DNA of 64,000 bases from Polyangium spumosum (lineage in GTDB: Bacteria > Myxococcota_A > Polyangia > Polyangiales > Polyangiaceae). The notes beneath the pieces were generated by a model. The model did no database searches. It saw only the letters and a program-made list of their open reading frames with translations, and was not told the DNA's origin. The stretch's first letter is position 1. Each line of letters opens with the position of its first letter. Below, piece after piece: positions 1-64,000 of the stretch. Both the position numbers and the translations under genes were made by a program. The stretch covers positions 62,001 through 126,000 of the forward strand of contig NZ_WJIE01000020.1 of the NCBI RefSeq assembly GCF_009649845.1, read 5' to 3'.

Positions 1-1
1 G

Positions 2-1429
2 CCGCTCGGGACGATCACGGCGAAGGACAAGTACATCGGCAACAGCATGCCGATCACGGCCGGCGGCCGGCTGATCTTCGACGGCTCGTTCGGCCCGGTC
101 TCGTTCGGCTTGAACCTGCGCGGCGTCTACCGCCCGGAGGCGCGGCTCGGCTCGACGGTCGTGGGTCCCTTCGAGTTCCGCTACGGCGCTGCGGTCGGCT
201 ACCGCGTGAGCCCGACGGTCCGGGTGCTCGCCGAAGGGTTCGGCGGGACGAAGTTCAGCTCGCAGAACGGGACGAACTCGCTCGAGGTCGACGGCGCCAT
301 CCAGATCACGCCGCTCTCGTTGCCTGTCGCGTTCACGCTGGGCGGCGGCGGCGGCGTGCTGCAAGGCGTGGGCGTGCCGCTCTTCCGCGCGCTCGGCGGC
401 GTGGCCTTCGTGGCCGAGGTCGGCGACGAGGACGGCGACGGCATCAACGACAAGGACGACAAGTGTCCGTCGATCGCCGAGGACAAGGACGGCTTCGAAG
501 ACGACGACGGCTGCCTCGAGGACGACAACGATCAGGACAAGGTCCCGGACCTCCAGGACAAGTGTCCGCTGAAGCCGGAGACGATCAACGGCCTGCAAGA
601 CGACGACGGCTGTCCCGACGAGCTGCCGGACAAGGACAAGGACGGCATCGGCGACGCCGACGACAAGTGCCCGGACGACTTCGGCAAGATGCGCGTGAAG
701 GAGTTCTACGGCTGTCCGGACAAGGACCAGGACGGCATCGCCGACAAGGCCGACGGCTGCCCCGATCAACCGGAAGACACGGACGGCTTCGCCGACACCG
801 ATGGCTGCCCGGATCCGGACAACGACGGCGACAAGATCAACGACGAGCTCGACGAGTGCATCGAGCAGCCCGAGGTCTACAACGGCTTCAAGGACACGGA
901 CGGCTGCCCCGACGAGTCGCCGGACTCGGACAAGGACGGCATCCCGGACGAGAAGGACAAGTGCCCGCAGAAGCCGGAGAACCTCAACGGCTTCGAGGAC
1001 ATGGACGGCTGCCCGGACAAGGGCCCGTCGCTCGTCCAGATCACGGAGGACGACGTCAAGATCCTCCAGCGCGTCGACTTCGCGACCAACAGCGACAAGA
1101 TCCAGGGCGCGACGAGCTTCGCCGTGCTCAACGCGGTGGCGAGCGTGCTCGAGATCCACAAGGAGATCTTCCTCGTGGAGATCGCAGGCCACACGGACAA
1201 CGTGGGCAAGGTCGAGGAGAACCGCGCTCTGTCGCAGAAGCGCGCCGAGGCCGTGGTCAAGTACCTGGTCGACAAGGGCATCGACAAGGCGAGGCTCGTG
1301 GCGAAGGGCTACGGGCCCGACAAGCCGATCGGCGACAACAAGTTCGCTGCCGGCCGCCAGAAGAACCGCCGCGTCGAGTTCAACATCCTGAAGTCGGCGA
1401 AGAAGACCCAGGCGGCCCCGCCTCCGTGA
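2..1429 (+). CDS. OmpA-family outer-membrane protein with thrombospondin type-3 repeats (5' end outside window)
   Basis: The reading frame is already open at the left edge, so the N-terminus and signal peptide lie outside the window; 475 residues are visible. The first ~135 visible residues look like beta-barrel strands (alternating aromatic and glycine residues). From about base 420 to 1030 there is a run of Asp-rich repeats of the DxDxDG...DKCP type, typical of calcium-binding thrombospondin type-3 repeats. From about base 1070 to the end there is an OmpA-like peptidoglycan-binding domain, with a readable core around AGHTDNVG and the NRRVEF end. The known role of this family is to link the outer membrane to peptidoglycan. 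The Lys/Ala/Pro tail is short. A weak hairpin follows the stop. The domain call is firm; the specific function of this member is unknown. Confidence 0.9.
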   Translation, partial: PLGTITAKDKYIGNSMPITAGGRLIFDGSFGPVSFGLNLRGVYRPEARLGSTVVGPFEFRYGAAVGYRVSPTVRVLAEGFGGTKFSSQNGTNSLEVDGAIQITPLSLPVAFTLGGGGGVLQGVGVPLFRALGGVAFVAEVGDEDGDGINDKDDKCPSIAEDKDGFEDDDGCLEDDNDQDKVPDLQDKCPLKPETINGLQDDDGCPDELPDKDKDGIGDADDKCPDDFGKMRVKEFYGCPDKDQDGIADKADGCPDQPEDTDGFADTDGCPDPDNDGDKINDELDECIEQPEVYNGFKDTDGCPDESPDSDKDGIPDEKDKCPQKPENLNGFEDMDGCPDKGPSLVQITEDDVKILQRVDFATNSDKIQGATSFAVLNAVASVLEIHKEIFLVEIAGHTDNVGKVEENRALSQKRAEAVVKYLVDKGIDKARLVAKGYGPDKPIGDNKFAAGRQKNRRVEFNILKSAKKTQAAPPP

Positions 1430-1448
1430 CGGTGAGGGGGCTCCGGTC

Positions 1449-1467
1449 GGACTGCGTTGCAGTCCTT
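1449..1467 (+). terminator. possible hairpin terminator after the OmpA-family gene
   Basis: GGACTGC and GCAGTCC form a 7-bp stem around a GTT loop 19 bases after the stop codon. Only TT follows before a C-rich tract (nine C, A, six C), so this is a weak intrinsic terminator at best. Confidence 0.3.
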
Positions 1468-1627
1468 CCTCTGCCCCCCCCCACCCCCCGCGCTTTCGGT
1501 CCGAGAGCGATCCCTGATTCGATCCAAAAGGAACCAAATCCCGCGCCGGGTGTCCTGGTAGAGTCTTCTCGACAGGATCGGGGGCTTCCTGTGCCTCCGT
1601 CTTTCGTCGATGCGGAGGCACCCCAGG

Positions 1628-4600
1628 ATGTCCTCGAACCTCGCCCGTCCGCGCTTGGCCGTCGTCGTGCTGGCGCTCCTCACCCTGGTTTGTCCAGGGC
1701 TCCTCACCGCATGTCGTGAGCCGGAGCGACCGCTCCACCCACGATCCCAGACCTGGGCCGAGCTACGGACGGTCCGGCGCGACGTGACGGTCGCGCCACC
1801 CGGCGAGCCGGAGCGGCCTCCATACCCGCGCGAACGGCTCGTGGACGGAGAGGTGGTGCGGGTGCAAGAGGACGGGCTCGCGTGGCTGCGTCGGGACGGG
1901 GGCGCGACGCTGCTCGTCCGAGGGCCCGCCGAGCTCGCCCTGCACGCCGACGTGATCACCATCAAGCACGGGCGCGTCTTCGTGGATACGCCCGCGACCA
2001 TCACCACGGAGCTCGAGACGCCGACGGGCCCGCTGCACCTCGCGCAGGTGCGCGCGAGCATCGACGTGGCCCGGAAAGACGGCGCGACGGACGTGTACGT
2101 GCTCGCCGGCGAGGTCCGCACGGACGGCTCGGCGCGCGCGACGGCCGGGGAGCGGCTCCTGCTCGAGCCGCACAAAGGCCAGCCGATCGCGAGGACGTCG
2201 CCGGTGCTGACGTGGGAGGACTGGACGGGCGGGCTCGCGACGACGGATCGCTCGGCCGAACCCTCGCCCTACGGCGTGGGCACGGTGGGCGCGCGGCGGC
2301 CGGGCGAGCAAGGCGCGCCGCGCTTCCCGCTCGCGATCCAGAGGCTCGACGTGCGCGTGTCGATCCAGGAGGACTTCGCGATCACCGAGGTCGACGAGGT
2401 CTTCTTCAACCCGAGCTCGGCGACGGTCGAGGGCATCTACCGCTTCCGCACGCCCGCGGGCGCGACGCTGCACAAGTTCGGCGTGGATCGCGACGGCGTG
2501 GTGTTCTGGGGCTACGTCAAGGAGAAGCAGGCCGCCGCGGCGCAGTACCAGGCGAACGTCTACGAAGGCAGCAAGGAAGATCCCGCGCTGCTCGAGTGGG
2601 AGGCGCCCGGCGTGTACAAGGCGCGGCTCTACCCGATCCTGCCCGGACAATCGCGGCGGGTCGTGGTGCGTTACGCCGAGTGGCTCGGCCGAACGGGGCC
2701 ACGCGGCGAGCGGCGGCTCTACGTGTACCCGATGGCCGCCGAAGGCGCAGAAGGGTCACTGCCACACATCGAGGAGCTGACGGCGACGATCGATCTCGCG
2801 CGTGCTTCTGCGCGCGAGGTGCGCACGGGCATGAGCGGCGCGCGCGAGGGCGGGACGATCACGGTGCGCGCGCAGGACTTCGTGCCGAGGGCCGATCTCG
2901 CGATCGAGCTCTTCGACGACGGCCTCGTCGCGCCGCGTGGATACAGCGCGCCCCACACGATGGACCTCGAGACGGTGCCGCCGTCCGAGCGCGCAGACGC
3001 GGCGAAGCGCGCGAAGACGGAGGCCGACTACGTGATCGTGCCTGTGCGAGCGGCCGACGTGCCGCTCTCGAAGGGCGGGCTCGATCTGGCGATCGTGATC
3101 GACACGTCGGCGGCGACGGACGCGGCGTCGCTCGCGATCGCGCGCGCGACGACGGCGGCCCTGCTCGCGCACCTCGGCAAGGACGATCGGGTGGGCGTGT
3201 TCGGAGGGGACACGTCGCTCGTGCCCCTGGTGCCAGGAAAAACGGGCCTCGGGACGATCGACGAGGCCGGGCGGCGCGAGGTGCTCGCGCGGATGTCGCA
3301 GATCGAGCGGGGCGGAGCGACGGATCTCGGTGCGATGTTGAGCCAGGCCGCGGCGCTCCTGGATCCGGCGCGGCGCGGCGCGGTGGTGTACGTCGGCGAC
3401 GGCGCGCCCACGGTCGGCGAGCTGCGGCTGCAGGAGCTGCGCGATCGGATGGCGAAGCTGCCGAGGCCGGTGCGGATGTTCGGCGTGGGCGTGGGCGACG
3501 AGGCCGACATGGCGCTGCTCGAAGGCCTCGCGCGTGGTGGTTTTGCCGAGCGCGTGGCCGACGCGAACGCGGCGGCGCGCGTGGCGCTCAGGCTGCTCGA
3601 GCACGCGGAGCGTCCGGTTTGGCTGGGCGCGCAGGTGGACCTCGGGCCCACGGTGGAGCGGATCTTCCCGCGGGATCTCGGCGCGCTGGTGGCGGACGAG
3701 AGCATCGCGGTGATCGGCCGCGTGACGGCCGGAGGGCTGCCCACGACGGTGGCGCTGACCGGGCCCGCGGGTACGGTCAAGACAAACATGCAGGTGACGC
3801 GGATCGAGGATCACGGAGACCTGCGGCGTCGATGGGCGGAGGGGCGTCTCTTGCAGATGATGGCCGAGGCGACGGGGCGCGCGGCGATGGTGGATCTCGG
3901 CTCGCGGCACGCGATCATCACGCCGGTCACGTCGCTCTACGTGCCGACGAAGAACGAGATGACGCCCGAGGAGCGCGCGGAGCTCGAGCGCAAGAAGGGC
4001 ATGGCGCGCAGCCTCGTGGAGACGAAGCGCCGGATGGGATGGACGCCGATCATCAAGTCGGACGTCGACGTCGACGAGGAGGAGGCAAAGCCCGAGGCCG
4101 AGCTCGCCGCTGCGCCGAACGCCGACAACAAGGAAGGTGGCACGGGCACGCGGGCGAAGGGCGAAGAGGGCTCGATGGGCAACCCCACGCGCTCCTCGGG
4201 CAACCGCTACGGCGTGCAAGGGCCCGCGGACAACGCCGACTCGCGGCAAGCCGCGATGCGCGACGCGGCCGAGTTCGGGATGATCGGCCTGCTCAACGCG
4301 GGATCGGGCGGCGATCCAAACGCGCCCACGGCGCCGTGGGGCCGCGACGATTCGCTCGGCGGTGATGCGCTCTCCGCGCGAGGCAACCAGTGGGGAGACA
4401 CGACCGGCGACTCGTTCGGCGCGGGCGGCCTCGGGCTCTCGGGCGTCGCCGCGGGCGGCGGCGGGCGAGGCGAGGGGATCGGGCTCGGGAACATCGGGAC
4501 GATCGGGCACGGCGCAGGCACGGGCACGGGACAAGGGTTCGGCTCGGGCGCGGGGCGGCTCGGCGGATCCCACAGGAGCGCGCCGCCGAAGATCATGGAG

Positions 4601-6265
4601 GCGCCGATCGCGATGCCGAGCTCCGCGGCGACGGCCGCGCCGGCGGCGCCTCGACCTGCCCCGCAGGCGGCGCCGTCGTTGCCGGCCGGCCTCGCAAAGC
4701 AATCGAACGCGCCCGGGGATCCGCTCACAGGCGCCGAGGTGCTGGACGGCAAGGCGACCGCGGGAGAGGTCGATGTGCCGAAGGCCGACGAGGCCCAGAA
4801 GGCGGCCGAGAAGAAGGCGAAGGGCGCCGCGGGGTCGAGCGGTCGGTTCACGCTCGTGGTCCAGGTGGGCGACGTGCCGCACAAGGCGTCGCCGTGCAGC
4901 GGGGCTGCGCTCGTGCCGTTCGGGGAGCGGGTGGGCTTGTGGCGCGAGCGGTTCGGGCGCGTCGCGGGCAACCCGCTGGGCGTGCAGTCGGTCTACCGCG
5001 CGGCGCTGTCGGCGTGTGAGGCGCCGACGTGGCGCGAGAGGTCGAAGCTCGTCTCGCTCATGCTCGACGCGATGCCGTCGATCGCGTCGAAGGTGTCGCT
5101 CTGGCGCGTGATGTTCACGGATCTCGGCGTGGCCGACGCGCTCTACCGCGGGATCCTCGCGCGGGTGCGCACGGCGCAAGAGATGCGCGAGCTGCACGCG
5201 GCGCTCGGGCTGAAGACGATGGATCCGGGGCTCCTCGAGAAGCTCATCAAGGACACGAAGTCGCCCGACGAGCGGGTGAAGAAGCTGCGCGAGCTCGTGG
5301 CGCAGTGGCCGAACGATTTCGCGCTCGCGTTGCGGCTGCTCGACATGCTGGAGGACGCAGGGGACGACGCGGGCGCGCGTGAGCTCGGCCGGACGCTCCG
5401 GTCGAGGCCCGACGCGGACGCGCGCGTGCGGACCGCGGTGGGCGAGCTCTACCTGCGCCTCGCGGTGAAGGAGACGGACGCGGGCAAGAAGGCGGCGTAC
5501 GAGGCCGAGGCGCGCAGGTCGTTCGGCGAGATCGTGGAGTTTGCCCCCGACGATCCGGTGGCGCGGCGCAGGCTCGGTGATCTCTTGAGGGCCCACGGTT
5601 GGTACGCGGACGCGGCGCGGCAGTACGAGACGCTGGCGCGGCTCGCGCCCGACGACACGAGCGTCTCGCTGCTGCTCGCGGCGGCCGCCGAGGGGACGGG
5701 CAAGCTCGAAGAGGCGATCAAGTGGACGGAGAAGGGCGGCGCGGCAGGCGCGCCCGACGCGGAGCAGAGCCCGGCCGTGACGGCGCGAGCGTTCGCGGCG
5801 ACGTACCTCGCGTGGGGCCGGCTCGAGGCGCAGAAGGCCGGCAAGAAGGACGAGGAGCAGACGCTGCGCGCGCGTCTCTTGCGGGTGATCTCGACCGAGC
5901 GCGCGGCGGGCAAGGCGCCGCGTGGGGCGCGGGTGTCGCTCACGTGGTCGCACCCGGAGTTCCACCCGTCGCTCTGGACGAACGCGCTCGGTACGCAGAT
6001 GCCGGCGCCGGAGGGCGACGTGACGCTGGGCATTTCGCAGGCCCTCCTGCCGATGCGCCCGGACGCACGCGTGGAGGTGCGGATCGAAGGTGAGGACGTG
6101 GAGCACGCAGCGCGCCTCGGCGCGGAGGCGGTCCTGACGGTCATCTTCGACGAAGGTGAGGACGGCGAGACCATCGTGAAGCAAACGATCCGCTTCGCGC
6201 GCGGCGGCAAGCCGGTGCGGGCGTTCGCCATCTCGAAGGGTGAGGCCCGGGAGGTCGAGCCGTGA
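1628..6265 (+). CDS. large lipoprotein with FecR-like, VIT, VWA, Gly-rich and TPR regions
   Basis: This encodes 1545 residues from the ATG at 1628, which has CGGAGG nine bases upstream; an upstream in-frame ATG at 1610 lacks this. The signal peptide ends in a lipobox (LLTAC), so the protein should be lipid-anchored. Approximate order: FecR-like barrel (50-190), VIT domain (234-357), von Willebrand A domain (481-657), a long Gly-rich low-complexity stretch (840-1020), then a TPR-like helical region (1200-1360). VIT-VWA proteins resemble inter-alpha-trypsin-inhibitor heavy chains and normally bind partners through a metal site. Here the MIDAS motif reads DTSAA rather than DxSxS, so metal binding may be lost. 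It overlaps the next gene by four bases (GTGA), and the two share the whole VIT-VWA-TPR plan, so they are tandem paralogues. The partner protein and function are unknown. Confidence 0.88.
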   Translation: MSSNLARPRLAVVVLALLTLVCPGLLTACREPERPLHPRSQTWAELRTVRRDVTVAPPGEPERPPYPRERLVDGEVVRVQEDGLAWLRRDGGATLLVRGPAELALHADVITIKHGRVFVDTPATITTELETPTGPLHLAQVRASIDVARKDGATDVYVLAGEVRTDGSARATAGERLLLEPHKGQPIARTSPVLTWEDWTGGLATTDRSAEPSPYGVGTVGARRPGEQGAPRFPLAIQRLDVRVSIQEDFAITEVDEVFFNPSSATVEGIYRFRTPAGATLHKFGVDRDGVVFWGYVKEKQAAAAQYQANVYEGSKEDPALLEWEAPGVYKARLYPILPGQSRRVVVRYAEWLGRTGPRGERRLYVYPMAAEGAEGSLPHIEELTATIDLARASAREVRTGMSGAREGGTITVRAQDFVPRADLAIELFDDGLVAPRGYSAPHTMDLETVPPSERADAAKRAKTEADYVIVPVRAADVPLSKGGLDLAIVIDTSAATDAASLAIARATTAALLAHLGKDDRVGVFGGDTSLVPLVPGKTGLGTIDEAGRREVLARMSQIERGGATDLGAMLSQAAALLDPARRGAVVYVGDGAPTVGELRLQELRDRMAKLPRPVRMFGVGVGDEADMALLEGLARGGFAERVADANAAARVALRLLEHAERPVWLGAQVDLGPTVERIFPRDLGALVADESIAVIGRVTAGGLPTTVALTGPAGTVKTNMQVTRIEDHGDLRRRWAEGRLLQMMAEATGRAAMVDLGSRHAIITPVTSLYVPTKNEMTPEERAELERKKGMARSLVETKRRMGWTPIIKSDVDVDEEEAKPEAELAAAPNADNKEGGTGTRAKGEEGSMGNPTRSSGNRYGVQGPADNADSRQAAMRDAAEFGMIGLLNAGSGGDPNAPTAPWGRDDSLGGDALSARGNQWGDTTGDSFGAGGLGLSGVAAGGGGRGEGIGLGNIGTIGHGAGTGTGQGFGSGAGRLGGSHRSAPPKIMEAPIAMPSSAATAAPAAPRPAPQAAPSLPAGLAKQSNAPGDPLTGAEVLDGKATAGEVDVPKADEAQKAAEKKAKGAAGSSGRFTLVVQVGDVPHKASPCSGAALVPFGERVGLWRERFGRVAGNPLGVQSVYRAALSACEAPTWRERSKLVSLMLDAMPSIASKVSLWRVMFTDLGVADALYRGILARVRTAQEMRELHAALGLKTMDPGLLEKLIKDTKSPDERVKKLRELVAQWPNDFALALRLLDMLEDAGDDAGARELGRTLRSRPDADARVRTAVGELYLRLAVKETDAGKKAAYEAEARRSFGEIVEFAPDDPVARRRLGDLLRAHGWYADAARQYETLARLAPDDTSVSLLLAAAAEGTGKLEEAIKWTEKGGAAGAPDAEQSPAVTARAFAATYLAWGRLEAQKAGKKDEEQTLRARLLRVISTERAAGKAPRGARVSLTWSHPEFHPSLWTNALGTQMPAPEGDVTLGISQALLPMRPDARVEVRIEGEDVEHAARLGAEAVLTVIFDEGEDGETIVKQTIRFARGGKPVRAFAISKGEAREVEP

Positions 6266-9200
6266 GCGACGAGCGACGAGAAGAGCAAGACGTGAAGGAC
6301 CCGGCCCCCGCCGAAACGAGCGTGACGGACGCCGAGGCGCCGCTTTGTCCCGACGAACCCCCGGCCGGCGCAGAAGAAAAGGGGAGCGCGAGCGAGGGCG
6401 GTAACGCAAGCGGAGGCGGAGACGGCAGCGGGAGCGGGAGCGGCAACGGGAGCGGCAACGGGAAAGACGACGACGAAGACGACGAAGACGACGAGCCCGC
6501 GGCCGCGGCTCCCGAGCCTCCGCGCGTCGACGAGCGCCGTATCCTCGTCGTCACGCGCGGCGACAAACTCGACACCGTCGAGTGGTTGCCCGTCCGTGAT
6601 CCCCGCGCGCAGGAGCAGATCCGGCGGACGCCCGCCGCGCCCTTGCCGCCCGAGGGGGCGAGCATCCCGCCCGCGCTCTTCGCGATCGTGAGCTCGATCG
6701 TGGTCATCCTCGTGACCGTCGTCCTCTTGCGTGGGCAAGGCGAGCGCAAGCCGAGCCAGCCGCTCGTGCCGACGGTGGCCGATCTGCAGGCCGTACACGC
6801 GTCGGTGACGGCCGCAGGCGCTCCCGTGCACAAGACGCGGCGCCTCTCCGAGGGTGACGTCGTCGAGACCGACGTGGAGGGTCGAGCGCGCCTGCGGCTC
6901 GATGACGGCACGGGCCTCGTGCTGGATCGCTCGACGCGGCTGCGCCTCACGCAGAAGGGCGTGGCGCTCGATCACGGGCGCATCTTCGTGCAAGGCGCGC
7001 TCGGCGCGCGGACCGAGATCGAGCTCGGCGAGGCGACGGGGATCGTCAGCGGCGCGAACACCGGCATCGAGCGCCCGCGCGAGCGAGCGGCGAGCGCGAA
7101 GCTCTACGCGGCGACCGAGGAGATCACGGTGCGCGCCGGCGGCGTCGAGAAGACCGTGCGCGGCGGCGAGACGGCCACCGTGACCGGCAACAAAGTCGAG
7201 GTCGCGCCCGAGCGCGGCTACGACGACTGGACGGGCGGCATGGCCGCGCCCTGGGGCGCGAAGGGCGCGCCGCGCAGGGCCGTCGGTGAGCTCTGGGGTC
7301 GGCCGGACAAACCCGGTGACGCCGGCTCGCCGCTCACGATCCGCGCGCACGACGTGGAGGCGAAGGTCGCGCGCGAGCTCGCCGAGACCGAGGTGCGGAC
7401 GACGTTCTTCAACGCCGGCAGCAGCGCCGTGACGGGCGACTATCGCCTGGCGATCCCGCCGGGCGCGATCGTCGCGCGTTTCGCCTCGGTGCGCGGCGGG
7501 AGCACGAACGAGGGGCACATCGCGCTCGCGACGCGCGACACGCGCCAGCACAACGGCTCGGGCGGGGAGGTGCTCGAGTGGGCCGGTGAGGGCTGGGTCC
7601 GCGCGACGATCCCGAGCATCGCGCCCGGCGCGACGGTGCAGGTCATCGTGCGGTACGTCGAGTGGCTCTCGCCGCGACCGAAGGGCGATGGGACCTGGAT
7701 CGTGCAGTACCGCTACCCGATGGTGTCGGACGCCGCGCCGCCGCTCATCGGCGAGTTCTCCGCGAAGATCGACGCCACGCAGTCGAGCCCGAAGTCCATC
7801 GGCGCCGGGCTCGGGGCGCGCGTGACGGGCAGCACCGTCGAGGTGCGGCGGCCCGATTACCGCCCGACGGCGGACCTCGTGGTGGACGTGGCGATCGAGC
7901 CCTCCTCGGCGCCCGCGCGGCTCTTCGTGGCGCCGCCGTTCGAGGGCGACGAGGACGATCCGGCCTCCACGATCCTCGTGCGCACCGAGGTGCCCGAGGC
8001 GCGCGCCGAGGACGGCGTCACGCTCGCGCTCGTGCTCGACGTCTCGTCGAGCGTGGAGCCTGCGCTGCTCGACGCCGAGCGCGCGCTCGTCGACGCGGTG
8101 CTCGCGGGCCTCGGGGCGCGTGATCGCGTGGTGGTGCTGGCGGCCGATCAGACGGTTCGTCCCATCGGCCCTCCGGCGATCGGCCCCGTGGACGAGGCGC
8201 GCCGCAAGGCGATCCGCGAGGCGCTCGGGCAAATCTCGACGGGCGGCGCGACGGATCTCGGCCGCGCCCTCGAGGCAGGCGCGGACGCGCTCCCCATCGA
8301 CGCCCCCGCGGGCATGGTGATCTACGTGGGTGACGGCTGGCCGACCGTTGGAGATCCAACGGTCGATCGGATCCAGGCGCGGCTCGCGCGCAGGCAGGGC
8401 GGCGCGCCTCGGCTCGGCGCCGTGGGCGTCGGGCCGCTCGTCAACCGCTTCGCCCTCGCGAGCCTGGTGCGCGGCTCGGGGCCGCTGCTCGAGATCGCGG
8501 ACACGACGGACGCCGCGCGCGTCGCGACCGAGCTCATCGCCGAGGCCCTGCAGCCCGCGGTGGCGGGCGTCGAGGTCGTCTTCGGGACCGAGGTCGATCG
8601 GATCTACCCGCGATCGGCGCGGGCGATCACGGCCGGCGAGACGGTCTTCGCGGTCGGCCGCGTGCGGGGTGATCCGCCGCGCTCGATCACGCTGCGGTAC
8701 CGCGACGCGCAGGGCGTGCACGAGGAGAAACGCTCGGTGGTCGTGGAGCGCGCGCTGCGCGAGCAGGACGTGGCGCGGCGCTGGGCCGCGGCGCGCGTCG
8801 AGGAGATCGCGCTGAAGGGCAAGGGCCGCGAGGCCGCGACCGACGTCGCGCTGCGCGCCGGCCTGCTCACGCCGTGGACGGGCTTCGTCATCGGCGGCCC
8901 GCGCGTCTACGCGCCGTCGCTCCTGCAGACCCGCATCCTCGATCTCTCGGCCGGGCCCGAGTCGGGCTTCTCGGCCGCGTTCGCGACGCCGCGCGCGGCC
9001 GCCGGGACGCTCATGAACGTCCCGCAGGAGACCGAGTCCGCCGAGGGGGACGACGACGAGGCTGCCTACAAGGCCGCGGTCGCCGAGGCCGCGGCCCGGC
9101 TGCTCGACGAGGCGGGCCCCTCGGTCCGCGCGTGCCGCGACTCGCGCGCGGCGCTCCGGCCCGAGCTCACGGGCAAGCTCGACGTGCGCTTCTCGATCGA

Positions 9201-10689
9201 CGGAGAGGGCCGCGCCGACAAGGTCCGCGTGAAGGGCGTCGCGGGCGCCGACGACGACGCGCTCGGCCGGTGCGTCGAGGTCGTCGTGCGCGGGATGATC
9301 TTCCCCGCGAGCGGGCTGACCGTGTCCATCGAGGTGTCGCGCACGCTCGGCCTCCCCCCGCCGCGCGCGACGCTGCGGGGACGCAAGTGCTCGCCGACCT
9401 CGTTCCTGCCGCTCCCGCTCCGCCGCGGCGTGTGGCGCGAGCGGCTCGAGCGCGGCCAGGCCGACGTGGTCTACGTGGAGGCGAAGCAGTCGTGCGAGCT
9501 GCCCACGTGGACCGATCGCCGCGCGCTGCTCGAGCTCATCCTCGTGAACGAGCCGAACGGCCTCGCGCGTGTCGCCGTCGCAGGGAAGCTCGAGTTGCTC
9601 GGCGAGAGCGACGCGGCCGCGCTGCTCCGGCGCGAGGCGATCCGCCGCGCACAGAGCCCCGAGGAGCTCTTCGCGATCAAGCGCGAGCTCGTGGGCAGCG
9701 AGCGTTACCCCGTCGGCACGTTCCGCAAGCAGTACCGCGCGGCGAGCGACGACAAGGGGCGGCTCGCGGTCGTGCGTCGCTTCCTGGGGATCGCGCCGCA
9801 CGACGCGCGGCTCCGGCGCCGGCTCTTCGCGCTGCTCGAGTCGCTCGACATGAAGGCCGAGCTCTCGGAGGAGATCCGGCGCGTCCGCCGCGATCCGTTC
9901 GCGGACGCGGGCCTGCTCGCGGACGCGGCCTCGGCGCTCTTGCGGATCGGCGACGAGGCGGAGGCGCGGAGGACGTTCGGCGAGCTCTCCGAGCGCGCCC
10001 CGCGTGACCCTTGGGCGCGCGCGTTCCTCGGCGATCGCCTGCGCAACGAGGGCTTCTTCGATGACGCCTCGCTCGCGTACGCCGTGCTCGAGGAGCTCGT
10101 CCCCGAGGAGCCTGCGGCCGTCATTCGCCTCGCGCTCGCGCATGCCGGCGCCGGCAGGCTCGACATCGCGCACCGCATGCTCGCGCGCGTGGCGCAGACG
10201 GGCGGTCGGGCGGGCGACGAGAAGCTCGGCACGCTCGCGGGCCGGCTCGCGCACGTCCTGCTCGCCGAGGGGCGCGGTCGAGCGGGGCTCTCGGAGGCCG
10301 ACGCCGATCGCCTCGTGCGGGCCTCGCTGGAGCTGCCGTACCCGAACGGGGCCGTGCTCGCGCTCGTCCGCGCGCCTGCCGGCGCTCTCGCGCTCGACGT
10401 GAAGCTCCTGCGCGACAAGGTCGAGGACTTCCTCGGGCCCGAGGTCTCCGCGGCGGGCGTCGGCCTCTACGCGCTCCGCTTCGGCGTCGCCGAGAAGGCG
10501 CCGATCTCGCTGCGGCTCGCGCGACCCGAGGACCTCGCGCCCGCGCGCCCCACGAAGGTACGCGTCGACGCGCTCGTGCCCGACGAGGGCGGCAAGCCTC
10601 CGAAGCTCGTGTCCCTCGACGTCGAGCTCCCGCCGACCGGTAAGCCCGTGACGCTCCGCTGGACGGGCAGCGCCTTCCTGCCCAACTGA
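6262..10689 (+). CDS. membrane-anchored FecR-VIT-VWA-TPR protein, paralogue of the upstream gene
   Basis: This encodes 1475 residues from a GTG whose last bases overlap the stop of the previous gene, implying translational coupling. The N-terminus is an acidic, Gly/Ser-rich cytoplasmic stretch with no signal peptide. One transmembrane helix follows at about 133-158, then a FecR-like domain (193-313), VIT (356-473) and VWA (585-766). Next come a region with paired cysteines resembling the C-terminal domain of AgmX/TonB-like gliding proteins (941-1033) and TPR-like helices (1196-1346). Unlike its neighbour it keeps a MIDAS-like DVSSS. The shared segment around a conserved W-R-E-R and a later Cys lies at equivalent positions in both paralogues. 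The likely topology is inner-membrane with a large periplasmic part. A function in surface adhesion or envelope signalling is inference only. Confidence 0.88.
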   Translation: MSDERREEQDVKDPAPAETSVTDAEAPLCPDEPPAGAEEKGSASEGGNASGGGDGSGSGSGNGSGNGKDDDEDDEDDEPAAAAPEPPRVDERRILVVTRGDKLDTVEWLPVRDPRAQEQIRRTPAAPLPPEGASIPPALFAIVSSIVVILVTVVLLRGQGERKPSQPLVPTVADLQAVHASVTAAGAPVHKTRRLSEGDVVETDVEGRARLRLDDGTGLVLDRSTRLRLTQKGVALDHGRIFVQGALGARTEIELGEATGIVSGANTGIERPRERAASAKLYAATEEITVRAGGVEKTVRGGETATVTGNKVEVAPERGYDDWTGGMAAPWGAKGAPRRAVGELWGRPDKPGDAGSPLTIRAHDVEAKVARELAETEVRTTFFNAGSSAVTGDYRLAIPPGAIVARFASVRGGSTNEGHIALATRDTRQHNGSGGEVLEWAGEGWVRATIPSIAPGATVQVIVRYVEWLSPRPKGDGTWIVQYRYPMVSDAAPPLIGEFSAKIDATQSSPKSIGAGLGARVTGSTVEVRRPDYRPTADLVVDVAIEPSSAPARLFVAPPFEGDEDDPASTILVRTEVPEARAEDGVTLALVLDVSSSVEPALLDAERALVDAVLAGLGARDRVVVLAADQTVRPIGPPAIGPVDEARRKAIREALGQISTGGATDLGRALEAGADALPIDAPAGMVIYVGDGWPTVGDPTVDRIQARLARRQGGAPRLGAVGVGPLVNRFALASLVRGSGPLLEIADTTDAARVATELIAEALQPAVAGVEVVFGTEVDRIYPRSARAITAGETVFAVGRVRGDPPRSITLRYRDAQGVHEEKRSVVVERALREQDVARRWAAARVEEIALKGKGREAATDVALRAGLLTPWTGFVIGGPRVYAPSLLQTRILDLSAGPESGFSAAFATPRAAAGTLMNVPQETESAEGDDDEAAYKAAVAEAAARLLDEAGPSVRACRDSRAALRPELTGKLDVRFSIDGEGRADKVRVKGVAGADDDALGRCVEVVVRGMIFPASGLTVSIEVSRTLGLPPPRATLRGRKCSPTSFLPLPLRRGVWRERLERGQADVVYVEAKQSCELPTWTDRRALLELILVNEPNGLARVAVAGKLELLGESDAAALLRREAIRRAQSPEELFAIKRELVGSERYPVGTFRKQYRAASDDKGRLAVVRRFLGIAPHDARLRRRLFALLESLDMKAELSEEIRRVRRDPFADAGLLADAASALLRIGDEAEARRTFGELSERAPRDPWARAFLGDRLRNEGFFDDASLAYAVLEELVPEEPAAVIRLALAHAGAGRLDIAHRMLARVAQTGGRAGDEKLGTLAGRLAHVLLAEGRGRAGLSEADADRLVRASLELPYPNGAVLALVRAPAGALALDVKLLRDKVEDFLGPEVSAAGVGLYALRFGVAEKAPISLRLARPEDLAPARPTKVRVDALVPDEGGKPPKLVSLDVELPPTGKPVTLRWTGSAFLPN

Positions 10690-10703
10690 ACAGCCGTCGA
10701 ACC

Positions 10704-10726
10704 GCGGCGGATCCAGGGTCCGCCGC
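10704..10726 (+). terminator. possible hairpin after the VIT-VWA pair
   Basis: GCGGCGGA and TCCGCCGC pair over a 7-base loop, 14 bases after the stop. There is no T-tract directly behind it, so it may be only a stabilising 3' hairpin. Confidence 0.35.
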
Positions 10727-10787
10727 TTGACGTCGCCGCCCGGGATCGGTTGTACTTTTTCTCTCAGACGTTCTGAAGCGAACGTAA

Positions 10788-11753
10788 ATCATCGAAACAC
10801 CTGATCATTTCGGTGAGACCGTCCGAGCGCTCGGGCGTTTCGGCGTTGGCGCGGCGGGTACGCCGACGTTCACGAACGTCACGGCGAACGGCGGTTCGTA
10901 CGGCCTGTACGTCGCGCAGAGCGCATCCGCGACGGTCTCCGGCTGCACGTTCCGGAACAACACGAACACGGGCGTGTACGTGGGCCCGAGCGGCGCCGCG
11001 GCGACGACGACGGTTTCGGGCTGCTTGATCCAGGGGAGCGGGACGTACGGCGTGCGGCTGGGCGCGAGCTCGGGGGCGACGTCGACGGTGAACCTGACGA
11101 ACAACACGATTCACGGCAACGGGACGTACGGCGTGTACATCTCGGCGTCGACGGGCGCGTCGTCGACGGCGAACGTGAAGAACAGCAACGTGACGGGGTT
11201 GACGGGGAGCGGGCAGCAGTACGGCATCTATCGCGTCACGGGCTCTGGCTCGACGACGGCGACGACGACGTACTCGAACGTTTGGGGCAACTCCCTCGGC
11301 AACTACACGAACGCGTCGGAGGGCACGGGTTGCATCTCGGCGAACCCGCTCTACGCGTCGATCCCGACGAACATGCGGCTGACGTCGAACTCGCCGTCGC
11401 GCTTCGCGGGTGACGCGGGTGGTGATCTCGGGCCGCTCGACTACGTGAACGACGCGACGCCGGGTTACCACGGGACGTTGTGGGTGAACACGACGCTGAC
11501 GGCGGCGGGCTCGCGCAACTGGTACGGCGTGGTGCTGCCCGAGGAATCAAAGGGCGCGACGCTCACGAACGTGAACCTGCAGTACGCGTCGTACGCGGTG
11601 CGCTCGGCCGCGGCAGGCGCGGCGCTCTCGCTGACGAACGTGTCGAGTGACACGTCGAACTACGGCTACTACCTCACGGCGGGTACGCCGACGCTGAAGA
11701 ACCCCACGGCGAACAACGGCTCGTACGGCATGTACGTTGCCGGGCTGCGGTGA
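10788..11753 (+). pseudogene. beta-helix surface-protein remnant lacking its start
   Basis: The frame opens directly after a TAA at 10785-10787 and has no ATG, and no GTG or TTG before 10974. Yet clear parallel beta-helix repeat coding (patterns such as TANGGSYGLYV and NNTIHGNGTYGVYI) already begins near 10860, so the N-terminus and secretion signal are missing. The frame ends in TGA at 11753, exactly where a DUF4215 cysteine-rich region continues in the +1 frame. A 17-bp direct repeat (10852-10868 and 11677-11693, 825 bp apart, in phase) marks the two ends. A possible promoter (TTGACG at 10727, 18-bp spacer, TGTACT at 10751) lies upstream. The best reading is the broken middle of a long secreted repeat protein. 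A short protein initiating at GTG 10974 cannot be excluded. Confidence 0.7.
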
Positions 11754-12147
11754 CGGCATCGTGGGCCCGAACGAGGAGTGCGACGACGGCAACCTGTCGA
11801 ACGGCGACGCGTGCCTCGTGACCTGCAAGAACGCCACGTGCGGCGACGGGTTCGTCCTCGATGGCGTCGAGGAGTGCGACGACAAGAACGTCTCGAACTC
11901 CGACGCGTGCGCGCAGGACTGCAAGCTCGCGGCGTGCGGCGACGGGTACGTCGAGATCGGCGTCGAGACCTGCGATGACGGTAACGACATCAACGACGAC
12001 GGCTGCTCGAACCTGTGCACGAGCGCGACGTGCGGCGACGGCGTGGTGCAGCCGGGCGAGGCTTGCGACGACGGCAACGCGTCGAACTTCGACGACTGGC
12101 TCGCTGGCGCGCTCATCGCGGCGCGCCGACGGCGCAAGGCAGCCTAG
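11737..12147 (+). pseudogene. DUF4215 cysteine-rich repeat remnant with C-terminal anchor-like tail
   Basis: Four cysteine-rich repeats of the CGDGxxxxxExCDDGN type follow the beta-helix part in a different frame; a single-base indel near 11735-11750 would join the two. The last repeat stops abruptly after NASNFDD, where a Cys is expected, and runs straight into [16 protein letters not shown]. That tail looks like a short hydrophobic segment plus an Arg cluster, as in the C-terminal sorting signals of myxobacterial surface proteins. This suggests an internal deletion that fused repeat to tail. There is no signal peptide and no convincing start codon (TTG at 11737). A strong terminator follows at 12169. 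It was probably part of one gene with the preceding fragment. Confidence 0.65.
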
Positions 12148-12168
12148 TTTGTCCGTCTGAACCCAAAG

Positions 12169-12206
12169 GAGCGGCGGCGTCCTCCGGGATGCCGCCGCTC
12201 GTTTTT
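12169..12206 (+). terminator. intrinsic terminator after the cysteine-rich remnant
   Basis: GAGCGGCGGC and GCCGCCGCTC form a perfect 10-bp stem with a 12-base loop, followed by GTTTTTT. This is the classic rho-independent form for the plus strand. It also separates the remnant from the convergent sirtuin gene. Confidence 0.85.
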
Positions 12207-12247
12207 TGAGGCTGGCTTCGACAATCGAACGGGCGTGGTCTGGAAGG

Positions 12248-13108
12248 TCAAACCCGGGCGCCGCGCGCGAGCCGGAGCTCGATCTCCGTAAGCGCGGCGC
12301 GCGCGCCGAGGGGCAGCCCCACGTGACCCGCGGGGACCTCGGGTTCGCGCACGTTGATGCGGACGAGCAGGCCGCCGAGGCCCTCTGCGATCCGTTCGCC
12401 GAACGATCGGACCGTGGGGATGGCGGTGCCGGCGCCGCATTCGATGACGACCACGCGGCCCTGCGCCTCCCGTGGCAGCGCCGCGAGCCACGCTTCGAGT
12501 CGCTCTTCCTGCGCGTGCGTGCGACGATCGTCCCACTGGGGGTCGCCGAACATGAGGATGTTCGGCCGGGCCAGCGCGCCGCAGCGTGGGCACTTCGGGA
12601 GCGGCTCTTCGGCGCGGAACGACTGCGGGTCGACCTTCACGTGGTGCGCGTCCGCCGGGAAGATGCCGGCGCCGCAGGAGCGCGTGCATTGCATGAAGTC
12701 GATGGCGCCGTGGCACTCCACGATGCGCTCGTCCTCGAAGCCCGCGCGCTGGAACTGGCCGTCGACGTTCGAGGTGAACACGAAAAACCCGTCGGTCATG
12801 CGCCGCGCGAGCCGCGCGAGCACCTCGAAGCCGGGGTGGGGCTGGGTCTTGCGGTAGAGCGCGAGGCGGTGGCCATAAAAACCCCAGGCGAGGCTGGGAT
12901 CCGTGGCGAACCAGCGCGGATTGGCGAGGGACGAAAAACCGAGGCCGAGGTCCTTGTACGGCGGATACGCCCGCCAGAATCCCTCGTTGCCGCGAAAATC
13001 CGGCAGGCCGGAGTCGACGCCCATGCCCGCGCCCGCCGTGATGACGAGGGCGCGAGCGGCTTCGAGGGCGCGCGCGGCCTGCGCGAAGAGGTCTTCATGC
13101 GGGTTCAT
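12248..13108 (-). CDS. SIR2-family NAD-dependent protein deacylase (sirtuin)
   Basis: A 286-residue cytoplasmic protein. The NAD-binding motifs are readable near the N-terminus (GAGMGVDSGLPDFRG) and in the TSNVDGQFQRAG segment, followed by the catalytic histidine in VECHG. Two Cys pairs (CTRSC and CPRC) provide the usual zinc site. Known family chemistry is NAD-dependent removal of acyl groups from lysine. The length and motif order are those of an ordinary bacterial sirtuin, with no fused domain. It stands alone: an intrinsic terminator separates it from the upstream lipoprotein gene and another terminator lies beyond its 3' end. The substrate cannot be told from context. Confidence 0.93.
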   Translation of the reverse strand: MNPHEDLFAQAARALEAARALVITAGAGMGVDSGLPDFRGNEGFWRAYPPYKDLGLGFSSLANPRWFATDPSLAWGFYGHRLALYRKTQPHPGFEVLARLARRMTDGFFVFTSNVDGQFQRAGFEDERIVECHGAIDFMQCTRSCGAGIFPADAHHVKVDPQSFRAEEPLPKCPRCGALARPNILMFGDPQWDDRRTHAQEERLEAWLAALPREAQGRVVVIECGAGTAIPTVRSFGERIAEGLGGLLVRINVREPEVPAGHVGLPLGARAALTEIELRLARGARV

Positions 13109-13147
13109 GGCGACGAATCATCCCGCCGGCGGGCGCTGAGGGGGCCG

Positions 13148-13174
13148 AAAAAGCGAAGACCCCTTCGTCTTCGC
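13148..13174 (-). terminator. intrinsic terminator after the Gly-rich lipoprotein gene
   Basis: On the minus strand GCGAAGAC and GTCTTCGC form a perfect 8-bp stem with a 6-base loop, immediately followed by TTTTT. It ends transcripts from the gene at 13223-13867. A longer alternative hairpin (13160-13198) overlaps it. Confidence 0.75.
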
Positions 13175-13222
13175 GTTCGCGCGGCGAGGACGAAGGGGCC
13201 GAAGCCGACCGAGGTCAGGCCT

Positions 13223-13867
13223 TCAGGGCATGACCGGCGTGCACGTCCCCGTGGTCGGGTCGTTCGCGTCCGGCGTGCACTGGAATTGCGGCATGTCCGG
13301 GCAGGGGATCGGCGGGCAGCCCGTCGGCATGCAGCCGGCGGCCTTCCACTTCTCGAAGGCCTCGAGGTAAGCGATGACCTCAGGGTCGTCCTTGGTGACC
13401 ACGCTGATCACACAGCAGGGGCCGTCGATGGTCTCCTTGCACTGCGGAATTTCGGGCTGGAGCGGGAAGCACTTCGTCGCCCCGACCATCGTGACGTTCA
13501 CGTCGTTCTCGAGCGGCTCGCAGACCGCATTTCCGCCGCCGCCGCCCTGGCCATTGCCGCCCGCGCCACCCTGGCCATTGCCGCCCGCGCCGGAACCGCC
13601 CTGGCCATTGCCGCCCGCGCCGCCGGAGCCACCCTGGCCATTGCCGCCCGCGCCGCCTTGGCCCGCGCCGCCCTGCGACGTGCCGTTGCCTTCGCCGCCC
13701 GCGCCGCCCGCGCCATCGCCGCCGTTTCCGCCGCCGCCCGTGCCGGGAGGGCAAACCTGGCCGGACGGGCAGTTCGTGCCGCCGGTGGGCTCGACCTGCT
13801 CCGTCCCCGGGCATCCAGCCAAAAACAACGCGGCACCCGCCACCTGCGCCAGCAAGACCGAACGCAT
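13223..13867 (-). CDS. glycine-rich lipoprotein of unknown function
   Basis: 214 residues from the ATG at 13867, chosen because GAGGAGG lies five bases upstream; the nearby in-frame ATG at 13882 has no such site. The signal peptide ends in FLAGC, so a lipoprotein is expected. About residues 40-120 are almost pure Gly with Asn, Gln, Ser and Ala, encoded by near-identical short repeats. The C-terminal third has six to eight Cys residues in a compact, probably disulphide-bonded region ending in Pro/Cys-rich sequence. This layout (lipobox, flexible linker, small Cys-rich head) is common among myxobacterial surface lipoproteins. No enzymatic motif is visible. It has its own promoter candidate and terminator. 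Confidence 0.85.
   Translation of the reverse strand: MRSVLLAQVAGAALFLAGCPGTEQVEPTGGTNCPSGQVCPPGTGGGGNGGDGAGGAGGEGNGTSQGGAGQGGAGGNGQGGSGGAGGNGQGGSGAGGNGQGGAGGNGQGGGGGNAVCEPLENDVNVTMVGATKCFPLQPEIPQCKETIDGPCCVISVVTKDDPEVIAYLEAFEKWKAAGCMPTGCPPIPCPDMPQFQCTPDANDPTTGTCTPVMP
13547..13654 (-). repeat. four copies of a 21-bp unit encoding the Gly-Asn-Gly-Gln linker
   Basis: Plus-strand copies beginning at 13547, 13571, 13601 and 13634 share an identical 21-base core starting CTGGCCATTGCCGCC. Spacings of 24, 30 and 33 bp are multiples of three, so gain or loss of a unit would keep the lipoprotein in frame. Confidence 0.85.
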
Positions 13868-13927
13868 GGTCCCTCCTCGCATCGAGAAAGCTTTTCCAAG
13901 TTCAGATAGTCGACGTAACATGGAAAA

Positions 13928-13956
13928 TTTATACCCTCGACGCCAGCGTCCGTCCA
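13928..13956 (-). promoter_or_regulatory. candidate promoter of the Gly-rich lipoprotein gene
   Basis: On the minus strand TGGACG, a 17-bp spacer and TATAAA lie 61 bases before the ATG at 13867. The surrounding AT-rich stretch stands out from its GC-rich setting. Confidence 0.45.
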
Positions 13957-14028
13957 CCAACGAGGCCGCATTTCGGCGCGTGTCTCTGGGAGGAGCGCCG
14001 CGCCGCCGTGCTCGGAGGATTGGATCGA

Positions 14029-14763
14029 TCAGTCGTACCGCTCGGTGTGCACGTGCTTGCGGTCGACGCCGAGCTCGCGGCGGCAGAGCTCGCGCACGGC
14101 CTTCACCATGCGCTCGAGGCCGCAAACGTAGACGTGCGGCGCGACGGGCGCGCCCGCAGCCTCGAGCTCGCGCAGCAGGGCAGGGACGTGCGCCTGGACA
14201 TAACCGCTCTTGCCCTTCCATCCCTCGCCGGGGCGCGAGAGCGTGATCTCGTACCGCACGTGCGGGTGCGCGCGGACGAACGCCTCCATCTCCGCGCGGT
14301 AGAGGATGTCCTCCTCGAAACGCGCGCCGAAGAGCAGCCAGAGCGGCGCGCCCGAGCCCTTCGTGAGCGCGGCCTGCATCATCGCGCGGAGCGGCGTCAC
14401 GCCCGTCCCGGTGCCGACGAAGAGCGAGGGGCTCGGATCCTCGGAGGCGCGCGTGAACAGGCCATGCGGGCCGATCGCCGAGAGGACCGAACCCTCGGGC
14501 AGATCGTGCAGGTAGATCGAGCCCGTGCCGCACGGGACACGCGTGACCGCGATCTCGAAGCGGCTCGATCCGTCGGGCGCCGACGCGATCGAGTACGCGC
14601 GGCGCCGCTCCCCCTCGGGCAGCGGCAAGGCGAGGTTCACCCACTGACCGGGTTCGTGACCGATGGGCTGGCCGTCGACGCGCTCGAACACGAGCTGCCG
14701 CACCATCGGCGCGATCATCGTCGCCGATACGAGCCGCACCTCGAACGTCTCGGGTTTTTTCAT
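14029..14763 (-). CDS. ferredoxin/flavodoxin-NADP+ reductase-like FAD oxidoreductase
   Basis: A 244-residue protein of the FNR family. The FAD-binding motif RAYSIAS sits near residue 55. The pyridine-nucleotide motif GTGTGVTPLRAM follows near 117-128, and the CGLERM segment near 208 is the usual NAD(P)-side signature. It ends HVHTERYD, where FNRs have their terminal acidic/aromatic stacking region. It is expected to transfer electrons between NAD(P)H and a small carrier in the cytoplasm. It lies 36 bases after the TPR gene but has its own promoter candidate overlapping that gene's stop, so it may be both read through and independently expressed. The physiological partner is unknown. Confidence 0.88.
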   Translation of the reverse strand: MKKPETFEVRLVSATMIAPMVRQLVFERVDGQPIGHEPGQWVNLALPLPEGERRRAYSIASAPDGSSRFEIAVTRVPCGTGSIYLHDLPEGSVLSAIGPHGLFTRASEDPSPSLFVGTGTGVTPLRAMMQAALTKGSGAPLWLLFGARFEEDILYRAEMEAFVRAHPHVRYEITLSRPGEGWKGKSGYVQAHVPALLRELEAAGAPVAPHVYVCGLERMVKAVRELCRRELGVDRKHVHTERYD

Positions 14764-14775
14764 CCGGCGACGCGG

Positions 14776-14803
14776 AACATAGGGGGAGGTGCCGTCACGT
14801 CAA
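14776..14803 (-). promoter_or_regulatory. candidate promoter of the FNR-like gene
   Basis: The minus strand reads TTGACG, 16 bp, TATGTT, ending 12 bases before the ATG at 14763. The -35 box overlaps the stop codon of the upstream TPR gene. The predicted transcript would start about six bases before the start codon, so it is nearly leaderless. Confidence 0.5.
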
Positions 14804-16548
14804 GCGGGCCCGTCCGTGGGATCCCTGCGCGTCGAGAAGCCCGCCATCACGGCGCGCGCCTCCGCCTCCGGATCCCACGTGATGCCGGCGCCGATCTCGA
14901 GCGTGCCCGGCGGCACGGAGAGCGCCGCCGCCACGATCGGGCCGAGGTCGAGCCCCTCGACCAGAGGCCCCACCTCGCCCGCGAGCGGCGCCGAGAGCAC
15001 ACGCGCGCCGGAGACACGCGAGAGTCGCGCGCGCGCGTCGCCGCCGAGCGCGACCTTCAACGAGGCGAGATCCCGGCCCACCTCGACGAGCGGCGTGCCC
15101 CCGAGCCAGGCCCACACGACGAGCCCGGGCATGTCCGCGATCGCCGCCGCCGCGCTGCGCTCGGAGGGCAGGGAAGGGCGCCCCGTGCCGGCGCTCGGGC
15201 TCGCCACGGCCGCCACGAGCAGGCCCGGCGGCGCGAGGCAAAACGAGGAGAGGCGCGCGAGGTTGCGTTGCGCGGTCGTCTTCGCCTCGGCGAGGCGCGC
15301 GAGCTCGTCGGGCTCGGCGTGCAAGAGCTCCACCTCTTGCGCCACCGAGAGGTGCGGCAGGCCCTGGGACGCGGCCGCGATGGCCTTCTCCGACGCCCGC
15401 GCCTCGGCCTTCACCGCCGAGGACGTCCGTTCGTCGCGCAAGACCTCGGCGATGCGCCCCGCGAGGCCGAGCGCGGCGAGCTGCGACGCGGGGCCAAAAA
15501 AACGCGAGGGGACGCCGGGCTCGGGCGCGGCGGCGTCGGCGCGCGCCTCGAGCTTCGCGCGATCCCAGCTCGTCAGCGCGGCGCCGAGGGGGTTGCCCAC
15601 GTCGCCGAAGAGCGTGGCGGCGGCCTCGAGATCCTCGCGCGCGTTCGGCTCGCCGAGATCCATCCGGGCGCGGCCGATCGCGCGCGTGGCGTAGGCGATC
15701 CACAGGCGGAGCGGCGGTCGGGCGGAGGCGGCGATCTCGCGGGCGCGGGTCGCGAGGGCGAGGGCATCGTCGGGGCGGCCACGCGCGGTGGCCACGTCGG
15801 CGAGGAAGTTCAAGGCGCGGGCCTGGCCGAAGACGTCGCCGACGCGCGAGCAGAGCCACTCCTGTCGCTGCAAGAAATGCCGCGCGCGCTCGAGGTTGCC
15901 GAGCGCGAGCGCGGCCGAGCCGAGCTGCCCGAAGGAGATCGCCTCGCCGATGACGTCGCCGTGCTGGTGGTGCAGCTCGGCCGCGTGCTCGAGCAGATCC
16001 CGCGCCGCGCCGTGCGCGCCCATGACCACGTAGAGCGTCCCGAGCGAGTTCAGGATCTTCGCGCGTTCGTCGAGGAAGGGCTGCGATCGTTCGAGCGCCC
16101 AGAGCAGGCTGCGTTGTGTCGCGGCCGCGTCGCCGAGGAGGCGCTCGGCGGCGCCGCGGTAGTGCGTCGCGACGACCTCGACGAGCGCGTCGCCGTCCGC
16201 CTCCCGCGTGATCGCCTCGAGCGTCGTGATCGACTCGCGATACACCACGCGTGGTCCGCGCCGCACCGCCGCGAGGATCGCCTCGCAGCGCGCGATCTTG
16301 CCGGCGCGGATCTCGCCGAGGTCCGCGAACGCGGAGGCCGCCGCGGACAGGCTCTCGCGGGCAAGGTCGAGCGCGCCTTCACGTTGACCGAGCGCGCCCT
16401 TCGCGAAGAGGCGCGCGGCCGATCGCAGCGGATCGAGATCGAGCGCTTCGAGGCGCGCCATCTCGGCGTGCGCCTCCTCCGCCGGTGCGCTCTTGAGGAG
16501 CCGCGTGATCGAGGAGACCTCGTGCAGAGGGTCGAGGGGACGGATCAT
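14800..16548 (-). CDS. TPR-type helical protein in the subtilisin operon
   Basis: 582 residues from the ATG at 16548, whose bases overlap the TGA of the subtilisin gene (ATGA). Nearly the whole N-terminal 400 residues are Ala/Leu-rich paired helices of tetratricopeptide type (for example an LNSLGTLYVVMGAHGAARDLL-like helix pair near 175-200). The last ~150 residues change character to a mixed alpha/beta region with no motif I recognise. There is no signal peptide or membrane helix. TPR proteins usually act as scaffolds, so a role in presenting substrates to, or sensing for, the coupled protease is a reasonable inference. It is last in the three-gene overlap chain. Confidence 0.8.
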   Translation of the reverse strand: MIRPLDPLHEVSSITRLLKSAPAEEAHAEMARLEALDLDPLRSAARLFAKGALGQREGALDLARESLSAAASAFADLGEIRAGKIARCEAILAAVRRGPRVVYRESITTLEAITREADGDALVEVVATHYRGAAERLLGDAAATQRSLLWALERSQPFLDERAKILNSLGTLYVVMGAHGAARDLLEHAAELHHQHGDVIGEAISFGQLGSAALALGNLERARHFLQRQEWLCSRVGDVFGQARALNFLADVATARGRPDDALALATRAREIAASARPPLRLWIAYATRAIGRARMDLGEPNAREDLEAAATLFGDVGNPLGAALTSWDRAKLEARADAAAPEPGVPSRFFGPASQLAALGLAGRIAEVLRDERTSSAVKAEARASEKAIAAASQGLPHLSVAQEVELLHAEPDELARLAEAKTTAQRNLARLSSFCLAPPGLLVAAVASPSAGTGRPSLPSERSAAAAIADMPGLVVWAWLGGTPLVEVGRDLASLKVALGGDARARLSRVSGARVLSAPLAGEVGPLVEGLDLGPIVAAALSVPPGTLEIGAGITWDPEAEARAVMAGFSTRRDPTDGPA

Positions 16549-17375
16549 GAGAGCGCGCCTCCGTGGTCGATCTGCGCAGGGGGTGACGAGGCGCGCGAGA
16601 GGCCTGCGTCGCGCTCGAGCCGCCGGGCCGCGAGCGCGTGCAGCGCGGCCTTGATGTCCTGGATCGAGAGATCGGCGCGCGCCTCGCGGAGCCGCGCGAC
16701 GTGCGCGGCCACGTGGGGCGCGGCGAACGAGGTGCCCGTCCACCGTCGCTCGCCGCCGCCGAGCGCGGGCGCGAGCACGTCGTTGCCCGGCGCGAGGATC
16801 TCCCAGTCGACCGTGATCTCGGTCTTCAAGAACTCGGGGTCGTCGGACGACGCGCGCCCCACGCCGATGAGGGATTTGAAGCGCCCCGGGTAGGTCCGGA
16901 ACGCCGAGGCGTTGGGCCCCGACGCGACGAGCACGACGCCGGCCGTGTACGCGACGTCCGCGATCTCGTAGAGCTCCACGATCGACTTGTAGTCCGTGGG
17001 CCGGAGCGGCGCGCCCTTGGGCAGGTCGATCCCGAGGCTCAGGTTCACGACGTCGAAGCCCTCGCGCACGCAGAAGCGCGTCGCCGCGAGCAGGCCGTCG
17101 CGCGAGCACCTGCCCTCGGGCGAGAGCACGCAGACGCTCGTGATCTCGGCGAACGGCGCGAGCCTGTGGATGATGCCCGCGCACGCCGTGCCGTGCCCCG
17201 ATCGATCCACGGGTTCGTCGGGACAGACCGTGAAGCCCTCCCCCTTCTTCTCCACGCGCAGCGAGCGGATCTCCGCGCCCGCGAGCCACGGGTGCGAGGC
17301 GTCCACGCCCGAGTCCACGAGGGCGACACGCACGCGCCGCGCCTCTGCAGGCGCCTGTGGGTTCGTCTCCGTCAT
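16545..17375 (-). CDS. cytoplasmic subtilisin-like serine protease (peptidase S8)
   Basis: 276 residues from the ATG at 17375, which overlaps the TGA of the preceding gene by four bases. The catalytic triad is complete: Asp21 in VALVDSGVD, His61 in SGHGTACAG and Ser216 in GTSFAAPHVA. The Asn of ASGPN near 150 may serve as oxyanion residue. Unlike secreted subtilisins there is no signal peptide and no propeptide-sized N-terminal region, and the length is that of a bare catalytic domain. It therefore probably acts in the cytoplasm and must be controlled by something other than propeptide cleavage. The coupled GAF-like and TPR proteins are obvious candidates (inference). Confidence 0.9.
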   Translation of the reverse strand: MTETNPQAPAEARRVRVALVDSGVDASHPWLAGAEIRSLRVEKKGEGFTVCPDEPVDRSGHGTACAGIIHRLAPFAEITSVCVLSPEGRCSRDGLLAATRFCVREGFDVVNLSLGIDLPKGAPLRPTDYKSIVELYEIADVAYTAGVVLVASGPNASAFRTYPGRFKSLIGVGRASSDDPEFLKTEITVDWEILAPGNDVLAPALGGGERRWTGTSFAAPHVAAHVARLREARADLSIQDIKAALHALAARRLERDAGLSRASSPPAQIDHGGALS

Positions 17376-18184
17376 GGCGTACCGTCGTAGGGAACCGCGC
17401 CGCCCATCGAGGCCGCGTAGGCGTCGAAACGCGCGAGCACCTCGGCGCAGAGCGTGGCCTCGGCGGGACCGCGATCGCAGAGCTTGCCCACGGCGAGCGC
17501 CAGCGCGAGCCGCTCCTTGTACGTCGGCCCGAGGCGGAGCGCGTGAATGTATTGCGCGAGCGACTCGCGCAGCGAGGTGGGCGCGTCTTCGGCGAGCAGG
17601 TCGGGCAGCGCGCGCGCGAAGAGCGAGAAGATCATCTGCTCGGTGCGGAACGACTCCACCGTCAAGGCCAGCACCTCGGCGAGCCGCTCGGCCATCTCGA
17701 GGTGGTGATCGCCGAGCGGCGCTCCCTCTGCGAAGAGCGCGGCGCCGCCGATCGTGGACTCGCCGACGCGGATGGGCACGAAGATCCCCGCCGTCGGCCG
17801 CGTGGCGAGGGCCGGGCGCAGGGCGTCGATCATCGGGTCGTCGGGGCCGAGCTCCGCCGCGTGCGCGCCGCCGCCGCCGAGCAGGTAGGCGAAGGGCGTC
17901 CCGCTCGGCAAGAACTCCAGCGTGGCGCGGCGATACCCCTGGGGATCGGCCACGACGGGGACGCTGAGCCGGCCGAGCGCCTCGACCTCGAGGGCGACGA
18001 GCGCCTCGGCGCAGGGGAGCGCGAGGCAAGCGAAGCGCAGGTGCTCGCCGAGCCCGCGCATGCGCACCTCCGATTGACCGACGAGGGCGGCGGACTCGAG
18101 CGTGGCGAGCAGATCTCGCAGCCGGCTCGAGAAGCCGAGCAGCGAGGCGCGGGCCACGTCGGCGGCGGGCGCGGGGAGGGTCAT
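17372..18184 (-). CDS. GAF-like sensory protein heading the subtilisin operon
   Basis: 270 residues from the ATG at 18184. A second ATG at 18193 has its purine run directly abutting and is less likely. The central part (about 70-180) resembles a GAF domain: alternating strands, a FVPIRVGESTIGGAALF core and a following ALTVES helix. It is flanked by helical segments. There are no catalytic or output motifs and no membrane helices. The stop overlaps the start of the protease gene (ATGA), so translation is coupled. A ligand-sensing or adaptor role for the protease is inferred from order only. The promoter candidate upstream would give a leaderless transcript. Confidence 0.75.
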   Translation of the reverse strand: MTLPAPAADVARASLLGFSSRLRDLLATLESAALVGQSEVRMRGLGEHLRFACLALPCAEALVALEVEALGRLSVPVVADPQGYRRATLEFLPSGTPFAYLLGGGGAHAAELGPDDPMIDALRPALATRPTAGIFVPIRVGESTIGGAALFAEGAPLGDHHLEMAERLAEVLALTVESFRTEQMIFSLFARALPDLLAEDAPTSLRESLAQYIHALRLGPTYKERLALALAVGKLCDRGPAEATLCAEVLARFDAYAASMGGAVPYDGTP

Positions 18185-18191
18185 GGCCCGC

Positions 18192-18219
18192 ATCCTACAA
18201 AAACTTGGCCTCGATCAAA
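18192..18219 (-). promoter_or_regulatory. candidate promoter of the GAF-subtilisin-TPR operon
   Basis: The minus strand reads TTTGAT, 16 bp, TAGGAT. The ATG at 18184 is seven bases past the -10 box, so the message would start at or next to the start codon. The region is AT-rich compared with its surroundings and is shared with the divergent J-domain gene. Confidence 0.4.
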
Positions 18220-18240
18220 GGTTTTGGGTAACCGACGCCC

Positions 18241-19074
18241 ATGATCCTGCCCAGCCGGCTCTCGGCGACGACGCTCGGGGATCTGCTCGGGAGGCTGTAT
18301 CGCCAGCGGACGACGGGCACGCTCGAGCTCTCCGATCTCTGGGCACCTCCGGGCGCGGCTTCGTCGAGGCACAAGATCCACCTCGCCTCCGGCCTCGTCT
18401 CCGGCGTGGAGACCAGCCTCCCGGCGCCGCCGATCGGCGAGCTCCTGCGGCGCGAGGGCTTCCTCGCCGACGTCGCGCTTCGCGCGCTCTTGCGCCGCAT
18501 CGGAGGTGGCGATCCGCGGCCGAGCGGCGAGATCCTCGTCGCCGAGCGGCTCGTGGACGCAGCGACGGTCGAGGCCGCGCTGCGCGTGCAGCTCCGCCTG
18601 AAGCTCGACGCGCTCTTCGAGCTCGAGGACGCGGCCGTCGCGTTCCACACGGCGCGACCGACGAAGCTCCTCGCCCGGCGCGTTCACCCGCTCGAGCCGC
18701 CTGATTTCCTCTTTGGTCGGCCGCGCCAGCGGGATCTCGTGCCCGCGAGCGAGGTGCGTGTCCGTCGCGCTCCCGCACGCTCGCCGCGATTTTATCCCGG
18801 CGCACCGCGGTCCGAGCAGGCGCCGCGCAAGGAGGCGCCGCGCGCGTCCACGTCCTCGCGTCTCGCGCATCCGAACAACGAGGCGCGGCGCCGCGCGCTG
18901 CGGATGCTCGGCCTCTCGGAGACGGCCGGCGAGGCGGACGTGAGGCGCGCGTTCCGCAAGCTCGCGATCGAGCTCCACCCCGATCGCCACGCCACGGCGC
19001 CCGCGGCCACGCGGGATCGGAACGCCGCGCGGTTCGCCGAGGTCAGCGCGGCGTATCACGTCCTCGTGGCCTGA
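18241..19074 (+). CDS. DUF4388-like (PATAN) protein with C-terminal J domain
   Basis: 277 residues. The N-terminal ~135 residues follow the DUF4388/PATAN pattern: a TLGDLLGRLYRQRTTGTLEL opening, a GLVSGVETSL strand and a long helical arm. An Arg/Pro-rich linker (about 140-215) follows. The last ~65 residues are a J domain with the HPD tripeptide intact in ELHPDRH and the usual QF-like AxFAEVSAAYHVL helix. J domains stimulate DnaK ATPase; DUF4388 modules occur in myxobacterial signalling and gliding proteins. The fusion suggests recruitment of Hsp70 to a signalling complex (inference). It is divergent from the protease operon with a 56-bp gap. Confidence 0.85.
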   Translation: MILPSRLSATTLGDLLGRLYRQRTTGTLELSDLWAPPGAASSRHKIHLASGLVSGVETSLPAPPIGELLRREGFLADVALRALLRRIGGGDPRPSGEILVAERLVDAATVEAALRVQLRLKLDALFELEDAAVAFHTARPTKLLARRVHPLEPPDFLFGRPRQRDLVPASEVRVRRAPARSPRFYPGAPRSEQAPRKEAPRASTSSRLAHPNNEARRRALRMLGLSETAGEADVRRAFRKLAIELHPDRHATAPAATRDRNAARFAEVSAAYHVLVA

Positions 19075-19077
19075 TCC

Positions 19078-20250
19078 TCACAACGGCGCTTCTGCGCCCG
19101 TGTTCGTCCGCGTCGTCGGGTCCGTCCGCCCGCCCCACACGATCACCGCCTTCTGCGCGTGGACGATCGTCGCCCCGTACCGCGCCGAAAGGCTCGCCTG
19201 CGCGCCGATCGGGTACCACGTGCCCCCGTCCTTGCCCGGCACGTATTGCCCCCCGTCTCCCTCGACGTTGCTCGCCGTGCACGGTGTTTCTCGACAACCT
19301 CCCCACGCGACGAGGTGATCGCCGGCCCACACGCTCATGTGATCGGCGCGCGCGCCCGGGGCGCCTTCCGTGCTCGTCGCCGTCCATTCGTCCGACGCCG
19401 CGTCGAGGAGGCCGCCCGTGTTCAAGTTGTCGCCGCCGTTCCATCCGCCCCACACGAGGAACGACAAACCCGTGGAGACCAAGGTCATGCGCTCGCGCCG
19501 CTCCGGGACGCCGTCCGAGCTCGCCGCGCCGAGCCACACGCCTTGCGCTGTGCCCGTGGGGTCGAAGATCACGCCGTCGTTCAGCCAATCGAACGCGTTC
19601 GTCCCGCCCCAGATCAGCATCTGCTTCCCGGACCACGCGGCCCCGTGATAGCGGCGCGGCGGCGGGCTGCCCGCGCCGTTCGTCGGCGTCCACGTATCCG
19701 CCTCCGGATCGTACATGCCGCCGTTGCCGAGCACGTTCGCCCCGCTCGCGCCGCCCCACACGATCATCTTCGAGCCCGTCCACACCGCCGTGTGCGCGAA
19801 GCGCGGTGGCGGTTGTCCCATCGTGCTCATCGGCGTCCACGTGTCCGTCTCCGGATCGTAGATCCCGCCCGCGGCCTCGAGATCCGCGGCGCCGAAGCCT
19901 CCCCACACGATCATCTTCGAGCCCGTCCACACGGCCGTGTGCGAGAACCGCGCCGCCGGCGCGCCCGTCGTGCTCGTGGCTCTCCACGCGCGCGTCTCCG
20001 GATCGTAAATGCCGCCCGTGTTCGTCGCGGTCGGGTTTCCGCCGACATCACCGCCCCACACGATCATCTTCGAGCCCGTCCACACGGCCGTGTGCGCGTA
20101 CCGCGGCGCGGGCGCGCCGTCCGTGGGCAACGCGCTCCAGACGATCTCGCGCGGCGGCCCTCCCGGGGCCGGCGGCTCGTTCGAGCTCGCGTCGACGCAA
20201 GCGACGCTGACGAGGGGGAGCAGCGCGAGGAGAAAGATCCGCGAGGACAT
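19078..20250 (-). CDS. Kelch-repeat (galactose-oxidase-like propeller) lipoprotein
   Basis: 390 residues from the ATG at 20250. The signal peptide ends LVSVAC, so a lipoprotein. The mature part consists of about six repeats built on HTAVWTGSKMIVWGG followed by a GGIYDPET-type strand, i.e. a Kelch beta-propeller. The repeats are so similar that some DNA stretches are nearly identical, a sign of recent internal duplication. There is no catalytic Cys-Tyr pair evident as in true galactose oxidase, so a binding or structural role on the cell surface is more likely. It converges with the J-domain gene (three bases between stops) and diverges from the PilZ gene. Confidence 0.88.
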   Translation of the reverse strand: MSSRIFLLALLPLVSVACVDASSNEPPAPGGPPREIVWSALPTDGAPAPRYAHTAVWTGSKMIVWGGDVGGNPTATNTGGIYDPETRAWRATSTTGAPAARFSHTAVWTGSKMIVWGGFGAADLEAAGGIYDPETDTWTPMSTMGQPPPRFAHTAVWTGSKMIVWGGASGANVLGNGGMYDPEADTWTPTNGAGSPPPRRYHGAAWSGKQMLIWGGTNAFDWLNDGVIFDPTGTAQGVWLGAASSDGVPERRERMTLVSTGLSFLVWGGWNGGDNLNTGGLLDAASDEWTATSTEGAPGARADHMSVWAGDHLVAWGGCRETPCTASNVEGDGGQYVPGKDGGTWYPIGAQASLSARYGATIVHAQKAVIVWGGRTDPTTRTNTGAEAPL

Positions 20251-20290
20251 GCCTCGAGCGTATCCCAACGGGCGTGGAAAAGGCGCTTTC

Positions 20291-20319
20291 TTGGCCGCGT
20301 GAAGGGGCCTCGGTAGGCT
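20291..20319 (+). promoter_or_regulatory. candidate promoter of the PilZ gene
   Basis: TTGGCC, a 17-bp spacer and TAGGCT lie 19 bases before the PilZ ATG, followed by a strong GAGGAGG ribosome site. The -10 form TAGSCT recurs at other genes in the window. Confidence 0.5.
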
Positions 20320-20338
20320 CCGCGCGAGGAGGCCACTG

Positions 20339-20752
20339 ATGGAGATGTTGCTTGCCAACGAGCGGCGCGCCACGCGCCATGCCGTGCCCGTCGAGTGTCA
20401 GGTCGTCCGCGAGGACGACTTCACCATGCTCGGCGCGCAGGGCGTCGACCTGTCCACCTGCGGAATGCTCCTCGTCGCGGATGCGCCCGCGGCCGTGGGC
20501 GACGACGTCCTGATCTCGCTGCGCATCCCCGGGCGGGAGCAGTGGATCGACGCCCGCGGCAAGGTCGCGCGGATCGCCGACGAGCACGCCTCGACCGAGG
20601 GCAGCCGCGCCGTGGGCATCGCGTTCGAGCTCCCGTCGATCGGCACGCGCCACGCCCTCGAAGAGGCGCTCTGCGTGTACCCCACGGCCGTGTCTTCGCG
20701 CGAGCCCCGCGTCGATTACGCCGCCACGGTCGACATGATCAGCCTGCTTTAG
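20339..20752 (+). CDS. PilZ-domain protein (probable c-di-GMP binder)
   Basis: 137 residues; the start is set by GAGGAGG six bases upstream. A single PilZ domain fills the protein. The RxxxR element is present as RRATRH near the N-terminus and the (D/N)xSxxG element as DLSTCG near residue 43, the two parts that clasp cyclic di-GMP. No other domain is fused. Such stand-alone PilZ proteins act as diffusible receptors affecting motility or polysaccharide secretion. The 3' end overlaps the convergent PAS-STAS gene by 14 bases. Confidence 0.9.
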   Translation: MEMLLANERRATRHAVPVECQVVREDDFTMLGAQGVDLSTCGMLLVADAPAAVGDDVLISLRIPGREQWIDARGKVARIADEHASTEGSRAVGIAFELPSIGTRHALEEALCVYPTAVSSREPRVDYAATVDMISLL

Positions 20753-22427
20753 CGTCGCCCTGCCGGCCGCCTCCGGCGCGCTCCCCTCGCGCTCGCGACA
20801 TCCCGAGCGCGAGCGCGACGGCGCGCTCGAGCGTGCTGCAGGGCCGCAGCACCGAGACCTCCTCGGCGTGCGCGACGAGCTGCCGCGCGACGAGGGGGCC
20901 GACGCCCGTGAGGAGCGTCTCGGCGCCGAGCAGCCGCACGGCGCGCGCCGCCCGCACGAGACCTTCGGCCACGTCCGCGTCCACCACCGGCACGCCCGTG
21001 ATGTCGAGGATCACCACGCGCGCCCCGTGCGTCGTGGTCCCCTCGAGGAGCGAGCCGAGCAGGCGCTCGGCGCGCGCCGTGTCCACCCGCCCGACGAGCG
21101 GCATCACCAGCACGCCCGGCGCCACGGGCAGGATCGGCGTCTCGAGCTCCTCGATGAGCTTCTGCTGCGCCTGGATGAGCTTCTCGCGGAGCAAGAGCCG
21201 CTCCTCCTCCGCGAGGCGCTCCTCGGTCCGATCCCGCATGATGCTGCCGAACGACGCGGGCGTCCCGTCCTCGTTCGTCATGACGAACATCACGCCCTGC
21301 GTGGTGATCTGCGTCCGATCGCCGCGCACGAGCACGATATCGCCTCGGTGTTGGCCCTCGCTCCGGAGCACCGCGTCGATGCGGCGCGCCTCCTCGCCGG
21401 TCGCGAGCAAGCTCGACACGTTCGTCCCGATGAGCGGCCCTCGCCCCATCATCTCCTCGAACGCCGGGTTCGCGTACGTCACGCCGCCGTCGAGGCCGAC
21501 GATCGAGATCCCGTCGGGCGCGCGGTCGGCGAGCGCCTTCCAGCGCCGCAGCTCGTTCACCTGCGCGCTCACCTCCTCGGCCAGCCGATCGCGCTCCTTC
21601 TCGGCCCGCACGCGCTTCGTCACGTCGCGGATCGCCACGACGACCTCGCCCGTGCTGGCCCGTGAGAACATCGACTCGAAATGCATGACCCCGTCCGGCG
21701 TCTCGACGGCGTACCCATCCATCCTCGCCTCGCCGTCCTCGGCCACGTCGCGGATGACGTCGGCCTGCCGCCTGGCCCAGTCGAACGGGAACACGTCGAC
21801 GAGCCGTCGGCCGAGGAACTGCGCGGGCGAGACGAGCAGCGGCACGTCCCGCGCCGGCTTGCAGTCGAGGAAACGACCGTCGCGGCTCATCACGAACAGC
21901 AGATCCGGCACCGCGTCGAGCAGGGCGCGGTTACGCGCCTCGACCGCTCGCACCGACGTCACCGTCGTGCTGAGCTCCTCCTCCGCGTCCTTCAGCACCC
22001 CGTACGCGGCGAAAATCTCGCCCGCTTCGTTCCGCGCGACGCCGGTGAACAGGCGCGCCCACATCCAGGTTCCGTCCTTGCGGCGGTAGCGCTTCTCGAA
22101 CTCCACGAAGGGCCGCGCGCCGCGCGCGAGGGAGGCGAAGAGCGTCCGCTCGACGGGCAGATCGTCGGGGTGGGAGATCTCGTCGGTGGAGCGGCCGCGC
22201 AGGTCGTCCTGCGTGTAGCCGAGCAGGCTGATGAACGCCTCGTTCACCTCCACGACGCGCCCCTCGCCGTCGGTCATGGCCATGGCGGTGGGGACGCCGT
22301 GGAAGAGCTCGCGATAACCCGCGGCGAGCTGCGTCTCTCGGTCTCGCACCGCGCGGACCTCCGCGAGCTCTGCCCGCAGCGCGCTCACCTCCGCGCGTAG
22401 CGCCTCGACCTCGTCCCGATGCTCCAT
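20739..22427 (-). CDS. PAS-PAS-PAS-STAS sensor (RsbR-like)
   Basis: 562 residues from the ATG at 22427; an in-frame ATG at 22484 would add 19 basic residues. A short coiled coil (1-35) leads to three PAS domains at about 38-150 (with a PAC-like RRKDGTWMWAR strand), 155-275 and 300-420. A second coiled coil (420-445) and a C-terminal STAS domain (about 448-540) follow, the latter with the DITGVPVVDADVA phospho-site region. The Thr in DITG corresponds to a residue phosphorylated in RsbR proteins. This is the architecture of a stressosome-type input protein, but no rsbS or rsbT gene adjoins. It is divergent from a small STAS/SEC14-like gene. There is no membrane segment, so it senses cytoplasmic or diffusible signals. 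Confidence 0.85.
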   Translation of the reverse strand: MEHRDEVEALRAEVSALRAELAEVRAVRDRETQLAAGYRELFHGVPTAMAMTDGEGRVVEVNEAFISLLGYTQDDLRGRSTDEISHPDDLPVERTLFASLARGARPFVEFEKRYRRKDGTWMWARLFTGVARNEAGEIFAAYGVLKDAEEELSTTVTSVRAVEARNRALLDAVPDLLFVMSRDGRFLDCKPARDVPLLVSPAQFLGRRLVDVFPFDWARRQADVIRDVAEDGEARMDGYAVETPDGVMHFESMFSRASTGEVVVAIRDVTKRVRAEKERDRLAEEVSAQVNELRRWKALADRAPDGISIVGLDGGVTYANPAFEEMMGRGPLIGTNVSSLLATGEEARRIDAVLRSEGQHRGDIVLVRGDRTQITTQGVMFVMTNEDGTPASFGSIMRDRTEERLAEEERLLLREKLIQAQQKLIEELETPILPVAPGVLVMPLVGRVDTARAERLLGSLLEGTTTHGARVVILDITGVPVVDADVAEGLVRAARAVRLLGAETLLTGVGPLVARQLVAHAEEVSVLRPCSTLERAVALALGMSRARGERAGGGRQGDAKAG

Positions 22428-22584
22428 CGCCCGCTTCGTGTCCTTCGTGAATCGGCGCGCGTTCTGCGCCTGTTTGGGGCGCATCCTCGCACGACGCGCG
22501 CGCGCCCGTCGACGGCGTTGACGGAAGCCTGCCCGCGGCGTGCGCGCCTCCTGCGGCTGCGTCAACACAGCGGGGGAGGGGAAG

Positions 22585-23022
22585 ATGATCCGGGAACTTC
22601 GCTTCGGCTCGCAACACGTGGTGTTCGAGGAGCCCGATCTGGTGACCATCGAGCTCCACGGATACGTCGGAGACGAGTACGCCGAGCTCATGGACACCGT
22701 GGTGCAGTGGAGCCTCCGGCGTCCCTACATCCTCGTGCTCGTCCCGCTCGGCCTGAGCGACGGCATGTCGCCGCTCGCGCGCAAGGTCCTGCGCTCGCCC
22801 GATCCGCGGATGCCGCCCCGCGCGCTCGCCACGTACGGCGGGGGCTTCGGGATGCGCGTGGGCATCGACATGCTCATGCGCGCGACGGCCCTGCTCGGCT
22901 CGCATCGGAGGCTGCTCTTCCACGGCAAGGACGAGGCCGAGGCGCGAGCGTGGCTCGCCGGCGCGCGCGAGCGGCTCGCGAGGTTCACGAGCGGCGAGGA
23001 GCTCACGCCCATCTCCGCCTAG
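22585..23022 (+). CDS. small STAS/SEC14 (SpoIIAA-like) domain protein
   Basis: 145 residues from the ATG at 22585, preceded by GGGGGAGGGGAAG; in-frame codons before it lack a ribosome site. The alternating strands and helices (TIELHGYVGDEYAELM, YILVLVPLG, then HRRLLFHGKDEAEARAWL) fit the SpoIIAA-like/SEC14 fold found in many myxobacterial hypothetical proteins. No phosphorylatable Ser is obvious at the switch position. It is divergent from the PAS-STAS sensor and its stop interlocks with the stop of the convergent neighbour in a CTAG palindrome. A partnership with the sensor is possible but unproven. Confidence 0.7.
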   Translation: MIRELRFGSQHVVFEEPDLVTIELHGYVGDEYAELMDTVVQWSLRRPYILVLVPLGLSDGMSPLARKVLRSPDPRMPPRALATYGGGFGMRVGIDMLMRATALLGSHRRLLFHGKDEAEARAWLAGARERLARFTSGEELTPISA

Positions 23023-24275
23023 AATTGACGCTCGAGCGCGTCGGGCGGGAAGCCGAGCAGGCGCTCGAAGAGCCGCGGATAACTCGGGGCGCGCGCCTTC
23101 AGCGAGCGCGCGAGCAGAGGCCCGTCCTCGGCCTCGACCGCGCGCTCCACGGCCGGGATCCGGTATCCGCTGCCCGTCGCGATCGCGCGCAGCGCTTCGA
23201 GCGCGTCGGCGCGCACCTCGTCGCGGCGATCGGTCGCGAGGATCCGCAGCGCGAGTTCCGCGGCGAGCGGCACGTCCCCGATCGCCGTCGCCGCCGGGAG
23301 CGACGTCCGGCAGAGCTCGGCGGCGAGCGGATCCCCGAGCGTCGCGAGCAGCCGCGAGACACGCGCCGCGATCGTCAGATCGAACATGGTCACGGGCCCG
23401 GCCGACAGGCGCGACTCCACGCGGCGCCCGCACTCCTCGGCGATCGCGTGCGCCCGCACCGGATCGCCGAACGCGGCGAGCGCCTCTGCGTGGCGCACCT
23501 CGAAGATCGGCCTGCGGATCGGGTGCGCTTCCGCGGCCCAGAGCGCCGCGACGAGCAGCGCCTCCTCGCCGCGACCGAGCCGGCAGAGCGACACCAGGTA
23601 GGCCTCGCGCCGCATCGCTTCGAGCACCGGATCGGCGGGCGTCGGCCCTTGGCTTCGCGCCATTTCCAGCGCGGCCTCGTGGCGGCCCGATCCGAGCAGC
23701 GTCCGTTGCGTCTCGATCGCCACCATCGAAGCGAGCGCGCCCTCCGCGCCGCCTTCACCCGGCCCGATGCGCGCCCAGGTCGCGGGTGCTATCGTGAGCG
23801 CGCCGAACGAGAGCCCCTGGCCTCGCGAGAGCCCCGACAGCCGCTCGAGCACGCAGAGCGCCTCGTCGGTCCGCCCGAGCCGCGCGTCGAGCCGCGACAG
23901 CTCCACGAGCGTGCCGAAGCCGAAGAGCAGGATCGACTCGTCTCCCGACGACTCCGCTTGCTCCGCGACGCAATCGAGCCCCGCGTGGCAGACGAGCCGC
24001 GCCTCGTTCGGACGGCCCAGGTAACTCGCGATGAGCGCCGCGTCCTGGTGGGCGCGGGCGAGCGCCGCGGCGCGCTCCATCGGCTCCTCGGGCGCCCCTT
24101 CCAGCTTTTGCAGCGCCTCGGCGGACCAGCTCGCGAGCTCGCGCCGCACGTGCCTGTCGTAGGGCGCGAGCGGCTCGTCCGAGATGAACCGCCCGTCCAC
24201 GCGCCTCCGTGACGCGGGGCCGCTCGCTGCCTGCAATGCATTTCGTCGCACGGGCACCTCTTCAAGCAAGGACAC
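23019..24275 (-). CDS. helical-repeat protein of unknown function
   Basis: 418 residues from a GTG at 24275 lying inside the 3' end of the upstream gene (14-base overlap), so translation is likely coupled. The protein is a continuous series of Ala/Leu-rich helices suggestive of TPR-like repeats. There is no signal peptide, membrane helix or catalytic motif. Several DxR/ExR-rich helices near the C-terminus resemble HEAT-type segments. I do not recognise a family. The tight coupling with the acidic protein upstream suggests the two act together. Confidence 0.7.
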   Translation of the reverse strand: MSLLEEVPVRRNALQAASGPASRRRVDGRFISDEPLAPYDRHVRRELASWSAEALQKLEGAPEEPMERAAALARAHQDAALIASYLGRPNEARLVCHAGLDCVAEQAESSGDESILLFGFGTLVELSRLDARLGRTDEALCVLERLSGLSRGQGLSFGALTIAPATWARIGPGEGGAEGALASMVAIETQRTLLGSGRHEAALEMARSQGPTPADPVLEAMRREAYLVSLCRLGRGEEALLVAALWAAEAHPIRRPIFEVRHAEALAAFGDPVRAHAIAEECGRRVESRLSAGPVTMFDLTIAARVSRLLATLGDPLAAELCRTSLPAATAIGDVPLAAELALRILATDRRDEVRADALEALRAIATGSGYRIPAVERAVEAEDGPLLARSLKARAPSYPRLFERLLGFPPDALERQF

Positions 24276-24885
24276 GGAAACCCTCCTCGCCCCAGGCCGT
24301 CGCGAGCTCCAGGAGCTCGCTGTCCTCGAGCTCCGCGAGCGCGGCGAGCTCCTCGTCGCTCAGCGCGTCGACATCCTCTTCGAGCGTCATCGCGGCGACC
24401 TCCTCGATATCGCGATCGTCGAGGTCCCCCATTTCGGTGTCGCACTGCGCGAGCAGGTCGTCGATGTCGGTCGGCGTGAGCCCGAGGGCCTCGTTTTCGG
24501 CCTCCTCCTCGGCCTCGCCGAATCCCGTCTCGAAGATCCCCGTCCCGCACCCGGAGATACGGAAGATGGGCGTCCGCTCGGGCTTGTCGCCTTGCGCGGC
24601 CGCGAGCGCATTTTGCAGGGATGGCCCGCCCGGCTCGCAGACGATCACCGCCACGCGCCGGACGCCCGGCCGGGCGCGGAGCGCGCGGATCGCCGCCGTG
24701 ACGGCCGCGTCCCCCTCGTCGCCGTCCTCTTCGAAGCAATACGTCTCGGGATCGACGCCGCGCGTCCACAGCGCCGCGTACATCCAGGCCGCCGTCCGCA
24801 CCGAGGCGCGATGCGAGCAGAGGAGCACGGCCGTTCCTTCGTCGATCCGCACGTAAGTATCCAGGAAGACGTCGATTCCTTGCAT
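24262..24885 (-). CDS. unknown protein with a long acidic helical tail
   Basis: 207 residues from the ATG at 24885; an upstream in-frame ATG at 24993 would add an Arg-rich stretch that looks non-coding. The first ~120 residues are alpha/beta with a buried-looking VLLCSHRASVRTAAW helix and a VAVIVCEPGG strand, an arrangement reminiscent of a small Rossmann-like or hydrolase core but without a motif I can name. The last ~70 residues are extremely acidic (Asp/Glu/Leu/Ala helices). The next gene starts within its 3' end. There is no ribosome site of note upstream, so the start is uncertain. Confidence 0.6.
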   Translation of the reverse strand: MQGIDVFLDTYVRIDEGTAVLLCSHRASVRTAAWMYAALWTRGVDPETYCFEEDGDEGDAAVTAAIRALRARPGVRRVAVIVCEPGGPSLQNALAAAQGDKPERTPIFRISGCGTGIFETGFGEAEEEAENEALGLTPTDIDDLLAQCDTEMGDLDDRDIEEVAAMTLEEDVDALSDEELAALAELEDSELLELATAWGEEGFRVLA

Positions 24886-25368
24886 GGCCAGGTCCGAGGA
24901 GATGGTTCGGGTCGTACTTCGTTTGCTCGAAATGGGAGCGCGCCCACGTCGGACGCGCCTCCGCACAAAAGACGGCCCACGCCGCGTTGCCACGCGAGCC
25001 GCCTCCCCGAGCGCCGGCTCATGTCTCGCGAGCCGGTGAAACCATGTCTACGCAATCTCCGCGTTCGCCGCAATGGAATCGATCCTGCGGTCGGACATTC
25101 TCCGTCCGCGAACCGAATTCCTGGAAAAAAGCCGGGAGCCCTTGTTTTCTGCTGGATCCGACGCGCTCGTGATTGTCGAGCGGAATGTCCGGCGATGGGA
25201 CCGACAATGTCCATGGCGCGGCGCGTCGTCGTATTCATGGAGCATCGGACATTGTTCGACCGAGCCCGGGCCCCGCCCCGCCCTCTCGCGTCGACGAGCG
25301 TCGACGCGTGGACGCCGCGCCTCGATCGTGGGAATTCTCGGGGCACCCTCGTTCGTCCATCGGCACCG
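24886..25368. other. 483-bp non-coding region between divergent genes
   Basis: No plausible gene is seen on either strand; the frames that stay open have poor codon choice and no ribosome site. Base composition is lower in G and C than the flanks, with runs such as GGAAAAAAG and TTGTTTTCTG. The right half carries four copies of a GGACATT element. It is therefore likely to be a long regulatory region serving the lipoprotein gene to the right and perhaps the coupled pair to the left. Confidence 0.6.
25089..25258. promoter_or_regulatory. cluster of four GGACATT elements (candidate operator array)
   Basis: Copies lie at 25093-25099 (+), 25184-25190 (-), 25206-25212 (-) and 25247-25253 (+). Copies 1 and 4 share TCGGACATT; copy 2 is CCGGACATT and copy 3 ATGGACATT in the same sense. 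Copies 2 and 3 are 22 bp apart, two helical turns. The extended forms share a following S-T-Y-S-G pattern. Such clustering upstream of a single gene suggests cooperative binding of a regulator, but no known regulator is identified. Confidence 0.45.
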
Positions 25369-26976
25369 ATGCGCTGGGCCCTCCTCCCGACCCTCCTCCT
25401 CTCGTTCCTCGGCCTCGCCTGCGATCGCGGCCCGCTGCCTGCGCCCGCGCTCGCCAGCACGGCAGCGGTGGCCGCCTCCGCGCCCGCAGAGCCCGCGCCG
25501 AACCCCGAGGACGAGGCGGCAAACGCCTGCCGCCGCCGCGTCGCGGAGCTGCTCGTTTCCCCCGCCGCCCCCGGCGCGCCCGCCTTCGAGGCCGCGCGGA
25601 TCGAGATCCTCGGCCGCGCCCGCGGCGAACCCCTCGTCCTCGTCCGCGAGCCCGCGCCCACACCCGAGGACGCCCTCGACGCGCGCCTCGTCCCGTCGGC
25701 TCGCCTGTTCACCCAGGCGCGCCCGGGCGGCCGCGTCGCTGCCTTGCGGAAGCGGCACCGCGGCGAACCCCGCGCCCTGCGCGCCCTCCTGCTCCGCGAA
25801 GGGTACGTCTACGCGTCCGACCCGCAGGACGCCCTCGCGCTCGTCACGCACATCACCCTGACCGACCTCTTCGACGAGCCCCGCATCCACCTTTTGCGAG
25901 GCCACGAGGTTCGCGCCCTCGATCGCGTCGAGCTCCGCCGCGAGGCCCGCTACCAGGACGCCTCGGGCAAAAGCGCCGAGCTGCTCTTCGGGGATCGCGT
26001 GGCCGTCACGGAGGACGAGCTCCGAGCGCCGCTCCACCGCGACCTCGCCGCCCTCGCCGACGAGGTCGGCTTCGAGCGCGCGCGCCTGCGCCACACGACC
26101 GAATCGACGATCGTCGCCGATCTCCGCTTCGGCGAGACCTGGGCCGCGGCGCTCGTCCGCGCGGAAGGCGCCAACCTGTCGCTCGAATGCCTCGCCGAAG
26201 ATCGCCCCGTCCGCGAGGCTGTCCGCGCCTTCCAGGACAAAACCGCGTTCAAGCGCCGCGCGATGCAGGCGATCCGGCAGGCCGTGAGCCGCGCCGTCGA
26301 CGAGGCGTTGCCCTTCGATCGCCCCGACGCCGAGCCCGACCATTTCCGCGACGGCATCCTCCGGCCGCAATGGATGACGGCCTATCTGCAGGGCCGCCAG
26401 GGCTTCACGTTCGAGGACAGACCTTATCAGGTCTTCGACGCCTCCGGCCGCCCGCGCCCGCCCGAGGTCTGCGTCGATTTCGTCCTCGACACCTACGAGC
26501 GCGCCGCGGGCACCTGGTATCGCCCGCGCGGGGAGAAACCGGGCCGCGCCGCGGGGCGGCTCGATTTCAACGAGAGCGGCATCAAGAATCGGCGGGGCGT
26601 CGTCTCGTTCGGCGAGTTCGCCGAATCGAAGCCCGAGCTCTTCGAGGTGCGCCGCTTCCGCGGCGAGGAGCGTATCCCCTTCGGCGAGCGCTCGCGGTTC
26701 TTCGCGCAGCTACGCGATTACGCCGACGAGATCCGCCCCGGCGACGTGATCAGCATCCAGGGCGAGAAGCGCGACAAGCACATCCACCAGCACGCGATCT
26801 TCGTCGAGCGCGCCGACCCCGTGACGGGTTTTCCCTTCGGGCTCGCCGATCAAATGAAGCGCCCGCGCCGCCGCACCTGGGAGGGCATCATGGCCGAGGC
26901 CCCGAAGCGCAGCTTGTTTTACCGCGCGCGGCCCCGGGACGAGGTGTTCGCCCGGATCGATCCGGGCCCAGGTTGA
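25369..26976 (+). CDS. lipoprotein with C-terminal NlpC/P60-like (papain-fold) domain
   Basis: 535 residues; the signal peptide ends LGLAC, giving a lipoprotein. After an Ala/Pro-rich linker, residues ~50-330 form a region of unknown fold. The C-terminal ~200 residues look like a papain-type amidase: a Cys in EVCVDFVLDTYERA begins a helix, IRPGDVISIQG forms the following strand, and HQHAIFVERA supplies the His. Enzymes of this fold cleave peptidoglycan peptides or related amides in the envelope. The catalytic assignment is by pattern and spacing only. The promoter side carries the GGACATT cluster. It converges with the hydrolase gene, seven bases apart. Confidence 0.75.
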   Translation: MRWALLPTLLLSFLGLACDRGPLPAPALASTAAVAASAPAEPAPNPEDEAANACRRRVAELLVSPAAPGAPAFEAARIEILGRARGEPLVLVREPAPTPEDALDARLVPSARLFTQARPGGRVAALRKRHRGEPRALRALLLREGYVYASDPQDALALVTHITLTDLFDEPRIHLLRGHEVRALDRVELRREARYQDASGKSAELLFGDRVAVTEDELRAPLHRDLAALADEVGFERARLRHTTESTIVADLRFGETWAAALVRAEGANLSLECLAEDRPVREAVRAFQDKTAFKRRAMQAIRQAVSRAVDEALPFDRPDAEPDHFRDGILRPQWMTAYLQGRQGFTFEDRPYQVFDASGRPRPPEVCVDFVLDTYERAAGTWYRPRGEKPGRAAGRLDFNESGIKNRRGVVSFGEFAESKPELFEVRRFRGEERIPFGERSRFFAQLRDYADEIRPGDVISIQGEKRDKHIHQHAIFVERADPVTGFPFGLADQMKRPRRRTWEGIMAEAPKRSLFYRARPRDEVFARIDPGPG

Positions 26977-26983
26977 CGGCGGA

Positions 26984-27838
26984 TCACGAGAGCCGCTCGA
27001 GGGCGCGGTGCACGAGCGCGAAGAACGCCCTCGGATCCTCGGTGTGCGGCGAGTGCCCGATCCCCTCGGGCTCCTCGAAGACCGTGTGCGGCGGCAGGTG
27101 TTCCTTGAAGAACCCGAGGCAGCAGGCCGGGATCACGCGGTCCGATTTGCCCCAGATCACGTGGATCGGCATGGAGAGCGAGGCGAACTCGCCCGGCGCG
27201 AAGAAGTGCCGCGGCTCGACGGACTCGAGGATCGCGCGCACGGACGGGTTCTTGAACATGCGCTTCAAGTCCGGCGCCACGAGCGGCCCGTACCACGGGA
27301 CCGCGTGGTTCAATCGCGCCAGGAACGCGCGGGCGTCGCCCATGTTTTCGATGACGAACCCGCGGAGGAACCGCTCGCGCTCGTCCGGATCCTCGACCGG
27401 CGCGCCGGCCGGCGAGGTGAGCACGAGGCCCGCGACGCGCTCGGGCCTGCGCTGCGCGTACCGAAGCGCCATCGCGCCGCCGAGCGAGTTGCCCACGACG
27501 AGGGCCGGCGCGTCGAGCTCGCGATCGAGCACATGCGAGAGCGCTTCGAACAGGCGCTCGGGCGCGAGCGTCACCCACGGCGCGCCCGAGAGGCCGTGCC
27601 CCGGCGCGTCGAGCGCGATCACGCGGCGGCTCGCCTTTCGGATCCGCGCGAGGGTCGGCGCGAAGACCGTGGATGACGAGGCGATGCCATGCAGAAACAC
27701 GACCGGCGTGGCCGCTCCCTCGCCGCGCGCGTCGTAGACGTGCACGCGCCCGACGGGCGTCTCGACGAAGCGGCTCTCGACGCCGCGGCGCACGAGCATC
27801 GCGCGCGTGACGTGATCGAGGACGGACAGCAGAACCAT
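26984..27838 (-). CDS. alpha/beta-hydrolase fold protein
   Basis: 284 residues of standard alpha/beta-hydrolase type. Readable features are the oxyanion HG dipeptide in VVFLHGIASSS, the nucleophile elbow GNSLGG near residue 115, a WGKSDRVIP strand with the acid near 230 and the catalytic His in GIGHSPHTEDP near 265. There is no signal peptide. Family members hydrolyse esters, lactones or C-C bonds; the substrate cannot be predicted. It is transcribed alone, divergently from the kinase gene across a 135-bp gap. Confidence 0.88.
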   Translation of the reverse strand: MVLLSVLDHVTRAMLVRRGVESRFVETPVGRVHVYDARGEGAATPVVFLHGIASSSTVFAPTLARIRKASRRVIALDAPGHGLSGAPWVTLAPERLFEALSHVLDRELDAPALVVGNSLGGAMALRYAQRRPERVAGLVLTSPAGAPVEDPDERERFLRGFVIENMGDARAFLARLNHAVPWYGPLVAPDLKRMFKNPSVRAILESVEPRHFFAPGEFASLSMPIHVIWGKSDRVIPACCLGFFKEHLPPHTVFEEPEGIGHSPHTEDPRAFFALVHRALERLS

Positions 27839-27973
27839 GGGCGCTTCTTAGCACGCGGGGGGGTTTGGGGGCGCAGCTCGGCTTGTCCGAGCGTAGCCCC
27901 TAGCGATGGCAGGCTTCGGGCGCGAGGATGTCTTGCCTCGCGCCCTGGCGATCTGCGAAGCTCTGCTGCCCAG

Positions 27974-29785
<1,812 letters not shown>

Positions 29786-29848
29786 GCGCCCGCTCGGGCG
29801 TGGGCGCTTTGCGTGCGCTACGCTCCGCGGTCGAGGGCACGGGAGCGT

Positions 29849-31108
29849 ATGAGGATCGGCTTCTTTTTCGTGATCGTCACGCTCGTCCTGATCGGGGCGG
29901 GCCTGTACGTCGGCCGCCGGGTCAAGCGAACGTTCGGGCTCGGCGTCAAGGCCGAACGTATCGGCCTCGCCGTGGTCTTCGGCGCCATCGCGTCGATGAT
30001 CGCCGCGCGCGCCCTCGGCCTGCGCCCGCTCGGCGAGGTCGCCTTCACGCTGCTGCTCGCCCTGCTGATCAGCACGGGGTTGCTCCTGCTCGTGGACCTC
30101 GTGAAGCTCGGGGCCTTGCCTTTCCAGTGGCTCGCGTCACGCGTGAAGCCCGCGCCCACGCCCGCGCCCGCGCTCGGCGTCGCGAACGCGCCCGCGGCGC
30201 CCGCGCCCGAGGCCAGGACGTCGGCGCCCCCGGAGCCCACGCCGCCCCCCGCGCAGCTCCCCACGCGCAGGGTTTTTCTTGGCCAGGCCGTCACGGGATC
30301 GGCGCTGTTCGTGGGCTCGGGCAGCTCTTTTTATGGCCTGCTCTTCGGGCGACACGATTACGTGATCGAGGAGGTGCCCGTCCGCATCCCGGGCCTCTCG
30401 AGGCGCCTCGACGGGTATACCCTCGTCCAGCTCTCAGACATTCATTTCGGCACGTTCGTCGGCGAGGCCGAGATGCGCGCGGCCGAGGAGCTCGTGCGCA
30501 AGGCGCGGCCCGATCGGGTCGTGCTCACGGGGGATCTCGTCGACAACGACGCGAGGTACGCCGAGATGCTCGGGCGCCTCGTCCGGAGGCTCGCGCCGCT
30601 CGCGAAGGACGGCGTCGTGGCGATCCCGGGCAATCACGACTGGTATGCGGGGATCGACGACGTCGTCTCGGCGCTCACGGCGGCCGGCGCGCGGGTCTTG
30701 CGGAATGACGGCCTCGTGATCGGCGACGAAAAGGACGGGCTCGCGCTGCTCGGCGTGGAGGACGTGTGGGCGCGGCGCCGGGGCCGCGGGATGGGGCCGG
30801 ATCTCGGCGCCGCGATCACGAAGGTGCCGAAGGACCTTCCGCGTGTCCTTCTTTGTCACAACCCCGTGTTTTTCCCGGAGGCCGCGGGCCAGGTGGCCTT
30901 GCAGCTCTCCGGGCACACGCACGGCGGGCAGGTCAACCTCGGTGTATTGCAGCCGGGCAAGGTCGTCCTGCCTCATGGATACGTCGCGGGGCTCTACGAG
31001 CGTGAGGGTTCGCGGCTCTGGGTGAACCGCGGCTTCGGCACGGCGGGCCCGCCGGCGCGGATCGGCGCGCCGCCGGAGGTGACGAAGGTCGTGCTCGTGT
31101 CGGCCTGA
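29849..31108 (+). CDS. membrane-anchored calcineurin-like metallophosphoesterase
   Basis: 419 residues from the ATG at 29849 (GGGAG just upstream); a start at 29813 would add a basic non-conserved stretch. There are three hydrophobic N-terminal segments (about 3-20, 37-55 and 60-85), then a Pro/Ala linker and a twin-arginine-like TRRVFLGQ before another hydrophobic patch. The catalytic domain (about 170-419) has every metal motif: SDIHFG, GDLVDN, GNHDWYAG, CHNPVFF and GHTHGGQ. This matches the YkuE/YaeI type, some of which act on lipid A precursors or other phospholipids. The substrate is not determinable here. It lies 63 bp after the kinase-FGE gene. Confidence 0.88.
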   Translation: MRIGFFFVIVTLVLIGAGLYVGRRVKRTFGLGVKAERIGLAVVFGAIASMIAARALGLRPLGEVAFTLLLALLISTGLLLLVDLVKLGALPFQWLASRVKPAPTPAPALGVANAPAAPAPEARTSAPPEPTPPPAQLPTRRVFLGQAVTGSALFVGSGSSFYGLLFGRHDYVIEEVPVRIPGLSRRLDGYTLVQLSDIHFGTFVGEAEMRAAEELVRKARPDRVVLTGDLVDNDARYAEMLGRLVRRLAPLAKDGVVAIPGNHDWYAGIDDVVSALTAAGARVLRNDGLVIGDEKDGLALLGVEDVWARRRGRGMGPDLGAAITKVPKDLPRVLLCHNPVFFPEAAGQVALQLSGHTHGGQVNLGVLQPGKVVLPHGYVAGLYEREGSRLWVNRGFGTAGPPARIGAPPEVTKVVLVSA

Positions 31109-31109
31109 T

Positions 31110-32045
31110 TCAGGGGACGACGAGGACCTTCAAGGCGCCCGGCTCGGCCGCGCGCGAGAACGCGCGCTCGGCGTCGGCGAGCGGATACCGCGCGCAGATG
31201 AGGGGTCGCGGGTCGACCTGGCCTCGCGCGAGCACGTCGATGGCGCGCTGGAAATCGCCGCAACGCGAGCCGACGATCTTGATCTCGTGGATCACGGCCG
31301 GCGCGAGGTCCACGTTCGCGACCCCTGCATACGTGCTCTTCAGGACGATCGTCCCGCGGGGCTTCACGAGGGCGAGCGCGCGGGCGAGCCCCGAGGGGTG
31401 CCCCGTCGCCTCCACGACGATATCAAAAGCCGCCTCGGAAAAACCGGATTCGAGCGCGACGTCGAGCCCCGCGGCCTCCAGGATCGCGAGTTTGTCCCGG
31501 TGTCGGCCCACGGCGACGGCGCGGCCGAGATCCCCGCGCCGCGCGGCGAGGGCGAGCCCCGTGAGCAGGCCGAGCTTGCCGTCGCCGAGCAGGCAGACGC
31601 GGTCGCCCGGCCTCGGCGCGGCCTCGTCGAAGGCGTGCAGCGCGGCGGCGAGCGGCTCGATGAAGGCGGCGCTCTCGTCGGGGATCGAATCTGGCAAGAA
31701 ATGCAGGTTCTCCTCGGGGATCCGCACGGCCTCGGCGATCCCGCCGTCGCGGCCGAGGATGCCGAGCACGGTGCGCGTGGGGCAATGGTTGCGCCCGCCC
31801 GCGCGGCAGGTCGCGCAGCGCCCGCAGGCGCAGTTGATCTCCATCACGACCCGCTTGCCTGCGTGCACGCCGAGGACCTCGTGCCCGAGCACGCCGCGGA
31901 AGCCCATGTATCCGCGGGCGAGCTCCAGGTCGGTATTGCAGATGCCGGCCGACCGGACATCAACGACGACCTCGCCCGGCGTGGGCTCGGGATCGGGGAC
32001 CTCGGCGAGCGCGACGCCGTCGCCTTTGCACTGGAGCGCCTTCAT
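31110..32045 (-). CDS. zinc-dependent medium-chain alcohol dehydrogenase
   Basis: 311 residues from the ATG at 32045. The catalytic-zinc region GICNTDLE and GHEVLG is present, as is the structural zinc loop with four Cys (CACGRCATCRAG...NHC). The Rossmann nucleotide site is CLLGDGKLGLL near 155-165, in which the usual GxGxxG is altered to GDGKLG. The length is slightly below the 340-350 typical of the family. It should oxidise or reduce an alcohol, polyol or aldehyde with NAD(P). The neighbours give no pathway hint: it converges with the metallophosphoesterase gene and lies just beyond the tRNA terminator. Confidence 0.9.
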   Translation of the reverse strand: MKALQCKGDGVALAEVPDPEPTPGEVVVDVRSAGICNTDLELARGYMGFRGVLGHEVLGVHAGKRVVMEINCACGRCATCRAGGRNHCPTRTVLGILGRDGGIAEAVRIPEENLHFLPDSIPDESAAFIEPLAAALHAFDEAAPRPGDRVCLLGDGKLGLLTGLALAARRGDLGRAVAVGRHRDKLAILEAAGLDVALESGFSEAAFDIVVEATGHPSGLARALALVKPRGTIVLKSTYAGVANVDLAPAVIHEIKIVGSRCGDFQRAIDVLARGQVDPRPLICARYPLADAERAFSRAAEPGALKVLVVP

Positions 32046-32065
32046 GGTCCGAGCGTACAAAACGA

Positions 32066-32099
32066 AAAACGGCACCCGAAGGTGCCGTTTTCGTTTTTT
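32066..32099. terminator. bidirectional intrinsic terminator between the tRNA genes and the alcohol dehydrogenase
   Basis: AAAACGGCACC and GGTGCCGTTTT form a perfect 11-bp stem with a CGAA tetraloop, with T-runs on both strands. It ends the leftward tRNA transcript 10-40 bases after tRNA-Glu and shields the alcohol dehydrogenase gene. Confidence 0.85.
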
Positions 32100-32108
32100 G
32101 GATTGAGC

Positions 32109-32183
32109 TGGCGATCCCAGCGGGAATTGAACCCGCGTTACCGACGTGAGAGGCCGGTGTCCTAACCGCTAGACGATGGGACC
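32109..32183 (-). tRNA. tRNA-Glu (anticodon CTC)
   Basis: The minus strand folds into a full cloverleaf: acceptor GGTCCCA with TGGGATC, anticodon arm CCGGC-CTCTCAC-GTCGG giving CTC, and T-arm GCGGG-TTCAATT-CCCGC. The discriminator base is G and the 3' CCA is encoded in the DNA. It reads GAG, the dominant Glu codon in this GC-rich genome. Confidence 0.95.
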
Positions 32184-32225
32184 AGTTTTCAAATCCGTCG
32201 GCGACACTTCTTAGCCGACTTCGGG

Positions 32226-32296
<71 letters not shown>

Positions 32297-32378
32297 AGGA
32301 CCGGCTTTCCCAAAGGCCTGGGGGGCCAAGGGACCGGCGGAGCACCGGAGCAGTCGCTCCGTCGTCCACGGGCCGCGC

Positions 32379-32406
32379 AAATTAGCCGACCCGTCGGCCC
32401 TGTCAA
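32379..32406 (-). promoter_or_regulatory. strong sigma-70-type promoter of the tRNA-Gln/tRNA-Glu operon
   Basis: The minus strand reads TTGACA, 16 bp, TAATTT, the closest match to the sigma-70 consensus I found in the window. It lies about 75 bases before tRNA-Gln. Confidence 0.75.
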
Positions 32407-32575
32407 GCACTTCTTCGCGTATGTTCGGAACGTCGCGAGATCGTTCGGGAATTCCGTTCAATTTGGACCCGGGTGGTGCATCGGCGTCCGCCGCGACCGT
32501 CAAAAACGGATCTCCGGCGCCCTCCCTGGACGTGCGCGCGCCTTCGGAAAAACGACCAGTCGGGCCAGGGCGGGC

Positions 32576-32603
32576 TTGACGGTGGAAAGGGGGGATCTAT
32601 TTT
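32576..32603 (+). promoter_or_regulatory. candidate promoter of groES-groEL
   Basis: TTGACG, 16 bp, TATTTT lies 134 bases before the groES ATG, with the CTTGAC run also resembling a heat-shock -35. The leader is unusually long for this window and contains a CIRCE-like inverted repeat. The stretch 32407-32575 holds no gene or feature I can name. Confidence 0.55.
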
Positions 32604-32614
32604 CCCGGCCGGTT

Positions 32615-32641
32615 TTAGCCACCGGCATGGCCGAGTGCCAG
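32615..32641. promoter_or_regulatory. degenerate CIRCE-like inverted repeat in the groESL leader
   Basis: TTAGCCACC, nine bases, GAGTGCCAG. The known CIRCE operator of HrcA is TTAGCACTC-N9-GAGTGCTAA; the arms here match 6 of 9 and 7 of 9 positions with exactly the right spacing, just downstream of the promoter where CIRCE normally sits. The match is imperfect, so HrcA control is a hypothesis. Confidence 0.35.
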
Positions 32642-32723
32642 CGGCGTTGGTGCTCGACGTCCTTCGTGGCCAACAGCCACGGGCGAGGGGGGTCGGCCCG
32701 CCGGTGCCCAGCACACAGACTGA

Positions 32724-34796
<2,073 letters not shown>

Positions 34797-34825
34797 TCGC
34801 CCCAGAGCCCCGTATCCGAGCACGG

Positions 34826-34864
34826 AAGCCTCGGACGTCCTCGACGTCCGGGGCTTTCGTTTTT
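34826..34864 (+). terminator. intrinsic terminator of groES-groEL
   Basis: AAGCCTCGGACGTC pairs with GACGTCCGGGGCTT (one T-G wobble) over a CTC loop, a 14-bp stem, followed by TCGTTTTT. It lies 30 bases after the stop. Confidence 0.85.
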
Positions 34865-34894
34865 CGGCGGGCTCGGCAGGAGGGCCTCCGGTTT

Positions 34895-34924
34895 TTGACC
34901 CGGCCTGCCGTATGGCGGTAAACT
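34895..34924 (+). promoter_or_regulatory. candidate promoter of the CRP-phosphodiesterase pair
   Basis: TTGACC, 18 bp, TAAACT ends nine bases before the ATG at 34934. There is no ribosome site between them, so a leaderless transcript is predicted. Confidence 0.5.
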
Positions 34925-34933
34925 CCCCCCACG

Positions 34934-35581
34934 ATGTCGGACCCGCTCTTCGCCCGGTTTGGCCGCGAGTTCTCAGCCGGGGACATACTGTGCCGCGAGG
35001 GCGATCCCGGCGACGTGATGTACGTGATCCAGTCCGGCTCCGTCCGCATCACCAAGTTGATCGCCGGCGAAGAGCGCGTGATCGCGGTGCTCGGCCCGGG
35101 CGAGTTCCTCGGCGAGCTCGCGATCCTGAACGGCAAGCCGCGCAGCGCGACGGCCACGGTCACGGAGACGACGCGCTGCCTGCTGATCGAGGCGAAGACG
35201 CTCGAGAAGATGGTCGCGGGCAACTCCGAGATCGCGATGCGCCTCATCAAGAAGCTCGCGAAGCGGCTCGACTCCGCGGACGCGCTCATCGAGGTGCTCA
35301 TGCACCGCGATCCGAAGGCGCGGATCATGCTCGCGCTGGCGCGGAGCGCGGAGGCGTTCGGCGAGAAGACGGCCGACGGGATCCTGATCCGTACACGCGC
35401 GGAGGACCTCGCGCGTGACGTCGGCGTGGACGCGGTCGCGGCGTCGGACGTGATGCTCCGGCTGCGCAGGTTGCGCCTCGCGAGCGAGGTGCCGGGGGGC
35501 ATCGTGGTCGCCGACGTCGGCAGGCTCCAGGACTTCGTCGAGTTCCTCGAGATGCCGCAGAAGTTCGGCGGGGAAGGCTGA
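34934..35581 (+). CDS. CRP/FNR-family cyclic-nucleotide-binding regulator
   Basis: 215 residues. The N-terminal ~120 residues are a cyclic-nucleotide-binding beta-roll, with GDVMYVIQSGSVRI and the phosphate-binding cassette GEFLGELAILNGKPRSATATV, whose Glu and Arg contacts to cAMP/cGMP are kept. A long dimer helix follows (about 95-130). The C-terminal ~70 residues are a winged-helix region with a TRAEDLARDVGVDAVAASDVM helix-turn-helix, more degenerate than in E. coli CRP. The phosphodiesterase gene begins five bases after the stop, implying that a cyclic nucleotide is the ligand. Target genes are unknown. Confidence 0.9.
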   Translation: MSDPLFARFGREFSAGDILCREGDPGDVMYVIQSGSVRITKLIAGEERVIAVLGPGEFLGELAILNGKPRSATATVTETTRCLLIEAKTLEKMVAGNSEIAMRLIKKLAKRLDSADALIEVLMHRDPKARIMLALARSAEAFGEKTADGILIRTRAEDLARDVGVDAVAASDVMLRLRRLRLASEVPGGIVVADVGRLQDFVEFLEMPQKFGGEG

Positions 35582-35586
35582 GCCGA

Positions 35587-36354
35587 GTGGATCTCCGCGT
35601 CATCGGCTGCCACGGCGGCGAGACCCCGAAGCACCGCACGAGCGCCTTCATCCTCGACGAGCGCCTGGCGATCGACGCGGGCTCCTTGACGAGCGGGCTC
35701 GAGGTCGAGGGCCAGCTCAAGCTCGAGGGTTGCCTCGTCAGCCACGCGCACCTCGATCACATCCGCGATCTCGCGACGCTCGCCGACAACCGCTGCCAGA
35801 TGGGCGCGCCTCCGCTCATCGTCGCGGGCACGCGCGAGACGATCCGCATCCTGCGGCAGCACTTCTTCAACAACGAGCTCTGGCCCGATTTCGCGACGAT
35901 CCCGACGCCGGACAACCCGACGATCCGCTACCTCGAGCTCACGCCGGAGATGCCGGTGCCCCTCGCGGGCTGCAACGTGCGCGCGATCATGGTGAGCCAC
36001 ACGATCGAGAGCGCAGCGTTCGTGATCGAGGCGCCGGGCGGCGCCATCGCCTACAGCGGCGACACGGGCCCGACGGACAGGTTGTGGCAGGTGCTCGACG
36101 AGCAGCCGAACCTGCGCGCGCTGCTCATGGAGGTGAGCTTCCCGAACCGCGAGCAGCGCCTCGCCACGGTGAGCGGTCACCACACGCCGCAGACGTTACG
36201 CGCCGACCTGAAGAAGCTCCGCAGGCCGCAGGATCTGCCGACGCTGCTCTACCACATCAAGCCGGTGTTCCAGGCCGAGGTGGAGCGCGAGTGCGCGGCG
36301 CTCGAAGGCGTGAGCCTCGAGGTCATGAAGATCGGCGATCAGTTCTTGCTGTAG
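35587..36354 (+). CDS. class II cyclic-nucleotide phosphodiesterase (metallo-beta-lactamase fold)
   Basis: 255 residues from a GTG five bases after the CRP-like gene. The metal site SHAHLDHIRDL near residue 52 is the HxHxDH signature, followed by MVSHTIESAAFVIEA, AYSGDTGPTD, EVSFPN and the final His in LYHIKPVF. This set matches the PDE1/CpdP class II cAMP phosphodiesterases rather than general beta-lactamase-fold enzymes. It should hydrolyse cAMP or cGMP to the 5'-monophosphate. Next to a cyclic-nucleotide receptor it probably limits the signal (inference). It ends at a REP-like terminator. Confidence 0.85.
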   Translation: MDLRVIGCHGGETPKHRTSAFILDERLAIDAGSLTSGLEVEGQLKLEGCLVSHAHLDHIRDLATLADNRCQMGAPPLIVAGTRETIRILRQHFFNNELWPDFATIPTPDNPTIRYLELTPEMPVPLAGCNVRAIMVSHTIESAAFVIEAPGGAIAYSGDTGPTDRLWQVLDEQPNLRALLMEVSFPNREQRLATVSGHHTPQTLRADLKKLRRPQDLPTLLYHIKPVFQAEVERECAALEGVSLEVMKIGDQFLL

Positions 36355-36382
36355 GCGTCGCTTGCCCCGCTGCAAGCAACAA

Positions 36383-36414
36383 AAACCCCTCTCCCGCGGG
36401 CGGGAGAGGGGTTT
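36383..36414. terminator. REP-like palindrome, copy 1, between convergent genes
   Basis: AAACCCCTCTCCCG and its exact complement form a 14-bp stem with a CGGG loop, followed by GGGGTGAGGG. The near-identical element at 42074-42106 suggests a dispersed family. It sits between the convergent phosphodiesterase and PP2C genes, where it can end both transcripts. Confidence 0.7.
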
Positions 36415-36428
36415 GGGGTGAGGGTCGG

Positions 36429-37205
36429 TCAGCCCTGCTGATCGGCTTCCACGCGCGCGAGCACGACGGTGATGTTGTCGAGCCCGCCGTGGAAGTTCGC
36501 GCGCTCGATGAGCACGCGGCACGCCTCGTCGAGCGACGGGGCCTTCACGACGATGTCGCAGATCTCCGGGTCCTTCACGAGGCCCGAGAGGCCGTCGGAG
36601 CAGAGCAGGTAGATGTCCCCTGCGGCCGTCTCCTCGGTCAAGAGATCCACGAGCACGTCCTCGCGGATGCCGAGCGCGCGCGTGATCACGTTCGGCGGCA
36701 GCCGCTTGATCTCCTCCTCCGTCATCCACGGCGCCATGTGCAAGGCGTCGCTGACGAGCGAGTGATCACGCGTGAGCTGCGTGATCTTGTCACCCCGGAT
36801 GCGGTAACAACGGCTGTCGCCCACGTGACCCACGGTCACGCGCGTCGCGTTCTTGTCGAACATCGCCGTCACGATCGTCGTGCCCATCCCGAAGTCCGCC
36901 ATGGTCTTGAGCGAACGATCGAAGATGCGACGGTTGGCCAGCCGTAGGCCCGTGACGACGTAGTTCTCCTCCTCCGTCAAGTTCGGATCGGCAGGAAATG
37001 GCCATGTACCGTCGCGACCGACGGTGACCGAGAAGAAATCCGAGAGGGTGGAGACGGCCAGCCGGCTCGCCACATCGCCGGAGCGATGCCCGCCCATTCC
37101 GTCGGCAACGGCGACGACATGGTACTCGGGCATCACGAGGAGGTTGTCCTCGTTGTGCTCCCGCATCAGGCCGACATCGGTCATCCCGGCGAACCGGGTT
37201 CGCAT
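36429..37205 (-). CDS. PP2C-type protein Ser/Thr phosphatase
   Basis: 258 residues from the ATG at 37205. All PPM motifs are visible: the Arg and Asp of [25 protein letters not shown] with the metal Asp, [39 protein letters not shown] and the terminal [10 protein letters not shown]. It should dephosphorylate Ser/Thr sites set by Hanks kinases, of which one (kinase-FGE) is in this window, though nothing links the two directly. There are no extra domains. A 178-bp gap with no evident feature separates it from the flavoprotein gene upstream. Confidence 0.95.
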
Positions 37206-37383
37206 GGCCGAACAATAGACGCGGTGGGGGGGCGCCGTGCAAGGTCGGTGAGCAGATCCCGTCACCTTTCCCGCCCAGGACCCCCCGAACCCCACCCCCG
37301 GAAGGACAGCAAGCCCACCAGAACCCCGAAAATGTGGTGTTCACCTGTCGGTTCTGTGCTCATGGCTACGATTTTCCTGGATT

Positions 37384-38979
37384 TTACAACCAGGTCGAGC
37401 CGAGCTCGATCCCGAGCGCTGGCGCGATCGCCTCGGCCGCTCGCACGCCGGACGCCTGCGACTCCTCGAAGAGCGCCATGCCGGGCTGATCCGCGTGCGC
37501 CCACGCCACTCGCTCGTCGAGCAAGACGAGCGGTTCGAAGGGCTTTTCGCCGAGGAAACCAGGGCGCGGACGCGGCATCGCGTGGCCCCACACGCACACG
37601 TCCAGACGCGAGATCTGCTCGCGCAGCTCGGGATGCGCGGGCGCGAGGTCGCAGAGCACGTCGTTCGCGATCTCTTCCCACGGCAGCGTGACGAGGTTCT
37701 TTCGTGCTCCCACGACATCGGGCCCGCCGTACGCGCGGTAGTACGTGAGCACGGTGCGCGAGGAGAGCTCGGTGAGCTGATGGCGCGCGTCGACGTAGCC
37801 GAGGCCCGCTGCATCGTAGAGGACGGAGTCCCACGCCATGTCGGGATCGATCGGGCGCTCGACGTGCATGTTCGCGACGATCCACGGCGAGCTCGCGCGC
37901 ACGGGCAAGCGCGCGGCAGAAGAAGGGAAGAGGCGCGCCGTCACGAACGCAGGCGCGGCGACGACGACGGCGCGCGCATGGATGCGGCGCGCGGCGCGAT
38001 CACGCACGTCGAGCCAGCGCACCTCGACGCGACCGCCTTCGATCGTGCGAAGTCCCGTCACGAGCGCGCCGAGCGAGACGGCCGCGTTCGCCCTCGCGGA
38101 GAGCGCCTTGACGAGCCTGCCGTTGCCCTCGGGCCACACGAGGAAGTGGCTGCCGTCGAGCTCGGGTGTCTTCAGCTTGCGGCCCGCGAAGTAGTGCAGC
38201 GCGGCCCAGGCGCTGACCTCCTCGGGCTCGGCGCCGAAGTCGTCGAGGCACGCGTAACGCACGTACCAGCGCAGGAACGGCGACGTGTAGCCCTCGCGAT
38301 CGAGCCACGCGCGCATGCTGATCCGATCGAGCGCGAGCGTGTCCGGATCCCGCGACGAGAACGCGAGCGGGATCTGGAAGAGGTGCCTGCCGTCCTCGCC
38401 GACGCGCTCGGTGAGCTCGTCCTCGAAGCGGGCGAAGCGCTCCATCTCCTCGCGGTCGCGCCCGTCGAGCTCGTCCTGCGGCGTGAGCCCGGGGTGCCAC
38501 GCGCCGCGGTAGAAGAGGCGCTCCTGCGGCGCGTGGCAGAGCACGCGTGGATCGAAGCGCGGGCGGCCCGCCGCGTCCCAGCCCTGCACCACGCCCATCT
38601 CTTCGAGCAAGCGCAGCGCCGCGCGCGCCTCGGGGTTCGGCGCGGCGAGGTAGTGCGCGCCCCACGGGTGCGGCGCGGCGCCGTCGTCGCCCCACGTGCT
38701 CGTGCCGCCGACGAACGACTCGAGCTCGAGCACGCGCACGTCGAGCCCCGCGGGCGCGAGCCTCCACGCCGCGGAGAGGCCCGCGACGCCTGCGCCGATG
38801 ACGACGACGTCCGCGCGCTCGGCCGGCCCGCTCGGCTCGGGCGCGCCGCCGTCCCGCACGAGGTGCCCGACGCCGTGCGAGGCGCCGATGATCCGACCCG
38901 CGATCGGCGCCTTGCTCGGCAGGATCGTGTCGACCATCCAGCCCGCCGCGACCGCCGTGAGGAAGGCTCGTCGGTCCAT
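37384..38979 (-). CDS. flavin-dependent amine-oxidase-like protein with Tat-like signal
   Basis: 531 residues from the ATG at 38979, the start overlapping the stop of the upstream gene (TGATG), so translation is coupled. The N-terminus is a twin-arginine signal (DRRAFLTAVAAGW), implying folded export with bound cofactor. The FAD dinucleotide motif is VVVIGAGVAGLSAAWRL near residue 55, with LELESFVGGTS after it, as in amine oxidases and phytoene-desaturase-like enzymes. The coupling with a spermidine-synthase-like membrane protein points to a polyamine-related substrate (inference). The final FAD-domain strand is VLLDERVAWAHADQPG. Confidence 0.85.
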   Translation of the reverse strand: MDRRAFLTAVAAGWMVDTILPSKAPIAGRIIGASHGVGHLVRDGGAPEPSGPAERADVVVIGAGVAGLSAAWRLAPAGLDVRVLELESFVGGTSTWGDDGAAPHPWGAHYLAAPNPEARAALRLLEEMGVVQGWDAAGRPRFDPRVLCHAPQERLFYRGAWHPGLTPQDELDGRDREEMERFARFEDELTERVGEDGRHLFQIPLAFSSRDPDTLALDRISMRAWLDREGYTSPFLRWYVRYACLDDFGAEPEEVSAWAALHYFAGRKLKTPELDGSHFLVWPEGNGRLVKALSARANAAVSLGALVTGLRTIEGGRVEVRWLDVRDRAARRIHARAVVVAAPAFVTARLFPSSAARLPVRASSPWIVANMHVERPIDPDMAWDSVLYDAAGLGYVDARHQLTELSSRTVLTYYRAYGGPDVVGARKNLVTLPWEEIANDVLCDLAPAHPELREQISRLDVCVWGHAMPRPRPGFLGEKPFEPLVLLDERVAWAHADQPGMALFEESQASGVRAAEAIAPALGIELGSTWL

Positions 38980-40520
38980 CAGCGGGTGAAGACGCCCCAC
39001 TCGCGCGCGTAGATCGACACGAGCTTCTGATCGTTCAGCCGGTTCACGGGCGCCTCGACGCGACCGATGTCGCGCGGGAAGCGGAAGAGCTCGGGCAGCC
39101 CCGAGGACTCGAGCCAGCGCAGCTTCGTCTGTTCGATCCGCAGCGCGCCCGGCGCGGAGAGGTGCTCGCCGCCCGCGAGGACGAATCCCCAGTCGCCGAA
39201 GCTCGGCACGTACACGTGGAGCGGCGCCGTCTTCCAGCCTGCGGCCTCGAGCGTCTGCACGATGGTCCAGTACGACTCGCGCGCGTACTGCGGCGACGTC
39301 GCTTGCACGACGGCGACGCCGCGGAAGGAGAGGCGCTCGCGCAGCAGGTGATAGAACGCGTCGGTGTAGAGCTTGCCGACCGCGTAGTTCGAGGGATCGG
39401 GGAAGTCGACGATCGCGAGGTCGAAGGAGTCGCGCGACTCTTCCAGGAACTTGTAGGCGTCCTCGTTGCGGACGGTGACGCGTGGATCGTTCAGCGCGTT
39501 GCCGTTCAGCTCGAGCGCGACGGGCAGGGTGCGGAACGCGTCCGTGACGGCGGCGTCGAGGTCGACGAGCACGACGCGCTCGATCGACGGGTAGCGGATG
39601 AGCTCCCGCGCCGCGAGCCCGTCGCCGCCGCCGAGCACGAGCACGCTGCGCGGATCACGCCCGAGCGCGGCGACGGCGGGGTGGACGAGGACCTCGTGGT
39701 AGCGCTGCTCGTCGTCCGAGGAGAACTGGAGGTTGCCGTTGAGGAAGAGGCGCGTCGTGCGCGGCGAGCGCGTGATCACCACGCGCTGGTAGGGCGACTG
39801 CGCCGTGTAGATGATCGGCGCGCCGAAGTAGACGGTCTCGGCGCGATCGACGAAGCGACTGACGAAGCCGAAGGCCGCGGCGAGCACGGCGCCCACGAGC
39901 AAACACTGCGCGCGCAGGCGGATCGTCACGGCGCGATCGAGCGGGAAGAGCCACGTCGCGAGCAGCGCCACGACCGCGTTGAGCAGGCCGAAGAAGAGGC
40001 TCGTCTGGTGCACGCCGAGCTTCGGCAAGAGCAGCGACGGGAAGAGCAAGCTCGCGATGAGCGCGCCGATGTAGTCGAGCGTGAGGACACGCGCGACGAG
40101 CTCCTTCAGGTCGACCTGGAACTGAAGGAGCCGGATGAGCAGCGGGATCTCCAGGCCCACGAGGGTGCCGATGAGCAAGACGACGCCGTAGAGCGCGAAG
40201 CGGAACGCCGCCGCCGCCGTGTAGACCTTGAAGAGCAGCGGCGCCGAGAGGCCACCCGCGAGGGCGAGGCAGAGCTCGATCTCGACGAAGCGCTGGAGGA
40301 GGCGGTCCTCGAGGAACTTCGACAGGTACGAGCCGATACCCATCGCGAAGAGGTACAGGCCGATCACCAGGCTGAACTGGGTGACCGAGTCCCCGAGCAC
40401 GTAACTCGCCAGCGTGCCCGTCACGAGCTCGTACACGAGCCCGGAGGTCGCGATGATGGCCACCATGGCGAGGAGCGCGGGGTGGACCCAGCGGCGCTGC
40501 GGCGACTGCGGCGGCGACAT
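38979..40520 (-). CDS. membrane polyamine-aminopropyltransferase-like (spermidine synthase family) protein
   Basis: 513 residues from the ATG at 40520, which has AGGAAGG six bases upstream. The N-terminal ~215 residues are six or seven hydrophobic helices, beginning ALLAMVAIIATSGLVYELV. The C-terminal ~280 residues are a spermidine-synthase domain: YQRVVITR, LNGNLQFSSDDEQRYHEVL, VLVLGGGDGLAARE (SAM site), VDLDAAV and the catalytic-region VDFPDP. In soluble spermidine synthases the catalytic Asp lies in a similar VDxxDP loop. Such membrane fusions often occur with DUF4178 and DUF350 genes; here DUF4178 is divergent next door and an oxidase is coupled downstream. The real product is uncertain. 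Confidence 0.88.
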   Translation of the reverse strand: MSPPQSPQRRWVHPALLAMVAIIATSGLVYELVTGTLASYVLGDSVTQFSLVIGLYLFAMGIGSYLSKFLEDRLLQRFVEIELCLALAGGLSAPLLFKVYTAAAAFRFALYGVVLLIGTLVGLEIPLLIRLLQFQVDLKELVARVLTLDYIGALIASLLFPSLLLPKLGVHQTSLFFGLLNAVVALLATWLFPLDRAVTIRLRAQCLLVGAVLAAAFGFVSRFVDRAETVYFGAPIIYTAQSPYQRVVITRSPRTTRLFLNGNLQFSSDDEQRYHEVLVHPAVAALGRDPRSVLVLGGGDGLAARELIRYPSIERVVLVDLDAAVTDAFRTLPVALELNGNALNDPRVTVRNEDAYKFLEESRDSFDLAIVDFPDPSNYAVGKLYTDAFYHLLRERLSFRGVAVVQATSPQYARESYWTIVQTLEAAGWKTAPLHVYVPSFGDWGFVLAGGEHLSAPGALRIEQTKLRWLESSGLPELFRFPRDIGRVEAPVNRLNDQKLVSIYAREWGVFTR

Positions 40521-40603
40521 GCCGCGCCTTCCTAGCACCGGGTCGGCTTTGCCGGTGACATGAGGGCGCACGCCCGCGACGAAAATGGGCTACCATCCGG
40601 GGC

Positions 40604-42070
40604 GTGACTAGCCCGTTCGACCGCCAGGCGGCGTGTCCGTCGTGCGGGGCGCCCATAACGTTCCGCTTCGCCGGCGCCGCGGCGCAGGTCTGCAAGCACT
40701 GCAACTTCGTCGTCGCACGCACCGACCGGAACCTCGTCGCCGTCGGCAGGATGGCCGATCTCGTCGACATCCCGTCGCCGCTGCAGCTCGGCGGCACGGG
40801 CCGATGGAGCGGCGGCGAGCCGTTCGCCGTCGACGGCCGCGTGCAGCTCGATCGCGCGAGCGCGCCCGGCGCGCCGTGGCAGGAGTTCTTCATCACGTTC
40901 CCGATGAGCGGGAAGTGGTGCTGGGTCGCGAGCGCGCAGGGGCGCTGGTACTCGACGAGCGAGGTCCCGCTGCCGCCCGAGCTGCCGCCGATCCACGCGC
41001 TCCGCGCGGGGCAGCAGATCAACCTCGGCACCTACGGCGTGTGGACCGTGGCGGAGGTCGGGCAGCGCCGCGTGATCTCCGGCGAAGGCGAGATGCCCGC
41101 GGTGGCCGCGCCCGGCGTGCCCACGGGTTACGCGGACATCGCCGCGCCGAACGGCGCGTTCGGCACGATCGACTACGGCGACGGCCGCAACATCCCGCCG
41201 AAGCTCTACCTCGGCCGGCAGATCGATCCCGCGGTGATGGTGCTCGACTCGGGCGCGCCCGTCGAAGCCGCGAAGGCCGACGTCACGAGCGTCGCGTGCC
41301 CGAACTGCGGCGGCAACCTGCCGCTTGTCACCCCGGGACAAACCGAGCGTATCGTCTGCCGTTACTGCGGCATGGCGAGCGACCTGGACCAGGGCGCGCT
41401 GCGAGCGCTCGGCCCTGCGCCGAAGCCTCCGATCGAGCCGTTCATCCCGCTCGGCGCCGAGGGCAACCTGCGTGGCAATCGTGTCATCTGCATCGGCTTC
41501 ACGATCCGCGGCTGCACCGTGGAGGGCGAGCGGTACCGGTGGCGTGAGTACTTGCTCTATGCGGGTCCGCGCGTTGGTTACTTGTGGCTGATGGAGGAGG
41601 ACGGCGCGTGGTGGCTCGTCACGCCCATCCCGCCTGGCGAGGTCGCGGTCTCCGGCGGCGCCGCGATGTTCCGCCAGCAGCACTACAACTGGAAGCAGAG
41701 CGTCCGCGCCGAGACCGAGTACGTCGTCGGCGAGTTCTACTGGAAGGTCGAGATCGGCGAGGCTGTCCAGGCGACGGAGTACGAGGGGCCTGGTGGCAAG
41801 GTCAGCGTCGAGCAGACGCCGAAAGAGGTGACCTACTCGTTCTGCGAGCGCCTCTCGGCGGGCGACATCGGCGCGGCCTTCGGCATCAAGCCTCCGGCGG
41901 CCTCGCTCATGGCGGGTGGTGAGAACGGCGGATGCACCCAGGGATGCGGCACGCTCATCGTGATCGTGGTCATCCTCTTCATCCTCCTGATCGTCTTCAG
42001 CGACTGCGGCAGCGGTGGTGGCGGCGGCGGCGTCTTCATCGGCGGCCCGAGCTTCGGCGGCGGCAAATGA
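40604..42070 (+). CDS. DUF4178 protein with two zinc ribbons and a C-terminal membrane anchor
   Basis: 488 residues from a GTG at 40604 that lies eight bases after a TACCAT -10-like box, so the message may be leaderless. Zinc ribbon 1 (CPSCG...CKHC) is at 11-33 and ribbon 2 (CPNCGG...CRYCG) is near 230-257. Two DUF4178-type beta-rich modules follow them (WREYLLY...GYLWLMEE and similar). A single helix (LIVIVVILFILLIVF) near 450-465 is followed by a Cys/Gly-rich tail ending GPSFGGGK. DUF4178 has no established activity. It is divergent from the membrane spermidine-synthase-like gene, an association reported for several phyla. Confidence 0.85.
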   Translation: MTSPFDRQAACPSCGAPITFRFAGAAAQVCKHCNFVVARTDRNLVAVGRMADLVDIPSPLQLGGTGRWSGGEPFAVDGRVQLDRASAPGAPWQEFFITFPMSGKWCWVASAQGRWYSTSEVPLPPELPPIHALRAGQQINLGTYGVWTVAEVGQRRVISGEGEMPAVAAPGVPTGYADIAAPNGAFGTIDYGDGRNIPPKLYLGRQIDPAVMVLDSGAPVEAAKADVTSVACPNCGGNLPLVTPGQTERIVCRYCGMASDLDQGALRALGPAPKPPIEPFIPLGAEGNLRGNRVICIGFTIRGCTVEGERYRWREYLLYAGPRVGYLWLMEEDGAWWLVTPIPPGEVAVSGGAAMFRQQHYNWKQSVRAETEYVVGEFYWKVEIGEAVQATEYEGPGGKVSVEQTPKEVTYSFCERLSAGDIGAAFGIKPPAASLMAGGENGGCTQGCGTLIVIVVILFILLIVFSDCGSGGGGGGVFIGGPSFGGGK

Positions 42071-42073
42071 CAA

Positions 42074-42106
42074 AAGCCCCCTTCTCCCGCGAGGGAGAGG
42101 GGGCTT
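42074..42106. terminator. REP-like palindrome, copy 2, between convergent genes
   Basis: AAGCCCCCTTCTCCC pairs with GGGAGAGGGGGCTT with one bulged T and a GCGA loop, followed by GGGGGTGAGAG. It is clearly related to the copy at 36383-36414 and likewise lies between convergent genes, three bases after the DUF4178 stop. Confidence 0.7.
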
Positions 42107-42128
42107 GGGGGTGAGAGCGTCGCCCCGC

Positions 42129-43430
42129 CTAGCCTCGACCGATCCCCGTGTACCAGAACCCGATCGAGCGCAGCTCCTCCGGGTCCCAGATGTTGCGGCC
42201 GTCGAAGAGCGACGGCGTGCGCATGAGCCGCTTGATGCGGTGGAAATCGGGCCGCCGGTACTCGTGCCACTCCGTCACGAGCGCGAGACCGTCGGCGCCT
42301 TCGGCTGCGGCGTACATCGTGTCCACGAACGTCACGCGATCACCGAAGAGCGGGCGGACGTTGTCCATCGCCTGCGGATCGTGCGCGCGCACCGTCGCGC
42401 CTGCGGCGAGCAGGTCCTCGATCAACGTGAGCGCGGGTGACTCGCGGATGTCGTCGGTCTGCGGCTTGAAGGCGAGGCCCCAGACGCCGATCACGCGCCC
42501 CGCGAGTGCGCCGTCGAAGTGGTGCAGGACCTTGCTGCCGAGCACGTGCTTCTGCCGCTTGTTCACCTCCTCGACGGCGCGCACGAGCTCGAGGTCGTGG
42601 CCCATCACGCGCGCCGTGTGGATCAGCGCGGAGATGTCCTTCGGGAAACACGAGCCGCCAAAGCCCGGGCCGGGGAAGAGGAACTTCGGGCCGATGCGCG
42701 GATCGGCGCCCACGGCCTTGCGTACGCGGTCGATGTCTGCGCCGAGCTTCTCCGCGAGCAGCGCGAGGTCGTTCATGAACGAGATACGCGTCGCGAGCAG
42801 CGCGTTCGAGGCGTACTTCGTGAGCTCCGCCGAGCGCGCGCCCATCGCGTGGATGCGGTCGCTCGTGCGCACGAACGGATCGTAGAGGCTCCGGAGCACC
42901 TCGAGCGCGCGTGTGTTGTTCGAGCCGATCACGACGCGGTCGGGCTTCATGAAGTCGTTGATCGCGTCGCCTTCCTTGAGGAACTCGGGGTTCGAGGCGA
43001 CGCCGAAGGGCTGGGTCGTGTGGCGTGAGATGATGGCCTCGACCTGATCGGCCGTGCCGACGGGCACCGTGCTCTTCGTGGCCACGACCTTGAAGCCGTT
43101 CATGTTCTTGCCGATGGTCTCGGCCACGGCGTAGACGGCGGAGAGATCGGCGGAGCCGTCGGCGGCGGAGGGCGTGCCGACGGCGATGAACACGACCTCG
43201 GCGTTGCGGATGGCGCCTGCCACGTCCGTCGAGAACGACAGGCGCCCGGCCTTCGTGTTCTTGGCGATGAGCGTGTCGAGGCCCGGCTCGTAGATCGGCA
43301 CCTCGCCGCGGAGGAGGCGCGCGATCTTGCCCTCGTCCACGTCGACGCATGCGACGTCGTTGCCGAAATCCGCGAACCCGGCGCCGGCCACGAGGCCGAC
43401 GTAACCCGTACCAATCACCGCCAGCTGCAT
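42129..43430 (-). CDS. ugd: UDP-glucose/GDP-mannose 6-dehydrogenase family, probably UDP-glucose dehydrogenase
   Basis: 433 residues from the ATG at 43430 (AGGG eight bases upstream); a GTG at 43439 is less likely. The Rossmann motif IGTGYVGLVAGAGFA starts the protein, GTPSAADGSADLS is the NAD-proximal loop, and the catalytic Cys261 lies in GFGGSCFPKDI. The C-terminal domain begins near VIGVWGLAFKPQTDDIRESPA. The family oxidises the nucleotide sugar's C6 in two NAD-dependent steps, here most likely to UDP-glucuronate for surface polysaccharide. No glycosyltransferase genes adjoin. Confidence 0.95.
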   Translation of the reverse strand: MQLAVIGTGYVGLVAGAGFADFGNDVACVDVDEGKIARLLRGEVPIYEPGLDTLIAKNTKAGRLSFSTDVAGAIRNAEVVFIAVGTPSAADGSADLSAVYAVAETIGKNMNGFKVVATKSTVPVGTADQVEAIISRHTTQPFGVASNPEFLKEGDAINDFMKPDRVVIGSNNTRALEVLRSLYDPFVRTSDRIHAMGARSAELTKYASNALLATRISFMNDLALLAEKLGADIDRVRKAVGADPRIGPKFLFPGPGFGGSCFPKDISALIHTARVMGHDLELVRAVEEVNKRQKHVLGSKVLHHFDGALAGRVIGVWGLAFKPQTDDIRESPALTLIEDLLAAGATVRAHDPQAMDNVRPLFGDRVTFVDTMYAAAEGADGLALVTEWHEYRRPDFHRIKRLMRTPSLFDGRNIWDPEELRSIGFWYTGIGRG

Positions 43431-43488
43431 GGCGCGCACCCTATCATTTCGCGAGGGCTCGTGTGTACGTGGCGCGACCCACGCCGAC

Positions 43489-43995
43489 TCAGGGAATCAC
43501 GATCTCGGCGGCGTGTCCTTCGCATCCACGCAGCACGAACCCGAAGCGATCACCGGATGCGCGCCTCTCCAGATCCTTGCAGGTCGAGCGGTGTACGCCG
43601 CGCGCTCCGAACCTGTCGCGGTTGTCTTCGACCACCTCGATGACGCGGCTCGGCCGCACGCGCAGCGTGTACGTGATCGGATCGCCCTCGACGGTGTGCA
43701 TCGTGATCACGAGCCCCGCGGGGCTCCCGTTCCGCCACGCGTCCCAGAGGCACGCGCGCGCGGCGGCGTCGTAACCGGCGCCGTGCACGTTGGTCTCGCG
43801 CCCGCACGTGGAGTTCGCGCCGTCCTCCTCCGACGGCATGCGGCCGGCCTCGACGACGGCGGTCGAGCGCGTGTCGCCCTCGGCCGGGGTCTGCGGCGAG
43901 CTGCACCCGCATGCGACGAGCAGGAGCGAGGCGACGACGTGTCCGAGACGTCGCGCCGAATCGCGCGAGTTCAAAGGGGATTCGAAGCCATGCAT
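43489..43995 (-). CDS. small lipoprotein of unknown function
   Basis: 168 residues from the ATG at 43995; an in-frame ATG at 44031 would place 12 extra residues before the signal peptide. The signal segment ends LLLVAC and is followed by GCSS, a normal lipobox. The mature part has four Cys, of which STCGRE, ARACLWD, STCKDL and RGCEGH could pair. Strands such as GLVITMHTVEGDPITYTLRV suggest a small beta domain. I recognise no family. It is transcribed alone, divergently from the GNAT gene. Confidence 0.7.
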   Translation of the reverse strand: MHGFESPLNSRDSARRLGHVVASLLLVACGCSSPQTPAEGDTRSTAVVEAGRMPSEEDGANSTCGRETNVHGAGYDAAARACLWDAWRNGSPAGLVITMHTVEGDPITYTLRVRPSRVIEVVEDNRDRFGARGVHRSTCKDLERRASGDRFGFVLRGCEGHAAEIVIP

Positions 43996-44093
43996 GAAGG
44001 GCCAGGGTACGCCGCGTTCGGCGTTCGGCAACAGCGCGCGGCGAGGAGATCGAAGCGCCGTTCTGCACGGACGGCGCCGCGGTATGCTGAGGC

Positions 44094-44741
44094 GTGCAAT
44101 ACGACCGGGGGTATCACGAGGCGCGGGAGCTCGAGGACGGCCGCGTCGTCAGGTTGCGATGCATCCGTCCCGAGGATCGTGACGCGCTCGTGCGCGCGTT
44201 CGGGAAGCTCTCGCGCGAGTCGCGGTACCGCCGCTTCCTCGCCGACATGCCCTTCCTGAGCCCCGCGATGGCGCGGTACCTGACGGAGGTCGACGGCAGC
44301 GACCACGTGGCGATCATCGCGACGGCGGACTCGCTCGATCTGAAGGAAGAAGAGGGCGTCGGCGTCGCGCGGTTCCTGCGTTTGCCCGAGGAGCCTGACG
44401 TGGCCGAGGCGGCGGTGACGGTGATCGACGCGTACCAGGGCAAGGGGCTCGGCCGTATCTTGCTCGACGTCATCTCGCGCGCGGCGCGCGAGCGTGGCAT
44501 CCGCGTCTTCCGCTCCACGGTGCTCGTCTCGAACGCGCCGATGCGGCGGCTGCTCGACGAGGCGGGGGGCATCGTGCGGAGCGACGACGGCGAGACGATC
44601 GTGGTCGACACGCCGCTCGAAGAGCCTCGCCCGAGCTGGTCGGATCTCGCGATCTTCCGCGTGCTGCGCGCCGCGGCGGAGGCCACGCGCGACGCCCTGC
44701 TCGGCGAGGCGGACGATCGAGGCGAGGTCGACGAGAGGTAA
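44094..44741 (+). CDS. GNAT-family N-acetyltransferase
   Basis: 215 residues from a GTG at 44094 that lies five bases after TATGCT, so a leaderless start is possible. The GNAT fold is recognisable: RLRCIRPEDRDALVRAF opens the domain, VAEAAVTVIDAYQGKGLGRILLDVI contains the acetyl-CoA Q-x-x-G-x-G loop, and NAPMRRLLDEAG forms the final helix. The RxRFL region after LSRESRYRRF resembles acetyltransferases fused to acyl-CoA synthetases, but here it stands alone. The acceptor substrate is unknown. The OsmC gene follows after 22 bases, probably in one transcript. Confidence 0.88.
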   Translation: MQYDRGYHEARELEDGRVVRLRCIRPEDRDALVRAFGKLSRESRYRRFLADMPFLSPAMARYLTEVDGSDHVAIIATADSLDLKEEEGVGVARFLRLPEEPDVAEAAVTVIDAYQGKGLGRILLDVISRAARERGIRVFRSTVLVSNAPMRRLLDEAGGIVRSDDGETIVVDTPLEEPRPSWSDLAIFRVLRAAAEATRDALLGEADDRGEVDER

Positions 44742-44763
44742 CGATTCTGCGATACGAGGGGAC

Positions 44764-45150
44764 ATGCGAAACGTCACGGTGAAGACGGGCGAGGGGAAGT
44801 TCGGTCAGTCGATCCACGTCGGACCGCACGAGCTGCGAGGCGACGAGCCGCCGAGCGCGGGCGGCGACGATCGTGGCCCCGACCCGTTCGAGTTCGTGCT
44901 CGCGGGCCTCGGCGCGTGCACGTCGATGACGATCAAGATGTACGCGGATCGGAAGGGCTGGCCGCTCGTCTCGGTGGAGGTGGACGTCGCGGGCGAGAAG
45001 CGCGAGGGCGCGTTCGTAGCGAAGAGGTCGATCCGGCTTCAGGGAGACCTGACGGAGGAGCAACAGGCGCGGCTGCTCGACATCGCGAACAAGTGCCCGG
45101 TGCACAAGATGCTGACGGGGAAGATCGAGATCGAGAGCGCGCTCGCTTGA
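44764..45150 (+). CDS. OsmC/Ohr-family peroxiredoxin-like protein
   Basis: 128 residues from the ATG at 44764 (GAGGGG just upstream). The two family cysteines are present: Cys52 in GLGACTSMTIKMYA and Cys111 in NKCPVHKML. The catalytic Arg of true Ohr is not obvious at its usual place, so this fits the broader OsmC subgroup. The family reduces organic hydroperoxides through the Cys pair. It is the second gene after the GNAT. A 43-bp palindromic tandem repeat follows within 30 bases. Confidence 0.9.
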   Translation: MRNVTVKTGEGKFGQSIHVGPHELRGDEPPSAGGDDRGPDPFEFVLAGLGACTSMTIKMYADRKGWPLVSVEVDVAGEKREGAFVAKRSIRLQGDLTEEQQARLLDIANKCPVHKMLTGKIEIESALA

Positions 45151-45175
45151 GGCGGTGAGGGCGCAAGAAACCGAC

Positions 45176-45435
45176 GACCGAGGGTGTTCGAACGCGTCGA
45201 GCCTCGCTCCTCACGGTGACGCGAGGGTGTCCGAGCGAGATCGACGTGCGCGCGTCACGGTCACGCGGGGCTCTTCGAACGCGTCGACCCCCCCGCGTCA
45301 CGATGACGCGAGGGTGTTCGAACGCGCCGACCCTCACGCGTCACGTCGACGCGACGGTGTCTCGAGCCCACGCGACCCCCCCGCGTCACGATGACGCGAG
45401 GGTGTTCGAACGCCTCGACCCTCACGCGTCACGTT
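45176..45435. repeat. six tandem copies of a 43-bp partly palindromic unit
   Basis: Units start at 45176, 45218, 45262, 45305, 45348 and 45393, with lengths 42, 44, 43, 43, 45 and 43. The best-conserved start is GACGCGAGGGTGTTCGAACG; the unit ends with CGCGTCACG plus two variable bases. Each unit can fold on itself, since GACGCG-A-GGGT faces ACCC-TCA-CGCGTC around a TTCGAACGCG core. The array fills most of the otherwise gene-free stretch 45151-45550. There is no unique spacer between units, so it is not a CRISPR array. The rest of the interval (45436-45550) shows nothing clear. Confidence 0.85.
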
Positions 45436-45550
45436 GATCTGCGACGTTCGACGAGGGGCGAGGGCCTCGGTTGTTCGTTTCGGCGTGGGGCAGCCGAAGC
45501 CATGCGTGATCCGCTCTACGCGGGCTCGTCGAGGCGGCGCCGAGCCTTGC

Positions 45551-46054
45551 TTACGGCTGCGTCTTCGAACTCTCTTCCAGCGTCGCGAGCAGCACGGGCA
45601 GCACCGCGCGATCCTTCGCCCGCCCCGTTTTCGACTTCACGTCGATGAGCGTCGGCAAATCCAGCACGCGAAGGGACAGCTCGCCGTCCGTCATCACGAC
45701 GGTGTGAGGCAAGAGCTCTTCGTACCCCTGTCCTTCGCCGAGCTCGCAGAGCGGATCGATCGGCCCGAGCGTTGTCGAGAGGTTGAGCTGACCGTGCCCA
45801 GCGAGGATCTCCGCGGTCGGCCGTAGCCGCCGGTTGGCGAGGTCGTAACGAAACACCGCGTCCAGGCGCAGCAACACGTCGAGCAAGCGCGCGACGTTCT
45901 CGGGGCTCCTGCGGTGGACGATGTCGAGGTCCTGCGTCGTGATCGGAGCTCCATGGAGCAGCGCCGCCGCGCCGCCAACGACGATGAACTCCACCCCTGC
46001 GGCCAAGAGCTCCGCGAGGAACGCCTCCGAGTCAACGACCCGGGGGTGCTGCAC
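45551..46054 (-). CDS. small nucleotidyltransferase-fold protein (MNT/AbiEii-like, DUF6036 type)
   Basis: 167 residues from a GTG at 46054 with GAGG four bases upstream; a GTG at 46072 is an alternative. The motif FIVVGGAAALLHGAPITTQDLDIVHR carries the GG...T.DLDI signature of minimal nucleotidyltransferases, and EILAGHGQLNL gives the later strand. Proteins like this occur as antitoxins of HEPN toxins, as AbiEii-type toxins, or as house-keeping enzymes. It overlaps a 70-residue partner gene by 23 bases, the order typical of toxin-antitoxin pairs. Which partner is toxic is unknown. Confidence 0.75.
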   Translation of the reverse strand: MQHPRVVDSEAFLAELLAAGVEFIVVGGAAALLHGAPITTQDLDIVHRRSPENVARLLDVLLRLDAVFRYDLANRRLRPTAEILAGHGQLNLSTTLGPIDPLCELGEGQGYEELLPHTVVMTDGELSLRVLDLPTLIDVKSKTGRAKDRAVLPVLLATLEESSKTQP

Positions 46055-46244
46055 GGAACCTCGACGCCACACGCGCGAGCGACGCTCCTGCGCGGAGCCG
46101 CTCCCGCAACGTTCGGCCGAGCGCGAGCTGGATCAGCGTTCGATCGACCTCGGCCGCGGCTTGGACGATCTCGGCGTCGAGGAACAAGACAACCGTCCCC
46201 TCGGAGCGCTCCTCGTCCGTTCGATCCACGCGCCACGGCCGCAT
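46032..46244 (-). CDS. short partner of the nucleotidyltransferase gene (antitoxin-like)
   Basis: 70 residues from the ATG at 46244 (a GTG three bases earlier is also possible). The middle forms a LDAEIVQAAAEVDRTLIQLALGRTL helix pair, like the dimerising ends of many small DNA-binding antitoxins; the C-terminus is basic (RFRAAPPGR). A TAAGCT -10-like box lies eight bases before the GTG, suggesting a leaderless transcript. Its 3' end overlaps the start of the nucleotidyltransferase gene, implying coupled translation. I recognise no named family; the assignment rests on size and context. Confidence 0.6.
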   Translation of the reverse strand: MRPWRVDRTDEERSEGTVVLFLDAEIVQAAAEVDRTLIQLALGRTLRERLRAGASLARVASRFRAAPPGR

Positions 46245-46324
46245 CACGGAGACGAGCTTACCAAACGCGGAGCCGGATGGCACTGCGGCAGGACCGGCCG
46301 CAGCGCCCGTCCGCTCCGCGCCCC

Positions 46325-47965
46325 TCACGGATGGATGAACACCACCGTCCCCGTCAGGTTCCTCGCGGCTCCGTGCCATTCGTACGGCACTTGTGGCTCT
46401 GTCCAGTGGAAGAGCCTTCGCGCGTCCTCCGGCGACAGGTTCACGCAGCCGTGGCTCTTCGGCTGGCCGAAGCGGTCGTGCCAGTAGGCGCCGTGCAGCG
46501 CGTAGCCGTCCTGGAAGTACTGCACGTACGGCACGTCGCGTAGCTCGAACGCCTCGCCCACCGCGTCCGAGTCCATCGTCACGCTCACGTGTTTCGTGTG
46601 GATCCGGAAGATCCCGCGCTTCGTCGCCTTGCTCGTCTCCGGATCACCGAGGCCGCTCTCGCCGCTCGACACCAGCGTCGCGAACACCGGCTTCGTCCCC
46701 TCGTAGGCGACGAGCACCTGCTTCGTGATGTTGATGTCGATCCACTTCTCGCCGTTTTTCCCCCACGCCGGCATCTTCTTCGCAGGGTCCACGCGGCCCG
46801 CGTGGCGGTCGTCGATCCAGCCGCCGTCCTTCATCTCGTAGTGCAGGATCTTGCCCACGAACTTCTGCTTGCCCGTCAGCTCGACCGCCGCGCGGTACGG
46901 GACCTCCCCGCTCGCGACCAGCTTCTTCTTCCCCTCGTCCCACACCCAGCGCTTCGCCCCGGGCCTGCGCACCAGCGCGAACGGGAAGTTGATGTCCTTG
47001 CCGATCTCGTAGCCGTGGAAGTCGCTCCCGCGGATCGGGCGGAACCGGTCGGCCGGTATCACGCGCAGGTCCGTCGACACGTTGTAGCGACGCCCCTCGT
47101 GCAGGAACGTCTCCACGAAGGCCACGCCGGTGCGACGATCGACCTGGTCGATCTTCACGAGATCGTTCGACTTCAAAAGACCCGACAGGTTCGGCACGCG
47201 GCCGCCGTCCTTCAGGAACCACGGGATGTCCTCGTCCGTGATCCGCTGCTCCATCGCCTCGAGCGCGGGCGGCGATGCCACGGACTTCCACTTCATCCAC
47301 ACGTCGAGCCCGTACGTCGCCCCGCTCTCCTCGTCCTTCACCCACTTCGCGAGGTGCTTCTTCAGGCTCGGCTCGTACGTCTTCAGATCCTCCGGCGTCG
47401 GGATACGCGCGTAGACCGGGCCGCCGCGCGTCACGATGCCGTACATGTACGGCAGCCTCTGCGTGATGTCGGGTCGCCGCGTCGATGCGCGCACGATCGG
47501 GTGGTCGAGGTCCACCGTCGCCTCGGGGCCCACGCAGACGTAGCCGTACGGCTTGATCTTGCGCCATCCGTCCTTGCAGCCCGAGGTCCCCGCGATCTCC
47601 GGATCCATCTCGACGATCGCGCCGGCGCGCAAGAAGCCCACGCGCGTGGCCTTCGGATCCGGCTTCGACATGACGTCGGTGCGCATCGCGATGCTCGCGA
47701 GCCGCGGCGCGCTCTCCGGGATCGGGGGCGGCAAGTGCGCGATGCCCGAGAGATCGACGAACGCTGCGGCGCTCGCCTCGGGAGGCGGCGCGTCCGCGTC
47801 CGCCGCCGCAGAAGGCGCGCCGTCCGCGGCGGCGTTCGTGGTCGCGGGCGCGCCGGCTTCGGACGGAGCGTCGGCGACGAGGCCCGGCAAGGGTCCCGGT
47901 TTCTCACGGCAGCCGCCGAGGCTAGCCGCCGCGAGGACGAGCAGCGCGTAGCAGTGGCGTCGCAT
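46325..47965 (-). CDS. lipoprotein L,D-transpeptidase (YkuD domain)
   Basis: 546 residues. The signal peptide ends SLGGC, giving a lipoprotein. An Ala/Pro-rich linker (about 20-75) leads to an SH3-like region (about 90-150). After a long middle part the YkuD catalytic domain occupies about 375-530, with HGAYWHDRFGQPKSHGCVNLS; the nucleophile is Cys507 and His505 precedes it. Enzymes of this family form 3-3 cross-links in peptidoglycan or attach proteins to it. The size is about twice that of a minimal enzyme. It lies upstream of the nucleotidyltransferase pair with an 80-base gap. Confidence 0.93.
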   Translation of the reverse strand: MRRHCYALLVLAAASLGGCREKPGPLPGLVADAPSEAGAPATTNAAADGAPSAAADADAPPPEASAAAFVDLSGIAHLPPPIPESAPRLASIAMRTDVMSKPDPKATRVGFLRAGAIVEMDPEIAGTSGCKDGWRKIKPYGYVCVGPEATVDLDHPIVRASTRRPDITQRLPYMYGIVTRGGPVYARIPTPEDLKTYEPSLKKHLAKWVKDEESGATYGLDVWMKWKSVASPPALEAMEQRITDEDIPWFLKDGGRVPNLSGLLKSNDLVKIDQVDRRTGVAFVETFLHEGRRYNVSTDLRVIPADRFRPIRGSDFHGYEIGKDINFPFALVRRPGAKRWVWDEGKKKLVASGEVPYRAAVELTGKQKFVGKILHYEMKDGGWIDDRHAGRVDPAKKMPAWGKNGEKWIDINITKQVLVAYEGTKPVFATLVSSGESGLGDPETSKATKRGIFRIHTKHVSVTMDSDAVGEAFELRDVPYVQYFQDGYALHGAYWHDRFGQPKSHGCVNLSPEDARRLFHWTEPQVPYEWHGAARNLTGTVVFIHP

Positions 47966-48069
47966 GACGTGTGGCTCGTTTGCGCATGCCTGCGCGTCGA
48001 TGTCCAGTTTTCCGCGGCCCCTCTCGTCGCCGCGGTCACCACATTTTCCGGCCCTCTACGCGGGTCGAG

Positions 48070-48098
48070 TTGCAGCGCCCACAAGGCCACCTTATGGA
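48070..48098 (+). promoter_or_regulatory. candidate promoter of the PAS-GAF histidine kinase gene
   Basis: TTGCAG, 17 bp, TATGGA, 14 bases before the GTG at 48113; the ribosome site GGGAGGGGAC lies inside the short leader. Confidence 0.4.
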
Positions 48099-48112
48099 AA
48101 TCGGGAGGGGAC

Positions 48113-50341
48113 GTGGCGAAGGCAGACGGAGAACCCGGTCGCTCCGCAACCGCAACCGCGGCGGCGCCGGCCGAGGGTACGGATTCGTTCCTCGACTCCA
48201 TCGTCGAGCACATCCCCCACATGGTCTTCGTCAAGGACGCGGCCGAGCTCCGCTTCGTCCTCTTCAACAGAGCCGGCGAAGAGCTGCTCGGGCTGCGCCG
48301 CGACGCCCTGATCGGCAAGAACGACGCCGACCTGTTCCCCACGGAGCAAGCGGCGTTTTTCGTGGCGAAGGATCGCGAGGTGCTCTCGGGCAAGCGCCTC
48401 GTCGACATCTCCGAGGAGCCCATCCACACGCGCCGCGGCCTGCGTGTCCTCCACACGAAGAAGATCCCCATCGTCGACGGCAGAGGAGAGCCGCGCTTCT
48501 TGCTCGGCATCTCCGAGGACATCACCGAGCGCAAGCTCCTCGAGGAGCGGATCAGGCGGGCCGACGAGCGACAGCGCATCCTCGCGCAGGCGAGCGCAGC
48601 GCTCACGCCCGACGGCGGCGAGCCGCTCTTCGAAGTGGCGCGGCTGGCCCTGCCCGTGGGCGGCGACGGCTGCATCTTCCTCGTCGACGCGGCGAGCGGC
48701 GCCTCCCGCGTCGCCGTCGCGCACTCGGACCCCGCGCGAGAAGCGCGCTGGCGCCGGCTCGTCGAGACCTCGAACCTCGTCGAGAGGTTCTCGGAGCCGG
48801 CCCGCGCCGCGCTCGAGGCCGGCGCGCCGCTCGTGCTGAACGAGATCGATCCGGCGACGCTCGCCTCGTTCACCCCGAGCGCGGCGGACGCGGTCGAGCT
48901 CGCCGCGCTCGGGCCCCACGCGCTGCTCGTCGTCTCGTTACGTGGGCGCGATCGGCGGCTCGGGACGCTCGTCTTTTTGCGTGACGTGACCCCGACCGCC
49001 TTCGACGACGACGATCGCGCCTTCGCCGAGCGGTTCGCGCAACGCGTGGCGGGGGACCTCGACAACGCGCGCCTCTACCACGAGCTCGAGCGCGCGGAGG
49101 CGGCGCAACGGTTCCTCGGCGAGGCCGCCGAGCGCCTCGCGGGATCCCTCGACGTCGACGAGCTCGTGCGCCTCGTCCCGCGCCTCGTGGTCCCGTTCCT
49201 CGGCGACATGTGCGTGATGTACCTCCTGAACCAGGAGGGCCAGGCGTGCCGCTTCGGCTGCGCCCACGTGGAGCCGGACAAGGAGCGGCAGCTCGTCGAT
49301 CTGGTCGAGCGTTACCTCCCGCGCGGCGCTCAGCCCGGCGCGATCCCCGCGCGCTCGCACGAGCCCATCCTCGACCCCGAGATCGACGAGGCCACGTTCG
49401 ATCGCCGCGGCGTCGACGCGGAGCAACGAGCGCACTGGCGCCGCATCGGCATCAGCACGGCGATGGCCGTGCCCGTGCGCGCGCGCGGGCGTGTCCTCGG
49501 CAGCATCAGCTTCGGGCGCAACCTCGGGCCTCGTTACCGGAGCGAGGATCTCGCGCTCGCGATCGCGCTCGCCGATCGCGTGGGCATCTCGATGGATAAC
49601 GCGCGGCTCTACCAGGAGGCGCAGGACGCGCTCCGGGCGCGCGACGAGTTCCTCTCCATCGCCTCACACGAGCTGCGATCGCCGCTGACCACGGTCTGCC
49701 TCTCGGTGGACATGCTCGCGCGGGGCCTCCGGGGCGGGGTGAGCGTCGACGCGTGCCTGACGCGGGTCGAGGGCACGCGGCGGCAGCTCGCGCGGCTGAA
49801 GCGCCTCGTCGACGGCCTGCTCGACGTCTCGCGTATCGCCGCAGGCAGGCTCGTCCTCGAGATCGGGGAGGTCGATCTCTGCGCGCTCTGCACCGATCTC
49901 GTCGACCGCATCACCGAGGAGGCGCGGGGCGTGGGCAGCGAGGTGCACCTCCGGGCGCGCTGCGATCGGACGATCCACGGCGACGTGCTCCGGATCGAGC
50001 AGGTCCTGACGAACCTGCTCGGCAACGCGCTCCGTTACGCGGCCCCCGCCCCCGTGCACGTGCACGTCGAGGTCGACGAAGGCGGCGCGCGCATCTCGGT
50101 GCGGGACGAGGGCAAGGGCATCTCACCCGAGGATCTGCCGCGGATCTTCGATCGATTCGAGCGCGCCGCGGCGTCTGGCGCCCACGGCGGCCTCGGGCTC
50201 GGCCTGTACATCGCGCGCCAGATCTGCGAGGCGCACGGCGGCTCGATCTGCGCCTTCAGCGAGCCCGGGCGCGGCGCCGAGTTCGTGGTCACGTTGCCGC
50301 TTTCGCCGCAGGCCCCTTCGCCATCGGCAACGTCACGGTGA
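48113..50341 (+). CDS. soluble sensor histidine kinase: PAS, two GAF, HisKA, HATPase
   Basis: 742 residues from the GTG at 48113 preceded by GGGAGGGGAC; an ATG at 48094 is out of frame. Order: PAS (25-140, with HMVFVKDAAELRFVLFNRAG), GAF (160-315), GAF (332-495, with DNARLYQEA at its end), HisKA near 505-570 with the phospho-His in SHELRSPLTT, and HATPase near 620-735 with the N-box NLLGNALRYA, DEGKGI and GLGLGLYIA. There is no membrane segment, so inputs are cytoplasmic. No response-regulator gene adjoins, so it is an orphan kinase. Its last 53 bases overlap the next gene on the other strand. Confidence 0.93.
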   Translation: MAKADGEPGRSATATAAAPAEGTDSFLDSIVEHIPHMVFVKDAAELRFVLFNRAGEELLGLRRDALIGKNDADLFPTEQAAFFVAKDREVLSGKRLVDISEEPIHTRRGLRVLHTKKIPIVDGRGEPRFLLGISEDITERKLLEERIRRADERQRILAQASAALTPDGGEPLFEVARLALPVGGDGCIFLVDAASGASRVAVAHSDPAREARWRRLVETSNLVERFSEPARAALEAGAPLVLNEIDPATLASFTPSAADAVELAALGPHALLVVSLRGRDRRLGTLVFLRDVTPTAFDDDDRAFAERFAQRVAGDLDNARLYHELERAEAAQRFLGEAAERLAGSLDVDELVRLVPRLVVPFLGDMCVMYLLNQEGQACRFGCAHVEPDKERQLVDLVERYLPRGAQPGAIPARSHEPILDPEIDEATFDRRGVDAEQRAHWRRIGISTAMAVPVRARGRVLGSISFGRNLGPRYRSEDLALAIALADRVGISMDNARLYQEAQDALRARDEFLSIASHELRSPLTTVCLSVDMLARGLRGGVSVDACLTRVEGTRRQLARLKRLVDGLLDVSRIAAGRLVLEIGEVDLCALCTDLVDRITEEARGVGSEVHLRARCDRTIHGDVLRIEQVLTNLLGNALRYAAPAPVHVHVEVDEGGARISVRDEGKGISPEDLPRIFDRFERAAASGAHGGLGLGLYIARQICEAHGGSICAFSEPGRGAEFVVTLPLSPQAPSPSATSR

Positions 50342-51833
50342 ACTCCGCGCCTTGACCCTTGGCGCTGCGGAGCTCGATGAGGCCGCCGTGCGCCTCGACG
50401 ATGCGGCGCGCCGCGTGGAGGCCGAGGCCGAGGCCTCCGTAGACCTTGGCCGCGTCGGCGCGCTCGTAGGGTTCGAAGATGCGCTCGTGGTCCTCGGGCG
50501 CGATCCCCATGCCGCCGTCCGAGACGCGGAGCTTCGCCGCGCCGTCCCCCGACGACAGGGACAACGTGATGGGCTGGCCCAGCCCGAACTTGATCGCGTT
50601 GCGGACGAGGTGGGTGATGACGAGCTGGACCGCGGCGCGGTCCCAGACCCCGATCGCAGGCGCGTCCGCGTTCAACGTGATGACCGCGCCGCCGCGCCGC
50701 CGCTCGCTCTCGAGCTCGTCGAGCACCTCGCGCGTCAACTCGCGCAGGTCGCAGGGCTCCCGCGTGAGCCCGAGGTTCTCGCCGAGCGCGCGCGAGACGT
50801 CGAGCAGCGTCTTGACGAGGGCGGACAGGCGCTCGATCTGCCGATCCGCGAGCTCGATCTTCTTGCGTTGCGCCGCGCCGAGCTGGAGCTCGCCGCGCTC
50901 CACGTCGCGGAGCAGGCTCTGGATCTGCAGCGAGAGCGGCGTGAGCGGCGTGCGTAGCTCGTGCGAGGCGGCCGAGAGGAACTCGTCCCTGCGTCGCAGC
51001 GCGTCCTCCATGCGCGCGCGCGCAAGCTCGAGCTCCGCGCGCCTGGCCTGCTCCTCGGCGAGGAGGCGATCACGCTCGGCCTCGGCCTGCTTGCTCGCGG
51101 TGACGTCGACCATCACGCCCCGCAGCCGCTTCGGCACGTTGCCCTCGACCACGACGGTCACGATGTCGCGCAGCCACACGACGCGGCCATCCGCCGCGAT
51201 CATGCGATAGACGAACTCGTGCGCGGTGAGGCGCTTCGTCTCGTTCTCGCAGTAGGCCGGCGCCCAGCCCACGTCCTCGGGGTGCATGTACCGGTACCAG
51301 AACATCGGATCGCCGAGCCACTCCTCGACCGGGTAGCCGAGGATGCGCTCGGCCTGGCGGCTCACGAAGGTGAAGCGGCGCGCGGCGAGGTCGAACTCCC
51401 ACACGATGCTGCCGACGTCGCTGACGAGGAAGAGCGCCTCGCGCGCCTCGGCGAGGTCGGAGATGTCGGTCATCGTGACGAGCACGTACGGCGAGCTGAT
51501 CCGGTCCTCGGCGATCACGCTCGCCGCGATGCGCATGAACACGGCTCGCCCCGTGGCGGTCGTGGCCCAGGCGTCCCCCGTCCACGGCGCTGCGCCCTGC
51601 ACGAGCGCGCCGAGGGATGCGCGCAGAGCCTCGTCCCCCGGAGGCGTGAGGAACGCAAAGAAGCCCGAGCGATGCCCGAAGAGCGCCGCCGCGCGCGTGC
51701 TCGTCCAGACGGCGTCGAAGGTCCTTCCGTCGACGAACCACGCGATGGACCCGTGCCGATCGAGCGTGCTCGCGAGCACCTCGACCGAACGCAGGCACGG
51801 CATGGCCCGGCTCGGGCTGTCGGTGACGGTCAT
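50289..51833 (-). CDS. soluble sensor histidine kinase: two PAS, HisKA, HATPase
   Basis: 514 residues from the ATG at 51833; a TTG at 51842 would add three residues. PAS 1 lies at about 25-130 and PAS 2 at 140-255, the latter with RQAERILGYPVEEWLGDP and a PAC-like WLRDIVTVVVEG. A coiled-coil linker (about 260-285) leads to HisKA with the phospho-His in SHELRTPLTP near 290. HATPase occupies about 395-505 (HLVRNAIKFG, DGGMGI, GLGLGLHAA). It has no membrane helix and no adjacent response regulator. Its 3' end overlaps that of the convergent kinase gene by 53 bases, so the two mRNAs are complementary there. Confidence 0.93.
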   Translation of the reverse strand: MTVTDSPSRAMPCLRSVEVLASTLDRHGSIAWFVDGRTFDAVWTSTRAAALFGHRSGFFAFLTPPGDEALRASLGALVQGAAPWTGDAWATTATGRAVFMRIAASVIAEDRISSPYVLVTMTDISDLAEAREALFLVSDVGSIVWEFDLAARRFTFVSRQAERILGYPVEEWLGDPMFWYRYMHPEDVGWAPAYCENETKRLTAHEFVYRMIAADGRVVWLRDIVTVVVEGNVPKRLRGVMVDVTASKQAEAERDRLLAEEQARRAELELARARMEDALRRRDEFLSAASHELRTPLTPLSLQIQSLLRDVERGELQLGAAQRKKIELADRQIERLSALVKTLLDVSRALGENLGLTREPCDLRELTREVLDELESERRRGGAVITLNADAPAIGVWDRAAVQLVITHLVRNAIKFGLGQPITLSLSSGDGAAKLRVSDGGMGIAPEDHERIFEPYERADAAKVYGGLGLGLHAARRIVEAHGGLIELRSAKGQGAEFTVTLPMAKGPAAKAAT

Positions 51834-51920
51834 CTCCCCCAAGAGGACATAATGCGCGAGGGCCAGGGCGGAAAGGAAGGGAGATCGAGGAGGCAGGCTC
51901 GTCGGGAGGTGGTCCGCGTT

Positions 51921-52679
51921 TTATCCGCGCCCGAAGCGGAGCACGAGCCCGAGCCAGCCGCGGGCGAGGTAGAGGGCGTTCAGCGCGAGATACATCCAGA
52001 AAAACAGGTCGAGCCGATCCGTGAGCGCGAAGATCCAGACGTGGCTCGGGTAGTGGTTGAGGAAGCGCAGGAAGGTCATGACGAGGGACGCGGCGCGCCC
52101 GACCATCGACTGCGGTTTTTTCTCGCCGACGGCCTCGTAGTGCGCCTCGGTCGGCGTCGCTTGACCCGTGAGCTCGGGCCTGCGGACGAAGTTCGTGAGT
52201 GAGATGCCCGAGGCCACGATCACCGCGCCGGCGATGGCCGCATAGAGGAACCCGACGTCACCCGCGGGCCACGCGGCGCCGTTGATGCCGAGCCCGCCCT
52301 TCCTGTGGAGGTGGACGCCGATCACCGCGACGAGCAGCACGGCCTTGGCCTCGTCGACGAAGAAATCGAAGAGGTGGCCGGTGGGCGAGGCGAGCTTCTT
52401 GTACCGCGCGAGCATGCCGTCGGCGCAGTCGAGGAGGTAGGCGAGCTCGAGGACGAGCACGGCGACGAGGCCGCCGCGGTAGCTCGGCAGCGCGATGAAG
52501 AGCGCGGAGCCCGTCACCGCGATGAAGAGGGAGAGGAGGGTGACCTGGTTCGGCGTGAGGGGCGTGCGGTGGATCGCGGCGACGAACACGGCCGCGAGCG
52601 GGCGCATCACGTACGTGTTCCAGAGCTGATCGTGCTTCTTGCGGGTGAGGCGGTAGACCTCGACGGGGCTGCCCGGCAT
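51921..52679 (-). CDS. CDP-alcohol phosphatidyltransferase
   Basis: 252 residues, largely hydrophobic with about five membrane helices. The catalytic signature D-x2-DG-x2-AR-x8-G-x3-D-x3-D is present as DCADGMLAR...GHLFDFFVDE near residues 84-110. The family transfers a phosphatidyl group from CDP-diacylglycerol to an alcohol such as glycerol phosphate, serine or inositol, at the inner membrane. The specific alcohol cannot be read from the motif. It is third after two lipoprotein genes with an 18-base gap and probably shares their transcript. Confidence 0.92.
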   Translation of the reverse strand: MPGSPVEVYRLTRKKHDQLWNTYVMRPLAAVFVAAIHRTPLTPNQVTLLSLFIAVTGSALFIALPSYRGGLVAVLVLELAYLLDCADGMLARYKKLASPTGHLFDFFVDEAKAVLLVAVIGVHLHRKGGLGINGAAWPAGDVGFLYAAIAGAVIVASGISLTNFVRRPELTGQATPTEAHYEAVGEKKPQSMVGRAASLVMTFLRFLNHYPSHVWIFALTDRLDLFFWMYLALNALYLARGWLGLVLRFGRG

Positions 52680-52697
52680 GCGCGGGACTCTAGCGCA

Positions 52698-53165
52698 TCA
52701 GCCGGGGACGAAGCCCTCGATCGCCTTGCCGATCTCGTCCTTCGCCTTGTCGAACTCGCGCGCGTCGCCGCCGGTCTCCAGGACGAACACGTCGGCGTCG
52801 GTGACGAAGACCGTGAGCCAGAAGATGTGGGGGCGGTCGTAGATCGTGCGCGTGTAGCGGAGCTGCTTGCCCACGGCGCCGCTCTTCGTCTTCACGTCGC
52901 GCGCCTCGGCCGCGGTGTACCCGATGTTGCGCAGCTTGAGGTCGATCGCGTCGGTCCAGAAGGAGAGGTTGCCCCTCGGCCGGTTCGGCTCGACGCGTAC
53001 GCTCATCACGACGCCCTGGGCCGTGGTCGCTCGGTAGGCGTACTCCTCCTGGTCCTCGAGCTCGACGAAGCCGTCGGGCGTCACGAGCTTGAAGCCGTGG
53101 CCACAGCCGATCCCCACGAGGGAGGCGGCGAGGCAGAAGAGGAGCAGCGAAGCTTTGTGGTTCAT
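52698..53165 (-). CDS. small lipoprotein of unknown function
   Basis: 155 residues from the ATG at 53165, preceded by AAAGGACC; a longer frame starting at 53231 has no ribosome site and overlaps the upstream gene. The signal peptide ends VGIGC. The mature domain has strands such as GFVELEDQEEYAYRA and IFWLTVFVTDADVFVLE, which suggest a small alpha/beta fold sometimes seen in stress-linked lipoproteins. I recognise no family. It lies between a DUF4349 lipoprotein gene (20-base gap) and the phosphatidyltransferase gene (18-base gap), which suggests a shared envelope role. Confidence 0.8.
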   Translation of the reverse strand: MNHKASLLLFCLAASLVGIGCGHGFKLVTPDGFVELEDQEEYAYRATTAQGVVMSVRVEPNRPRGNLSFWTDAIDLKLRNIGYTAAEARDVKTKSGAVGKQLRYTRTIYDRPHIFWLTVFVTDADVFVLETGGDAREFDKAKDEIGKAIEGFVPG

Positions 53166-53185
53166 GGTCCTTTTGCCTCCTTGCC

Positions 53186-54277
53186 TCAGCGAAGGCTCAT
53201 CAGCGTCTCGAGGCCGACCCTCGAGAGCCACTCGATGGGCAGGTCGATCATCCGCGGCGGCGGCGGCGCGTTCGTGCCTTGCGCCACGACCTGCTGTTGC
53301 TTGGGTCGGCCTGTGACGTCGACGGTGATCGTCGAGAACGTCGCGCGCGCGCGGAGGAACCGCATGCGGCCTTCGATCTGATCGATCTCGCGGCCGATGC
53401 GCTCGAGCTCGCGCTCGACCTGCAGCGCGTCGTTCACGTTCGCCGCCTTCGCGAGGAACTCTTGCAGGCGCTTCTGCACGCTCTTCAGGTTCTGCAGGCG
53501 CACCTCGAGGTCGTGGAACTCCTCGGAGACGTCCTCCGCGCTCACGCTGCGGCGCTTGACCTCGCCGAGCTTCTCCAGCGCGGTGAGCGCGTCGCGGAAG
53601 TGCCGCGAGGGCACGCGGATCACGACGCCCGCGTCCGAGCGCGACGCGAGGTAGCCGCCGTAGGACTCGGCGAGGTCGATGATCTTGTCGATCGTCCCGG
53701 GGATGACCGCCGCCTCCGCGACCTCCATGCCGACGCGGCCCGTGTAGATGAGCAGCGGCGTGACGGGTTTGTCCTGCGGCTGCTGCGGCTCGGAGGTGCC
53801 CTCGGTCTTCTTGCCACCCGGCGCGGGTTTTCCGGCCGTGGGCTGCTGCGGCGTGGGTTGCCTCGGCGCCGCCGCGGGCGCAGCCATCGGGGCGCGCGCG
53901 CCGGGAGCCACGGGGGCCCGCGCGGCGACAGGCGGAGGCGCCGACTTCGCGGCATCGCCGCCGGAGCCGCCGAAGAAGCCCTCGTCATCGGAGCCGACGC
54001 CGTCGTCGCTCTCGTAGCGGTCATTCGAGTCGGCGCTCGCGGGCATCGGCGGGGGCGGCGCGTTCATCGGCTCGGGCGCCGCATCCATCGGCATGGCTTC
54101 GGTGGACGCCACGGACTCGGCCTGCGCGGCGCCGCCGCCGTAATACGCTGCCGGTTCGGGGTAACCAGGCGCGGGCGCGCCGGAGCTGCCGGCAGCACAG
54201 CCGACGAGGAAAAGAGAGGTGGTGATCAACGTGAGCGCGGCGAGGCGCGCTCGGAGGGTCCGGAACACGTGGGGCAT
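53186..54277 (-). CDS. DUF4349-domain lipoprotein
   Basis: 363 residues. The signal peptide ends LFLVGC. Residues ~28-175 are a disordered Ala/Pro/Gly/Asp-rich region. The C-terminal ~180 residues follow the DUF4349 pattern: a RVGMEVAEAAVIPGTIDKIIDLAESYGGYLASRS helix, a VVIRVPSRHFRDAL strand, then a long coiled coil (HDLEVRLQNLKSVQKRL and VERELERIGREIDQIEGRM) with a final strand-rich end. DUF4349 occurs in bacterial envelope proteins of unknown function, sometimes with a C-terminal membrane helix that is missing here. It heads the three-gene unit with the lipoprotein and phosphatidyltransferase genes. Confidence 0.88.
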   Translation of the reverse strand: MPHVFRTLRARLAALTLITTSLFLVGCAAGSSGAPAPGYPEPAAYYGGGAAQAESVASTEAMPMDAAPEPMNAPPPPMPASADSNDRYESDDGVGSDDEGFFGGSGGDAAKSAPPPVAARAPVAPGARAPMAAPAAAPRQPTPQQPTAGKPAPGGKKTEGTSEPQQPQDKPVTPLLIYTGRVGMEVAEAAVIPGTIDKIIDLAESYGGYLASRSDAGVVIRVPSRHFRDALTALEKLGEVKRRSVSAEDVSEEFHDLEVRLQNLKSVQKRLQEFLAKAANVNDALQVERELERIGREIDQIEGRMRFLRARATFSTITVDVTGRPKQQQVVAQGTNAPPPPRMIDLPIEWLSRVGLETLMSLR

Positions 54278-54432
54278 GCGAGATCTCCGGGAAGCCGACG
54301 AGGAACGTTAGGCGCCGGTCCGAGCTTACACCGGCTCGCGTTCGCCCGTGGGGCCGTCGCGAACGGCCGGCTCCGGTCGGTCGCCCCGCCCATGCCAAGG
54401 CCCGAGCGACGGGGTAGCCTCTCGCCAAGGCC

Positions 54433-58751
<4,319 letters not shown>

Positions 58752-58755
<4 letters not shown>

Positions 58756-61700
58756 CGAGCCGCCGGCGCGATCATGAAGTCGCCGAACATCTCGCGCCGC
58801 GCGACCCACGGCGTCTGCATGCCGTTCGAGGCCGCGCGCACCCGCTCCGTCACGTAGTCGACGAGCTCGTTCATCTCGATGGCGCCGCTGCGGTCCCGAT
58901 CGGGCGCCTCACCATCGAGCGCTTCGAGCAGGGCGGCCGTGAAGAGCCCGTGGCCGCCCTTCAGATCCTCCTGCTTCGGTGGGGGCTTCCCATCCCAGGC
59001 GAGCTCGAGCCCGCGGCTCGACCCGCCGCTCGCGCCGGCGGGCGGCACCTCGAAGCTGAACTGCGAGCCCCGCGCCGCCGAGAACACCAGCACGCCGGCG
59101 CGTTCCCCCGCCGCGAGCTCCCGCGCGAGCGCCTCGTTCGGCGCGATCACCTCCGTCGTCACGTGCCCCGCGTGGCAAGCGTCGAGCATCATGAGCACGC
59201 GCCCGCGCGCCCCCTCGAGCGCCTTCTCGATGCGGTCCCAGCCGATGCCGTGCTCGATCGCGGCCGCGCGCGTGAACGAGGCGTGGCTCGTCAAGAAGAG
59301 CATCCTCGTCTCGTCGATCCGCGCCCCGTGGCCCGCGAAGAACACGACGGCGAGGTCGTCCGGGCGCATCTGCGAGAGCCCCGCGAGCGCCTCGTCCACG
59401 CGCCGCACCGTCACCTCCTCGTCGAGCAGCGTCGTCGTCGCGATCCGCTCGAACGGTCCCTGCGGCCCGGCGAGGCGCGCGAGCGACGCCGCGACCGAGC
59501 GCGCGTCGTCGTCGGCGTAGTCGAGCTGCTCCTCGGGGAGCATGTTGGGGTAGCGGCTCACGCCGATGGCCACCACGTGCAGGCTCGGCTTCCTGGCGTC
59601 GGGGGAGGTCGACACCACGTCGAGCTGCTCGGGGTTGCTCGCGTAGCCGGCCGCGTCGTACGCGACGAGGCTCACGCGGTTGCTGCCCGCGTGGAGCGGC
59701 ACGTCGAGCGAGACGCGCCCCTCCGCTGCGCACACGAGCCTGTCGCCCGCGGGCTTGCCGTCGACGAAGACCCGCACGCGGTCGACGCGCGAGGGGCTCG
59801 TCGCGACGACGTCGAGCGAGAGGTTCTTCTCGGACGTCTCGATCCTCCCACGCAGGCCCTTCGTCTCGACGCGGAGCCGCGGCGGCCGCGCGAGTGATGC
59901 CGGGGCCTCGGCGCCCTCGGCGGCGAGGCTCTGCTCGACGAGCTCCGGCCGCTCGAACTGCGAGGCGAACCGTTCGAACGAGAAGCTCTCGAGCGGATCC
60001 GGGAACGTCCAGGCGATGCTGCGCGCGCCGTCGAGGCTCGATCGATACGCGCCGGTCGGCGCCGCGGCCACCCACTCCCCGTTCGGCGTGGAGACGAGCG
60101 TCATGACGACCTCCCCGCGCACCGTGACGAACGACGTCGCACCCCCGTCACCGCCGAGCAGGAACAGATCACGCTTCGGATGCACCCCGATCGAGTCGAT
60201 CTTGTTGTCCGCGAGCGTGAGGCGCGCGCGCACGGAAAAGTCCTTCGCGTCGACCACGGCCGGCCTGAGCCCCCCGACGACGATCGTCCCCTTGTGCCAC
60301 CGCACGGGCCCGTGCGCCCCCGGCTCGTGCTCCTTCCGGACGCGCCCCGTGTTCGCGTCGATCTCCAGCAGCATCGGCACGAACTGCTGGACGCCGGCCC
60401 TCGTCAGGAGCTTCCGCGTCGACAGGACGATCGTCTTGCCGTCGGGCGAGAATGTCGCGTGTGACTGGTTGACCTCCAGCCCGCCGTCGGGCCGCTTCGC
60501 GAGGCCGATGGGCACCGTCGGGAGGTTGGTGGTCCAATCGATCTTGCCCGTGTCCGTGCGCAGCGACGTGAGCGCCTCACCGCCGCCCACCACGAGGCGC
60601 GCGCCGTCCTTCGAGAGCGCGAAGAACCACGGGTCCGAGGCGAGCTTCGTGAGCAGCTTGCCCTGCGGCCGCGCGATCTCGCCCAAAAGAGCCTTCGGCA
60701 AGGGTGGCCTCGGGCCGCGCAGGTCCCATCGCTCCACGGCGACGTCGTGTTTCTCGTCGATCACCGGCATGCCGGCGGGCCCCTTCTTGCTCGTGAGCTT
60801 GCGATCCGTCCGAACCCGCACGGTCAGGAGCTCGTCGCTCGACGGCAAGAACTCCGCGTACCGCACGAAGGAGCCGCCGAGCACGTCCCACTGGCGCGTG
60901 ATCCGCCCGCTCGTGGCCTCGTGCACGCGCACACGCCAGGCGTTCGAGCTCGAGGCGAACTGCTCGCCGCTCGGCGCGTACGAGAGCGTGCGGATCGGCG
61001 CCTTGTTCTGCTCGCTCTGCGGCACCGCGGGCTTCAGGCTCCCCGTGACGAGGTCCCATCGCAGGAGGTTGCCGCGGAACGAACCCGTGAGGAGCTCGCT
61101 CCCGTCGGGACGCACCGTGAGTGACTCGATCGATCGAACGGTCCCCTCGATCGTACGCACCGCGCGCATCGTCTGCACGTCTCGCACCTCGATGTTCGTC
61201 CCCACGGCGAGGTGACTTCGCGCCGTGACGATCGTCGATCCATCGTGGCTCGCGGCGACGAGGTCGCCCCGCGGCAGCTCGTGCGAGGAGAGCGGGACCG
61301 GCTGCCCGTCCGGGAGGGTGAACGTCGCGACCGTCCCTGTCATGAGCTCCGTCGCCCAGATCCGACCGTTCGAGGCGCTCATGTCCTTGTAACGACCCGC
61401 GAGGACGCGCGGCGCGGCGCCTGGAGTGAGCGGGTGGAGCGTGATCGTCCCGCCTGCGACGAGCAGCGCGGCGACGTCGGCGGTGAGCGCCACGCGGAGC
61501 GGCGCATCTGCGAGCGCGCTCCCCACCGGGATCCGGTGCGTGACCACGCCCTTCATCACGTCGACGATCAAGAGCTCCCCGGGATACGCCGCCGCCACGT
61601 GTTTTCCCTCCGCGTCGTGCGCGAGCGCGAGCGCGCTCGGGGCCTTGGCGCCGAGGGTGACCTCCTTCGTCCTCTTGCCCGTCCTCGTGTCGACGAACGT

Positions 61701-62264
61701 GAGTTTGTCCGCGGCCATCACGAGCGACAGGCCGTCCGGCGAGAGCTGGAACGCCCCGTGGTACGGGCTCGTCTGGCGCGTGCTCCTGGGATCGTCGAGG
61801 TCGAGCACCTGCACCATGAGCCCGTCGGGCGTGCCGTCGGGCGCGTAATACGCGAGGCGCTTTCCATCCGCGCTGATCGAGAGATCGTGCACGAAGAACC
61901 CGGCCGTCACGAACCTGCGGAGCAAGAGCCCGGCCCGCAGATCCCAGACGCGCACCGTCCCGTCGTGCGCGCCCGACGCGAGCTTGCTGCCGTCGGTGCT
62001 CACCACGATCCTGTGAATCGGACGCTCGTGCCCGTTCTGCAGGATGAACATCGGCTTGCTCGACGTGCTCGGCGAAGCGGGCGCGGGATCCGGGCACGTG
62101 GGCGGAGGCGAGGTCGACGGGCCGAGCGTGACGGATGGCGCGGCGCTGCGCGCAAGCTCCGCGGGAGGCCCGACCTGACGCGTGGGCTGCGCCGTCCCGC
62201 AGCCGGCGATGACGAGGGGGACGAGGATCGCGCGGGCGAGGCTTCGAAGCGAGGGCCGGGGCAC
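58752..62264 (-). CDS. lipoprotein with WD40-like propeller and C-terminal caspase-type (peptidase C14) domain
   Basis: 1170 residues. The signal peptide ends VIAGC, so the protein should be exported and lipid-anchored. Residues ~70-750 are WD40-like beta-propeller repeats, of which GTVRVWDLRAG is a good example. After an Ig-like segment (about 800-895) comes a caspase-fold peptidase (about 905-1165). His979 lies in FFAGHGAR and Cys1029 in MLDACHAGH, so the catalytic dyad is intact, and a DRDRSGAIEMNEL calcium-like loop follows. Orthocaspases normally cleave after Arg or Lys. It lies 12 bases after fbp and may be read from the same promoter. Export of a caspase is unusual. Confidence 0.9.
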
Positions 62265-62276
62265 GGCCCGAGGGTA

Positions 62277-63338
62277 CTACCGGTCGCCGCGCGCGAATGA
62301 TTCGAAGATGTCCACGTCGCGCGGCGATCCGAGGACGAGCGGCACGCGCTGGTGTAGCTCCGTCGGCGTGATGTCGAGGATGCGCTGCGTGCCCGTCGTC
62401 GCCTTGCCGCCCGCGGCCTCGAAGACGAACGCGAACGGGTTCGCTTCGTAGAGCAGCCGGAGCTTGCCTTGCTTGCTCTTCCGATCGGCCGGGTAGGCGA
62501 AGATGCCGCCCTTCATCAGCGTCCGGTGCGCGTCGGCCACGAGCGAGCCCACGTACCGCGCGCCGTACGGCCGATTCGTCGCCTTGTCTTCCTCTTTGAG
62601 CCACGCGTTCCAGCGGCGGACGTCGTCGCCCCAGTACGCGCTGTTGCCCTCGTTGATCGAGTAGAGCGAGGCCCGCTCCGGGATGCGGATGTTCTCGTGC
62701 GAGAGGAAGAACTCGCCGACCGTCGGGTCGTACGTGAAGCCGTGCACGCCGCCGTGCCCCGTCGTGATCACGAGCATCGTCGACGAGCCGTAGAGGATGT
62801 ACCCCGCCGCCACGAGCTCGCGCCCTGGCCGCAGGAAGTCCGCCTCCGTCGCGCCCTCGCCGTCGGCGTGCTTCCGCAACACGCCGAAGATCGTACCGAT
62901 GGAGATGTTCACGTCGATGTTCGAAGAGCCGTCGAGCGGGTCGAAGACGACGAGGTACTTCGCGCGCCTGTCGGTCGAGGTGATCCGGATCGAGTCGAGC
63001 TCCTCGCTCGCGACCGCGGCGCAATGCCTGCGGCGCCCGAGCACGCTGAGGAGCGTCTCGTTCGCCTCCTCGTCGAGCTTCTGCACGAGCTCACCCTGCA
63101 CGTTCGTCTGCCCCGTGTAGCCGAGCAGCCGCGCGAGGCCTGCGCGGCGCACCTTCGCGGTGACGAGCTTCGCGGCGAGGCCGATCTGGTTGAGCAGGGA
63201 CGTGAACGTCCCGGTCGCCGCCGGGAAGCCGAGCTGTCCTTCGAGGATGAACGTCTCGAGCGTGATGCCGACCCGCGAAGGCTCCGCGGGTGGCGGGGCC
63301 CAGCTCTCGAGGCGCTTGTCCGAACTCGTCGTGGTCAT
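62277..63338 (-). CDS. fbp: fructose-1,6-bisphosphatase class I
   Basis: 353 residues, a little longer than the E. coli enzyme at the N-terminus. The metal and substrate motif VVFDPLDGSSNIDVNISIGTIF is near 130-150, and YPADRKSKQGKLRLLYEANPFAF (with the Lys of the substrate site) and EAAGG are near 285-315. The enzyme removes the 1-phosphate of fructose-1,6-bisphosphate in gluconeogenesis, in the cytoplasm. It is divergent from a class I aldolase that makes its substrate, with a 152-bp shared control region, so coordinated control is likely. Confidence 0.97.
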   Translation of the reverse strand: MTTTSSDKRLESWAPPPAEPSRVGITLETFILEGQLGFPAATGTFTSLLNQIGLAAKLVTAKVRRAGLARLLGYTGQTNVQGELVQKLDEEANETLLSVLGRRRHCAAVASEELDSIRITSTDRRAKYLVVFDPLDGSSNIDVNISIGTIFGVLRKHADGEGATEADFLRPGRELVAAGYILYGSSTMLVITTGHGGVHGFTYDPTVGEFFLSHENIRIPERASLYSINEGNSAYWGDDVRRWNAWLKEEDKATNRPYGARYVGSLVADAHRTLMKGGIFAYPADRKSKQGKLRLLYEANPFAFVFEAAGGKATTGTQRILDITPTELHQRVPLVLGSPRDVDIFESFARGDR

Positions 63339-63413
63339 CGTGTTTCCCCTCGGGCCTGCCGTCTACCACGGCCCTCCGCCCGCCGTCGTACGATTCCGGC
63401 GCATCGGTGTGCG

Positions 63414-63442
63414 TTGCGGAGTGGCCATCCGCGGCCTAGCCT
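63414..63442 (+). promoter_or_regulatory. candidate promoter of the aldolase gene
   Basis: TTGCGG, 17 bp, TAGCCT, 48 bases before the ATG at 63491. The -10 form matches those seen before the PilZ and lhr genes. Confidence 0.5.
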
Positions 63443-63490
63443 GCCGGTCTCGCTGCCCGTGCGCCGGGCCCAACCCCATCGGAGACGACC

Positions 63491-64000
63491 ATGGCTCTCA
63501 CCGATCGCGTCAAGCAGATCCTCTCTTGGTACTCGTCGGACAACCCCGGTACCCAGACGAACCTCGTGCGCCTCTTGAACCACGGCGCGCTCGCGGGCAC
63601 GGGCAAGCTCGTGATCCTGCCCGTCGATCAGGGCTTCGAGCATGGCCCGGTGCGGTCGTTCGCGCCGAACCCCGAGGCCAACGATCCCGACTACCACTTC
63701 CAGCTCGCCATCGACGCGGGGTGCAACGCGTACGCCGCGCCGCTCGGCTTCCTCGAGGCCGGCGCGGCCAAGTTCGCCGGGCAGATCCCGCTCATCCTGA
63801 AGCTCAACAACAGCGACTCGCTCGGCAAACCCGAGCACCCGATCTCGGCCATCACGGGCTCGGTCGAGGACGCCCTGCGCCTCGGCTGCGTCGGCATCGG
63901 CTACACGATCTACCCGGGCTCCGGCGCTCGCAACCAGATGTACGAGGACCTCCGCGAGCTCACGATCGAGGCCAAGCGCAAGGGCCTCGTCGTCATCGTC
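63491..64000 (+). CDS. fba: class I (DhnA-type) fructose-bisphosphate aldolase, 3' end outside window
   Basis: The first 170 residues from an ATG with GGAG seven bases upstream; the frame is still open at the window edge. Readable family features include LVILPVDQGFEHGPVRSF, HFQLAIDAGCNAYAAPLGFLE and LILKLNNSDSLG, where the Lys precedes the strand used in DhnA-type aldolases; the Schiff-base Lys lies further on, outside the window. It cleaves or forms fructose-1,6-bisphosphate without a metal ion. It is divergent from fbp, which acts on the next step of gluconeogenesis. Confidence 0.93.
   Translation, partial: MALTDRVKQILSWYSSDNPGTQTNLVRLLNHGALAGTGKLVILPVDQGFEHGPVRSFAPNPEANDPDYHFQLAIDAGCNAYAAPLGFLEAGAAKFAGQIPLILKLNNSDSLGKPEHPISAITGSVEDALRLGCVGIGYTIYPGSGARNQMYEDLRELTIEAKRKGLVVIV

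Follow-up and report, generated by a model that had tools for sequence, protein, structure and literature searches.

What might a bacterium do with a subtilisin-family protease that appears to be made ready for use inside the cell, and how would such an enzyme be controlled? These questions are raised by three consecutive minus-strand genes in a 64,000-nucleotide stretch of the genome of the soil bacterium Polyangium spumosum (from contig NZ_WJIE01000020.1; hereafter the window), which encode, in order, a GAF-domain protein, an S8 subtilase and a TPR protein. The known bacterial examples of signal-gated proteolysis mostly involve either membrane proteases or ATP-dependent proteases that work with adaptors. 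A small subtilase governed by a GAF protein and swappable partners, if that is what the locus encodes, would add a further route by which a signal in the cytoplasm leads to irreversible cleavage, and would reveal how the cytoplasm tolerates a subtilase without a propeptide.

Layout and products of the three-gene unit

The GAF gene (17372..18184, minus strand; 270 aa) shares an ATGA with the S8 gene (16545..17375, minus strand; 276 aa, P0002), the stop of the first overlapping the start of the second at 17372..17375, and the S8 gene overlaps the TPR gene (14800..16548, minus strand; 582 aa, P0003) in the same way at 16545..16548. We placed the GAF start at 18184, as an alternative ATG at 18193 is not present in a related locus (L046). 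These coordinates agree with an earlier sequence-only reading of the window, which had described a three-gene unit with two 4-base ATGA overlaps; its further claim that the proteins are 'made in step' reads too much into translational overlap. Four-nucleotide overlaps are common (3 of the 14 same-strand neighbour pairs in the counted part of the window, two of the three being GAF/S8 and S8/TPR), so a single overlap says little, and what counts is persistence at the GAF/S8 junction, where 16 of 19 loci retain the 4-nt overlap. Between S8 and TPR, relatives show anything from a 20-nt overlap to a 25-nt gap. A possible fourth gene, encoding an FAD/NAD oxidoreductase (14029..14763, minus strand), begins 36 nt downstream of the TPR gene and is found downstream of the unit only in Polyangium and in one other genome (G008).

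Membership of P0002 in the Peptidase S8 (subtilase) family is firm, based on a Pfam profile match (Peptidase_S8, E 1.4e-25; 90.7 bits against a cut-off of 21.8), the catalytic residues Asp21, His61 and Ser216, and the oxyanion residue Asn155. The triad, already called complete in the earlier reading, is invariant in all 32 members of the S8 clade described below, and Asn155 is present in 31 of them. The catalytic domain starts at about residue 14, preceded by ~13 residues and no propeptide, and no hydrophobic leader indicative of a signal peptide was seen by inspection, as the same reading had held for both elements. By these features P0002 is shown to be encoded as a mature protein whose active-site residues are intact; it is predicted to be cytoplasmic and is apparently an active subtilase. 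That such an enzyme 'must be held in check', as was also proposed, is plausible but not required, because narrow specificity, or single turnover as in the maturation protease QhpE (PMC7876137), would serve.

Its two partners were assigned from profiles and predicted structures. P0003 matches TPR_12 (Pfam, 52.5 bits), and its model (pLDDT 88) gives VIA Z values of ~21 to TPR and Rap proteins, with coverage mostly of residues 8-415; the predicted TPR superhelix, with helical repeats at ~14-436, is a confident assignment. The repeats are followed by an alpha/beta C-terminal domain (~440-575), the pattern of which looks by eye like the class III nucleotide cyclase homology domain, whereas HHalign, with shallow profiles, gave this match a probability of 0.1%. 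For the first protein, the GAF call from the Polyangium sequence falls below the Pfam cut-off (GAF_2, 17.9 versus 28.6 bits), but the predicted structure, a moderate model with a mean pLDDT of 68, has a core at about residues 45-180 that matches solved GAF domains, followed by a helical C-terminal tail, and S8-linked GAF proteins of other tested lineages score above Pfam cut-offs. On the modelled fold, the protein can be placed in the GAF domain family.

Conservation, separation and fusion of the genes

The sequence-only reading had staked its proposal on the gene order being conserved outside this strain, and the order GAF-S8-TPR indeed recurs in 6 of 6 Polyangium genomes (G000-G005), in seven further Polyangiaceae genera (G008, G010, G023, G028, G344, G398, G505, G541, G542, G548 and G557), in a metagenome-assembled genome (L049) and in a second family, f18 (G404; L154), where HHalign (E 1e-11) identifies the TPR protein of L154 as a homologue of P0003. 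Three more genomes (G536, G241 and G488) have contigs that break off after the S8 gene, leaving the third gene out of view. Apart from the oxidoreductase in G008, the genes flanking the unit differ among genera, and thus the flanks change while the three genes stay together. Of 59 related genomes, 11 contain both an S8 of this clade and a GAF protein of this family, 47 contain neither, and one (G056) has a clade S8 with a different GAF; these genomes are related, such that a p-value for this co-occurrence is not an independent one.

Departures from the standard arrangement bear on how the proteins might cooperate. Two genomes (G022 and G559) keep GAF and TPR side by side with S8 on a different contig, and in a third (G528) the two are fused in one 784-aa reading frame with no stops (L194, G528:C253, 1081-3435), with the S8 gene elsewhere (L155); all three are draft assemblies, and the missing linkage is only as reliable as the assembly. 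The fusion, which is the best evidence, and the GAF-TPR pairs kept without S8 argue for the GAF and TPR proteins working as one complex, with the protease probably acting in trans. In G022, the GAF-TPR pair (L076, 4827-9170) is followed by an Hsp70-family gene that overlaps the TPR gene.

An S8 clade with an exchangeable third partner

Searching 289 members of the class with an S8 profile gave scores with a step from 183 bits down to 109 bits. In a tree of the members above this step and two plasmid sequences, compared with fourteen other S8 sequences, the clade was set apart with support of 100/100; in the fourteen comparison sequences, the protease domain lies inside longer proteins. A GAF gene directly adjoins S8 in most clade members, and the pairing occurs in three phyla (Myxococcota, Gemmatimonadota and Actinomycetota), its spread beyond the Myxococcota being represented by two plasmid records (megaplasmid matches). 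S8 genes without a linked GAF occur in two genera, g18 and g256 (L075, L151, L155 and L156), and the protease may accordingly be able to work alone too.

The third partner varies, being a TPR protein, a sigma-70-like protein or a set of radical-SAM, peptide and ABC-exporter genes. On plasmid 2 of Gemmatirosa kalamazoonensis (Gemmatimonadota; L197, 5150-7205), a true sigma factor, S8 and GAF are joined by two 4-nt overlaps, mirroring the window's unit in a different phylum, and on a plasmid of Miltoncostaea oceani (Actinomycetota; L196, 5300-7331) a true sigma-70 factor gene is followed by S8 and GAF genes overlapping by 4 nt. The three L196 genes lie downstream of a protein kinase gene. Among myxobacteria, the third gene is sigma-70-like in L153 and L157 and perhaps in L158, L159, L161 and L162, as judged from one weak NCBIfam match (L153, E 4e-6), a weak resemblance of the two sets to each other (E 9e-4) and inspection; HHalign comparison of the third genes of both sets with true sigma factors gave no support. 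The sigma-70-like partner in sister lineages suggests that some versions of the module may end in a transcriptional response. In L153 and L157, an ABC transporter gene lies directly upstream of GAF-S8, and in another locus (L163, G402:C2:3000-17000, at 4226-9021) genes for a radical SAM maturase, a 98-aa peptide, GAF, S8 and an ABC exporter stand in a row, in what is, from its gene content, a probable RiPP locus. The L163 maturase is a DynA-like radical SAM/SPASM protein, and the 98-aa peptide has an aromatic-rich tail (GYYVNYYYNTYSASYRNR). Such exchange of partners could equally be compatible with S8-GAF pairs serving unrelated tasks.

Candidate functions and genomic setting

We give about an even chance to the reading that the unit is a regulated-proteolysis module, in which a mature cytoplasmic S8 protease would be controlled by the GAF protein and an exchangeable partner, here the TPR protein. 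The protease would be made mature in the cytoplasm and cleave a specific target; the GAF protein would sense a small ligand or the state of the cell; and, with its partner (here the TPR superhelix), it would assemble into a complex, regulatory or substrate-presenting, through which the protease is turned on or off. Control of S8 by GAF and partner is suggested by GAF-S8 adjacency in three phyla, the G528 GAF-TPR fusion and the GAF-TPR pairs kept after S8 had moved. The sensor-protease-scaffold logic of the sequence-only reading is thereby retained in part: the unit is conserved, and the fusion and the protease in trans point to partner control, whereas the association with abortive infection falls away (see below). 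More tentatively, and a little short of even, a GAF protein paired with a propeptide-less cytoplasmic subtilase may represent an undescribed signalling cassette spanning phyla, in which a GAF subunit that senses a ligand gates the mature protease and the interchangeable partner, be it a TPR scaffold, a sigma-70-like factor or machinery for exporting peptides, determines the output. Many neighbouring annotations of 'S8 family peptidase' and 'GAF domain-containing protein' would then gain a testable meaning.

As had been claimed, no described system of GAF-S8-TPR composition was found in the open-access literature (description elsewhere is possible), the close analogues being QhpE, Isp1/IPI and PopC/PopD; neither these three nor the peptidase-cascade systems were found to have the arrangement. 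The unit is real, conserved and apparently undescribed, and the mechanism proposed for it is, on comparative sequence evidence, moderately supported.

Among the alternatives, a maturation protease of the QhpE type is unlikely, if the likeliest of them: P0002 would cut the leader off a single peptide or protein encoded elsewhere, perhaps in one turnover only, with GAF and TPR as chaperone-like helpers. QhpE, which matures quinohemoprotein amine dehydrogenase, is likewise a small cytoplasmic subtilase, acting before ABC export as a single-turnover processing enzyme (PMC7876137). Among curated NCBIfam models it scores best against P0002 (91 bits) and takes one of the top two places for other clade members, and its logic of radical SAM protein, protease and ABC exporter recurs in L163, with the transporter genes upstream of GAF-S8 in L153 and L157 also in keeping. 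However, the score of P0002 (91.4 bits) is far below the NCBIfam cut-off (NF049966, 165), and the description of the qhp operon (PMC7876137) names no TPR or GAF gene. Neither radical SAM, small-peptide and ABC-exporter genes adjoining the Polyangium unit nor, in the window's gene list and among the neighbours, the radical SAM protein QhpD, the gamma subunit QhpC or the exporter QhpF were found.

We know of no GAF or TPR partner for the intracellular subtilisins of Bacillus, and it is improbable that P0002 is a general enzyme of this kind, recycling proteins in stationary phase with GAF and TPR as inhibitor and adaptor. The likeness lies in a cytoplasmic S8 protease without a signal peptide and, for B. 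subtilis Isp1, in a reported separate inhibitor, IPI (PMC3901451). Bacillus-type enzymes, however, carry a LIPY/F motif in an inhibitory N-terminal propeptide (PMC6220982), whereas the motif is absent from all S8 sequences extracted for the clade, and conserved GAF pairing with partner exchange suggests specific signalling instead. Still less probable is a protease like PopC of Myxococcus xanthus, also a myxobacterial subtilase without a signal peptide, secretion of which is blocked by PopD unless cells starve (PMC6434023), such that P0002 would be retained in the cell by its partners and, when cells starve, exported to cut a protein at the surface. By description, PopC (50.8 kDa) has a large N-terminal part before its protease domain, is secreted and has PopD as its sole partner; P0002 has 276 aa in all, with ~13 residues before the domain.

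An abortive-infection or anti-phage role, in which infection sensed via GAF unleashes the protease, is very improbable: S8 proteases do occur in defence systems (IetS) and generic PADLOC models match ('subtilase', E 1e-17; 'TPR', E 3.5e-6), but no PADLOC match was found among the ten neighbouring genes, the locus is syntenic among the Polyangium genomes and flanked by SIR2-family, PilZ, PAS/STAS and GroEL-region genes, dN/dS is low, and S8 has no plasmid or phage match at 60% identity or above. The peptidase-cascade conflict systems of multicellular bacteria (PMC7159879) similarly link peptidases with sensory and adaptor proteins but are built around genes of the trypsin/caspase, MoxR-vWA, NucA or GTPase kinds. 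The unit adjoins none of these, and no GAF-S8-TPR arrangement was found in that description.

The unit lies in an ordinary chromosomal neighbourhood, at a core locus, in a genome that Polyangium species match at 91% protein identity and with which they share a genus. The unit's neighbours encode SIR2-family, FAD/NAD oxidoreductase, DUF4388-DnaJ, Kelch, PilZ and PAS-STAS proteins, with GroES/GroEL farther out, and the stretch around it is syntenic in other Polyangium genomes. All three genes are under purifying selection, with mean dN/dS among Polyangium loci of 0.09 (GAF), 0.17 (S8) and 0.16 (TPR), compared with 0.21 for the adjacent oxidoreductase. Plasmid and phage collections held S8 relatives below 60% identity only, and 55 were found on viral contigs at 25-39% identity. 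The suggested link to abortive infection and defence islands is thus not borne out, given the neighbours, the synteny and dN/dS of ~0.09-0.17, and we infer that the Polyangium unit, a chromosomal one, works in signalling or processing and not in defence. Elsewhere in the window (1856-10689), two long adjoining proteins (1469 and 1475 aa), encoded with a 4-nt overlap, resemble one another (~32% identity, through a relative).
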